42,325 nt of DNA from an uncultured Candidatus Melainabacteria bacterium (lineage in GTDB: Bacteria > Cyanobacteriota > Vampirovibrionia > Gastranaerophilales > Gastranaerophilaceae), in assembly GCA_949741915.1 (NCBI GenBank), contig CATJOM010000083.1:1-42325 (forward strand). The letters run 5' to 3'. The position numbers and the translations under genes were made by a program. Positions within the stretch are counted from its first letter, which is position 1; each line of letters starts with the position of its first letter. This document shows, piece by piece, positions 1 through 42,325 of this stretch. The notes beneath the pieces were generated by a model. The model had not been told where the DNA came from. It saw only the letters and a list, made by a program, of their open reading frames with translations, and did no database searches.

Positions 1-29
1 AGTTCATATAATAATGGGGATATAAATTA

Positions 30-218
30 ATGAAAAATTCAAAAGACTATGACAAAATAGCAAATAAGCTTGCGGCAGTTGATGGCAAATTTGCAGAAAT
101 TAAATTTCTAGTTAAGACTTTAAATATTTGGATAAAAGAAAATAATTATGAACTAATTCCAATAATCAATATTCTTAATAGTAAAATTAATGCACTGGTT
201 AAAATACTTGAAAAATAA
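30..218 (+). CDS. Small helical hypothetical protein (62 aa)
   Basis: I do not recognise this protein. It is a short, lysine- and asparagine-rich, probably all-helical polypeptide with no signal peptide or membrane segment. Heptad-like spacing of I/L residues in the second half (ELIPIINILNSKINALVKILEK) would suit a small coiled coil or helical hairpin. A weak purine-rich stretch (GGGGAT) lies about 10 bases before the ATG. Its 3' end overlaps, in another frame, a possible second small gene that starts at 208, so the two could be coupled or could be one gene split by a frameshift. Whether it is a real gene is uncertain. Confidence 0.45.
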   Translation: MKNSKDYDKIANKLAAVDGKFAEIKFLVKTLNIWIKENNYELIPIINILNSKINALVKILEK

Positions 219-324
219 TACATGCCCTGAATGCAAATTATTTTCAAGATGCTGCACTTTAGATATTAAGTCATTTGAATTTATATTTGGAAATCCTACA
301 CCATTGCGCAATTGCAAATTTTAA
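208..324 (+). CDS. Possible Cys-rich 38-aa protein with TTG start
   Basis: Reading from a TTG inside the end of the upstream gene gives a 38-residue peptide beginning MKNNTCPECKLFSRCC and ending TPLRNCKF. Five cysteines, including a CPEC pair and a CC pair, suggest a small metal-binding (zinc or iron-sulfur) protein, but no family is recognised. No strong ribosome binding site precedes the TTG, so expression would depend on coupling to the 30-218 gene or on a frameshift joining the two into one protein of about 100 residues. The composition looks protein-like rather than random; the call remains tentative. Confidence 0.3.
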   Translation: MKNNTCPECKLFSRCCTLDIKSFEFIFGNPTPLRNCKF

Positions 325-408
325 TTGTTATCATATACTGGCTTTATAATAAAGTGCTGTTAACCGGCCCAAAGTACACATTAATAACACATTGCAAGGA
401 ATCGAATA

Positions 409-2067
409 ATGAAAATTAAGACGGCAGATTATCTGGTTAAAAGACTGGCTGAACTTGGCATAAAAGATATCTTCGGCCTGCCTGGCGATTATAATTTTAA
501 TATGCTTGATGCAATAATAAATAATCCTGATGTTAACTGGATAAACTGTACAAATGAACTTAATGCAGGCTATGCTGCAGATGGATATGCAAGAATAAAT
601 GGGTACGGCGCTGTTGTTACAACATACGGAGTCGGCGAATTAAGCGCAACAAATGCAATTGCAGGCTCATATGCTGAAAATATTCCTGTAATTAAAATAA
701 CAGGCGCTCCAAAAACAAGCTTTATAAATTCAAAAGCCCTAATTCACCACAATTTTTCCAAGCCCGATTATTATGCTTTTGAAAAAACATATTCAAACAT
801 TGTTGAGACAACCGCATACCTCAATAAAGACAATGCTAAAGAGGAAATTGACAGACTGATTGAAACTATGATAAAAACCAAAAAGCCAGTGTATCTTGTT
901 ATTCCAATGGATATCTGTCATCATATGATTGATGATAAAATTCCGGAAGTCAAAATAAAATCAGACAATAATGCACTGAATGATGTCACAGAAAAAATCT
1001 CCTGTTTGATAAATTCTGCCAAAAACCCTTTAATAATTACAGACTATTTAATCAAACGTTACCGCCTTCAAAATGAAGTAAGAGATTTTATTAATAAATA
1101 TAACATCAACATCACCTCAATGATTATGGGAAAAGGCATCGTAAATGAGGATGATAAACATTACATAGGAATAAATCATGGGCCCTTGGCCGAGAATGAT
1201 TTTATAGAATTTTACAAAAATGTTGATTTAACAATAGGCTTTGGTACCTTGTTTTCAGACCTTAATACCCTCGGTTTTGCCGCCCTGCCTGATGATAGAT
1301 TTAGGATAGATATTCAAGCAGATTATGCAATAGTAGATGGCGAAAGGTTTGAAAATGTTCTAATTAACGATGTTATAGAAAAATTGCTAAATTCAAACAT
1401 GATAACACCAAAGGACCAAAACTCCGCAGACAAGCCCTTCAAAGGATATAAAAACATTGAAGTATCTAATACTAAGATAAGAATGGATGAAATTTTCCCG
1501 CTCCTTCAAAATTTCTTAAAATCAAATGACACCGTTGTTATTGAAACAGGAATTATAGGCTATGCTTCATCAAAGATGAAACTAGGCTCCGATTCAAACT
1601 ATATAAGCCAGCCGCTTTGGGGCTCTATCGGCTGGGCGACACCTGCATTATTCGGCGCTTCTATGGCAGATAAAAGCAAACGGCCGATACTCTTTACCGG
1701 TGAAGGTTCTCACCAGTTAACTATTCAGGAGATGGCAAATTTATTTAAATATGATATAAAACCTGTAATTTTGCTTCTAAACAACAAGGGCTACACCATA
1801 GAAAGATACTTATCAAACAATTTTGATGATGTGTTTAACGATATTACAAGCTGGGACTACAAAAAAGCACTTGAACTCTTTAGCTTGGACAAAAAAGAGT
1901 TTGCCTACCATTCTGCACATACATCAAACGAGTTAAAAGAAGCTCTTAGTTTAGCACAGAATGAACAAAAAGAAAAACTTGTCTATATTGAAATATTTAC
2001 AGATAAGGCCGATATTCCAACTCTTATGAAAAAATCATTAGATTTTATAAAAAGCCACAGCAATTAA
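409..2067 (+). CDS. ThDP-dependent 2-oxoacid decarboxylase (pyruvate/indolepyruvate decarboxylase family)
   Basis: This 552-residue protein has the length and three-domain order of the pyruvate/indolepyruvate/ketoacid decarboxylases, cytoplasmic enzymes that decarboxylate a 2-oxoacid to an aldehyde using thiamine diphosphate and Mg2+. Visible landmarks are the N-terminal GLPGDYN segment, the cofactor-activating glutamate in CTNELNAGYAADGYAR (E50), the paired active-site histidines in LIHHNF (H113, H114), and the ThDP/Mg motif from GEGS (431-434) to NNKGYTIE (458-465). The usual first residues of that motif are GDGS; here the aspartate is glutamate. AAGGAA lies about 9 bases before the ATG at 409. 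Substrate (pyruvate, indolepyruvate, phenylpyruvate or branched ketoacid) cannot be decided. Prephenate dehydratase nearby at 5408 makes an aromatic 2-oxoacid substrate possible, but the genes are not in one operon. Confidence 0.9.
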   Translation: MKIKTADYLVKRLAELGIKDIFGLPGDYNFNMLDAIINNPDVNWINCTNELNAGYAADGYARINGYGAVVTTYGVGELSATNAIAGSYAENIPVIKITGAPKTSFINSKALIHHNFSKPDYYAFEKTYSNIVETTAYLNKDNAKEEIDRLIETMIKTKKPVYLVIPMDICHHMIDDKIPEVKIKSDNNALNDVTEKISCLINSAKNPLIITDYLIKRYRLQNEVRDFINKYNINITSMIMGKGIVNEDDKHYIGINHGPLAENDFIEFYKNVDLTIGFGTLFSDLNTLGFAALPDDRFRIDIQADYAIVDGERFENVLINDVIEKLLNSNMITPKDQNSADKPFKGYKNIEVSNTKIRMDEIFPLLQNFLKSNDTVVIETGIIGYASSKMKLGSDSNYISQPLWGSIGWATPALFGASMADKSKRPILFTGEGSHQLTIQEMANLFKYDIKPVILLLNNKGYTIERYLSNNFDDVFNDITSWDYKKALELFSLDKKEFAYHSAHTSNELKEALSLAQNEQKEKLVYIEIFTDKADIPTLMKKSLDFIKSHSN

Positions 2068-2163
2068 CATCCTGAAATATTCATATAACTAAACAATATA
2101 TTGAGCAGCGCCTTCTTTTTCAATATTATATAAAAAGTTTCCACATAAAAGAAGGATGTTAAT

Positions 2164-2628
2164 ATGTTATTTGCTGCAGTTTTAGGAAAGATAATTGGCT
2201 TTGGAATTATTATAGCCATAGGAGTTATGGCATTCAAGACAAGGGGAAGCCACCCTGAAATATTTGAATTATCAGAAGGCGAAGAAATAGTAAAGCTTGC
2301 AAAAGGCGACTGGTGGCAGGATGTATTGATTGGAAATGGCAGAAATACAGGTGAATTCGCATTCACAAATAACAGGGTACTGTTTAGAACCTATTCCATT
2401 TTTGGCAAGGGTGAACAAATTAGCATTCCCTATTCAGAAATTGTTTCTGTTAAAAAATCATTCGTAAAAATCTGGCCTGTAGCTTTTACAATTAAAACCA
2501 TAAGTGATGAATCATATAAATTTGCAATATTAAAAAGGCAAATTTATATCGATTTAATTGAATCTTTGGCAAAAAAGAGTTCCAATAATGTACAAGAAAC
2601 CAGTGATAATAGTGCCATGTTAAGTTAA
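2164..2628 (+). CDS. Membrane-anchored PH/GRAM-like domain protein
   Basis: A 154-residue protein with one hydrophobic N-terminal segment (about residues 2-23) followed by a soluble domain. The order 'GEFAFTNNRVLFRTYSIFGKGEQISIPYSEIVSVKK', with a strand, a charged turn and an I-P-Y-S-E-I-V segment, is typical of bacterial PH-like or GRAM-like domains that end with a helix, here about 118-135. The C-terminal 15 residues look disordered. GAAGGA ends about 7 bases before the ATG. The gene stands alone between the decarboxylase and a long gap. Likely an inner-membrane protein with a cytoplasmic beta-sandwich; function unknown. Confidence 0.7.
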   Translation: MLFAAVLGKIIGFGIIIAIGVMAFKTRGSHPEIFELSEGEEIVKLAKGDWWQDVLIGNGRNTGEFAFTNNRVLFRTYSIFGKGEQISIPYSEIVSVKKSFVKIWPVAFTIKTISDESYKFAILKRQIYIDLIESLAKKSSNNVQETSDNSAMLS

Positions 2629-2872
2629 GTCAAATTTTTAGCCAAAATAAATTGGGCCAATGACCAATAATGTCTTGTAGTCAGCTGATTTAATTTAGAG
2701 TCTTATTTTAGGGAGTAGGCATTAAAAGATATACGGCTCAAATTATTTATACCTGTGCTAAAACCATTCCACAGAAACAATTTCTGATGCCAGGCTTGCA
2801 TTTATAAGACGGCAGTGGTAATGAAAAATAAAGCCGCTAAACTTAGCGGCTACTAGACTTGGGGAGGAGGTT
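2629..2872. other. Gene-poor gap with hairpins, possible structured RNA
   Basis: No convincing protein gene lies between 2629 and about 2872. The stretch contains a short hairpin CAGAAA-caa-TTTCTG near 2773-2787 and a stronger one, AGCCGCTAA/TTAGCGGCT, at about 2831-2850. The second has only two bases between the full arms, so the real stem must be shorter. Together with TAAGGGC/GCCCTTA just downstream (2878-2897) these could belong to a small RNA, to the leader of the 2873 or 3094 gene, or to a terminator. I cannot match it to a known RNA family. Confidence 0.3.
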
Positions 2873-2956
2873 TTGAGTAAGGGCTCGATTGCCCTTATAT
2901 TATTATTTTCGGCACACACATTTTTTTCTTTAGCATCTTGTCTTAATATCATCTAA
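2873..2956 (+). CDS. Possible 27-aa lipoprotein-like peptide (TTG start)
   Basis: A strong Shine-Dalgarno-like run GGGGAGGAGG (2861-2870) is followed by TTG at 2873, opening a frame for a peptide beginning MSKGSIALILLF and reaching a lipobox-like LASC before ending CLNII. This is a basic N-terminus, hydrophobic core and cysteine, as in tiny entericidin-type lipoproteins. Spacing from the GGGAGG part of the run to the TTG is five bases. The TAAGGGC...GCCCTTA hairpin lies inside the frame and could fold the start region. The same signals could instead be a terminator with a chance frame, so this is tentative. Confidence 0.25.
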   Translation: MSKGSIALILLFSAHTFFSLASCLNII

Positions 2957-3093
2957 ATGTATTAGTTTTTAATAGATTTTATTTTTCTACTCTATAGGGT
3001 GGATTTCAAATGCTAAACATTTATATATACTACCTTGATGTAGGAGGTTTATATTTCGTAAAATCCTCCGAATATATAGGGGAAAGCGCAAGT

Positions 3094-3963
3094 ATGGCAA
3101 AAAATGTTACAAAAAAAGAGGTTGTAGAACAAAGTCAGGGTTTAAGGGTAGTTAAAGCTCCAAAAACAAAGCCCTACAATGATATTGATTTAAATAACTG
3201 GAAACTATATTCCCACATAAAAACAGGTTCTCTGTGGGAATTCGCATCAAGAGAAAAAACAAACGGCCACAGTTATGATTATCATGGAAACTATATTCCG
3301 CAAATTGCAACCCAGCTTTTTGAAAGATTTACCAAAAAAAACGATGTAGTACTTGATTTATTCTTTGGGTCAGGCACAAGCGCCATTGAAGCCCTTAATA
3401 TGGAAAGACGCTGCATTGGCGTGGAATTAAAACAAGAGATGGTAGATTATGTGTCAAAAAAATTCTCTAAAAAAGAACTTGTTGTAGATGTTAATATAAT
3501 CTGTGGAGATTCAACCACAAAAGAGACAAAAGAAAAGGTTGAAGCAAGGCTTGAAATTATGGGTAAAAGACAGGCCCAATTTGTAGTTTTGCACCCTCCT
3601 TATGATGATATAATTAAATTTTCAGACAAAAAAGAAGACCTTTCAAACTGCAAAAGTACTGAAGAATTTTATGATTTATTTGAAAAGGTTGCTAAAAACG
3701 CTTATGATTTGCTTGAAAAAGGCCGTTTTGCAGCCCTTATCATTGGAGATGAATACAAAAATTCAAGAGTTGTGCCCTTAGGCTTTGAATGTATGAAAAG
3801 GATGGAAAACGTTGGCTTTATTACAAAAGCAATTGTTATAAAAAACATCACAGGAAATGAAAAAGCCAAAGGCAAACAGGCAAATTTATGGCGCTATCGC
3901 GCACTTTCAGGTGGTTTTAATATTTTTGAACATGAATACATAATGACATTTCAGAAAGCATAG
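3094..3963 (+). CDS. Orphan DNA methyltransferase (N4-cytosine/N6-adenine type)
   Basis: From the ATG at 3094 the protein is 289 residues. It has an AdoMet-binding motif VVLDLFFGSGTSAIEA (motif I, about 85-100) and a catalytic-type motif LHPPY (167-170) replacing the usual (D/N/S)PPY. Order and length match small solitary amino-methyltransferases that modify DNA without a partner nuclease; no restriction gene is adjacent. An in-frame ATG at 3010 would add 28 residues (MLNIYIYYLDV...) that do not look like methylase sequence. I prefer 3094, with GGGGAAA about 11 bases upstream, but cannot exclude 3010. A GGAGG/CCTCC inverted pair lies in the added stretch and may form a leader hairpin. It could act in epigenetic regulation or DNA repair marking; target sequence unknown. 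Confidence 0.8.
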   Translation: MAKNVTKKEVVEQSQGLRVVKAPKTKPYNDIDLNNWKLYSHIKTGSLWEFASREKTNGHSYDYHGNYIPQIATQLFERFTKKNDVVLDLFFGSGTSAIEALNMERRCIGVELKQEMVDYVSKKFSKKELVVDVNIICGDSTTKETKEKVEARLEIMGKRQAQFVVLHPPYDDIIKFSDKKEDLSNCKSTEEFYDLFEKVAKNAYDLLEKGRFAALIIGDEYKNSRVVPLGFECMKRMENVGFITKAIVIKNITGNEKAKGKQANLWRYRALSGGFNIFEHEYIMTFQKA

Positions 3964-3976
3964 ACGGTTTAAAAAA

Positions 3977-5377
3977 TCAGACATTAGAATTTATGAAATC
4001 TCTTATTTCATTCAAAAATTCTTTGTTGCAGGCTTCAATATAAAACCGTAAAAGGGGCTCGGTGCCTGATTCTCTCATTAAAACCCAGCCAATATCTTTG
4101 TCTTTGCATCTGCCTTCAACATTTTTTGCAAGGAAAAATTTGATACCGTCAATATCAAGGGTATTTTCTACTTTAAATGGCCCAAAATGGTTGAATTCAA
4201 AGAATTTTTCCAAAAGCTCCTTTTTAATGTCATTAGAGCTCAACTTTATATCCACCCTGTCCTGATAAAAATTTTTACCCGAAAATTCTATAATTTCATT
4301 TTTTAAAACACAAAGCGGCTTTTTTAGCGCACAAATAGCTTCCAGAATCAAAAGGTTGGCGAATATACCATCTTTTTCAGGGATGTGTTCACCAATACTC
4401 AACCCCCCTGAATCTTCACCTGCCAATATAGTGTCATTTTCCCTCATTTTTTGAGAGAGCCACTTGAAGCCCACAGGCGTTGTAATAGTTTCAATACCAA
4501 GTTTTTTAGCAGTAATATCAACAATTTTGCTAACACCCACGGTCTTTATCATTTTGCCATTACAACCCTTATCATGCAGGTATTTTAGCAAAATTGCCAT
4601 AATAAGATTCGGGCTTACATATTCACCATTTTCATCCAAAACACCGTATCTGTCAGCATCGCCATCGTTTGCAAAGGTGAGATACCCTTGTTTTTTATAT
4701 TTCATAAACTTTGCCTTGGGCTCAGGCAAGTTCCCGCCAAAATTTGGATCATGGTACAAATTTACAGCTTCAAAACCAATATTATTCCTTTTTAAAAGCT
4801 CATCAAAATATCCAATAGAAGCTGAAAACAGACCATCATAAATAAACTTAGGGGATGACTTCTTAATGGCATCAAAGTCAATTAATTCTTCAATACGGCA
4901 AAAATATTCTTCGCTAAAATCCTTCTTTAATATAACGCCTTGGTTTGCAGCCTGTTTTTGGAATGGCGTATCTATTAAGGAGATTATTTTATCTGTTATT
5001 TCTTTGCTTGCAGGGCCTCCGTAGTTTGGAATGAATTTTATTCCAAGGTATTCCTTTGGATTATGAGAGGCGGTAAACATAACAGCACCAGCACAATTGG
5101 GCTCTATGGTTGCAGCATAAGCTATAGTTGGTGTTGGCACAACTTTTGATGACAACAAAATATTAAAACCTTGATTTTTTAGAATCTCTGCTGAAAATTC
5201 AGCAAATTTATCTGCCATAAACCTCGGGTCATATCCTATAAGCACGGTTTTATGGTTTGATATTTCCAAAAGATAAGCCGCTATTGCGCCTGTTATTCTT
5301 TGGACATTTTTAAATGTAAAATCATCTGCTATTATTCCCCTGAAACCGTCTGTTCCAAATTTAATTTCTGTTGTCAT
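3977..5377 (-). CDS. Phosphoglucomutase/phosphomannomutase family enzyme
   Basis: This 466-residue cytoplasmic enzyme belongs to the alpha-D-phosphohexomutase family, which interconverts sugar 1- and 6-phosphates through a phosphoserine. All four signature loops are present: the active-site serine loop TASHNP (102-107, S104), the Mg2+ loop DGDADR (238-243), the sugar-binding loop GEDSGG (320-325, usually GEESGG or GEMSGG) and the phosphate-binding loop RESGTEP near 435-441. Its N-terminal IKFGTDGFRG is typical. It probably feeds glycogen, nucleotide sugar or envelope polysaccharide pathways; glucose versus mannose preference cannot be told, and the glucosamine mutase GlmM is less likely. It is divergent from pheA with about 20 bases between starts, and convergent with the methyltransferase. 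Confidence 0.93.
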   Translation of the reverse strand: MTTEIKFGTDGFRGIIADDFTFKNVQRITGAIAAYLLEISNHKTVLIGYDPRFMADKFAEFSAEILKNQGFNILLSSKVVPTPTIAYAATIEPNCAGAVMFTASHNPKEYLGIKFIPNYGGPASKEITDKIISLIDTPFQKQAANQGVILKKDFSEEYFCRIEELIDFDAIKKSSPKFIYDGLFSASIGYFDELLKRNNIGFEAVNLYHDPNFGGNLPEPKAKFMKYKKQGYLTFANDGDADRYGVLDENGEYVSPNLIMAILLKYLHDKGCNGKMIKTVGVSKIVDITAKKLGIETITTPVGFKWLSQKMRENDTILAGEDSGGLSIGEHIPEKDGIFANLLILEAICALKKPLCVLKNEIIEFSGKNFYQDRVDIKLSSNDIKKELLEKFFEFNHFGPFKVENTLDIDGIKFFLAKNVEGRCKDKDIGWVLMRESGTEPLLRFYIEACNKEFLNEIRDFINSNV

Positions 5378-5407
5378 ATTTGTCCCGATTGTATTAAAAT
5401 GATATCT

Positions 5408-6241
5408 ATGAACAATTCTATCAAAAAAATACTTTATTTGGGGCCATCGGGGTCATATTCTCAGATTGCAATGGAAACCTTTAAACAAAAAGCCGGCCTA
5501 AATGCGAAAAGCGAAGATATCACAACCATTACGGGTGTCATACAACAAATTGATAAAGAAGACAACACAATTGCAGTACTTCCTATTGAAAATTCAATAG
5601 AGGGAATAGTGAGAGAAACCATTGATAAACTCATAACAACAAAAGATGAGGTTAAAATTCAGGCAGAATTAACCATCCCAATTTGCCATTGTCTGATATC
5701 TAAAGGCAAAATAGAGGATATACAAAATATCGTTTCAATGCCGCAGGCACTATCACAGTGCCAGACTTACATCGCAAATAATTTTAAGAACAATATAAAT
5801 GTAGTGAGCGCAAGCTCTACCTCTGCTGCAACAAGCATGCTGGATGGAAAAGATGAAACCTGGGCATCAATCGCAAATGAATTTTGCGCAAACCTCTACA
5901 GTAAAAAAGTTTTGGACAAAAACATAAACGATGTTAAGGATAACAAGACACGCTTTATTGTGCTCTCAAAGATTGATTTAGGGCTTGGCGAGAAGGTACG
6001 AACATCCATAGCATTCTCCACAAAAAACGAATCAGGCAGGCTGTTAAAAGTACTTGAAGTGTTTTATAGACATAATTTAAATATGATTTATCTTGAAAGC
6101 CGTCCTTCTAAGAAGGTTTTTGGCGAATACATCTTTTTCGCCGATATTGATAAAGGGTATGATGAAATAGCACATACGCTTGATGATATTAAACAAAAAT
6201 GCGAATATTTTAGGCTTTTAGGAAGCTACGGAGCTATATAA
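5408..6241 (+). CDS. pheA: Prephenate dehydratase
   Basis: The 277-residue protein converts prephenate to phenylpyruvate in phenylalanine synthesis. It is the monofunctional form without a chorismate mutase domain. Seen are the N-terminal YLGPSGSYSQIA (10-21), LPIENSIEGIV (58-68), the catalytic TRF (181-183) and a C-terminal ACT domain from about 197 with the ESRP motif (230-233) that binds phenylalanine for feedback inhibition. An upstream in-frame ATG at 5399 would add MIS; an ATG-like frame further back at 5300 runs antisense through the mutase gene and is not credible. The start region is shared with the divergent mutase promoter, so the two genes may be co-regulated. Confidence 0.93.
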   Translation: MNNSIKKILYLGPSGSYSQIAMETFKQKAGLNAKSEDITTITGVIQQIDKEDNTIAVLPIENSIEGIVRETIDKLITTKDEVKIQAELTIPICHCLISKGKIEDIQNIVSMPQALSQCQTYIANNFKNNINVVSASSTSAATSMLDGKDETWASIANEFCANLYSKKVLDKNINDVKDNKTRFIVLSKIDLGLGEKVRTSIAFSTKNESGRLLKVLEVFYRHNLNMIYLESRPSKKVFGEYIFFADIDKGYDEIAHTLDDIKQKCEYFRLLGSYGAI

Positions 6242-6414
6242 ACCAAATTAATTTGAAAAGAATTAACTTGAACCTGAAAAATAAAAAATATAAAAACCTT
6301 GATAAAAGCCTTTGCAAAAATAATTATAGGCCAAGATTATACAAAAAATGCATCTTATAAACCTTTAGATGCAAATTCCAACAAGACAATGTATAAAATC
6401 AAACAACATAGTTA

Positions 6415-6443
6415 TTGTAGAATAATCTTAGCAATGCTATAAT
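6415..6443 (+). promoter_or_regulatory. Candidate sigma-70 promoter for ssrA
   Basis: TTGTAG (6415-6420) and a perfect TATAAT (6438-6443) are separated by 17 bases, as in a vegetative promoter. They lie about 65 bases before the mature 5' end of tmRNA, which fits a precursor trimmed by RNase P. The rest of 6242-6507 shows no gene. Confidence 0.5.
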
Positions 6444-6507
6444 TTTAATACAAATGTTTTGTGCAATACTAAATGCATATAAACACAGTTCTTTGAAATT
6501 TTAATAT

Positions 6508-6911
6508 GGGGATGATTATGGATTTGACAGGGTGTTTATGTCATCTAAGCTGCGGGTTCGGGCGCTGTTCCCGGTTACCAACGAGCAAATAAAATAAACG
6601 CTAAATTTGAAAACAATATCGTAGCTCCTGCATTCGGCCGCAAGGCTGTAATGGCTGCCTAGGATATTTCTAGCTACTCTATAGTTTAACTTGCGGGCTA
6701 TAGGGTCCCTAAGCAAGTACAGCGCGTGAAGAGAAAGCATAGCGCGTGAAGTTTTGCAATAAAAGTTGTCTGTCTTTTAAAAAATAGTCTCAGATCGGAT
6801 TTTTGGTTGTGATTACTCACCTAAACCGGTTGAAACCAAGTAGAATCTACACCCGTAGATGTTTATTTGGCGTCATTTTGGACGCGGGTTCGACTCCCGC
6901 CATCTCCACCA
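6508..6911 (+). ncRNA. ssrA: Transfer-messenger RNA (tmRNA)
   Basis: tmRNA rescues stalled ribosomes and tags the nascent chain for proteolysis. The tRNA-like ends are clear: 5' GGGGATG pairs with 3' CATCTCC followed by A and an encoded CCA, the 5' D-like region reads ATGGATTTGACAGGG, and the T arm is GGGTTCGACTCCC. The tag frame begins with the resume codon GCA at 6585 and ends with TAG at 6660-6662. It encodes 25 residues starting ANKINAKFENN and finishing GRKAVMAA, with the expected Ala-Ala terminus for ClpXP-type proteases. The tag resembles cyanobacterial tags. Its 3' end is the left border of the accessory region, a common place for integration of mobile DNA. Confidence 0.97.
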
Positions 6912-7232
6912 TTTAAATATATAAACATGTCATTGACCTGTTTTTCATGCCTGCTTTATACGTTATTTGCGGGCTTTAGCTATAGGTTTTCAGGACAGTT
7001 GTGATGGGAGTTTTGTGGTAAATATGCCTATATTTAGGGCGATAGAGGCAGATTTATAGTGTAGAGATTTGCCGGACTATTTTTGCACTTTTGTCACAAA
7101 TTTTGCACTATTTTGCACTAATATTCTGTCATGCTGATCTTGTTTCAGGGTCTATTTAGCATGGAATTTAGCATTGAGCCAAGTGCAAATAAGTGCAATA
7201 AAGTGCAAAAATAAATTATCTTGCATTTTGAT
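6912..7232 (+). promoter_or_regulatory. Leader of Mu-like element with phased TTTTGCACT repeats
   Basis: This 321-base gap holds no gene. A possible promoter, TTGACC (6933-6938) with TTATAC 17 bases on, lies just after ssrA. The clear feature is two clusters of a ten-base word: TTTTGCACTT at 7081, TTGTCACAAA (degenerate) at 7091, TTTTGCACTA at 7101 and 7111; then, inverted, AAGTGCAAAT at 7181, AAGTGCAATA at 7191 and AAGTGCAAAA at 7201. Members in each cluster start exactly ten bases apart, one helical turn, so bound protein would sit on one face of the helix. They may be transposase end-binding sites, or operators controlling the transposase gene that starts about 22 bases later. Confidence 0.6.
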
Positions 7233-9065
7233 ATGTGTCTAAATGTCTCTGAGATTGAGATTCAGGACTTGATGTTTCTGCGAAACAGAGTGATTAATGT
7301 GTATGCAAAGGAGCATACGCATATGGCAGAATTTACTCCAGAAAAATGTAAACAAATAGCACTCGCAAGATTAGACATTGTTCACAAATGGCTTGAGTTC
7401 AGAAAGAAATCTCAAAATAAACTTCAAGCCGATTATGATTTTGTAAAATTACATAATACTTCAAATTCTCACTTATTTGAGATTTTAGGTAAGATATCTC
7501 GCGGCAGTTTGCACCGTTGGTATGCGATGCTAAATGAAACAGAAGATTATACAAAACTCTTGCCACAATATAAGTACAGTAGTGTTAATGATTACAGAAC
7601 TGTATTAAATAATGAAGAAATAAAAATATTTATGGGGTTGCTTTTGCATCCCAATAGACTTTCAATCGGAAAAGCAATTGCTTTAACAAAGTACAAATTA
7701 AAAGAACAAGGTCAAAATTTTATTCCGGCTGATATTACATTCAGGCGTTATGCCAAGTGGTTCAAAGATAATAATTACGATAAATGGATTCTTGCTCGTG
7801 ACGGAGAAAAAGCACTGTCAGATATAGTCGAACCTTATATAAAACGTGATGCAAGTTTGCTTGAAGTCGGGGATATTCTTGTAGCAGACGGACATAAATT
7901 GGCCTTTCAAGTAATAAATCCATTTACAGGAAAACCCTGCAGAGCAACATTAGTCGGATTTTTGGATTGGAAATCAGCTGCGTTAGTTGGTTATGAAATT
8001 ATGCTTGAAGAAAATACGCAGTGTATCGCAAGTGCACTCCATAATGCGATAATAAATCTTGATATGGTTCCCAAAATTGTATATCAGGATAACGGCAGAG
8101 CATTCAGAGCTAAATATTTTACGGATGACAAAGGCTTTACTGAATTAGGTTTTCAGGGATTATATTCAAAACTCGGAATTGAAACAGTATTTGCTCGACC
8201 GTATAACGCTAGAGCAAAAGTTATTGAAAGATTCTTTAAAGAATTTCAAGAAGGGTTTGAAAAGTTACTCCCAAGTTATATCGGAAGCAGCATTCAGAAT
8301 AAACCCGCCTATATGATGCGGAACGAAAAATTGCACAAAAGTTTGCACAATGAATATATTCCTACCATTGAAGAAACAATAAAAATGATTGATATGTGGT
8401 TGAGTTTTAAGAATTCACAGCCTTGCCCGAATGCACCGGATAAAACAATAGCTGAAATTTTATCCAGAAGAAAAAGACAAAACATTGATATTAATACACT
8501 TGATGATTTAATGCTAGCTACGGAAGTAAAAACAATTCAAAGAAACGGCATAAGGTTCTTAAATTGTGACTATTTTGATGAAAGATTGTACGGATTCAAG
8601 AGCAAAGTATTAATAAAATATAATCTTTTTGACCTTACAAGCATTAAAGTTTACACCCAAAAAGGCGAATATCTTTGCACTGCAGAACGAGTAACAGAAA
8701 CTCATCCAATGGCAAAACTTTTAGGTGATGTTAAAGATTTTGAAGATTACAAACAAAAAATTGTCCGTCAGCGCCAATTAAAAAAGAAAACTTTTGAATC
8801 TGTTAAAAAATATTTGAAAACAGAAGATATAAAATTACTTGAAACCCAAATGGAACCTGCTGAAATTCAAATGCCGTTCAAATCGGATTCAAAAAGGGTT
8901 CAAACGCTGTTCAAAAATAATTCAGAAAAATATGAATATTTGATTGCGAATGAACCAAATAATTCTTGGATAACAGAATTTAAGCAAACAAAGGAGTATC
9001 GATTATTGTATGAACAAGATTTTTGTAAAAACGCAAAACGTCAAAAACTTTATCGGACTTGTTGA
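7233..9065 (+). CDS. Mu-type DDE transposase (MuA/TnsB-like)
   Basis: A protein of 610 residues from the ATG at 7233 (a TTG at 7221 would add four). It has an N-terminal DNA-binding part, an RNase H-fold integrase core and a C-terminal Mu-type region. The catalytic triad is readable: D219 in ILVADGHKLAF, D286 in VYQDNGRAF and E332 in KVIERFFKEF, with the YNARAK segment just before the glutamate. It would cut and join the element ends. The C-terminus is basic with many lysines and a long helical part, where Mu-family proteins contact the ATPase partner. It overlaps the ATPase gene by 56 bases, indicating coupled expression. No frameshift is seen, so it may still be active. No good ribosome binding site precedes either start. 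Confidence 0.88.
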   Translation: MCLNVSEIEIQDLMFLRNRVINVYAKEHTHMAEFTPEKCKQIALARLDIVHKWLEFRKKSQNKLQADYDFVKLHNTSNSHLFEILGKISRGSLHRWYAMLNETEDYTKLLPQYKYSSVNDYRTVLNNEEIKIFMGLLLHPNRLSIGKAIALTKYKLKEQGQNFIPADITFRRYAKWFKDNNYDKWILARDGEKALSDIVEPYIKRDASLLEVGDILVADGHKLAFQVINPFTGKPCRATLVGFLDWKSAALVGYEIMLEENTQCIASALHNAIINLDMVPKIVYQDNGRAFRAKYFTDDKGFTELGFQGLYSKLGIETVFARPYNARAKVIERFFKEFQEGFEKLLPSYIGSSIQNKPAYMMRNEKLHKSLHNEYIPTIEETIKMIDMWLSFKNSQPCPNAPDKTIAEILSRRKRQNIDINTLDDLMLATEVKTIQRNGIRFLNCDYFDERLYGFKSKVLIKYNLFDLTSIKVYTQKGEYLCTAERVTETHPMAKLLGDVKDFEDYKQKIVRQRQLKKKTFESVKKYLKTEDIKLLETQMEPAEIQMPFKSDSKRVQTLFKNNSEKYEYLIANEPNNSWITEFKQTKEYRLLYEQDFCKNAKRQKLYRTC

Positions 9066-9690
9066 AAATCTGATAAGCAAACCGAAGAATATTCCGAAAA
9101 TGGGACTTGTTTATGGCGAACCCGGCTTAGGAAAATCGCAGACAGCTTTGTGGCTTGCTTGTAAATATGACGGAATTTATCTGAGAGCATCAAACCTTAT
9201 GACTGGTAGGTGGCTGCTTGAAGAAATTGTTAAAGAGCTTGACGAGATACCGAGATTTTTGACTTCGGATAACTTTAATATTGTGGTTAAAAAGCTGAAA
9301 CAAAATCCGCAGGACATTTTTATTGATGAGATTGATTACCTAATGAATAACTATAAAACGATTGAAACTCTGCGGGATATTCACGATGAAACTGGCTGCC
9401 CGATAATTTTTATCGGAATGGGCTTGGCACACAGGAAACTTGAACGATACAAACACCTTTATGACAGGTTTTCAGAGATCCTAAAATTTGAAACTTTTGG
9501 AGTAAATGATTTAAGCCAAATTATTAATCAGTTGTCAGAAGTTACATTTACTCCTGATGCTATTGAATATATCCATTCAAAATACAACAGGTTCAGACAA
9601 ATTGTTCAGCTGATAAACCAAATGGAAACTTTTTCACAAGACAATAACTTAACGGAAATTACAAAAGAAATTATGGAGCAAATATTATGA
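9010..9690 (+). CDS. AAA+ transposition ATPase (MuB/TniB-like)
   Basis: A 226-residue AAA+ ATPase with Walker A GEPGLGKSQT (about 36-45), Walker B DIFIDEIDYL (about 100-109) and a sensor-1-like strand IIFIGMG. The small size and position directly behind a MuA-type transposase identify it as the target-selection/activator ATPase of the element, as MuB or TnsC/TniB are for theirs. The C-terminal part (FGVNDLSQIINQLSEVTFTPDA...) is the helical lid. The start overlaps the transposase end in another frame. It could also resemble ExeA-type ATPases, but the context argues for transposition. Confidence 0.85.
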   Translation: MNKIFVKTQNVKNFIGLVENLISKPKNIPKMGLVYGEPGLGKSQTALWLACKYDGIYLRASNLMTGRWLLEEIVKELDEIPRFLTSDNFNIVVKKLKQNPQDIFIDEIDYLMNNYKTIETLRDIHDETGCPIIFIGMGLAHRKLERYKHLYDRFSEILKFETFGVNDLSQIINQLSEVTFTPDAIEYIHSKYNRFRQIVQLINQMETFSQDNNLTEITKEIMEQIL

Positions 9691-9693
9691 AGC

Positions 9694-9782
9694 GGATTTT
9701 CGGTAGGGCGCCGTGTGAGCGTAAGCGAACCCAGCCCGTAAGGTGTCGGTCGGACGTTACTCCGCCGACACCCCGAAAATCC
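9694..9782 (+). ncRNA. GC-rich multi-stem element, putative structured RNA
   Basis: The 111 bases between the ATPase and the next gene are strikingly GC-rich for this genome. An outer stem GGATTTTCGG (9694-9703) pairs perfectly with CCGAAAATCC (9773-9782). Inside, GGTGTCGG-t-CGGA (9742-9754) pairs with TCCG-CCGACACC (9761-9772) around a CGTTAC loop, and GGGC (9706-9709) can pair with GCCC near 9733, giving a three-way-junction fold. It may be a regulatory RNA, a leader controlling the 9802 gene, or a DNA site for the recombination proteins. The opposite strand folds equally well. Confidence 0.5.
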
Positions 9783-9801
9783 AAGACAGAAAGGAACAAA
9801 A

Positions 9802-10311
9802 ATGAACATTCTTAAATTGGCACGACATTTAAAAGAATTTACCCTTGATGAAATCGAAATGATTGCGGAATGCGATTGTAAAACAGAACTTGAACAGCTT
9901 TTGAACAAGGGTAAATCGGTCTTTGAACAAGGTTTGTATAAATATAAGGAGCCGAAGCAAAAACAAACTTTTGAATTTATTGCAAAACCTAAAATATATA
10001 AAAACAAGAAAATTTTGTTTAAAGATATGGCTTTGTATTATTTGAATAACAGAGATTTGACCTATTCAACATACAAAGGTTATCGTTATCAACTTAAATA
10101 TAACATTCTGCCATATTTTGGCGAAAAATATATTGATGAAATAACTTATGAAATGCTTATAGATTTTATGACTATAATGAAATCAAAATATAAACCAAAA
10201 ACAGCAAGTAACGGAGTAACTTTGGTTGGCAGTATTATGAAATATGCATTTTTTGAAGGGTATATAAAATACAACCCTTACTTTGGTGTTAGAAATTCAA
10301 TGTGTAAATAA
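9802..10311 (+). CDS. Free-standing tyrosine-recombinase core-binding domain
   Basis: A 169-residue protein. Residues about 1-45 are a short helical region (LARHLKEFTLDEIEMIAE), 70-165 are a phage-integrase SAM-like core-binding domain: LFKDMALYYLNNRD, the LTYSTYKGYRYQLKYNILPYFG segment, IDEITYEMLIDFM and the closing YIKYNPYFGVRN. The protein stops at NSMCK exactly where the catalytic domain with its R-H-R-Y residues should begin, so it cannot recombine DNA by itself. AGAAAGGAA lies about 8 bases upstream of the ATG and the frame is clean. It may be a decayed integrase, perhaps from an ssrA-targeting element, or a DNA-binding accessory factor. Confidence 0.7.
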   Translation: MNILKLARHLKEFTLDEIEMIAECDCKTELEQLLNKGKSVFEQGLYKYKEPKQKQTFEFIAKPKIYKNKKILFKDMALYYLNNRDLTYSTYKGYRYQLKYNILPYFGEKYIDEITYEMLIDFMTIMKSKYKPKTASNGVTLVGSIMKYAFFEGYIKYNPYFGVRNSMCK

Positions 10312-10320
10312 GGAGAGACT

Positions 10321-10728
10321 ATGACAAAATTGGATAAATTATCGCAAGCAGAACAGATGTACATTTATGAGAACCAACCACTCGATTTGATTGGTAAAAA
10401 ACTTGCTCTTTCACGCAGGACTTTATTCTATTGGAAGAAAGAATATGAATGGGATAAAAAGAGGTTTGAAAATGGCAGAGAACAAGAGCTTTTTAATCGA
10501 GAATTGATAAATTTTGCACAAAAAATTATGGATAAAATTTCAAATGATATTGACAATAATCAACAAACCCCGCAAGCAGAAATGTATTCACTGATGAATA
10601 TTTTAAAAAATCTACCGCAAATGAAAACTCAAATCCCAGAGCCAAAACAAAAACTAAAGTCTAAAAAGAAAGAATATTTACCGGAAGATATTGTAAAAAT
10701 AGTTGAAAGAGATATTTTAGGCATGTAA
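10321..10728 (+). CDS. Terminase small subunit-like phage protein (DUF1804-type)
   Basis: A 135-residue protein with an N-terminal helix-turn-helix (QAEQMYIYENQPLDLIGKKLALSRRTLFYWKKEYEWDKKR) of the kind found in phage terminase small subunits and Mu-like DUF1804 proteins. The rest is helical and charged, with a low-complexity lysine stretch near 100-115. AAGGAGA stands 5 bases before the ATG and the preceding stop is 9 bases away, so it belongs to the Mu-like operon. In a complete phage it would bind packaging sites; here no large terminase follows, so the function may be lost or changed. A short ATAGC/GCTAT hairpin follows the stop. Confidence 0.6.
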   Translation: MTKLDKLSQAEQMYIYENQPLDLIGKKLALSRRTLFYWKKEYEWDKKRFENGREQELFNRELINFAQKIMDKISNDIDNNQQTPQAEMYSLMNILKNLPQMKTQIPEPKQKLKSKKKEYLPEDIVKIVERDILGM

Positions 10729-10830
10729 ACATAGCACCACGCTATTTTATAAAATATTATTTTTATTTTGTTTATCTACATATTAAATGTTTGTATTGAT
10801 AATGCATAAATATTTTTTGTTCTAATAAAA

Positions 10831-11556
10831 CTAAGAAAGTTCTTGAACTTGTTTTTCCAGCAAACTTTTTCTACCATCCCAACTGATTTTGAATTTATGA
10901 TAATTATCCAATTTTGTTAGGTTTGATGTTAATTCTAGTTTTAATGACGCAACATATTCATGCAATTTGCCTATTAAAATAAGAAGAGCTTCTCTATCAT
11001 TTATTACTTGTTGTTCGTAAGGCAAAAGCATATTTGCGGCATATCCCTGTAATCGTTTTAGTTCCAGATCTTTTACAGTTAGCTCGTGATACAAAACGCC
11101 TTGGTTTCTTTCACCTACAATATTGTGTAAATTGTATAACTTCAGGTTAAAACTTAAAAATTGTTCTAATAAACTATTAAATTTGCTGTCAAAGAAGCTT
11201 GTATATTCATCAAAATCAAATTCTTTTATTGTATTTATAATTTCCATTGTCAGTTTATAATTTATCCTAAAATTCATATCCGTAATTTCTTTTTTTATAA
11301 GAAAATTACCTAAATTTTTATCAATTACACAGAGTGTAAAATAAATTTCCGCGAAATTGTTATATAGTTTGTTTATAATCTTATTTTTTTCATAAAGGAA
11401 CAAGATTATTGAAGTCATGCCTGTTAACACCACTCCGGTAAATACGCCTGTAGAAAGATCATAAAACTTATTATTTTGTTCAGTAACAAAAATTCCAATT
11501 AAAGACAAAATTAGTATAATTATGCAAGATATAATAATGTGTTTTTGTAATCTCAT
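10831..11556 (-). CDS. Membrane protein with long cytoplasmic helical domain
   Basis: An unrecognised 241-residue protein. It begins with two membrane helices (about 7-25 and 36-56) separated by a short loop, followed by some 185 residues of mostly helical, charged sequence ending in a possible coiled coil. GGAGC lies 6 bases before the ATG. It is transcribed toward the Mu-like genes, and lies downstream of the small-protein run on the same strand. The plan of membrane anchor plus helical cytoplasmic part recalls the two smaller membrane proteins at 16341 and 23866 but I see no sequence similarity. It might be a host-interaction or defence-associated gene. Confidence 0.65.
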   Translation of the reverse strand: MRLQKHIIISCIIILILSLIGIFVTEQNNKFYDLSTGVFTGVVLTGMTSIILFLYEKNKIINKLYNNFAEIYFTLCVIDKNLGNFLIKKEITDMNFRINYKLTMEIINTIKEFDFDEYTSFFDSKFNSLLEQFLSFNLKLYNLHNIVGERNQGVLYHELTVKDLELKRLQGYAANMLLPYEQQVINDREALLILIGKLHEYVASLKLELTSNLTKLDNYHKFKISWDGRKSLLEKQVQELS

Positions 11557-11646
11557 TTTAGCTCCTTTTTACTAAGAATATCACAAATATAGAGCAAAAC
11601 GAAGATATAAATAATTTCACAAAATACTTATTACAAGCTAAGATAT

Positions 11647-11880
11647 TTAAAGTCTTTCAATGTACCAATTTGACATTCCAAAATGATTATAATTCCATTG
11701 TAGTTCAAAATAAAAATTAAACTCCAAAGAATTATCATCTTTGAAGCTCCAAGAATATTTATTTAATTGTGTTTTACGGTAACTTTCAAATGCATCCTGA
11801 ATTTCTTTTGCAAACTTTTTTCGGAATTCAGAATACGGAATATCCAATGTCTCTTTAGTTAATTTATTCTTCAAAATCAT
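11647..11880 (-). CDS. Small hypothetical protein (77 aa)
   Basis: I take the start at the ATG at 11880 (MILKNKLTKETLDIP) because it overlaps the end of the preceding gene by 17 bases and has a GAGAG stretch upstream; longer readings to 11970 run antiparallel to normal spacing and add an odd N-terminus. The protein has an amphipathic helix (YSEFRKKFAKEIQDAFESYRKT) followed by an aromatic-rich strand region (FNFYFELQWNYNHFGMSNWYIERL). No family is recognised. It is the last of four small minus-strand genes. Confidence 0.5.
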   Translation of the reverse strand: MILKNKLTKETLDIPYSEFRKKFAKEIQDAFESYRKTQLNKYSWSFKDDNSLEFNFYFELQWNYNHFGMSNWYIERL

Positions 11881-12064
11881 CTTCAAACTCTCTAATATCA
11901 TCAAGTTCAATGTTGTAACGTTTGCCGGTCTTATCAACACAAGTAGCGAAATCGACGGTTTTATCAGCATACTTGTTTTCCCATAAACAAATCAACAGTC
12001 CGATTTCTTGGGTTTTTAAGTTTAAAATTTTTGTTCCGTATAGTTTGTGATCTTTTTCAACCAT
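11864..12064 (-). CDS. Small hypothetical protein (66 aa)
   Basis: An acidic, beta-rich small protein (YGTKILNLKTQEIGLLICLWENKYADKTVDFATCVDKTGKRY) ending in an acidic tail DDIREFEDDFEE. It looks like a compact barrel domain, as in many small phage and island proteins that read as 'DNA mimic' or adaptor folds, but no family is recognised. It follows the 12068 gene by 3 bases and overlaps the 11647 gene, so the three are co-transcribed and probably coupled. Confidence 0.55.
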   Translation of the reverse strand: MVEKDHKLYGTKILNLKTQEIGLLICLWENKYADKTVDFATCVDKTGKRYNIELDDIREFEDDFEE

Positions 12065-12067
12065 AAT

Positions 12068-12280
12068 TTAACCTTTCGTTATTGTGATATCCGCGTATAT
12101 CTCATCCGGCTTATCAGGATCAATCAAAAAATCTTTATCAAATACATATCTTTCTCCATCCGATGCAACGCAGCCAACAGTATTGTGTTCGCCAAAACAA
12201 ACAACCGTAAACTCTTCGCTATCTTTTTCAAACCAACCTTTGAGCTTTTTCAATCTATATTTTTTACCGATTTCAATCAT
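12068..12280 (-). CDS. Small hypothetical protein (70 aa)
   Basis: A 70-residue probable beta-barrel protein beginning MIEIGKKYRLKKLKGWFEKDSEEFTVVCFGE and continuing NTVGCVASDGERYVFDKDFL. It shares with its downstream neighbour the layout 'value, turn, GxRY, acidic end', so the two may be diverged duplicates. AAAGGGAAA precedes the ATG. Function unknown; the small size, strand and position next to mobile genes suggest a phage or plasmid accessory protein. Confidence 0.55.
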   Translation of the reverse strand: MIEIGKKYRLKKLKGWFEKDSEEFTVVCFGEHNTVGCVASDGERYVFDKDFLIDPDKPDEIYADITITKG

Positions 12281-12419
12281 AGTATTTCCCTTTCAAGCTT
12301 CACAATTCATCACTCTTTAAGCGAGAAACATCAAGTGTATGCGTCTAAAATCGTATCATTTGGACATAATAATTTTTGAACGCTATTTAAACGGCTTTAA
12401 AACACCTTTTAAACGGCAT

Positions 12420-12626
12420 TTAAATTTCGACATCTTTTTCGTGATCTATAAAGAATACATTCAAAACATCCGCATCATTTCGCAGGTGCTTGATTACCGG
12501 CGCAAGATTGTAACATTCTTCTATCTCCGGCTGATTTGCTACAAAATAATCAATAACAACCGCGGTATTATAAATATTCTCCGACCACTTACTTAATTGC
12601 TTGAACTCTTTTGGGGTAATATTCAA
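12420..12626 (-). CDS. Small helical hypothetical protein (68 aa), TTG start
   Basis: The frame starts at a TTG at 12626 and reads NITPKEFKQLSKWSENIYN, a helical protein with conserved-looking aromatic positions. The strong ribosome binding site AAGGGAGG upstream sits not before this TTG but before an ATG at about 12640 that opens the five-codon peptide MEKSD, whose TGA overlaps the TTG (TTGA). So translation may restart after the mini-ORF, or a one-base change has split an original longer N-terminus. It is the first gene of the minus-strand small-protein run. Three TTTAAA(C)GGC-like words lie after its stop (about 12380-12420). Confidence 0.5.
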   Translation of the reverse strand: MNITPKEFKQLSKWSENIYNTAVVIDYFVANQPEIEECYNLAPVIKHLRNDADVLNVFFIDHEKDVEI

Positions 12627-12810
12627 TCCGACTTTTCCATACGACCTCCCTTAAACGTGTTGTATACATCACTCAAAGTCTCAAAATTATCAAACAAACT
12701 TTACAAAGCTTAACAAAAGAGCATGCGCCAAAACGCTTTCAGTGAAAGAATTTAAGGTAAATGACAATTAAATAAAATTGTGAGTATAACACATTACTAC
12801 AAAAATAATC
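12627..12810. other. Divergent intergenic region before hsd operon
   Basis: No gene is seen. It contains the leader of the minus-strand small-protein genes and a 13-base palindrome CTTTCAGTGAAAG (12736-12748), a reasonable repressor-binding site between the two divergent transcription units. Confidence 0.35.
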
Positions 12811-12850
12811 TTGACAAATATTGCTCTAGCATGTTATATTATGAGTATAA
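12781..12850 (+). promoter_or_regulatory. Promoter of the type I RM operon with repeated TGAGTATAA
   Basis: TTGACA (12811-12816) and TATATT (12835-12840) are 18 bases apart, a strong vegetative promoter about 40 bases before the first gene. The nine-base word TGAGTATAA occurs at 12781-12789 and again at 12842-12850, bracketing the promoter 61 bases apart, so it may be an operator for a repressor that loops or blocks the start site. A good Shine-Dalgarno (TAGGAG) precedes the ATG at 12883. Confidence 0.5.
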
Positions 12851-12882
12851 TAACTTACGATTATAATTTTTAGGAGTAAAGC

Positions 12883-13572
12883 ATGGTCAAATACTTTAAA
12901 ACTATATCTAATATTATAACAGGGCATGTTTTTAGAAACAAGATACCCTATAATACTGACGGAAATATAAACTTGCTTAATATGGATGCTATTTCTACTG
13001 CTGGTATAGTGCGTATTTCAGAAAATGATATAAAAAAAATACAACTAGACGATATTAAACCGGAAGAAATTATCATGCCGGGAGACATTTTATTTAAAGC
13101 AAAAGGGCTTAATAATACAGCTGTGCTAATCGATAGTATCCCTGCAAATACAACAGTTACAGCTTCCTGTCACATTATAAGGGTTACAGATAAAAACTTC
13201 TTACCGGAATACGTCTGCTCATGGCTAAATAGTGCAGCAGCGAAAAATCATTTTTCGAAAGGTGCAGGTCAAGCAACTGGGGTTACAATTGCAAATGTCA
13301 GCAAGGCAACGCTTGAATCATTAGAAATCCCCTTGATACCATTAAAAAATCAAAAGCTCATTTCTGATATAGAAGAATGCGCTAAACAAGTGTATGACCT
13401 ATCTATAAAAATTGCAGATAATAAAAATTTATTATACCGTGCAATTATTGAAAAGGAATTGCAAAAAGAATCAAATGGCAATATAGAAAATATTAAAAAT
13501 GATGTAATTTATGATCCTGCTTGTGGTTCTGGTTCATTATTAATACAAAATATCAAAAATATTAGGAGATAA
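12883..13572 (+). CDS. Half-size HsdS-like specificity protein with HsdM motif-I tail
   Basis: A 229-residue protein. Residues 1-195 look like a single target-recognition domain plus one conserved helix of a type I specificity subunit: the strand-rich part with IMPGDILFKAKGLNN, the CHIIRV and YVCSWLNSAAAK segments, then ISKATLE-type LEIPLIPLKNQKLISDIEE and a helix. The last 20 or so residues read IYDPACGSGSLLIQN, the AdoMet-binding motif I of an HsdM subunit, although no methylase domain surrounds it. The DNA for this tail shares 18 identical bases (13519-13536) with hsdM (14203-14220). This suggests a fusion or recombination product. As a half-S it could dimerise to form a full specificity unit or compete with hsdS at 16790. 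Confidence 0.75.
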   Translation: MVKYFKTISNIITGHVFRNKIPYNTDGNINLLNMDAISTAGIVRISENDIKKIQLDDIKPEEIIMPGDILFKAKGLNNTAVLIDSIPANTTVTASCHIIRVTDKNFLPEYVCSWLNSAAAKNHFSKGAGQATGVTIANVSKATLESLEIPLIPLKNQKLISDIEECAKQVYDLSIKIADNKNLLYRAIIEKELQKESNGNIENIKNDVIYDPACGSGSLLIQNIKNIRR

Positions 13573-13575
13573 AAT

Positions 13576-15075
13576 ATGGCAGTAATCAATCAAGATGAAA
13601 TTAACAACATTGTATGGAAAGCGTGCGACACTTTTAGAGGTGTTGTGGACCCTTCTGAATACAAAAATTATATTTTGGTATTCTTATTTATCAAATACAT
13701 TAGCGACGTTTGGAAAGATAAGCATGAAGAACTAAAGAAAGAGTTTGGTAATGATACAGAAAGAATAAAAAGACGTCTTGAAAGGGAAAGGTTCAAATTA
13801 GACGAAACCTGTACTTATGATTATTTGTTCAAACATAGAAACGATAACCAAATAGGACAATTAATAAATCAAGCTTTAGAAAAAATTGAAGAAGATAACA
13901 AAGCTAAACTTGAAGGCGTGTTCCGCAATATTGACTTTAATTCGGATATGCAACTTGGTGAAACAAAGGAAAGAAACGCACGCTTAAAAAATCTAATAGA
14001 AGATTTTTCTGACCCGAGATTAGATTTAAGACCTTCCAAAGTAGGTAAATCAGATATTATTGGTAATGTTTATGAATATTTGATTGCAAGATTTGCTGCC
14101 GGCGCCGGTAAAAAAGGCGGAGAATTTTATACCCCATCACAGGTATCTGTTCTGCTTTCAAAATTAGTCGAACCTAAAGAAGGCGACAGGATTTGTGACC
14201 CCGCTTGTGGTTCTGGTTCACTTTTGATAAAGGCTGCAAATGAAGTCGGTTCAGATAATTATTCCTTATACGGGCAGGAAAGCAACGGCAGCACTTGGGC
14301 TTTATGTAAAATGAATATGTTTTTGCACAGCAAAGATAATGCGAGAATCGAGTGGGGTGATACCTTAAACAACCCTAAACTTATTGAAGGTGATACTACG
14401 ATGAAGTTTGATGTAGTTGTTGCTAATCCTCCATTCTCTCTGGATAAATGGGGTGCTGAAAATGCTACTTCTGACAGATTCAACCGCTATTGGAGAGGTG
14501 TTCCGCCTAAAAACAGAGGGGATTATGCATTTATTTCACATATGATTGAAACTGCTGTTGCCGATGGCGGTAAAGTCGGAGTCGTTGTGCCTCACGGTGT
14601 CCTATTCAGAGAAGGAGCGGAAGGTAAAATCAGAAAAGAATTTATTGAAAATGATAATTTCTTAGATGCAGTAATTGGTTTGCCACAAAATCTATTCTAT
14701 GGTACAGGAATCCCGGCTGCAATTCTGGTGTTCAAGAAGAATAGAAAAAATAATGACATCTTGTTTATAGATGCTTCAAGGGAATATGAATCAGGTAAAA
14801 ATCAGAATATATTACGTGATTCGGATATCGAAAAAATTGTTCAAACATATAAAAAACGTGAAACAATTGAAAAATACTCTTATCTTGCAACTTTGGACGA
14901 AATTAAAGAAAACGAATACAACCTGAATATTCCTCGATATGTTGATACTTTCGAAGAAGAAGCGGAGATTGATATTCAAGCGACTCAAAAGGAGATTGAA
15001 AACCTTGAAAAACAGTTGGCTGACGTTCAATCAAAAATGAAAGGATACTTAAAGGAGCTTGGGATAAATGGATAA
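13576..15075 (+). CDS. hsdM: Type I restriction-modification methyltransferase subunit HsdM
   Basis: A 499-residue N6-adenine methyltransferase subunit. The helical HsdM N-terminal domain (about 8-150, with FLFIKYISDVWKDK) is followed by the AdoMet domain: GGEFYTPSQV (181-190), motif I DPACGSGSLL (208-217) and catalytic motif NPPF (284-287). A C-terminal coiled coil (about 460-495) would contact HsdS. With HsdS it methylates one adenine per strand at a bipartite site; with HsdR the complex cuts unmodified DNA. AGGAGA lies 6 bases before the ATG and the start is 3 bases after the half-S gene. It overlaps the rhuM gene by 8 bases. Confidence 0.96.
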   Translation: MAVINQDEINNIVWKACDTFRGVVDPSEYKNYILVFLFIKYISDVWKDKHEELKKEFGNDTERIKRRLERERFKLDETCTYDYLFKHRNDNQIGQLINQALEKIEEDNKAKLEGVFRNIDFNSDMQLGETKERNARLKNLIEDFSDPRLDLRPSKVGKSDIIGNVYEYLIARFAAGAGKKGGEFYTPSQVSVLLSKLVEPKEGDRICDPACGSGSLLIKAANEVGSDNYSLYGQESNGSTWALCKMNMFLHSKDNARIEWGDTLNNPKLIEGDTTMKFDVVVANPPFSLDKWGAENATSDRFNRYWRGVPPKNRGDYAFISHMIETAVADGGKVGVVVPHGVLFREGAEGKIRKEFIENDNFLDAVIGLPQNLFYGTGIPAAILVFKKNRKNNDILFIDASREYESGKNQNILRDSDIEKIVQTYKKRETIEKYSYLATLDEIKENEYNLNIPRYVDTFEEEAEIDIQATQKEIENLEKQLADVQSKMKGYLKELGING

Positions 15076-16135
15076 AGACGACGAAAAAAAATTACCGGAA
15101 GGAAAAAAGAATAATCTCATTAATGCTGAAGATTCACTTGGCGAGTTCTTGATTTATACAACTCCAGATGGCGAAAAACAGATTCAGGTTAGATTAATTG
15201 ATGAAACTGTTTGGCTTTCGCAGAGATTAATGGCAGAACTTTTTCAAAAAGATGTAAGAACTATTAACGAACATATACTTAACGTATTCGCCGAAAACGA
15301 GCTGCCGCGCGACGAATCAGTTATCCGGAATTTCCGGATAACTGCAAGTGACGGTAAAAACTATGATACAAACTTTTACAGTTTGGATATGATTATCTCT
15401 GTTGGCTACAGAGTGAAATCATTAAGAGGTACTCAATTCAGACAATGGGCAACTCAAAGAATTAAAGAATATTTGATTAAAGGGTTTACTATAAATACAG
15501 AATATTTGAAAAACCCTGAAGGCAAGGATTATTTTGAAGAACTATTAAAAGAAATTCGCGAAATTCGTGCAAGTGAAAAACGTTTCTACGCAAAGATTAA
15601 AGATATTTATGCAACAAGTGTTGATTATGATAAAACAGCAGACGTTACGCGAGAATTCTTTGCAATAGTTCAAAATAAAATGCTATGGGCTATAACAGGA
15701 CAAACCGCTGCAGAAATTATACATTCAAGAGCAAATGCTGATGATATTAATATGGGCTTAACAACTTGGAATGGTAAAAAGTTACTTGCTCCGGATGTTG
15801 TTATTGCTAAGAATTATCTCAAAAAAGATGAGATGGAAAAGCTAGACCGCTTGACAGTTATGTATCTTGATTATGCAGAATTACAAGCAGAACGTAGGAT
15901 TCCTATGTCAATGGTTGATTGGGCAACAAAACTTGATGGGCTATTAAGTCTTAACGAGATGGAAATATTGACTCATAAGGGTAAAATTTCTAAGGAACTG
16001 GCAGAAAAGAAAGCTAAAGCGGAATATCATAAATATGATGAAAAACGCAGACAGCAAGAAATCATAGACTCTGATATTGAGTTTGCAAAAGAAATTGAAG
16101 AAATTAAACGAATAACTAAAAAGAATAAGGAGTAG
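15068..16135 (+). CDS. RhuM-family protein
   Basis: A 355-residue protein of the RhuM 'virulence protein' family, often found inside type I RM operons, role unknown. Landmarks: the helix-turn-helix-like VWLSQRLMAELFQKDVRTINEHI, then VIRNFRITASDGKNYDTNFYSLDMIISVGYRVKS split across residues about 85-120, and RGTQFRQWATQRIKEYL. It lies between hsdM and hsdS, overlapping the first. At 15318-15344, inside the codons for VIRNFRITAS, the DNA forms a near-perfect 27-base palindrome with 13-base arms. The C-terminus is a charged helix. Probably DNA-binding; perhaps regulates or protects the RM system. Confidence 0.88.
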   Translation: MDKDDEKKLPEGKKNNLINAEDSLGEFLIYTTPDGEKQIQVRLIDETVWLSQRLMAELFQKDVRTINEHILNVFAENELPRDESVIRNFRITASDGKNYDTNFYSLDMIISVGYRVKSLRGTQFRQWATQRIKEYLIKGFTINTEYLKNPEGKDYFEELLKEIREIRASEKRFYAKIKDIYATSVDYDKTADVTREFFAIVQNKMLWAITGQTAAEIIHSRANADDINMGLTTWNGKKLLAPDVVIAKNYLKKDEMEKLDRLTVMYLDYAELQAERRIPMSMVDWATKLDGLLSLNEMEILTHKGKISKELAEKKAKAEYHKYDEKRRQQEIIDSDIEFAKEIEEIKRITKKNKE

Positions 16136-16137
16136 TT

Positions 16138-16341
16138 ATGCAAAGAACACCTGTTGTTTCTACAAATGTTAGTAGTATCGGATATGCGAATGGCGTTATT
16201 GAAGTAGAATTTACTGATGGTAGCATATATCAATATTTTGGTACAAATGAATATATTTTTAGAAATTTCTTAAATGCTCCGTCTAAAGGCAGATTTATAC
16301 ATAACTATTTAAAAGGTTATAATTATCAAAGGGTGGCATAA
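16138..16341 (+). CDS. KTSC-domain protein
   Basis: A 67-residue protein matching the KTSC domain by its plan: S(S)IGYANGVIEVEFTDG, then YQYFG, then FLNAPSKGRFIHNYLKG and a final Y-x-x-R-V. The family name motif KTSC is replaced here by STNV. KTSC proteins are small, often next to RNA- or DNA-processing genes, function unknown. AAGGAG precedes the ATG by six bases, and its stop overlaps the next start as TAATG, implying coupled translation. Confidence 0.8.
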   Translation: MQRTPVVSTNVSSIGYANGVIEVEFTDGSIYQYFGTNEYIFRNFLNAPSKGRFIHNYLKGYNYQRVA

Positions 16342-16790
16342 TGGCAATATTAAGATTTTTACAACAAAATGCAGAATGGATGTGCGCAATAGCGATAGTT
16401 GGGTTTACCGCTGTTCAATGTTGGCTTGCGTATCAGCAAAATATGCAAAATATCAGAATGAAACGGCTTGAACTTGCAAGCAAACTTGACGAGGTTGCGG
16501 CACAATTTCTTGGTGATAAAGAAGAAGCAAAAATTGTTAGGACTTGGTTAGTTTCTAATGCAAGTAATTTCGGAGCTCTACTTAGCAATAAAGACTTAGG
16601 CTCGTACAAAAAACTTACATTTTTTATATATAACTATCTGAATTTAAATATAATAAATTCGGAAGAACAGGTTTTAGCACTTCGGCAATTTACCGATTTA
16701 GTTTCTGAATTGGATGCAGTACTAATTAATGCAAAATACGGTTTTGTAAAAGCCGGAAAAGAATTTGAATCAACAAATAAGGAAAAATAA
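16341..16790 (+). CDS. Single-pass membrane protein, RM-associated (copy 1)
   Basis: A 149-residue protein with an N-terminal membrane helix (about 10-30) preceded by FLQQNAEWMC and followed by a long helix (QQNMQNIRMKRLELASKLDEV) and a helical C-terminal domain. It is a clear paralogue of the protein at 23866: both share FLQQNAEWMCAIAIV, FTAVQCWL and QQNMQNI. It is joined by TAATG overlaps to the KTSC gene and to hsdS. No family is recognised. Its place inside an RM operon suggests it is part of the system, perhaps anchoring or sensing at the membrane. Confidence 0.8.
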   Translation: MAILRFLQQNAEWMCAIAIVGFTAVQCWLAYQQNMQNIRMKRLELASKLDEVAAQFLGDKEEAKIVRTWLVSNASNFGALLSNKDLGSYKKLTFFIYNYLNLNIINSEEQVLALRQFTDLVSELDAVLINAKYGFVKAGKEFESTNKEK

Positions 16791-18028
16791 TGACGGAAGT
16801 AATTGAAAAAAACGAAAATAAAAAAGGTTATAAGAAAACAAAACTTGGCTGGATTCCAGAGGATTGGGAAATTTATAAAATTGGAGATTTTGGAACATTT
16901 AAAAATGGCATTAGCAAAGGTGGAGAGAATTTTGGTTATGGTACTCCTATAATAGGTCTAAATGACGTTTTTGATAAATATTATATTACTAAAAATAATC
17001 CAAACTCTCTGGTAAATGCCACTACACAAGAACTTCTAGATTTTAACCTTAAAAAAGGTGATGTTTTATTTGTTAGATCCTCGGTTAAACCAGAAGGAGT
17101 AGGAATGCCATGTGTGGTAGAAGCTAACCTTGAAAAAACAACTTTTAGTGGTTTTTTAATTAGATTTAGAGACAAAGAAGGTTTATTAAACAATAAGTTT
17201 AAACGCTATTGTTTTCTGTTGGAATATTTTAGACACAAGTTATTAGCAAAGAGTACAATCAGCGCAAATACTAATATAAATCAACCTAGTTTATCATCAT
17301 TAAATGTAATTATACCTTGCTTAAAGGAACAAGAAAAAATTGCGGAGATATTGTCGGCTTGGGATGACGGAATTGAAACTTTAGAAAAACTCATTGAACA
17401 AAAAGAAGTATTAAAAAATAGTTTGGCTCAAAAATATTTTCATCGTAAAAACAATCTGTTTCAATTAAAGCAACACAAATTGGGCGAATTATTTAAAAAC
17501 AGAAAAGAAACAAATTGCTGTGATTTAGAACTTTTATCCGTGTGCGATGGGTTAGGTATAGTTCCTCGTTCACAATTAAATGCAAAAGATAATTCAAATG
17601 AAGATAAGTCAAAATATTTAAAAGTTTGTGTCGGTGATTTAGCCTACAATACAATGCGAATGTGGCAAGGACGCTGCGGAGTATCTTCTTATGAAGGAAT
17701 CGTCAGCCCGGCATATACTGTTTGTATTCCAAAAGACAACATCGATGTTGATTATATGTATTATTTGTTTAAAACACCACATATGATTCATGACTTCTGG
17801 CGATATTCCCAAGGTATCGTTGATGACACGTTAAATCTGAAATTTAATAACTTTGAAGTAATAAAAGTTTGGATTTCGGACAAAGAAACTCAAACAAAAA
17901 TCGCAAAACTATTAAAAAGTTATGATGAAGAAATACAAATATTAAATTCTAAGTTAGAGAAGTTAAAGGAGCAGAAGAAAGGCTTGATGCAAAAACTTCT
18001 CACTGGTCAGATTAGGGTAAAGGTATAG
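16790..18028 (+). CDS. hsdS: Type I restriction-modification specificity subunit HsdS
   Basis: A 412-residue specificity subunit of the usual two-domain layout. TRD1 is about 19-180 (starts TKLGWIPEDWEIYKIGD, a common HsdS opening), the first conserved coiled-coil is about 182-222 (LKEQEKIAEILSAWDDGIETLEKLIEQK), TRD2 about 225-365, and the second coiled coil with LKEQKKGLMQKLLTGQIRV at the end. It reads the two half-sites bound by the HsdM2S complex. The target cannot be predicted. Start overlaps the stop of the membrane gene by one base. This is a full-length subunit in contrast to the half-S at 12883. Confidence 0.95.
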   Translation: MTEVIEKNENKKGYKKTKLGWIPEDWEIYKIGDFGTFKNGISKGGENFGYGTPIIGLNDVFDKYYITKNNPNSLVNATTQELLDFNLKKGDVLFVRSSVKPEGVGMPCVVEANLEKTTFSGFLIRFRDKEGLLNNKFKRYCFLLEYFRHKLLAKSTISANTNINQPSLSSLNVIIPCLKEQEKIAEILSAWDDGIETLEKLIEQKEVLKNSLAQKYFHRKNNLFQLKQHKLGELFKNRKETNCCDLELLSVCDGLGIVPRSQLNAKDNSNEDKSKYLKVCVGDLAYNTMRMWQGRCGVSSYEGIVSPAYTVCIPKDNIDVDYMYYLFKTPHMIHDFWRYSQGIVDDTLNLKFNNFEVIKVWISDKETQTKIAKLLKSYDEEIQILNSKLEKLKEQKKGLMQKLLTGQIRVKV

Positions 18029-18039
18029 AAAGGATTTTA

Positions 18040-19791
18040 ATGGCAGAAAAAGATAAGACACATGGTTTCAGCATCAGACTACTAAAAGAAGAATCAAATA
18101 ATGTAAATATAAAAAGCCTTTTAAAAATAGGAAATGCAGAAATTGTAGACAATTCAACATTACCAACTGATAAAAAAGGATACCGTTGTATTGAAGACAG
18201 TAATAAAGTATATCATTATAGAATTGCGGACAAATATGATGCTTATTTAAAAAAAACTTTTAATCCAAATACTTGGTGGTCAAACTTTCTTAATTTGAAC
18301 ACAAGGCTTGATTCCCCAAGTTATTATTTTATTATGTTTGTTCCTTTGTCTCACAATGGAGTTGAAAGGAAGTTAGTTTATACTTTCGGGTATGGGCATA
18401 CTATATTAAATGAAGAACACATTGAGTATAACTTTGGATTGAAAGTTGCTTTGAATTCGATAGATCCAGAAAAATTAAAATCTGCCGATAAATTTGCACC
18501 GTCAAACCAAACTAAACAAACTAGAACCCAGTTAAGTATAGGTTCAAGTCTATATGGTTTAGGATTTAATGAATTTGAAGAAATAATAAAAAAATTATCT
18601 GGATTATGTAAAGATGAATATAAGAATATATTCACGAGTGTAACTGGCTCTGATAGTTTAAAGATTAATAGTAAATTAAAACTTGAACAAATTGAAGAAT
18701 TATCTAAAAAAATTATTGAATTGTACTCATCAGATGAATATACAAAACACCCCCAACTTTCAAATGTTGATAAAATTTCAAAAGTAAAAGACCCAGTAAA
18801 AATTAGTCTATTGGATACAAACTTAATTGATAACTTTAACAAAAAAGACTCTAATATCTTTCTGACAAATTATGAAATGATAGAGTATGAAGATTATGAA
18901 TACTATGGATACTCTGGCTTTTCTTCAACCAATATTTTTAGTGATTTGGATATTAATGATTTGTATAATGAATTATTACAAACAAACGTATCAATTGAAA
19001 ATTTAAAAAAATATCAGGTCAAAATATACAAAAATGAAAATGATACAAATCCAAAACATTGGAAATTATATAATTGTATAGTAACCGATGCGCAACTCGA
19101 TGAAAAACATTATATTTTATCATTAGGCACTTGGTATGAAGTTGATAAAAATTTTATAGAACATGTGGAAACAATTATTAATAATTTGGAAATAAAATCA
19201 AGTAATTTATTCAATGATTACGATGCCTCAATATATAACAAACTAGATGAAAGTGATAGTAATAAATTAAATGGTGAAATAATAGACCAAAAACTAAAAT
19301 ATGAAAAAAGATATAACAAAGAAATGGCACAAAAAAATAATTTTGTATTACTGGATCAAGAACTTATACGTATTAATGGCGCTCCATACGAAATCTGTGA
19401 TATTTATGATCCAAATGAAAATACATTTTATCACGTAAAACGTAAACATTCTGGTTCTTCTGAGTTAAGTCATTTATTTAATCAAGGTATTCATTCTGAA
19501 CGTATGGCTAGTGTTGACATTGATAATCAATATTCTACACAATTTAAAGATAAAACACACTATGATTTGCAAGAAAATAGGAAAATCAGATATGTTATTA
19601 TTACGCCGCCCAACTCAAAGAATGAACTTACAATGCCAATATTCTCAAAAATATCATTATACAATGCTATTAATGAATTGCGTGCAATGAAATGTTTGGA
19701 TGTACAGTACATGTTCGTTAAAGAAATCAATATTGAGAAAAAACAAAAAAAGAAAAATAAAAAAACAAATACAGAAAATGAGGAAGATTAA
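18040..19791 (+). CDS. TIGR04141/DUF6119-like sporadically distributed protein
   Basis: A 583-residue soluble protein resembling the 'sporadically distributed' TIGR04141/DUF6119 family seen in defence islands. Diagnostic parts are near the C-terminal half: FYHVKRKHSGSSELSHLFNQ, SERM, then IRYVIITP and SKISLYNAINELRAMKCLDVQYMFV. The N-terminal half has SIRLLKEE-type opening and TFGYGH. The end is a lysine/glutamate tail. No enzymatic motif is evident. AAAGGA lies before the ATG; the stop overlaps hsdR (TAATG). Cotranscription with hsdS and hsdR implies a role in the restriction system or an additional layer of defence. Confidence 0.75.
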   Translation: MAEKDKTHGFSIRLLKEESNNVNIKSLLKIGNAEIVDNSTLPTDKKGYRCIEDSNKVYHYRIADKYDAYLKKTFNPNTWWSNFLNLNTRLDSPSYYFIMFVPLSHNGVERKLVYTFGYGHTILNEEHIEYNFGLKVALNSIDPEKLKSADKFAPSNQTKQTRTQLSIGSSLYGLGFNEFEEIIKKLSGLCKDEYKNIFTSVTGSDSLKINSKLKLEQIEELSKKIIELYSSDEYTKHPQLSNVDKISKVKDPVKISLLDTNLIDNFNKKDSNIFLTNYEMIEYEDYEYYGYSGFSSTNIFSDLDINDLYNELLQTNVSIENLKKYQVKIYKNENDTNPKHWKLYNCIVTDAQLDEKHYILSLGTWYEVDKNFIEHVETIINNLEIKSSNLFNDYDASIYNKLDESDSNKLNGEIIDQKLKYEKRYNKEMAQKNNFVLLDQELIRINGAPYEICDIYDPNENTFYHVKRKHSGSSELSHLFNQGIHSERMASVDIDNQYSTQFKDKTHYDLQENRKIRYVIITPPNSKNELTMPIFSKISLYNAINELRAMKCLDVQYMFVKEINIEKKQKKKNKKTNTENEED

Positions 19792-22700
19792 TGCAAACAC
19801 CATCATTTATAGAAGATCATATATCACAAATACCGGTATTGCAGTTGCTACAGAATTTAGGTTATACATATTTAACCCCTGAAGAAGTTTTAAAAGAACG
19901 TCAGGAAAAACTAAGTAATGTAATTCTTGAAGATATCTTAGAGCAGCAGCTTATGAAAATAAATGAGATAAACTTTAAAGGGAAAGTTTACCCATTTTCT
20001 CCTGCGAGTATTCGTGGTGCAATTGATGCTATAAAAAATGTTCCTATGTTTGATGGTTTAGTTACAACCAATTCAAAAATCTATGATTTATTAACTCTTG
20101 GTAAAAGTTTTGAAGAATCAATTGGAAACGATAGAAAAAGTTTCACTATAAACTATATCGATTGGAATAATATTGAAAACAACGTATTTCATGTTGCAGA
20201 AGAATTTGAAGTAAACAGAACTTCAAGCGACAAAAAATACCGCCCTGATATTCTTCTTTTTGTAAACGGGATACCGCTATGTATTATCGAATGTAAAAGA
20301 CCTGATATAAAAGAACCTTTAGAAGAAGCAAAATCGCAGCATTTAAGAAATCAGCAAGAAGACGGAATTTCGCATTTATATAAGTATTCTCAAATATTGT
20401 TAGCATTAACATCCAATAAGGTTCAATATGCAACAACTGGAACGCCAAGAAAATTCTGGGCTACTTGGAAAGAACAAAAACTTAAAGAGTCTGACTTGCA
20501 AGAATTAGTCAATAAGCCGTTATCTGATGAGCAAAAAGACAAACTTTTTGCAGACAGATTCAAATATGTGAGAAAATATTTTGATAACATAGAAGCCGAA
20601 GGTCGGCTTGTAACGGAACAAGACAAATTGTTGTATTCTTTATGTCAGCCTCAAAGGCTTTTAGAATTTATGTACAAGTACATTGTGTATGATGCAGGGA
20701 TTAAAAAAATTGCCCGTTATCAACAATATTTCGCTATTCAGGATACTTTAGAAAGAATAAAAATTATAAGAAACGAGCGCAGGCAGGGCGGTGTAATATG
20801 GCATACTCAAGGCAGCGGCAAATCGCTTACTATGGTTATGCTTGCAAAAGCAATAGCGCTTGAACCTGAAATTGTTAATCCAAAAGTTATTATTGTAACT
20901 GATAGAATTGATTTAGATAAACAAATTTCAGGCACGTTCAAATCCTGTGGTAAAGTAGTTAAAAAAGCAACAAGCGGAGAAGATTTAGGAAATATTATTG
21001 CTGACAACAAAGAAACAATAATTACAACTGTTATTAATAAATTCCAGGCAGCATTACGTAAGAAAAAAGTTATTGATAATTCTAAGAACGTATTTGTTCT
21101 TGTTGACGAAAGCCACCGCAGCCAATATGGTAGTGCTAATGCTCTTATGCAAAAAGTATTTCCAAATGCTTGCTATATTGGTTTTACGGGTACTCCTTTG
21201 ATGAAAAAAGAAAAAAGTACTGCTGTTAAATTTGGTGGGATTATAGGTACTCCATATACAATCAACCAAGCTGTAGAAGATGAAGCGGTGTTGCCTTTGT
21301 ATTACGAAAGCAGATTAGCTGTTCAAAATGTTACACAAAACAGTATTGATAAATATTTTGACATTATATCAAGAGACTTAACAGATAAGCAAAAAGGTGA
21401 TTTAAAGAAAAAGTTTAGTACAAGAAGAATTTTAAATGAGGCTGAACAAAAAATTGCTAATGTTGCTCTTGATATCAGTCAGCACTTTGAACACAAGTAT
21501 AAAGGTACAGGTTTTAAGGGACAATTAACCGCACCATCAAAGGTAATTGCTCTGAAATATAAAAAATATCTTGATGAACTAGGTATGGTAACTTCTGAAG
21601 TTGTTATTTCTGCTCCTGATACTAGAGAAGGGAATGATAATATTTACGAAGAAACTTCAAGTGAAGTAAATCAATTTTGGAAGCGTATGATGGACAGATT
21701 TGGGAATGAATCTGAATATAATGCCCAAATTATTAACCAATTTAAAAATGCTCCGGAACCAGAAATATTAATTGTAGTTGATAAATTATTAACAGGTTTT
21801 GATGCTCCTAAAAATTCAGTTCTATATATTGCACGTTCACTAAAAGAACATGGACTTTTGCAGGCAATAGCAAGAGTTAATCGTCTTGAAGAAGGAAAAG
21901 ATTATGGTGAAATAATAGACTACTATGGACTTTTGACAGAATTAGACGAAGCACTTTTAACATATAGTAATATTGGTGACTTTGATGAAGAAGATATTCA
22001 AAATGCACTTGTATCAGCACAGGAAGAAATTAAAAAATTACCGCAATTACATTCAGACTTGTGGGAAATATTTAACGGTATAAACAAATACGATATTGAA
22101 GCATACGAGCAGCATTTAAAATATGAAGATGACAGAGATAAATTCTATGATAAATTAAGTCAATATTCAAAAGTTTTACAACTTGCGTTAGGTAACTTCA
22201 AGTTTTTAGAAGAAACTCCGGAAAAGAAAATTAATACTTATAAGGACGATCTAAAATTCTTCTTAAATTTACGTGTTTCTTTAAAATCCCGTTACGCAGA
22301 ATCTATTGATAGAAAAGAATACGAAGCAAAAATTCAAAAACTTATAGATACTTATGTTACTTCTGATGAAATTATACAAGTAACAGAGCCCGTTGATATT
22401 TTTGACACAGAAAAATTTAAAGCGGAGGTAGAAAAAAAGCAAAGTACTCGTTCAAAAGCAGATACAATAGCTTATAGAATTTCTCGTACAATATCCGAAA
22501 AATGGGACGATGATCCGATTTTTTATAAAAAGTTATCTGAACTTTTAAAGGAAGCTATTGCAAAATATTCAAAACAAATAATGGACGAAGCAGACAGGCT
22601 TAAAAATGATAATGCTTATTTAAACAGAGTAACAGAAATATTATCAATGGCAAGGACGAGAACCGGTGATGATATTCCGATTTCTATTTTGAATAACGAA

Positions 22701-22982
22701 GTTGCAAAAGCCTTTTATGGTGTTGTTTTTGAAAAAATCAAGAAATACAACGCAACAAAAGATTCTGCCGCAGAACTTGCACTAAAAATAGATAAAATTA
22801 TTTTGGATAATCAATATGTTGATTGGGTAAAAAACACTGATTTACAAAATAAAATTATCAACGATATTGAAGATGTCCTATTTGAGTTTAAAGACACTAA
22901 TAAGATTGATATTACATTTGATGATATAGATTTTATAATTGACGAATCAATGAAAATTGCAAAAAGAAGGTATGCAAAATGA
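19791..22982 (+). CDS. hsdR: Type I restriction endonuclease subunit HsdR
   Basis: A 1063-residue motor and nuclease subunit. The N-terminal PD-(D/E)XK nuclease has D153 in RPDILLF and E167/K169 in IIECK, plus the downstream Q-rich helix. The superfamily 2 translocase follows: Walker A TQGSGKS (339-345), DESH box (439-442), TGTP (466-469) and QAIARVNR near 690-700. The long helical C-terminus would bind HsdM/HsdS. It translocates DNA using ATP and cuts unmethylated DNA at a distance. All catalytic residues are present, so it should be active. Its end overlaps the metallopeptidase gene by four bases (ATGA). Confidence 0.96.
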   Translation: MQTPSFIEDHISQIPVLQLLQNLGYTYLTPEEVLKERQEKLSNVILEDILEQQLMKINEINFKGKVYPFSPASIRGAIDAIKNVPMFDGLVTTNSKIYDLLTLGKSFEESIGNDRKSFTINYIDWNNIENNVFHVAEEFEVNRTSSDKKYRPDILLFVNGIPLCIIECKRPDIKEPLEEAKSQHLRNQQEDGISHLYKYSQILLALTSNKVQYATTGTPRKFWATWKEQKLKESDLQELVNKPLSDEQKDKLFADRFKYVRKYFDNIEAEGRLVTEQDKLLYSLCQPQRLLEFMYKYIVYDAGIKKIARYQQYFAIQDTLERIKIIRNERRQGGVIWHTQGSGKSLTMVMLAKAIALEPEIVNPKVIIVTDRIDLDKQISGTFKSCGKVVKKATSGEDLGNIIADNKETIITTVINKFQAALRKKKVIDNSKNVFVLVDESHRSQYGSANALMQKVFPNACYIGFTGTPLMKKEKSTAVKFGGIIGTPYTINQAVEDEAVLPLYYESRLAVQNVTQNSIDKYFDIISRDLTDKQKGDLKKKFSTRRILNEAEQKIANVALDISQHFEHKYKGTGFKGQLTAPSKVIALKYKKYLDELGMVTSEVVISAPDTREGNDNIYEETSSEVNQFWKRMMDRFGNESEYNAQIINQFKNAPEPEILIVVDKLLTGFDAPKNSVLYIARSLKEHGLLQAIARVNRLEEGKDYGEIIDYYGLLTELDEALLTYSNIGDFDEEDIQNALVSAQEEIKKLPQLHSDLWEIFNGINKYDIEAYEQHLKYEDDRDKFYDKLSQYSKVLQLALGNFKFLEETPEKKINTYKDDLKFFLNLRVSLKSRYAESIDRKEYEAKIQKLIDTYVTSDEIIQVTEPVDIFDTEKFKAEVEKKQSTRSKADTIAYRISRTISEKWDDDPIFYKKLSELLKEAIAKYSKQIMDEADRLKNDNAYLNRVTEILSMARTRTGDDIPISILNNEVAKAFYGVVFEKIKKYNATKDSAAELALKIDKIILDNQYVDWVKNTDLQNKIINDIEDVLFEFKDTNKIDITFDDIDFIIDESMKIAKRRYAK

Positions 22983-23683
22983 TTGCCACAACCGAAAAAA
23001 TCGAATACGGAAAAGAAATAATAGAGTTTGAATTATTACAAGAAGATAGAAAAACTTTATCTATAGAAGTTTTGCCTACTGCAAAGATTAAAGTTAAGGC
23101 TCCGGAAAATAAAAATAAACAAGATATTATCAAGAAAGTCCAAAATAAAGCAAAATGGATTACAAAACAAAAACGATACTTCATTGATAATTACAAAAAA
23201 ACCGATGAAAAGAAGTATGTTAGCGGGGAATGTTTCAGATATTTAGGAAAACAGTATCGATTAAAAGTAATAAAATCTGGTATAGATTCTGTTAAATTAA
23301 AAAATGGATATTTTATTGTTGAATACAACTTAAAAACTCCGGCAAAATTAATAGATAAATGGTATAAGGATAAAGCACTATCGATATACGAAAAAGAACT
23401 AGATAAATGTTATCAAAAATTTGTTACTTATAATATGATTAAGCCATTATTAAAAATCCGTAAATTAACAAAACGATGGGGCAGTTATAACAAAAATAGT
23501 AATACAATAACTATGAATATTGAAGCTATAAAAGCAAATAAAGACTGTATAGATTATGTTATTTATCACGAATTGTGTCATTGTATGTATTTTTCACATA
23601 ATAAACAATTTTATACTTTGCTAGGATCAAAGTGCAAAGACTGGAGTAAATTAAAAAATAAGCTTGAGATGCTAATTTTGTAA
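22979..23683 (+). CDS. YgjP-like M48-type metallopeptidase
   Basis: A 234-residue protein of the YgjP/DUF45 family, which often rides with type I RM genes. The zinc motif HELCH sits in YVIYHELCHCMYFSHNKQFY near residue 197, with the third ligand expected in the following SHNKQF helix. Earlier landmarks are the conserved YLGKQYRLKV and LTKRWGSYNKNSNTITMNIE. It overlaps hsdR by ATGA and is the last gene before the operon terminator. A suggested role is proteolytic control of the restriction complex (inference). Confidence 0.88.
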   Translation: MIATTEKIEYGKEIIEFELLQEDRKTLSIEVLPTAKIKVKAPENKNKQDIIKKVQNKAKWITKQKRYFIDNYKKTDEKKYVSGECFRYLGKQYRLKVIKSGIDSVKLKNGYFIVEYNLKTPAKLIDKWYKDKALSIYEKELDKCYQKFVTYNMIKPLLKIRKLTKRWGSYNKNSNTITMNIEAIKANKDCIDYVIYHELCHCMYFSHNKQFYTLLGSKCKDWSKLKNKLEMLIL

Positions 23684-23773
23684 AACTCATCTCCATCTCA
23701 TAGTCAATTACATCTTGTTCTGTATGTTAAATTACATTAGCTGAATTTAGAGAATTATTTTATAACAAACTTA

Positions 23774-23811
23774 AGAGAATTTTATTGCCTTAGGGGTGAA
23801 ATTCTCTTTTT
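23774..23811 (+). terminator. Rho-independent terminator of the RM operon
   Basis: AGAGAATTT (23774-23782) pairs with AAATTCTCT (23799-23807), followed by a T run. It lies 90 bases after the metallopeptidase stop and before the copy 2 membrane gene. Confidence 0.65.
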
Positions 23812-23865
23812 ACAAATAAAAAGAGTCCTTTTTAAGTAAATTGATTATATAAATATGAGGTTATA

Positions 23866-24321
23866 GTGGTAATAATAAAATTTCTACAACAAAATGCTGA
23901 ATGGATGTGTGCTATAGCAATTGTATTTTTCACTGCAGTGCAATGCTGGTTGGTACATCAGCAAAATATGCAAAATATTAAAATCAAAAGATTAGAATTG
24001 GCTAATAAGTTAGATAGTGTATGTTCTAAATTCTTGGGAGAAAAAAGCGAAGCTACAGAAATTTTAATATGGTTAAATGAAAACGCCAGTAATTTTGTTT
24101 TTCTTTTGAGAAAAGAGGATAGAGTTGCATATAAAAAGTTGCTTTTATTTTTAATGAACTATAGAAACAATCCTGCAGAATATTCTTCACCTCAAAAAGT
24201 AGAAGCAATTCAAAATCTGTTTAATCTTCTAAGTGAACTGGATTCTGCTTTCGGTAATGCAAATTATGGATTTGTTAACGATAAAAGCGAATTACAAAAA
24301 TCAGATAACAACGTACTATGA
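23866..24321 (+). CDS. Single-pass membrane protein, RM-associated (copy 2)
   Basis: A 151-residue paralogue of the protein at 16341, with GTG start and GAGG six bases upstream. It keeps FLQQNAEWMCAIAIV, FTAVQCWLVHQQNMQN and the final (S/L)SELDSA-GNANYGFV, while the middle has diverged. DNA identity in the first 100 bases is also high, so the copies share recent ancestry. It stands alone after the RM terminator and its last bases overlap the end of the convergent serine recombinase gene. The two copies bracket hsdS, the TIGR04141 gene, hsdR and the metallopeptidase. Confidence 0.75.
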   Translation: MVIIKFLQQNAEWMCAIAIVFFTAVQCWLVHQQNMQNIKIKRLELANKLDSVCSKFLGEKSEATEILIWLNENASNFVFLLRKEDRVAYKKLLLFLMNYRNNPAEYSSPQKVEAIQNLFNLLSELDSAFGNANYGFVNDKSELQKSDNNVL

Positions 24322-25899
24322 AACCAACTCCTCTGCCATCTTAATCAATTTCTTCACATTCAACTCCGGGTCTTGAGTTCCGTTTATTATGCTTTCAATA
24401 ATTTCAGGCGGTAAAAATCTTAGTTTGCGAAGTCGTTTGTTATTTCCGTTTCGAGCTTCGATTGGAAGACGACGTTCTGATCCGAGTTTGTTATACCAAA
24501 AGCTTTTTACGATAGCCTGAATTAATTTCATATCATAGTTTTTCTGCCCTTGAATAATTATTTTATTTTGTTTCTGAGGCGTCAAGGATATTTTTGCATT
24601 TATGCGATTGGTTATAATTTGTTCATCATCTTTTGTGTGGTTGAATTCGATATTACAAGCCATTGCAGCAAAGTATTTTACAATAAACGCTATATCATAG
24701 CTTATAGTTATAAATTCCGGATTTAAATCCACTCTTTTAATTGCCGTTCTTATAAATATTTTATCTTGAAGTTCAAAAGTTTGAAGCTCTTTTATTATAG
24801 ATTTTTGTTGACTTACAGGGTAATTTTCTAAATATTTTTGAATTTGATGAGTATCTTTAAGAAGCTTCAATAAATCATTTTGGACGAATTTTTCAATTTC
24901 TCCTGCTGCGATTTTTGTAATTTCACCACGCTCATATTTTCCGGAATCTTTTATAGCTTGGCTTATATAGTACCTGTATTGTTTTGTTTTGCCGCTTGAA
25001 TAACTAGGTGACATCTTGTTTCCTTTGTCATCAAAAATTAATCCGAAAAGCAATGTTCCTGTTTTTGAATTTGTGGTGTGTTTTCTTTCAATAGAATTTG
25101 CTTTTAGCAAATTTTGTACATCATCAAATAACTCTTGCGAAATAATTGGTGTATGGAGTCCTTCATATTCCTTATCTTTATGGACAATTTTTCCTAAATA
25201 AACCTTATTTGCAAGAATATGATACAAACTGCCTTTTGCTAATTTTTTACCGCTGCGAGATAAAATATTCTTTTCATGCAAATATTCTCTAAGCTTTAGC
25301 ACATTCTTTGTTTTTAAGTATGATTCAAATATGATTTGAACATTGCCATCATAAGGAGGTTCAGGGTGCAGCATATGATGATCATCTTTTAAATATCCAT
25401 AAGGGGCAGTTCCTGATAACCACAATCCCTTTTTGCGCGAAGCTTCAAGCTTATCCCTAATTCTCTCTCCTGTAACTTCTCTTTCAAATTGGGCAAATGA
25501 TAAAAGTATATTAAGCGTCAATCGCCCCATAGAAGTTGTTGTGTTAAAATGCTGGGTTATAGAGACAAATGAAGCATTATGTTTATCAAAAACATCAATA
25601 ATCTTTGAAAAGTCCATCAGTGAACGGGTTAATCGGTCAACCTTGTAAACAACCACAATATCAACTTCATCATTTTCAATATCACTTAATAGTTCTTTAA
25701 ATGCAGGTCTTTCCATTGTCCCGCCGGAATACCCTCCATCATCATAATGTTTTTCAACTAATACCCATCCTTCGTGCATTTGGGACCTTATATATGCTTC
25801 GCAAGCTTCTCTTTGAGCATCAAGTGAATTGAAATCCTGCTCCAGTCCTTCTTCGGTAGACTTTCTTGTGTAAATTGCGCATCCTATATATTTTTTCAT
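24316..25899 (-). CDS. Large serine recombinase
   Basis: A 527-residue site-specific recombinase. The catalytic domain (1-150) has the nucleophile S14 in IYTRKS, the arginine-rich VYKVDRLTRSLMDF and the LSFAQFEREVTGERI helix; the recombinase domain follows (SGTAPYGYL, GSLYHILANKVYLGKIVH). The zinc-ribbon position (about 285-330) lacks the usual cysteines. The C-terminal DNA-binding part ends in LRKLRFLPPEIIESIINGTQDPEL, the form common to recombinases paired with DUF2924. It would integrate and excise the surrounding element. Its end overlaps the end of the convergent membrane gene, so an attachment site, if any, should be near 24300. Confidence 0.93.
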   Translation of the reverse strand: MKKYIGCAIYTRKSTEEGLEQDFNSLDAQREACEAYIRSQMHEGWVLVEKHYDDGGYSGGTMERPAFKELLSDIENDEVDIVVVYKVDRLTRSLMDFSKIIDVFDKHNASFVSITQHFNTTTSMGRLTLNILLSFAQFEREVTGERIRDKLEASRKKGLWLSGTAPYGYLKDDHHMLHPEPPYDGNVQIIFESYLKTKNVLKLREYLHEKNILSRSGKKLAKGSLYHILANKVYLGKIVHKDKEYEGLHTPIISQELFDDVQNLLKANSIERKHTTNSKTGTLLFGLIFDDKGNKMSPSYSSGKTKQYRYYISQAIKDSGKYERGEITKIAAGEIEKFVQNDLLKLLKDTHQIQKYLENYPVSQQKSIIKELQTFELQDKIFIRTAIKRVDLNPEFITISYDIAFIVKYFAAMACNIEFNHTKDDEQIITNRINAKISLTPQKQNKIIIQGQKNYDMKLIQAIVKSFWYNKLGSERRLPIEARNGNNKRLRKLRFLPPEIIESIINGTQDPELNVKKLIKMAEELVS

Positions 25900-26216
25900 T
25901 ATGCCACCCCGAAAAACTTCTTACCGTTCCAGCGAGCACCTGTAATCTCATTTGCAATGGCAGACAAGCTTTTATATTTCTTTCCGTCAAATTCATAGCC
26001 GTTTTGCACAACGATTACCGAATATTTTTTGCCTTTAAATTCCCGGATTAATTTCGTCCCATCCGCAATTGACAATGCTTTGCAGTCTTTATCAATTTTT
26101 TGGGTTTTATCATACTGCCCGACCAATTTATCAATTTTTCGTTGAATCTCAGGTGGCAATGACCCGTATTTTTTCTCCCACCATTTAATTCGTTTTTCAA
26201 AAATATTTAATGTCAT
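25899..26216 (-). CDS. DUF2924 protein
   Basis: A 105-residue protein from the ATG at 26216, which has AGAGGTAC a few bases upstream; an earlier ATG at 26276 has none. It shows the DUF2924 signature order: REFKGKKYSVIVVQNGYEFDG, KKYKSLSAIANEITGARWNGKKFFG. This family is nearly always next to a serine recombinase in bacterial islands and may assist its binding. The stop overlaps the recombinase start (TAATG), so they are coupled. Confidence 0.88.
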   Translation of the reverse strand: MTLNIFEKRIKWWEKKYGSLPPEIQRKIDKLVGQYDKTQKIDKDCKALSIADGTKLIREFKGKKYSVIVVQNGYEFDGKKYKSLSAIANEITGARWNGKKFFGVA

Positions 26217-26312
26217 ATAAGTACCTCTTTTGCTTGCTGTACTTATATCTATCACTCTTGATAGAGTATATATCAAGTCTAAGAGCGAAACATAGACACA
26301 TAAATTATCGTT

Positions 26313-26738
26313 TTAGGATATCCGTTTATTTAATACCTGCTTTGCAGCAGGAGATAATTCTAATTCTTTTAAACGTTTTGGACTTATTCTTTTATCCATA
26401 GCTTTTAAAATATCGGCTAATCCGGCATTATCCTGATATTTTATTAATTCCTGCCTTGGTAGATCCAGATATTTAATTATTGATTGGATGGGAAATTCTA
26501 TGCACTCATTTGTTTTGTTGCTCCATCCGTGAATAAAACCCTGGTCTATGTTTTGGTTTGTATTTTTGGGAAATGCCCAAATAATCTCGTTATCAAGTTT
26601 TATTTGAAAAAATCTTACTGTAATTTCGCTACAATCTGTCTTTTTTCTTAGGGGAATGTGAATAAAAGACAGTTTAATGTTCGGGTGTATAATGTTTTCA
26701 AGTCTTTTTCTTAATTTATACCAATGATGTTCTGCCAT
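26313..26738 (-). CDS. Small protein, possibly SF0329-like (141 aa)
   Basis: A soluble 141-residue protein starting MAEHHWYKLRKRLENII, with GGAGG ten bases upstream. The W-x-K-L-R-K-x-L-E opening and the beta-rich middle (ITVRFFQIKLDNEIIWAFPK) faintly resemble SF0329-family proteins, but I cannot confirm it. The C-terminal third is helical (LADILKAMDKRISPKRLKELE). It sits in the recombinase-DUF2924 operon; function unknown. Confidence 0.6.
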   Translation of the reverse strand: MAEHHWYKLRKRLENIIHPNIKLSFIHIPLRKKTDCSEITVRFFQIKLDNEIIWAFPKNTNQNIDQGFIHGWSNKTNECIEFPIQSIIKYLDLPRQELIKYQDNAGLADILKAMDKRISPKRLKELELSPAAKQVLNKRIS

Positions 26739-26825
26739 AATATGCCTCCATTATTTATTTTTACATGACAGTATGTCATTTTAGGTCGTATTGCATTCAA
26801 GCTCTGATTTGAATAACAGTCAAGG

Positions 26826-26867
26826 TTAAAAAAATATGGGGTAAGGTAAATCACCTTACCCCATATT
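26826..26867 (-). terminator. Terminator after DUF5681 gene
   Basis: A perfect 15-base stem, AATATGGGGTAAGGT (26833-26847) with its complement at 26853-26867 and a five-base loop, is followed on the minus strand by a T run. It lies just after the 26874 stop and separates the methylase/DUF5681 unit from the recombinase unit. Confidence 0.85.
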
Positions 26868-26873
26868 CCTGAA

Positions 26874-27368
26874 TTATTTATCTTCTATTATATATTCTTT
26901 GGGAATATTACTGGTTCTATCAACACCATTAAGTATATCCAGTAATTGGGTTAGTTGCGATTGAATCACATACCCGGGAACATCCGGTCTTTCGTCTTTA
27001 GGTTTCAGACGGATTTCTAATTCATGCTCAATGTCTATAACAGGTCCAAAAACCTTCAGAAACTGTAAAAGTAGTTTTGTATCATCACTTTTTATAATTT
27101 CACTAACCAATTTTTGAATCAAAGCCTCCAAACAAGTAATCTTTTTAGGTTTACCATTAATTGTAGTTTCTACAAACTGACTTAAAACCTTATTAAGGCA
27201 TTCGTTTGGCTTTGTCTTTATATCCCTTTTGGGGCGTCCTTTTAGATTTCCGGATTTTCCTTTAATGAACTGCCCGGTCTTAGAATCCCTATTACTTTCA
27301 GGATGATAGGTTTTTATAGCCTCATCAATTACTTCATAGATGTCCTTATCTTGATCAAAAATACCCAT
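26874..27368 (-). CDS. DUF5681 domain protein
   Basis: A 164-residue protein. Residues about 24-45 (SKTGQFIKGKSGNLKGRPKR) carry the DUF5681 signature, a G-Q-F-x-x-G-x-S-G-N-x-x-G-R-P motif. The rest is helical (ECLNKVLSQFVETTI, LEALIQKLVSEII, LLLQFLKVFGPV). Proteins of this family commonly sit beside ParB-methylase genes in phage-like elements and may bind DNA or act in packaging or partition. The gap to the upstream methylase stop is 2 bases. Confidence 0.85.
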   Translation of the reverse strand: MGIFDQDKDIYEVIDEAIKTYHPESNRDSKTGQFIKGKSGNLKGRPKRDIKTKPNECLNKVLSQFVETTINGKPKKITCLEALIQKLVSEIIKSDDTKLLLQFLKVFGPVIDIEHELEIRLKPKDERPDVPGYVIQSQLTQLLDILNGVDRTSNIPKEYIIEDK

Positions 27369-27370
27369 AA

Positions 27371-28657
27371 TTATTGTCCTCCTTTATTTTCATCTAAAGT
27401 GCTTACTAATTGCACTTTTTCTCCGGTTAGTTTTTCAAAACGGTGAAGTATTACATCGCAATAATGAGGCTCAAGTTCAATTGCATAACAAGCCCTGTTT
27501 ACATTTTCACAAGCCAAAAGGGTAGAACCTGAACCCGCAAAGCAGTCAAGTACAACATCATCCGGATTGCTTGCATCCAAAATAGCCTCTTCCAACATTT
27601 TTACAGGTTTACAAGTTGGATGAAATTTTAAATCATCTTTATTTTCAGGATTTGAAACATGAACTCCTTTAAAGTCCCATACATTAGTTCTATAACGACC
27701 AAATTTACCGAGTTGTATATTGTTAACAGATTTCCCTGTACCATTTTTAAACACAAATACTAATTCATGCTGACTTCTGTAAAAAGAACCTTGCCCGCCA
27801 ACCATTTTGTTCCAGACGCACAAATTTTTAAATTCGGAATAACATTTGCCTGCGGTTAAAATTTCCAACACATGTCTCCAGTCCATAAATATGTAGTGCA
27901 AAGAGCCATCTATTGTATATTGCACCAGATTATTAAAAATAGCACCAAGAAACCCGATAAATTCCTCAGATGACATCTCTCCGCTTGCCATTGCAAATTC
28001 GCTATGTTGAATTTTTCCGCTGCCGCATATATCTTTAACAGCAAGATTATACGGGGGATCAGTCAGGACCATTGCGGCTTTGGTATCTTTGAGTAATAAC
28101 CCGTAATTTTGAATATCTAAAGCATTACCGCATAACAAACGGTGTCTTCCGAGCTGCCAAATATCTCCTGTATTTACGCGTTTTTCAATATTAAGTTCAT
28201 CCGGCATTGTTTCTATGGATTCATTTTTACTATTTTTCTTAGAATCTTGAATTATAAAGTCAATTTCAGGAATTTCAAAAGCTGTAAAACTTAAATCAAA
28301 ATTCAATTCCTGCAATTCTTTAAATTCAAATTTTAAGACATCAATATCCCACTTAGCATCTTCTGTCATCTTGTTATCAGCTATAGCATAGGCTCTTAGT
28401 TGTTCTGCTGTAAGATGAGAAGCATCGATTGCAGGAACTTTTTCAAGCCCCAATTCTTTAGCTGCAAGATATCTTGCGTATCCGGTTATGATTTTTTGCT
28501 CCTTGTCGATTACAATGGGGATAAAAATACCATTTTCTTTGATAATCCTTGCAAGTTTTCCGATTTTCTCGGGCTTGTGTTTTCGCAATTTCCTTTCGGG
28601 TTCTTTAAGTTTTTCTAGCTCAACCCTTAAAATAAGAGGGTTATAAATTTTATCCAT
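27371..28657 (-). CDS. ParB-domain/DNA methyltransferase fusion
   Basis: A 428-residue fusion. The N-terminal 1-130 resembles a ParB/Srx-type domain: LRKHKPEKIGKLARIIKENG, then ITGYARYLAAKELGLEKVPAI. From about 165 an amino-DNA-methyltransferase follows with TDPPYNLAV (motif IV) early and DCFAGSGSTLLACE (motif I) late, the circularly permuted beta-class order. It probably methylates adenine or cytosine in the element's DNA to resist restriction. With DUF5681 it forms a two-gene unit common in prophage-like islands. The 5' end has a weak ribosome site. Confidence 0.93.
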   Translation of the reverse strand: MDKIYNPLILRVELEKLKEPERKLRKHKPEKIGKLARIIKENGIFIPIVIDKEQKIITGYARYLAAKELGLEKVPAIDASHLTAEQLRAYAIADNKMTEDAKWDIDVLKFEFKELQELNFDLSFTAFEIPEIDFIIQDSKKNSKNESIETMPDELNIEKRVNTGDIWQLGRHRLLCGNALDIQNYGLLLKDTKAAMVLTDPPYNLAVKDICGSGKIQHSEFAMASGEMSSEEFIGFLGAIFNNLVQYTIDGSLHYIFMDWRHVLEILTAGKCYSEFKNLCVWNKMVGGQGSFYRSQHELVFVFKNGTGKSVNNIQLGKFGRYRTNVWDFKGVHVSNPENKDDLKFHPTCKPVKMLEEAILDASNPDDVVLDCFAGSGSTLLACENVNRACYAIELEPHYCDVILHRFEKLTGEKVQLVSTLDENKGGQ

Positions 28658-28723
28658 ATTTTGTCCTTTCCGGCAGGCTCTTTAACTTTTTTGCTGCTGA
28701 AATAAACTAGAAAGGAGTTTTTG

Positions 28724-28768
28724 ATGAAGAAAAAAATGGATAAAGTTCTTACTATTAAAGCATTTTAG
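28724..28768 (+). CDS. Possible 14-aa leader peptide
   Basis: AAAGGAG is ideally placed before ATG at 28724, opening MKKKMDKVLTIKAF and then TAG. This is too short to judge as a protein. It may be a remnant start of a lost gene or a leader for the divergent or downstream genes. Confidence 0.2.
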   Translation: MKKKMDKVLTIKAF

Positions 28769-28797
28769 ACAATTCATAATCACGAAAATTAATAATT

Positions 28798-28826
28798 TTG
28801 TGATAAATTTTGAAAAATGTTATAAT
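28798..28826 (+). promoter_or_regulatory. Promoter of the zinc-ribbon gene, near-leaderless
   Basis: TTGTGA (28798-28803), a 17-base spacer and perfect TATAAT (28821-28826) precede the ATG at 28833 by six bases. Transcription from this site would start at or near the A of the start codon, giving a leaderless mRNA. Confidence 0.6.
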
Positions 28827-28832
28827 TAAAAG

Positions 28833-29189
28833 ATGAAAGAAAAGAATAGTGCTAAACCAAACAAATGCCCTTATTGTGGTAAAGGCAATATAGTTGTAAA
28901 CGGTTATGACTCAACTGCTAAAAAAATACCAAGATACAAATGCAAAAACTGCAAAAAGACATTTAAAGCAAATAAGAATTATTATTTTAAAAATAAAGCC
29001 GACAAACTATTTATGACCCATATTTTGAAGCTTATAAAATTAAGCTACCCTAAAATAAACGATATTTCAAAATCAGGACAACCGATTAAATTTCAAGAAA
29101 TTTTCTCTATAAAAGAATCGGACGAAAAAGAACTTAATAATATGACTTTAGCTTTGGATTACATTGGCAGCGACAGAGTAAAAAATTAA
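28833..29189 (+). CDS. Zinc-ribbon protein (IS1 InsA-like N-terminus)
   Basis: A 118-residue protein. The N-terminal CPYCG...YKCKNCKKTF (about 12-45) is a four-cysteine zinc ribbon of the type in InsA and other transposase N-termini, preceded by KPNK. The rest (50-118) is helical and charged, with no DDE residues, so it is not a complete transposase. It may be a transposase fragment or a DNA-binding regulator. It has its own promoter, and no ribosome binding site fits. Confidence 0.7.
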   Translation: MKEKNSAKPNKCPYCGKGNIVVNGYDSTAKKIPRYKCKNCKKTFKANKNYYFKNKADKLFMTHILKLIKLSYPKINDISKSGQPIKFQEIFSIKESDEKELNNMTLALDYIGSDRVKN

Positions 29190-29260
29190 CTCCGAAATTA
29201 AGCATCTATCTGGAGAATAACAATATTATAATTGCAAAACAAACAGACAAATAAACAACA

Positions 29261-29473
29261 TCAAAAATCAAACAATTCCTTAACTTGAACTTCAAGGGCA
29301 TCGGCAAGTTTTACTATTGTTCTCAAATTTGGAATTTTTTCATTTCGCTCAATTTTACCAATATATGAAATGTCTAATCCGGCAAGCTCTGCAACTTTAC
29401 CTTTGGTAAGTTTTTTAGCTAGTCTTATTTGTTGTACTTTTGTTGCAAAGTTCCTGATAACGCTGTCATTCAT
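29261..29473 (-). CDS. XRE-family HTH regulator
   Basis: A 70-residue repressor-type helix-turn-helix protein: KVQQIRLAKKLTKGKVAELAGLDISYIGKIERNEKIPNLRTI, split over residues about 12-53, a standard Cro/C1 fold with the ISYIGKIERNEK recognition-helix pattern. It is divergent from the SMC-head gene; the 15-base palindrome at 29508 between them is a probable target. Likely controls the operon to its right. Confidence 0.88.
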   Translation of the reverse strand: MNDSVIRNFATKVQQIRLAKKLTKGKVAELAGLDISYIGKIERNEKIPNLRTIVKLADALEVQVKELFDF

Positions 29474-29507
29474 ACTTTAATTATGCTAATATGAATGTAC
29501 AAACGTA

Positions 29508-29522
29508 TAGACTATTAGTCTA
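29508..29522. promoter_or_regulatory. Palindromic operator candidate
   Basis: TAGACTATTAGTCTA is a perfect palindrome with seven-base arms. It lies between the XRE gene start (29473) and the SMC-like gene (29602), where a Cro/C1-type protein would act on both. Confidence 0.45.
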
Positions 29523-29601
29523 ATAAAAAGAAATTGTTACGTCGTAATTTGACGGGGCACTATGCTAAACTTTTATTTAAGAACAAACGGAGCAGTGCAA
29601 A

Positions 29602-30143
29602 ATGAAAATTAAATTTATAGAACTAAACAATTTTAAATCTTTTAAAGGTAAAACCACAATCCCTTTTAAATCCGGTTTAACGATAATTACGGGTTTAAAT
29701 GGAGCAGGAAAAAGCAATATAATCGATGGGATTATTTTACTTTAGGAAAATATGAAACAGAAGCCAGATATTTGATATATGAGGGTGAAAAAGAAGCAGC
29801 GGTCAGGGTTGTTTTAGAAGATGAAAATGAAAATTTATTATCAATTTCAAGGACAGTTGATATTAATAACAGCAAATCATTAAAAATAAATGGCAAAATG
29901 GCAAATGATAAAGATATTCCGTGCAATGATTTTAATTTTATGCTTTTGGATTCATATTCCCACAATCAACTTGATGCCTATAGATTAAAAGATTTTATTG
30001 CAAAGTTAAAAGAAGAATCAAACAAAAAACAGGTTATTTTGGTGAGTACCGAAAATGATTTAGCTAATTATGCTAATCAGGTTATTATGGTAAATCAAAA
30101 AACCGAAAATCAATCTGAAATCAAAGAAATGCAGTCTATATAA
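29602..30143 (+). pseudogene. Hinge-less SMC-like head protein, frameshifted
   Basis: The first 47 codons (29602-29745) are an SMC N-terminal head: MKIKFIELNNFKSFKGKTTI, Walker A GLNGAGKSN (31-39) and IIDGI, then a TAG stop. The sequence continues in another frame from about 29737: LGKYETEARYLIYEGEKEAAV, RTVDINN and SLKING, like an SMC N-lobe. It then jumps, with no coiled coil or hinge, to a C-lobe-like FMLLDSYSHNQLDAYRLKDFI and VILVSTENDLANYANQVIMV. The Walker B DE and an LSGG signature are missing. One extra T at TTTT (29736-29740) would restore one frame. GGAG precedes the ATG. It is a broken gene or one expressed by frameshifting. It heads a closely spaced operon. Confidence 0.75.
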
Positions 30144-30155
30144 ATGGAGTAAAAT

Positions 30156-31241
30156 ATGACAGAAAGAATTGAAAAATTACTTAAGGATGTTAAGGAAATT
30201 TCAAATAAATACAAAACAATTGCACAAGCTACGGGTAGTAATTTTAATATTTTTGAAATTGTAAACATTTCACATAAAGAAGTTTATATGTGCAGACTTT
30301 TAAGCGAGCTGTTAAACCCAAAAGGAAGTCACTATCAGGGTAATATTTATTTAAAATTATTTTTTGAAACCCTAAAAAGAAATTATGGCGACAAATTCAA
30401 CCTTAAAACACCTGAAAATGCAGAAGTCTTAAGGGAAGAAGGAATTGAAGGATGCAGGCGCATTGATATAACAATTGATGATGGTAAACAATATCTGCCT
30501 ATTGAAGTTAAAATTTATGCACAGGATCAAAAAGAGCAATGCAAGGATTATCTTAAAAAAGCAAAAGATAAATACAACCAAGGGGAAAACGCAAGATTGT
30601 GCTATTTAACAATAGAAGGACACTTGCCGGATGAATCAAGCCTTGGTGATATGTCAGAAGCCGAAAAAGAGCAGATTATAGAAATATCTTGGAGAAAAGA
30701 TATTATAGAATGGCTTGATACTTGCATTAAACATCAAAATACGGTTGCAAAGGCGCCAATTAGAGAAATATTAATACAGTTTAAAAAAGCAGTACAGAAA
30801 TTTACAAACCAATTGGAGGAAAATGAAAAAATGGAAAATGTAAAATTATTAATTAACAATCAGGAAAATTTTAAAAATGCCGAAAAAATTGTTAGCGCAT
30901 TAACATCTGCAAGAGAAACTCTCTGGAACAAATTATGCGATTTTATTAAAGTGGAAATTCAAAATGGTTGTAATGTTGAAGCAATAATCCCAAATGATTG
31001 GAATGTACACTACAAGCTTCCTTTTGAAGAAAATAACGACTTCTATACAGTTGCCTGCATAAATGCAAATCAAACAAAAAGTGAAATCAGTTTACTCATT
31101 GTAAAAGCCTATAATAACGGTAAAACTGAAACAACACAAACATGTGAAAAATTTTCAACCTCTAAACTTGCAGGCGAAGAAAACTTCAACAAAAAAGCCA
31201 AAGAATGCGTTGATTGGATAATTGAACAACTTAAAAAATAG
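30156..31241 (+). CDS. PD-(D/E)XK nuclease family protein (PDDEXK_4-like)
   Basis: A 361-residue probable nuclease. The N-terminal HKEVYMCRLLSELLNPKGSH, then D104 in RRIDITIDDG and E117/K119 in LPIEVKI, with Q124 and Q128 and the LKKA helix after, make the PD-(D/E)XK core as in the PDDEXK_4 family. The C-terminal third (about 230-361) is beta-rich with IKVEIQNGC and LLIVKAYNNG. GGAG lies eight bases upstream and the gap to the SMC-like gene is 12 bases. All catalytic residues are visible. Its place between SMC head and SMC hinge genes suggests cooperation. Confidence 0.85.
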   Translation: MTERIEKLLKDVKEISNKYKTIAQATGSNFNIFEIVNISHKEVYMCRLLSELLNPKGSHYQGNIYLKLFFETLKRNYGDKFNLKTPENAEVLREEGIEGCRRIDITIDDGKQYLPIEVKIYAQDQKEQCKDYLKKAKDKYNQGENARLCYLTIEGHLPDESSLGDMSEAEKEQIIEISWRKDIIEWLDTCIKHQNTVAKAPIREILIQFKKAVQKFTNQLEENEKMENVKLLINNQENFKNAEKIVSALTSARETLWNKLCDFIKVEIQNGCNVEAIIPNDWNVHYKLPFEENNDFYTVACINANQTKSEISLLIVKAYNNGKTETTQTCEKFSTSKLAGEENFNKKAKECVDWIIEQLKK

Positions 31242-31256
31242 CAGGAAAAGAGCTGT

Positions 31257-31745
31257 ATGAAAGAAACAATTGAAAAAATCAAAGAAGAAAATATAAAAGG
31301 GATTTACGGCACCTTAAAAGAATTGTTTAAAGGTAAAGAAAAAGCTTTAATATTGGCTGCACTTGGAACAAAACAAGAATTTATAGTTGCCGAAAATGAA
31401 GAAGCAGTCTACCGTGCAATAGAAGTTGCTAAAAAAGAAGGCAGAGGCAGGGTAACTTTCATTCCCTTAAATAATATAAAAACTGCGCCCGGGAAGCTTT
31501 TAAAACCCGAAATTGGTGGAATTTTAGATTATGCCATTAATATAATTGAATTTGATGAAAAATACAAAGATGCCTTTTATTTTGCACTCGGCGAAACTTT
31601 GATTGTGCAAGATAATGAAGCTGCAAAAAACATCATTAATAAATATCCGAATCAATATCGTATGGCAACATTAGACGGCATAATACACGAAAAAGACGGA
31701 AGAATTATCCATTGTCCGATAATAAAGGAAGCAGAAAATGCCTAA
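31257..31745 (+). CDS. Free-standing SMC hinge domain protein
   Basis: A 162-residue protein that aligns over nearly its full length with the hinge of SMC proteins: IKGIYGTLKELF, then LAALGTKQEFIVAENEEAVYRAIEVAKKE, GRVTFIPLNNI, ILDYAINIIEFDEKYKDAFYFALGETLIVQD and YRMATLDGIIHEKDG. No head, coiled coil or Walker motif is present. The gene begins 15 bases after the nuclease with GGAAAAGAG upstream and overlaps the WG-repeat gene by 8 bases, so it is maintained as a separate reading frame. Hinges mediate SMC dimerisation and DNA contact; this one could dimerise with itself or with the host SMC (inference). Confidence 0.85.
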   Translation: MKETIEKIKEENIKGIYGTLKELFKGKEKALILAALGTKQEFIVAENEEAVYRAIEVAKKEGRGRVTFIPLNNIKTAPGKLLKPEIGGILDYAINIIEFDEKYKDAFYFALGETLIVQDNEAAKNIINKYPNQYRMATLDGIIHEKDGRIIHCPIIKEAENA

Positions 31746-33372
31746 AACAACAAAAAACACTTTAAAAGAATGGGGGAAATGGAAACATCTTAAAGAAATC
31801 ACCATGGCTTGGGCTTTAGAGTTGATTAATAAAAAGAGTGAAAAAGAAATAGGTACTATTATCAATCTTTCAAAGGCTGAAATTAAAGCTATGGTTGATA
31901 ATTTTAATATTAAAGAACATGAAACCTTGGTTTGTCAAATTCAAGGCGGTGTAAAATTAACAGAGCGGGAAGAAGAATTTCTTACCCTTATAAAACAGGG
32001 TAAAAATATTTCAGAAATCTCTAAAACCCTTATAGTAAACAGGGCGAGGGTTAAAACCGTTGCTAAAATTATCATCGCAAAAATTTTAATAGGGCTGTAT
32101 GATTATTATAATTCCAAATATTCTTACGTATCAGAGCTTTCGCACCCTGTTTTAGAAAATATGCGCTATTATGGCTTTATATATGGCAAGGCAGCAGGTG
32201 AAATCGGGGATTATTGGTATGAGTTTGACGAAAAGGGCAAGGTTCATTTAAAAATTAAATGTGACACCTTTGAAAGGACTAATGAAAACCGCATTATTAT
32301 TTCAATTGATAAAAAATACGGCCTTATTGATAATTGCGGTAATTATTTAATTCCCCCAAAATATGAAAAATTTGAAGAAACATTTGGCGAAAACAGCCCA
32401 TATTTTACAGCAAAATTGAATGACAAATACGGGGTGATTAATAAAATCGGAAAAACCGTTATTGATTTTAAATATGATGGAATGCGGCTTTTTGGGGATA
32501 AAGAACACATTTGTGCAAAAACCGGCGATAAATGGGGCTTGATTGATATAAATGGAAATATCATAATCCCGTTTATTTATGATGAAAGTTTCAACAACTA
32601 TAACTTGCCATTTGGAGAAAATGATGGTTTTATTGCAGAAAAAGAGGGTAAATACGGGGTTATTAACCTGCAAAATGAAAGTATTGTTCCGCTTGAATAC
32701 GATTTCATATGCTCAAGCTTTTTCGACATTACAAAAAGTATGACCATAGCAGAAAAAGACGGCAAAAGGGGTGTTATTAACGTTCAAAACGAAACTCTTA
32801 TTCCTTTTGAATATAAATATATTGAAATTTTTTCCGATAAAACAATGTTTGTGCATAATTTTAGCGAGGGATATATAATTGATTTTTCAAATAAAAAAGT
32901 TTGCGAAAGGGAATTTCAATTTATAAGCAACAGTAAAAAAGGTGGCAAATATTTTTGTGCCATGGTAGGTGATAAAGATGGCGTAATTGATAAATACGGC
33001 AATATCAAAATTGATTTTAAATATGATGATTTATTCTTTTTGAATCAAAATTTGCTTGTTGCAAATAAAAATTCAAAGGAAGGGATTATTGATATTGATG
33101 AAAACATTATAGTTCCTTTTAAATATTGGTTTGACCGTGACGGAGACTTGGGCAAAGATGGTTCAATCACTGCCAGAAAACGGGTCAATGGTAAATTAAA
33201 ATGGGGATTAATTAACCTTCAGAATGAAGTTTTAATTGATTTTAAATTTGATATCCTGATGCATTTTTGGGACAGAGAATATACCCTGGGGGTAGCTGAT
33301 AATAAATGGATGTATGTGAATAAAAAAGGTGAAATTCTAAAAATAGATATCGAAAACTATGACACAAAATGA
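31738..33372 (+). CDS. WG-repeat protein with N-terminal HTH-like region
   Basis: A 544-residue protein. Residues about 65-115 (LTEREEEFLTLIKQGKNISEISKTLIVNRARVKTVAKI) look like a LuxR/sigma-type helix-turn-helix. From about 185 to the end there are about nine WG-type repeats, each close to (K)YGLIDxxGNxxIPxxYD: for example KKYGLIDNCGNYLIPPKYE, DKYGVINKIGKTVIDFKYD and DKWGLIDINGNIIIPFIYD. These form beta strands around a barrel or solenoid used for binding. The start overlaps the hinge gene. In this operon it may be a sensor or adaptor. Confidence 0.85.
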   Translation: MPKTTKNTLKEWGKWKHLKEITMAWALELINKKSEKEIGTIINLSKAEIKAMVDNFNIKEHETLVCQIQGGVKLTEREEEFLTLIKQGKNISEISKTLIVNRARVKTVAKIIIAKILIGLYDYYNSKYSYVSELSHPVLENMRYYGFIYGKAAGEIGDYWYEFDEKGKVHLKIKCDTFERTNENRIIISIDKKYGLIDNCGNYLIPPKYEKFEETFGENSPYFTAKLNDKYGVINKIGKTVIDFKYDGMRLFGDKEHICAKTGDKWGLIDINGNIIIPFIYDESFNNYNLPFGENDGFIAEKEGKYGVINLQNESIVPLEYDFICSSFFDITKSMTIAEKDGKRGVINVQNETLIPFEYKYIEIFSDKTMFVHNFSEGYIIDFSNKKVCEREFQFISNSKKGGKYFCAMVGDKDGVIDKYGNIKIDFKYDDLFFLNQNLLVANKNSKEGIIDIDENIIVPFKYWFDRDGDLGKDGSITARKRVNGKLKWGLINLQNEVLIDFKFDILMHFWDREYTLGVADNKWMYVNKKGEILKIDIENYDTK

Positions 33373-33397
33373 CGTATTTTTATTATAAGATTAAATT

Positions 33398-34369
33398 ATG
33401 TCCAGATTAAACAAAGCAGAACAAATAATAGAACTTGCAATGATGTTTCAAAACAGCTATTCAGGTCTTTGTATTGATGATATTCAAGAACATTTTGAAT
33501 GTTCAAGAAGATCTGCAGAAAGAATGAAATCGCTGCTCTTTAGTTTGTTCCCGGAAAAAATGGAAGTTGTAGCGACAGGGGATAAAAAGAAACGCTGGAG
33601 ATTTATTAAGGGAACAATGAATTCTTTAATAACCTTTACCAGTGATGATTTTGCAAATCTTGAATACTTAAAAGGACTGTCAAATGATGAAAACAGACAA
33701 AAAGAACTTGATGAACTTATTGCAAAAATAAAAGCTTTAACCCCGCAGAAAAATGCTATGGCGCTTGAAACAGATATTGAGGCCATTTTAGAATCAGAGG
33801 GGTTTGCAGTTAGGCAGTATTCAAGGGTTAAAGCCGATAAAGACGTTTTAGATAAACTTCGCCAAGCTATGCTTTCGTTTAAAAAAGTTGAGTTTGACTA
33901 CAATACAGATAAAGGACTCCGCCATATAACCCTAAACCCCTATGGCATAATTATTTCAGATAAATATTATCTTGTAGGATTTAATGATTATGTAAACGAT
34001 TTAAGGCTCTACAAGGTGGATAAACTTCAAAATCTTATCGTGACGAATGATTATTTTGAAAAAGACGAAAAATTTTCGCTGTCCGAATATTACAAAAACT
34101 CTTTTTCAATCTATCAAGAAGAACCTTTAAATATAACGCTTGAATTTAACAAAGATGTAGCGGAAGATGTTTTAAATTACCACTTTCACCCGACACAGAA
34201 GATGAAAACCCTTGAAAATGGAAATATTCAGGTAAAATTCACCTCCGGTGGCAAACTTGCAATCTGCCATGAGCTTTTCAAATGGGGAACCTTCGTTAAA
34301 ATCAAAAGACCGGCTGAATTGAAAGAATATTATAAGGATTATTTGATAAACATTTTCAATAAGTTTTAA
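33398..34369 (+). CDS. WYL-domain transcriptional regulator
   Basis: A 323-residue regulator. An N-terminal winged helix-turn-helix (AEQIIELAMMFQNS, CIDDIQEHFECSRRSAERMKSLL) is followed by a WYL domain (about 160-235, with VEFDYNTDKGLRHITLNPYGIIISDKYYLVGFN, the YYL replacing WYL) and a C-terminal WCX region (LNITLEFNKDVAEDVLNYHFHP...). WYL regulators of the BrxR/CapW kind often control defence operons. It lies 25 bases after the WG gene and 39 bases before the VPA1262-like gene, so it may control the latter while being cotranscribed with the former. Confidence 0.9.
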   Translation: MSRLNKAEQIIELAMMFQNSYSGLCIDDIQEHFECSRRSAERMKSLLFSLFPEKMEVVATGDKKKRWRFIKGTMNSLITFTSDDFANLEYLKGLSNDENRQKELDELIAKIKALTPQKNAMALETDIEAILESEGFAVRQYSRVKADKDVLDKLRQAMLSFKKVEFDYNTDKGLRHITLNPYGIIISDKYYLVGFNDYVNDLRLYKVDKLQNLIVTNDYFEKDEKFSLSEYYKNSFSIYQEEPLNITLEFNKDVAEDVLNYHFHPTQKMKTLENGNIQVKFTSGGKLAICHELFKWGTFVKIKRPAELKEYYKDYLINIFNKF

Positions 34370-34408
34370 ATTAATAAATTTGATATATAATAAGAAAAAA
34401 GAAACTTT

Positions 34409-35938
34409 ATGAGTTTTTTAACAAATTCAAATATGTTGTTGGAAGATTATCATTATGCTGCATTAAACATATTGTGGCTATATGATAATGGAAAAAGAAC
34501 ATTAATTTTTGCATTTATTGAGTTATTTCCTAACGAATACCCTAAACCCATAAACATTCAAGAAAATAGCCACAGTATAAAGAAAACAAAACAACGTTTA
34601 TTTTTTGCAAGGGTTATAGATACGGCTGAAAACATTTTAAATTGGTATAGTAATATTTTGTTAGGCAATATTCCTCATATGTTTTGGCAAAATAATGAGC
34701 CTTTTGAATTAATTAATTATGAACAAGAACCAATTTATCCAAATTTTTTATTATCAGATAATCTTCCTTTTTTGCAAGATTTCGTTGGTTGTGTAAGGTG
34801 CCATTTTTTATTCGAAAAAAATTTTCCAGAAGAAATAAGACAATTATGTCTGGATGAAGAAAACGTTAAATGGATTAATGATAAATTTAAATTTAATCTA
34901 TCACTATACTATGAATACCTTGGAGCAATATGTATGGTTGCATATAATCCATTGTTAAGAAGAGTTAGCGCAAAACTTACTACAAACACAAATACCAAGT
35001 CTGAATCTGTGGCGTTTGAAATTGAACCAAGATGTAATATGGATATTTCGGATTTAAAATTGTTATATATAGAAAAACGAAATCTTGGATATAAATGCTT
35101 TAAAGAAATTTCGCTAAATAATTTGTATTTTATAGTAGACAACACAGGAGAAGTGGAAAGTATTGGTTATGCTGTAACTTGCCCCAAAAGAGGATTATTA
35201 CTATGGGAAGGTTTCCATGGTTTTATGAAAAGCTTATCTTTAAATATGAATATTGTAACTGGCACAAATAAGATTAATGTCCCAACCAAAAATTATGATG
35301 GCATTGAAGAAACATATGAAACTTCAAGACACAGTAGCGAAACAATTACAATTGGAGAAAACAATAAAACAAAAACAGAAACGTTATCAATAAAATTGTT
35401 AAAATCAAAAAGAACAAGGGAGCAAAAAAATGTAGCTCAAAATACTCAAAAATTATTTTATGAAAATCCAAAGGAAGCAACTCTATTTATTAGGGGTATA
35501 ATTGCCAAAGCTCAAACAAGAATTACCATAATTGATCCCTATATTACAGCAAGAGAATTATTTAAATTTGTTCTATCAGTAAATCCGACTGTGAAAACAA
35601 CAATAGTAACATCTTCTTTAGTTTTAAAAGGTGGTAAAAATAAAAATCAAGCACAAATATTATTAACAAATATTGATAACGTATCAAAAAATTATCAAAT
35701 CGAAGCCATGGTTATGCTCGGAAAAGAGCCTGCTTTCCATGATAGATTTATATTTATAGATGACGAAGTTTGGGTTTGCGGAAATTCATTGTCTGATATT
35801 GGTAAAAGAGCAAGCATATTGATTAAATCATCAGCACCAAAAGAAATACAAAATATATATTACAGCATAATAAATGACGAGCAAAAAATAACAACATTAA
35901 AGGAATGGGTGGAAAACCATGAAGCCACAAATAGATAA
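34409..35938 (+). CDS. VPA1262-like protein with PLD-type C-terminus
   Basis: A 509-residue protein. The N-terminal part is a mixed domain of unknown fold that I tentatively relate to VPA1262-family proteins. The C-terminal part has a phospholipase D/nuclease-like half: ITIIDPYITARELFKFVLSV, then KEPAFHDRFIFIDDEVWVCGNSLSDIGKRASILIKS, with H-D-R-F replacing HxK. Such PLD-like domains are found in DNA nucleases and restriction enzymes such as BfiI. It lacks a second HKD in the same chain; pairing with the next gene, which has HDRF too, could make the active site. A TATATAAT is 20 bases upstream. Confidence 0.7.
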   Translation: MSFLTNSNMLLEDYHYAALNILWLYDNGKRTLIFAFIELFPNEYPKPINIQENSHSIKKTKQRLFFARVIDTAENILNWYSNILLGNIPHMFWQNNEPFELINYEQEPIYPNFLLSDNLPFLQDFVGCVRCHFLFEKNFPEEIRQLCLDEENVKWINDKFKFNLSLYYEYLGAICMVAYNPLLRRVSAKLTTNTNTKSESVAFEIEPRCNMDISDLKLLYIEKRNLGYKCFKEISLNNLYFIVDNTGEVESIGYAVTCPKRGLLLWEGFHGFMKSLSLNMNIVTGTNKINVPTKNYDGIEETYETSRHSSETITIGENNKTKTETLSIKLLKSKRTREQKNVAQNTQKLFYENPKEATLFIRGIIAKAQTRITIIDPYITARELFKFVLSVNPTVKTTIVTSSLVLKGGKNKNQAQILLTNIDNVSKNYQIEAMVMLGKEPAFHDRFIFIDDEVWVCGNSLSDIGKRASILIKSSAPKEIQNIYYSIINDEQKITTLKEWVENHEATNR

Positions 35939-36495
35939 TTTTATCCAAATACCCATCCCTGAAAAAATAGCAAAAAAAAGAACCAAAATTATATTTCCTA
36001 TCTGCAAATTATGAATCAGGAAAACGCAAATCAAATGATATTGAATTTGTTGATAGTGGCTGTTTCGATATAAGCGATTTATGTAGTAGTATTTTTTGGA
36101 ATAGTTTTGAAAAAGCTGAATATATAGTCATTATTGATAAATTTTTTATAGATGAAGATCTGGATAAAGTTATAAAAATTATGCAAAAAAATAAAAATAA
36201 AATACCAACATTTAAGATGTTCAAACTTTATACAGAAAATGTTGTTGTTATTAAAAAATTCCTTAATGAAATTAAGCGCATTTTAGCTGATAAATTTGTA
36301 GTATTTGAAATAAAACATAAATACATCCATGATAGATTTGCAATATTGGATGATGAATTATTTCATTTTGGATGCACTGTTGGTGGAAAAACCAGCGAAG
36401 GTTTTAGTGCATTTAGTTGCGGATGGAATGCTGATAAAATATCTATGCTTATAAAACATATCGAAACTTCTAAATATTCTGTGAGGATTTTATGA
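35919..36495 (+). pseudogene. Second PLD-like gene split by frameshift at an A8 run
   Basis: The start at 35919 overlaps the end of the previous gene and reads MKPQIDNFIQIPIPEKIAKK, then goes out of frame at eight A (35972-35979), reaching TGA at 36012. Removing one A joins it to the open frame YFLSANYESGKRK...FVDSG, continuing to IHDRFAILDDELFHFG and ending at 36495. The HDRF motif matches the upstream protein's C-terminus. In the joined form it is about 190 residues. It is either inactivated or expressed from slippage at the A run, which would restore the frame. The downstream start at 36181 alone gives a 104-residue piece. It overlaps the 36492 gene by four bases. Confidence 0.65.
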
Positions 36496-38279
36496 TAAAA
36501 GAAGAAATGCAAACACCAAATATGAAACATCAATTAAAGATATATCAAAATACCGTAAGTGAGTATTTAGAACTTGATGATGAAATTAAAAATATTTTTA
36601 ATGAGTTTTGCAATTTGGCATTTCAAGAAAAATACTCATATAATGAATTCATTGAAAAATCTAGCAGATATGAATTAAGTGATAACATAAAATGGTATAT
36701 ATTAGGAAACTTTTGTGTTGATAAAATTTTACGAACAGATTATCAATTCATTGAGTTTTTTGAATGGTTTAATAACTACAGTCATCTTAATGTACATCTT
36801 TTTTATAGCAAAATATTGGCTGAAAAACTTAAAAATAAAACGTTATTAAAAAAGTATACTGATAAGCTTAATGACATTATTGACTATACAAATCAAACTT
36901 TTTTGAATTATATAAGAAAAGATGAAAAACCTGCTTTTAAAGAATTTTTAAAAAAGGAAGAAGAAAATCCAGATATTTTAAATATTCTAAATAACAGAAC
37001 ACGTATGCATTATAGATATATGTCAAATGGTATATTATATTTTGCACTAACCCCAATATTAAATTTAGATACTAAAAAAGTAGTAAAAATACTGTCTAAA
37101 ATAAATTGCATTTTTTTATTGGAAGATTTTTTAACCATTAACGCAATTGAATACGACATAGAACTAATCTGCAAGATTTTATCTCTAGCACCAAAAATTA
37201 CAGATAGCAGTGAAAAATGGAACAATAAAGATATTTTATTGCCATTGCTTACAATAACATTAAATAATAATTTATTACATGCACATGAATCATACAAAAA
37301 TACAACTTGGAATATTGATGAAATATTGAAAAAACACATTAAATTATTCATTGAGCAGTTAAAGCAAAGACCTGATTGTAATTTTTTTACCCAAAAATGG
37401 CTGTTACACCTTGTTTCAACTCTTGATTCATGTTCTGAAATTCACCAAAAATTGACACAAATGACAATACAAATGATTGGCTCAGAGATTGTGGAACAGG
37501 ACATAAGTTTTAATAAAAATTTCTTCAAAAATGAACATTTGAGTAATAAAGGCAAAGAATTATTGCTTGCTTTAATTTATACAACCAATTCCATGCATTT
37601 TCCTCAAGAATATTTGAAATTATTTGAAGATTATCTGTTAAATTTATCAAATAAAATATATGTTTCAAGCGATAAGTCTTTTATAAAAACTGAACACTAC
37701 CTATTATCGCAACTATTTGTTGAAATTAACAAACCTTTCGAAAAATGGCAAAAGCTATGGAATAATTTATATATTGAGCGTCAAAAGGCAATGCATTCAA
37801 ATTATGAAGATAATATGCGAAATATATCCCACTCTCAGTATTTAATTTTAACCGGTATAGCTACTATTGAATATTTTATTTCAAAAAAACAAATGAATTA
37901 TGCAACCGCTTTTTTTAAAAAAATATGGGATGCCTTAATGGAGCTTTATTTAACAATGAGTTACTTTTTGCATGAAAATTTTTTACACAATATGATTGCA
38001 AGATATATATTACTTAAAAATCTGGTGGGAATTGATTTTCAGTTAGAAACAAATATGATTAAGGATAATCCTGAACTAATTTCAAATATCATTTTAAATC
38101 TAAAAAATAACAATAGCGATATAACTTTTATTTCTGAAAATGTTTCAATATTGAATAGTTTAAATACCTATATAACTCAATGGAAAGCATCCGATAAAAA
38201 ACATATAAAATTTAAAGAAAGCTATTATTTAGAAATAGAAGATATTTACAACAAATATTGCCTAAAAAGACTTCAATAA
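36492..38279 (+). CDS. Large helical protein, possible defence effector
   Basis: A 595-residue protein of unknown family, predicted almost wholly helical with many hydrophobic and aromatic helices (e.g. IKWYILGNFCVDKIL, ICKILSLAPKITDSS, YLILTGIATIEYFISKKQ). No signal peptide, repeats or catalytic motif is apparent. It may be a HEAT/TPR-like scaffold. Its ATG overlaps the stop of the PLD-like gene (ATGA), showing strict cotranslation, so the three genes (34409, 35919, 36492) are one system. It is the last gene; no clear terminator follows, only the CCTGTTA repeats. Confidence 0.75.
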   Translation: MIKEEMQTPNMKHQLKIYQNTVSEYLELDDEIKNIFNEFCNLAFQEKYSYNEFIEKSSRYELSDNIKWYILGNFCVDKILRTDYQFIEFFEWFNNYSHLNVHLFYSKILAEKLKNKTLLKKYTDKLNDIIDYTNQTFLNYIRKDEKPAFKEFLKKEEENPDILNILNNRTRMHYRYMSNGILYFALTPILNLDTKKVVKILSKINCIFLLEDFLTINAIEYDIELICKILSLAPKITDSSEKWNNKDILLPLLTITLNNNLLHAHESYKNTTWNIDEILKKHIKLFIEQLKQRPDCNFFTQKWLLHLVSTLDSCSEIHQKLTQMTIQMIGSEIVEQDISFNKNFFKNEHLSNKGKELLLALIYTTNSMHFPQEYLKLFEDYLLNLSNKIYVSSDKSFIKTEHYLLSQLFVEINKPFEKWQKLWNNLYIERQKAMHSNYEDNMRNISHSQYLILTGIATIEYFISKKQMNYATAFFKKIWDALMELYLTMSYFLHENFLHNMIARYILLKNLVGIDFQLETNMIKDNPELISNIILNLKNNNSDITFISENVSILNSLNTYITQWKASDKKHIKFKESYYLEIEDIYNKYCLKRLQ

Positions 38280-38302
38280 ACTTATCTATATCTATAAAAT
38301 CA

Positions 38303-38430
38303 CCTGTTACTTGCCTGTTAGCATCCTGTTATTTCAAAATCCTAAAATTCCAAAAAGTCAGATATAATCAAATAATGCACCAATCATATATCAAAATAAC
38401 AGGTAAAAATAAAATTATCAGGCTAACAGG
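38303..38430. repeat. Iteron-like CCTGTTA repeats, direct then inverted
   Basis: CCTGTTA occurs at 38303, 38314 and 38325, each exactly 11 bases apart. The complement TAACAGG occurs at 38397 and 38424, with a degenerate TATCAGG near 38416. Matched arms CCTGTTATTT (38325-38334) with AAATAACAGG (38394-38403), and GCCTGTTAGC with GCTAACAGG near 38422, can form a large cruciform. This may be an operator, a recombinase attachment region or a replication-type iteron set; it lies just before a recombinase remnant. Confidence 0.55.
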
Positions 38431-38452
38431 GAGATAATCGGGAGCCTCTTGC

Positions 38453-39067
38453 TTATAAGACCGTTTGCTCCAGTTTATGACTTTTTCTTAAATTTAATAA
38501 AGTAGAAAACGCGGGACGCGGTGTTATTGTTAGGCTTGCGCCGTCGAACAAAAGTTCGATTGTTAATAATTTCATCAATTCCGCTTTTTCTTGCGGTGTT
38601 TGGCGCAAAAACAATGAATAAGCGTCTTTTGACAGTTCGATGACAAGATTTGCGTCATCAATTAAAGTTCGATTTGATGTCGCCGTTTTTTCAAAAGCGA
38701 AACAAAGTTCGTCAAGTTCTTTTTGCCATGTGTCCCGTTTTTCAAAATAAAAATCGTCCGTGATGATTCCGTCCATGCGGTCGTCATATAGTTTACTAAT
38801 CCGTCGATTTAAAACATCAATTCGGTGTTTTATTTCGGCGGTTTTTTGTTCTATATAGTCGCAACCTTGATTGACAAAGGTTTTGACAACATCTTTTAAT
38901 CGGATAAATTCTTCGGGTGGCATGTATAATTCTTTTAAAAATTCCGCGAATTTTGCTTCGATTCTGTCTTCACGAATTGACGGCTTCGATTTATCAAGTT
39001 TTTTTGCATGCTTATGGGTTCTGTTTACAAAGTTGCGTCTTGGAAAGAGTTTTTTACAACAATACTG
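38453..39067 (-). pseudogene. Serine recombinase C-terminal fragment
   Basis: The open frame gives CCKKLFPRRNF, KHAKKLDKSKPSIREDRIEAKFAEFLKELYMPPEEF and on to IEQKTAEIKHRIDVLNRRISKLYDDRMDG and ISDDF-like DFYFEKRDTW, the coiled-coil tail of large serine recombinases. The catalytic domain is absent and a stop is met at 39068-39070. Codon use is more GC-rich than around it, with repeated AAAGTTCG words, and unrelated to the intact recombinase at 24316, so it came from another element. It marks an old integration event or a deletion at the right end of the accessory region. Confidence 0.8.
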
Positions 39068-39310
39068 TTATTATTGTTTGATTTAGACCCAACGATATTA
39101 AATTTATTTGCAGAGTCAGGACAAACCAATAGAATAACAATTGGCAAGGGTGGCTCACAAAAATCAAAAGAATTAATAAATAATATTTATGTTGATACAA
39201 ATTTAAGTGTAACAAGTATTATCAATATTGTAAGACAAATTTTAGAAAAATATCAAATTGATGAAAACGAATTAGATATTTACACAAAAACTAAAGATTA
39301 TAAAGAATAA
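39008..39310 (+). pseudogene. Broken gene, C-terminal part of unknown protein
   Basis: The frame yields a 100-residue chain whose first 20 or so residues overlap the antisense recombinase remnant and are unlikely to be real. The following DLDPTILNLFAESGQTNRITIGKGG and VDTNLSVTSIINIVRQILEKYQIDENELDIY looks like natural protein. It is probably the tail of a gene cut by the rearrangement near 39050. No family is recognised. Confidence 0.4.
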
Positions 39311-39434
39311 AATATTTGACATATATACTAATGCGTATAGTTTAATATAAAAGTTTATAATTTATCAGAATTTCAAACATGTAAAAAAGTCATATTCGAT
39401 ATTTTAAACTAATTGACTGATGATAAGTTTAATA

Positions 39435-39511
39435 TGGGGCGGGTGATGGGGTTCGAACCCACGAGTACCGGAACCACAATCCGGGGCCTTAACCACTTGG
39501 CGACACCCGCC
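39435..39511 (-). tRNA. tRNA-His (anticodon GTG)
   Basis: The minus strand reads GGCGGGTGTCGCCAAGTGG at its 5' end and closes with CACCCGCC and encoded CCA. The anticodon loop ATTGTGGTT holds GTG, and the T arm is GTGGGTTCGAACCCC. The extra G at the start (G-1) paired with C73 is the histidine identity element. It is the right border of the accessory region. Confidence 0.96.
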
Positions 39512-39639
39512 ATTTATGTAATTTTTTGTCCTCTGTGACACCAGATAAAAGCTGTTATTTTCAGGCATTTTTGAAAAAAATCACCTTTACAAACTTAATA
39601 TATTCTAAAAATAAAATATTTTCAAGCTATAATTTTAAA

Positions 39640-40542
39640 ATGAATATGTATACTTCAAAATTTTTGCCAGTAGAAGTGGAAAAATTTAAGGAGATTTTCA
39701 AGGGTGAAAACGCTAAATTTTCTACACCCCAATATATGTTCTTTCGCGCTCAGGGAGCGGGTTTTACAGCATCATTTTATACAAGTGGAAAGCTGGTAAT
39801 TCAAGGAAATAAAACATCCGAAATTGTTGCGAAATACTTCGAAAGCGGCTATGTGCCTGAAACAAGGCTATTTAATGAGCCCAAAAGCCCTACTAATGGC
39901 CAAATTGCACCCTATCCACATATAGGAATTGATGAATCTGGAAAGGGAGATTTTTTCGGCCCGCTAGTGATAGCAGGGGTCTTGCTGGATAAGAATGCTG
40001 CAAAAGCTCTCCAAAAGGCAGGTGTAGCCGATAGCAAAAAATTGAATGATAAAAAAATATTAGAGCTTGAGAATTTGATAAAAGAGGCCGGAACCTTTGA
40101 TATCATTGCAATTGGGCCCAATAAATATAATGAACTTTACTCGAAATTTCAAAACTTAAACAGGCTGCTTGCGTGGGGCCACTGCACAGTTTTAGAGAAT
40201 ATACTAGCCAAAAAGCCTTGTAGCACAGCCATTTCAGACAAATTTGCAGACGAAGCTGTCATAAAAAACGCCCTTAAAGAAAGAGGCAAAAATATTCAGG
40301 TAATCCAGCAAACCAAGGCAGAGAGCGACATTGCAGTGGCTAGTGCCAGTGTGCTTGCAAGAGCAGAATTTGTGAAAAAAATCTCAAATTTGTCTGAAAA
40401 ATATGAACTAAATCTGCCAAAAGGTGCTTCAAATCTAGTTTTAGAACAGGGCAAAAAATTTGTGAAAAAATATGGAAAAAATGAACTAAAAAATATAGCA
40501 AAATTACACTTTAAAACATATGAAAATATAATTTCAGGCTAA
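39640..40542 (+). CDS. rnhC: Ribonuclease HIII
   Basis: A 300-residue enzyme that removes RNA from RNA:DNA hybrids. The ATG at 39640 gives the normal length; a frame back to 39526 adds 38 residues ending at the tRNA promoter region and is unlikely. The N-terminal TBP-like domain (about 1-85, with FFRAQGAGFTASFYTSGKLVIQG) is typical of HIII. The catalytic region is seen in HIGIDESGKGDFFGPLVIAG (D-E motif DEsGkGD), DSKKLND, and KAESDIAVASASVLARAEFV. No close ribosome binding site is visible before the ATG. Confidence 0.93.
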   Translation: MNMYTSKFLPVEVEKFKEIFKGENAKFSTPQYMFFRAQGAGFTASFYTSGKLVIQGNKTSEIVAKYFESGYVPETRLFNEPKSPTNGQIAPYPHIGIDESGKGDFFGPLVIAGVLLDKNAAKALQKAGVADSKKLNDKKILELENLIKEAGTFDIIAIGPNKYNELYSKFQNLNRLLAWGHCTVLENILAKKPCSTAISDKFADEAVIKNALKERGKNIQVIQQTKAESDIAVASASVLARAEFVKKISNLSEKYELNLPKGASNLVLEQGKKFVKKYGKNELKNIAKLHFKTYENIISG

Positions 40543-40570
40543 AAATCAGATACAGCAAGGATTTTTGGCA
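40536..40570 (+). terminator. Weak terminator-like hairpin after rnhC
   Basis: AAAAATC and GATTTTT flank a loop directly after the rnhC stop, with T bases at the end. The stem is AT-rich, so this is a weak candidate. Confidence 0.3.
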
Positions 40571-41282
40571 ATTATTACACGTGCAGATTTCATTTTTTGC
40601 CTCGTGCGAAAGAATGAGTACAAAAGCATACATAGTCTCGATTTCAGAATTTTTGCACGAGTAAAACATCTATATTTCAAGCATCTTAGTGTTTTTTACC
40701 AAGGTCTGCACAAAGGACTTATGACAAAACCCTTGTACTATCTGCCTTTTAGTAACTTGCACGCTGGTGAAAAGCAAAACATACTCTATGGGCTCATTTT
40801 CACCTTATTATTTAAAAGCGCAAACTAACACATGCCTAAAATATTTGTCCATAAAGCATTTAAGGCTATTGCACGCTTTAAAAGCATGATATATGCAGAA
40901 TAGAGGCTAAATACAGTAAAAAATTCAAAAATTACGACTGAAATCCAGTATTTATAAGGCTTTAAGAAATTTAAAAAAGCTTATATTGCCATGTATAAAT
41001 GATTTACACGTATTAAAAATTCAAAAATGCACAAACTACAAGGCTTGCGCCACTAAAAGCTCTACTATGAAAACAAAAATTGTTACAATGTTTAACACCG
41101 CAATGCCTGTATTGCAATAATATCAAGCTTTTTAGCCATTTGCACGCTAAAAAGAGCAAATTCATCTAAAAATTATTGAATATTCCAACAAGTTTAACTC
41201 ATACAATTATCATTTGTACTAACAATATAATATAAAACTTTTTGTTGCGGACACAAAATTCCAAATTTACAAAAAACGAATA
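40571..41282. other. Gene-free stretch with TTGCACGCT words
   Basis: No convincing gene is seen in about 700 bases. The nine-base word TTGCACGCT occurs at 40757, 40869 and 41140, with TTGCACGAG at 40653, each followed within 12 bases by an AGC. An 87-codon frame at 40565 has an unlikely composition and no start signal. This may be a decayed region or binding sites of unknown meaning. Confidence 0.4.
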
Positions 41283-41319
41283 GAAAAAGGGACGCTTAAA
41301 GGTTACAAAAAAGCGTCCC
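41283..41319 (-). terminator. Terminator of the glycine-rich protein gene
   Basis: GGGACGCTT and AAGCGTCCC (41289-41297, 41311-41319) form a nine-base stem. On the minus strand it is followed by TTTTTC, about 125 bases past the 41446 stop. Confidence 0.75.
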
Positions 41320-41445
41320 AGAAAAGTTGTTTATCGTAAATTTTATTAAGACCTGTTGATATATTTTTATATCATGCTATCAAACCTTGTTTGGGCTAAT
41401 TAACATATACTCCCAACCCGCACAAGAGCCCAAGCGCAAATGCTT

Positions 41446-42324
41446 TTACTCCCACCACTCAAGTATTATCTTTCCATTAGAACCATTGCCTCCTTTGGTT
41501 GGGTTGTTTGTGATGTTTGATTGAGAGGAAGATGATACTTGTCCTAAGTCTCTTATGCTGCTTCCTCCACCACCAGATGCATAGTTATTCTCTGTCATTG
41601 CATCTTTACCATTAGAGTTATCTCCTGTATCTAATATTCCGCCATTGCCTCCTTCTCCTTTGAATTCTTTCTTTGTTTCTTTTCCTTCTTTATCTATTAT
41701 TGTGAGTGTATATCCAATGAAGTTTCCTCCATTTCCTCCTGTTGTATTGATACCATCATTTCCTTTATTTCCTTTTATACATCTTTTATTATCCTTGGTG
41801 TAGTCTTTTATTGTGCTTCCATTACCGAATGTACATATTTTAGTATTAGATGTATCTCCATACATTCCTGGAACTACTCCTCCTTTGCCATTGATTAGAG
41901 GATTATTGGTTGTATTATCCATAGCATTAGATGGATTATATGAAGGGTTAATGGATACACTGTATCCTCCATTACCTCCTCTTACATTGATATCTCCGAA
42001 TGATGTATCTCCACCTTTCTTAGAATTAACTAATGTATTATTAGATACATATGCTCCTTTGCCACCTTTTCCTATTCTTATCTTTATTGTTTGATTAGCT
42101 TTTGCTTGTATGCTGTATGTAAATATGTTTCCACTGGCGCCGCCTCCGGCTGCGCCTGTTGATGCTAATTTATATACACTATTAGCTGTATCCCAATATT
42201 TATTCCAACTTATTCTTGCATAACCTCCACTACCAGATCCTCCATTAGCAAGTCCATATCCTCCACCTCCTCCACATCCATAGCCAGATGCATTCTTACC
42301 ATTAGGTGATGATGCTGTTCCTCC
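41446..42324 (-). CDS. Glycine-rich surface-type protein, N-terminus beyond window
   Basis: The frame is open from the right edge to the TAA at 41446, giving the last 292 residues. An internal ATG at 41922 is not the start. The sequence is full of GG, GNGG and GGGG clusters between short beta segments (e.g. YSIQAKANQTIKIRIGKGGKGAYVSN, IIDKEGKETKKEFKGEGGNGG) and ends ILEWWE. This recalls glycine-rich domains in pilin-like, adhesin or tail-fibre proteins with polyglycine-type sandwiches. It is probably exported; the anchoring N-terminus is not visible. It has its own terminator. Confidence 0.8.
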   Translation of the reverse strand, partial: GGTASSPNGKNASGYGCGGGGGYGLANGGSGSGGYARISWNKYWDTANSVYKLASTGAAGGGASGNIFTYSIQAKANQTIKIRIGKGGKGAYVSNNTLVNSKKGGDTSFGDINVRGGNGGYSVSINPSYNPSNAMDNTTNNPLINGKGGVVPGMYGDTSNTKICTFGNGSTIKDYTKDNKRCIKGNKGNDGINTTGGNGGNFIGYTLTIIDKEGKETKKEFKGEGGNGGILDTGDNSNGKDAMTENNYASGGGGSSIRDLGQVSSSSQSNITNNPTKGGNGSNGKIILEWWE

Positions 42325-42325
42325 A

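Follow-up and report, generated by a model that had tools for sequence, protein, structure and literature searches.

SMC proteins are usually regarded as indivisible machines, in which the hinge is the domain for dimerisation and docking, and to our knowledge no lone hinge has been described in bacteria. We were likewise unable to find a bacterial lone hinge in the literature searched, in which few subscription papers were covered. The hinge of MukB is a binding hub, with MatP and ParC as partners. Single SMC parts are known as proteins of their own outside bacteria: the Arabidopsis hinge protein DMS3 has no ATPase head and works as a dimeric scaffold in the DDR complex (PMC6718625), and the C. 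elegans protein SMCL-1 is a head without coil or hinge that has been proposed to restrain condensin (PMC5373644). The original prediction for the gene studied here knew of no described system with a lone hinge, a view that DMS3 does not support.

The gene lies in a 42,325-nt stretch of DNA (the window) from an uncultured Candidatus Melainabacteria bacterium. It starts with ATG, has no internal stop and codes for 162 residues that were predicted to match an SMC hinge over their length. This was borne out by the Pfam SMC_hinge profile (PF06470, E 2.6e-20), on which residues 14-126 cover positions 2-115 of 116. The best family match is SMC_prok_A (TIGR02169, chromosome partition protein Smc; E 5.2e-36), with an alignment confined to the hinge part of the model (512-656 of 1165), and the P. 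furiosus SMC hinges 3nwc and 4rsj were matched in the PDB with an E of about 1e-21. Two AlphaFold models had low pLDDT values (44.5 and 46.9); with the better of them, the top 47 Foldseek matches were all SMC or SMCHD1 hinges, a result that is not fully independent of the sequence evidence, as Foldseek is partly sequence-driven.

The hinge domain is flanked by no more than about 14 residues on its N-terminal side and by a short tail. Whereas Smc is a protein of about 1170 aa with head and arms, the lone hinge chain carries neither an ABC ATPase head nor long coiled-coil arms, and therefore cannot be an SMC motor. It resembles DMS3 in being an intact headless SMC hinge gene with a free protein product, for which a scaffold role is likely; DMS3, however, is a plant protein with short coiled-coil arms that forms a dimer, while here the hinge stands alone and its GG motif is lost. 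These glycines, at the C-terminal end of the hinge, are invariant across the aligned SMC rows, and the lone hinge reads IIHC where SMC has ITGG (TGG to IHC). Work on B. subtilis Smc indicates that they matter for dimerisation, and their replacement argues against a normal hinge dimer, as far as the sequence can tell.

The gene has, as predicted, its own ribosome site, the site-like sequence AGGAAAAG 5' of the start, and it overlaps the next gene by 8 nt, between the start of that gene and the hinge stop codon at 31743-31745. The AGGAAG ribosome site of the next gene sits within the hinge gene. A normal full-length SMC (a 1181-aa frame, with a hinge 46% identical in amino acids to the lone hinge) is encoded on another contig of the same genome, so the lone hinge is not the cell's own smc in broken form. 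One could suspect that SMC sequence was misjoined into the contig, since this is a draft assembly of 126 contigs; but the hinge DNA differs from the genome's own smc, the gene has an exact position within an operon with an overlapping start, and its flanks are syntenic with those in a related genome (G312), which makes an artefact extremely improbable.

Is the gene a piece of debris? In a simulation of neutral decay, in which the genome's own SMC hinge was decayed to 48% identity with all divergence loaded on one branch and the share on the SMC side ignored, the open frame survived in 1.4% of the runs (P(no stop) 0.014); the test loses strength if the SMC side holds much of the divergence, since P(no stop) is 0.18 at 75% identity. 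The real gene scores 146 bits against the hinge profile, whereas the simulated scores had a median of 89 bits and did not exceed 121.5 bits, and columns conserved in SMC are preferentially retained in it (Fisher p 0.0003). Together, frame survival, profile score and conserved columns suggest that selection probably acted on the hinge fold through most of the divergence, and we infer that the hinge was selected in its free form. In agreement with the original prediction, the gene is unlikely to be simple neutral debris. It has nevertheless departed from the constraint on SMC: the lone hinge keeps 18 of 27 near-invariant columns (at least 95% conserved in SMC), or 67%, where every true SMC keeps 90% or more, and its end branch is 1.79 long against a median of 0.055. 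Judged by this departure, the loss of the GG motif and the long branch, a hinge freed long ago fits better than a freshly cut one.

We searched for other free hinges in 288 and 80 genomes of the family, in two genera further (46 and 28 genomes) and in 156 genomes of the phylum, in all some 460 different genomes. Among the matches listed, a hinge-only gene was present in the window genome alone, and no orthologue of the hinge was found in these relatives or in the collections of plasmid, phage and viral sequences that we scanned. Close-relative scans of viral contigs and genome contigs with the hinge gave no match, and the alignment-based viral scans gave a single contig, with an SMC reading frame of 1053 residues. 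The plasmid and phage tblastn matches examined also held no lone hinge; several of them were annotated smc genes, and two matches in phage records (H8 and H9) both fell within SMC-length frames. Nor was the same free hinge found beside PDDEXK and WG genes elsewhere, as the prediction had envisaged: it is absent from the corresponding operons of G312 and of a further genome, G106, and from other PDDEXK_4/HTH loci. In the family survey hinge matches were counted per genome, and we followed up the three genomes that had two. The apparent second hinge of G274 was discarded as a chance match to a REC/HD-type protein, and that of G215, at a contig end, was set aside.

The third of these genomes, G112, provides the exception to what would otherwise be a simple rule, that relatives of the hinge always occur as part of full-length SMC genes. 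It holds a headless SMC hinge gene of 380 aa (L070:564-1706), with the hinge at about residues 183-327, arm-like stretches of about 180 and 50 aa on either side, and the GG motif retained, a layout nearer to that of DMS3 than the lone hinge is. The gene is not at a contig end, no SMC head was found on its 4.2-kb contig, and a sigma-70 region 4 gene follows it. In the tree its hinge is sister to G112's own SMC (100/99), from which it differs with a dN/dS of 0.18. The two headless genes look like independent origins, with a common origin not rejected (p-AU 0.107). For the lone hinge itself, the tree tests rejected neither a position next to the SMC of its own genome (p-AU 0.215) nor an origin beyond the SMCs of the family (p-AU 0.165).

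The hinge gene forms part of an operon (Table 1), most of which is syntenic in G312: there the mini SMC head described below, PDDEXK_4, HTH-WG, WYL, PLD and a 594-aa gene follow each other at 43-88% identity without a hinge, and the PDDEXK stop overlaps the HTH-WG start. Relative to G312, about 500 bp with the hinge are inserted cleanly between PDDEXK and HTH-WG in the window. As the whole G312 operon, the closest one, lacks the hinge, the hinge is an added cistron and is dispensable. No complete named PADLOC system was found in the operon, which has only the single-gene candidates PDC-S26 and PDC-S05, and the hinge matches no PADLOC entry. Genes for type I restriction are found further upstream in the window; together with the PDC-S26 membership they make a role in defence plausible.

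Table 1. Features of the operon around the lone hinge gene (window positions).
Position	Strand	Feature	Basis
29602..29745	+	Mini SMC head, N-part, Walker A (GLNGAGKSN), to stop after frameshift	SMC_prok_A 7.1e-16; one-base difference from G312
29736..30143	+	Mini SMC head, rest, in another frame: end of N-head and C-head (Walker B without Glu, D-loop)	Sequence comparison
30156..31241	+	PDDEXK_4 nuclease, PADLOC candidate family PDC-S26	Profile/PADLOC match
31236..31737	+	Added block of about 500 bp with the hinge cistron; syntenic G312 has 17 nt instead	Comparison with L086
31242..31256	+	Intergenic spacer with AGGAAAAG, ribosome-site-like, for the hinge	Sequence
31257..31745	+	Lone SMC hinge gene, 162 aa	PF06470, PDB hinges, intact frame
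31738..33372	+	Fusion of an HTH (weak GerE/sigma-r4-like match) and WG repeats; first 8 nt shared with the end of the hinge gene	
33398..34369	+	WYL-domain regulator; conserved at several mini-head loci	
34409..35938	+	PLD-like protein, PADLOC PDC-S05; 88% identical in G312	PADLOC
36492..38279	+	595-aa protein, family unknown; 82% identical in G312 operon	

The window contains further genes of note. Upstream of the operon, the minus strand encodes a ParB-methylase (27371-28657), which is conserved beside the operon in G312, and a probable large serine recombinase of 527 aa (24316-25899). At window positions 6508-9690, a tmRNA gene precedes genes for a TnsB-like transposase (7221-9065) and a probable ATPase (9010-9690), an arrangement that suggests a transposon-type element beside the tmRNA.

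The original prediction had described the product as having no coiled coil or head. This is correct for the reading frame itself, but an SMC head sequence 1.1 kb upstream (29602-30143) had been missed. We call it a mini SMC head, as its N-head is joined straight to its C-head: Walker A is kept, while the signature, the catalytic Glu, the coil and the hinge are gone. A one-base difference from G312 breaks the window copy into two frames. We rejected the idea that it and the hinge are remains of one broken smc gene, because its intact homologues form a separate mini-head gene. Such genes are intact in 12 relatives (L050, L086, L087, L088, L089, L090, L091, L092, L053, L093, L094 and L095), several of them beside the same PDDEXK_4/HTH genes, giving 13 mini-heads in the order Gastranaerophilales with the window copy included. 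They measure 169-226 aa (176 and 179 aa in G106 and G312), or about 335 aa when fused to the HTH; all keep the Walker B Asp, and none has space for a long coil, hinge and signature. The mini-head would be an SMC-derived, hydrolysis-dead part that is predicted to bind ATP. Between window and G312 its second part has a dN/dS of 0.29, which indicates that the frameshift arose recently or stems from a fault in the assembly. Several mini-heads are near genes for FtsZ/tubulin-like GTPases (L088:5446-6036, L090:4531-5217, L095:964-1929), and the one at L090 adjoins a DNA polymerase III alpha-like gene (763 aa), so that SMC parts have further proteins of a housekeeping type as neighbours.

With SMCL-1 the mini-head shares the joined N- and C-head, the absent coil and hinge, the kept Walker A and the loss of the Walker B Glu and the canonical signature. 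It differs in being bacterial, of about 175 aa, and in an operon with a nuclease and an HTH protein; the two are convergent in class and not homologous. The accessory clusters of Lamassu, Wadjet and MADS (MAD3) likewise combine an SMC-like ATPase (SMC-like or AAA) with a nuclease, and the best PADLOC match of the mini-head is mad3; those ATPases are, however, larger, with full heads or arms, in contrast to the armless, signature-less head found here together with a free hinge.

The presence of head and hinge in one operon, both with SMC_prok_A as best match, raises the question of whether they form a two-part, arm-less SMC-like machine. This is very unlikely: in the stretches read there is no lone hinge near 12 of the 13 mini-heads, no arms connect the parts, and the head lacks signature and catalytic Glu and is frameshifted in the window. 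Alternatively, the hinge could be a fading relic: a mobile element would have carried an SMC paralogue of which this piece is left, its frame open by chance or under selection only until recently, and with no function now. Such a fate would agree with its presence in one genome only, with the frameshift in the adjoining mini-head, and with the lost GG motif and long branch. We consider it unlikely, given frame openness and a profile score well above the neutral simulations, a precise cistron with a ribosome site and coupling to the next gene, and the intact mini-heads of the relatives, which show that head and hinge are not remnants of one broken gene.

SMC pieces attach repeatedly to this HTH: in L087 a mini-head occupies the PDDEXK-HTH slot that the hinge fills in the window, and L053 and L093 have fusions of mini-head and HTH. 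The hinge might therefore be a generic adaptor, which dimerises or scaffolds HTH-WG, PDDEXK or both in the manner of plant DMS3, without any link to the cellular SMC. Besides this recurrence and the DMS3 precedent, the translational coupling of the hinge to HTH-WG is in its favour; set against the missing hinge in the G312 and G106 operons and the lost glycine pair of the canonical dimer, it is possible but rather doubtful.

We propose, with about an even chance of being right, that the lone hinge serves as a free module for binding, docking either on Smc or on an operon partner, and was added as a cistron to an accessory, probably defensive operon. A piece of SMC would have become a gene of its own and joined the mini-head/PDDEXK_4/HTH-WG/WYL operon as an extra cistron. 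Its product would dock on a protein that recognises the SMC hinge, either full-length Smc, from host or invader, to which we infer that it binds, or an operon partner, and would thereby steer or gate the co-encoded nuclease or HTH protein, with the mini-head as a second SMC-derived part that may bind ATP and be dead in hydrolysis. Against this binding-module reading stand the single hinge-only example, the hinge-less G312 operon and the frameshifted neighbouring mini-head, which implies that part of the locus may be decaying. More speculatively, and in our view improbably, some gut bacteria would have an accessory system of dismantled SMC (coil-less, hydrolysis-dead heads and, in part of the genomes, free hinges) that engages host or invader Smc and so controls the PDDEXK nuclease and the HTH-WG protein.

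The mini-head family, with separate SMC parts in one operon, is a more robust novelty than the single hinge, and its 13 members keep the idea testable even if the lone hinge is marginal. SMC head and hinge occur here as separate small genes in one bacterial accessory operon, an echo of DMS3 and SMCL-1. These results suggest that bacteria dismantle SMC and put its parts to new use, probably for defence or another accessory function. Binding of the parts to full-length Smc, if it occurs, would make them naturally occurring bacterial inhibitors, sensors or decoys of SMC, made from SMC itself, and useful tools for perturbing loop extrusion.
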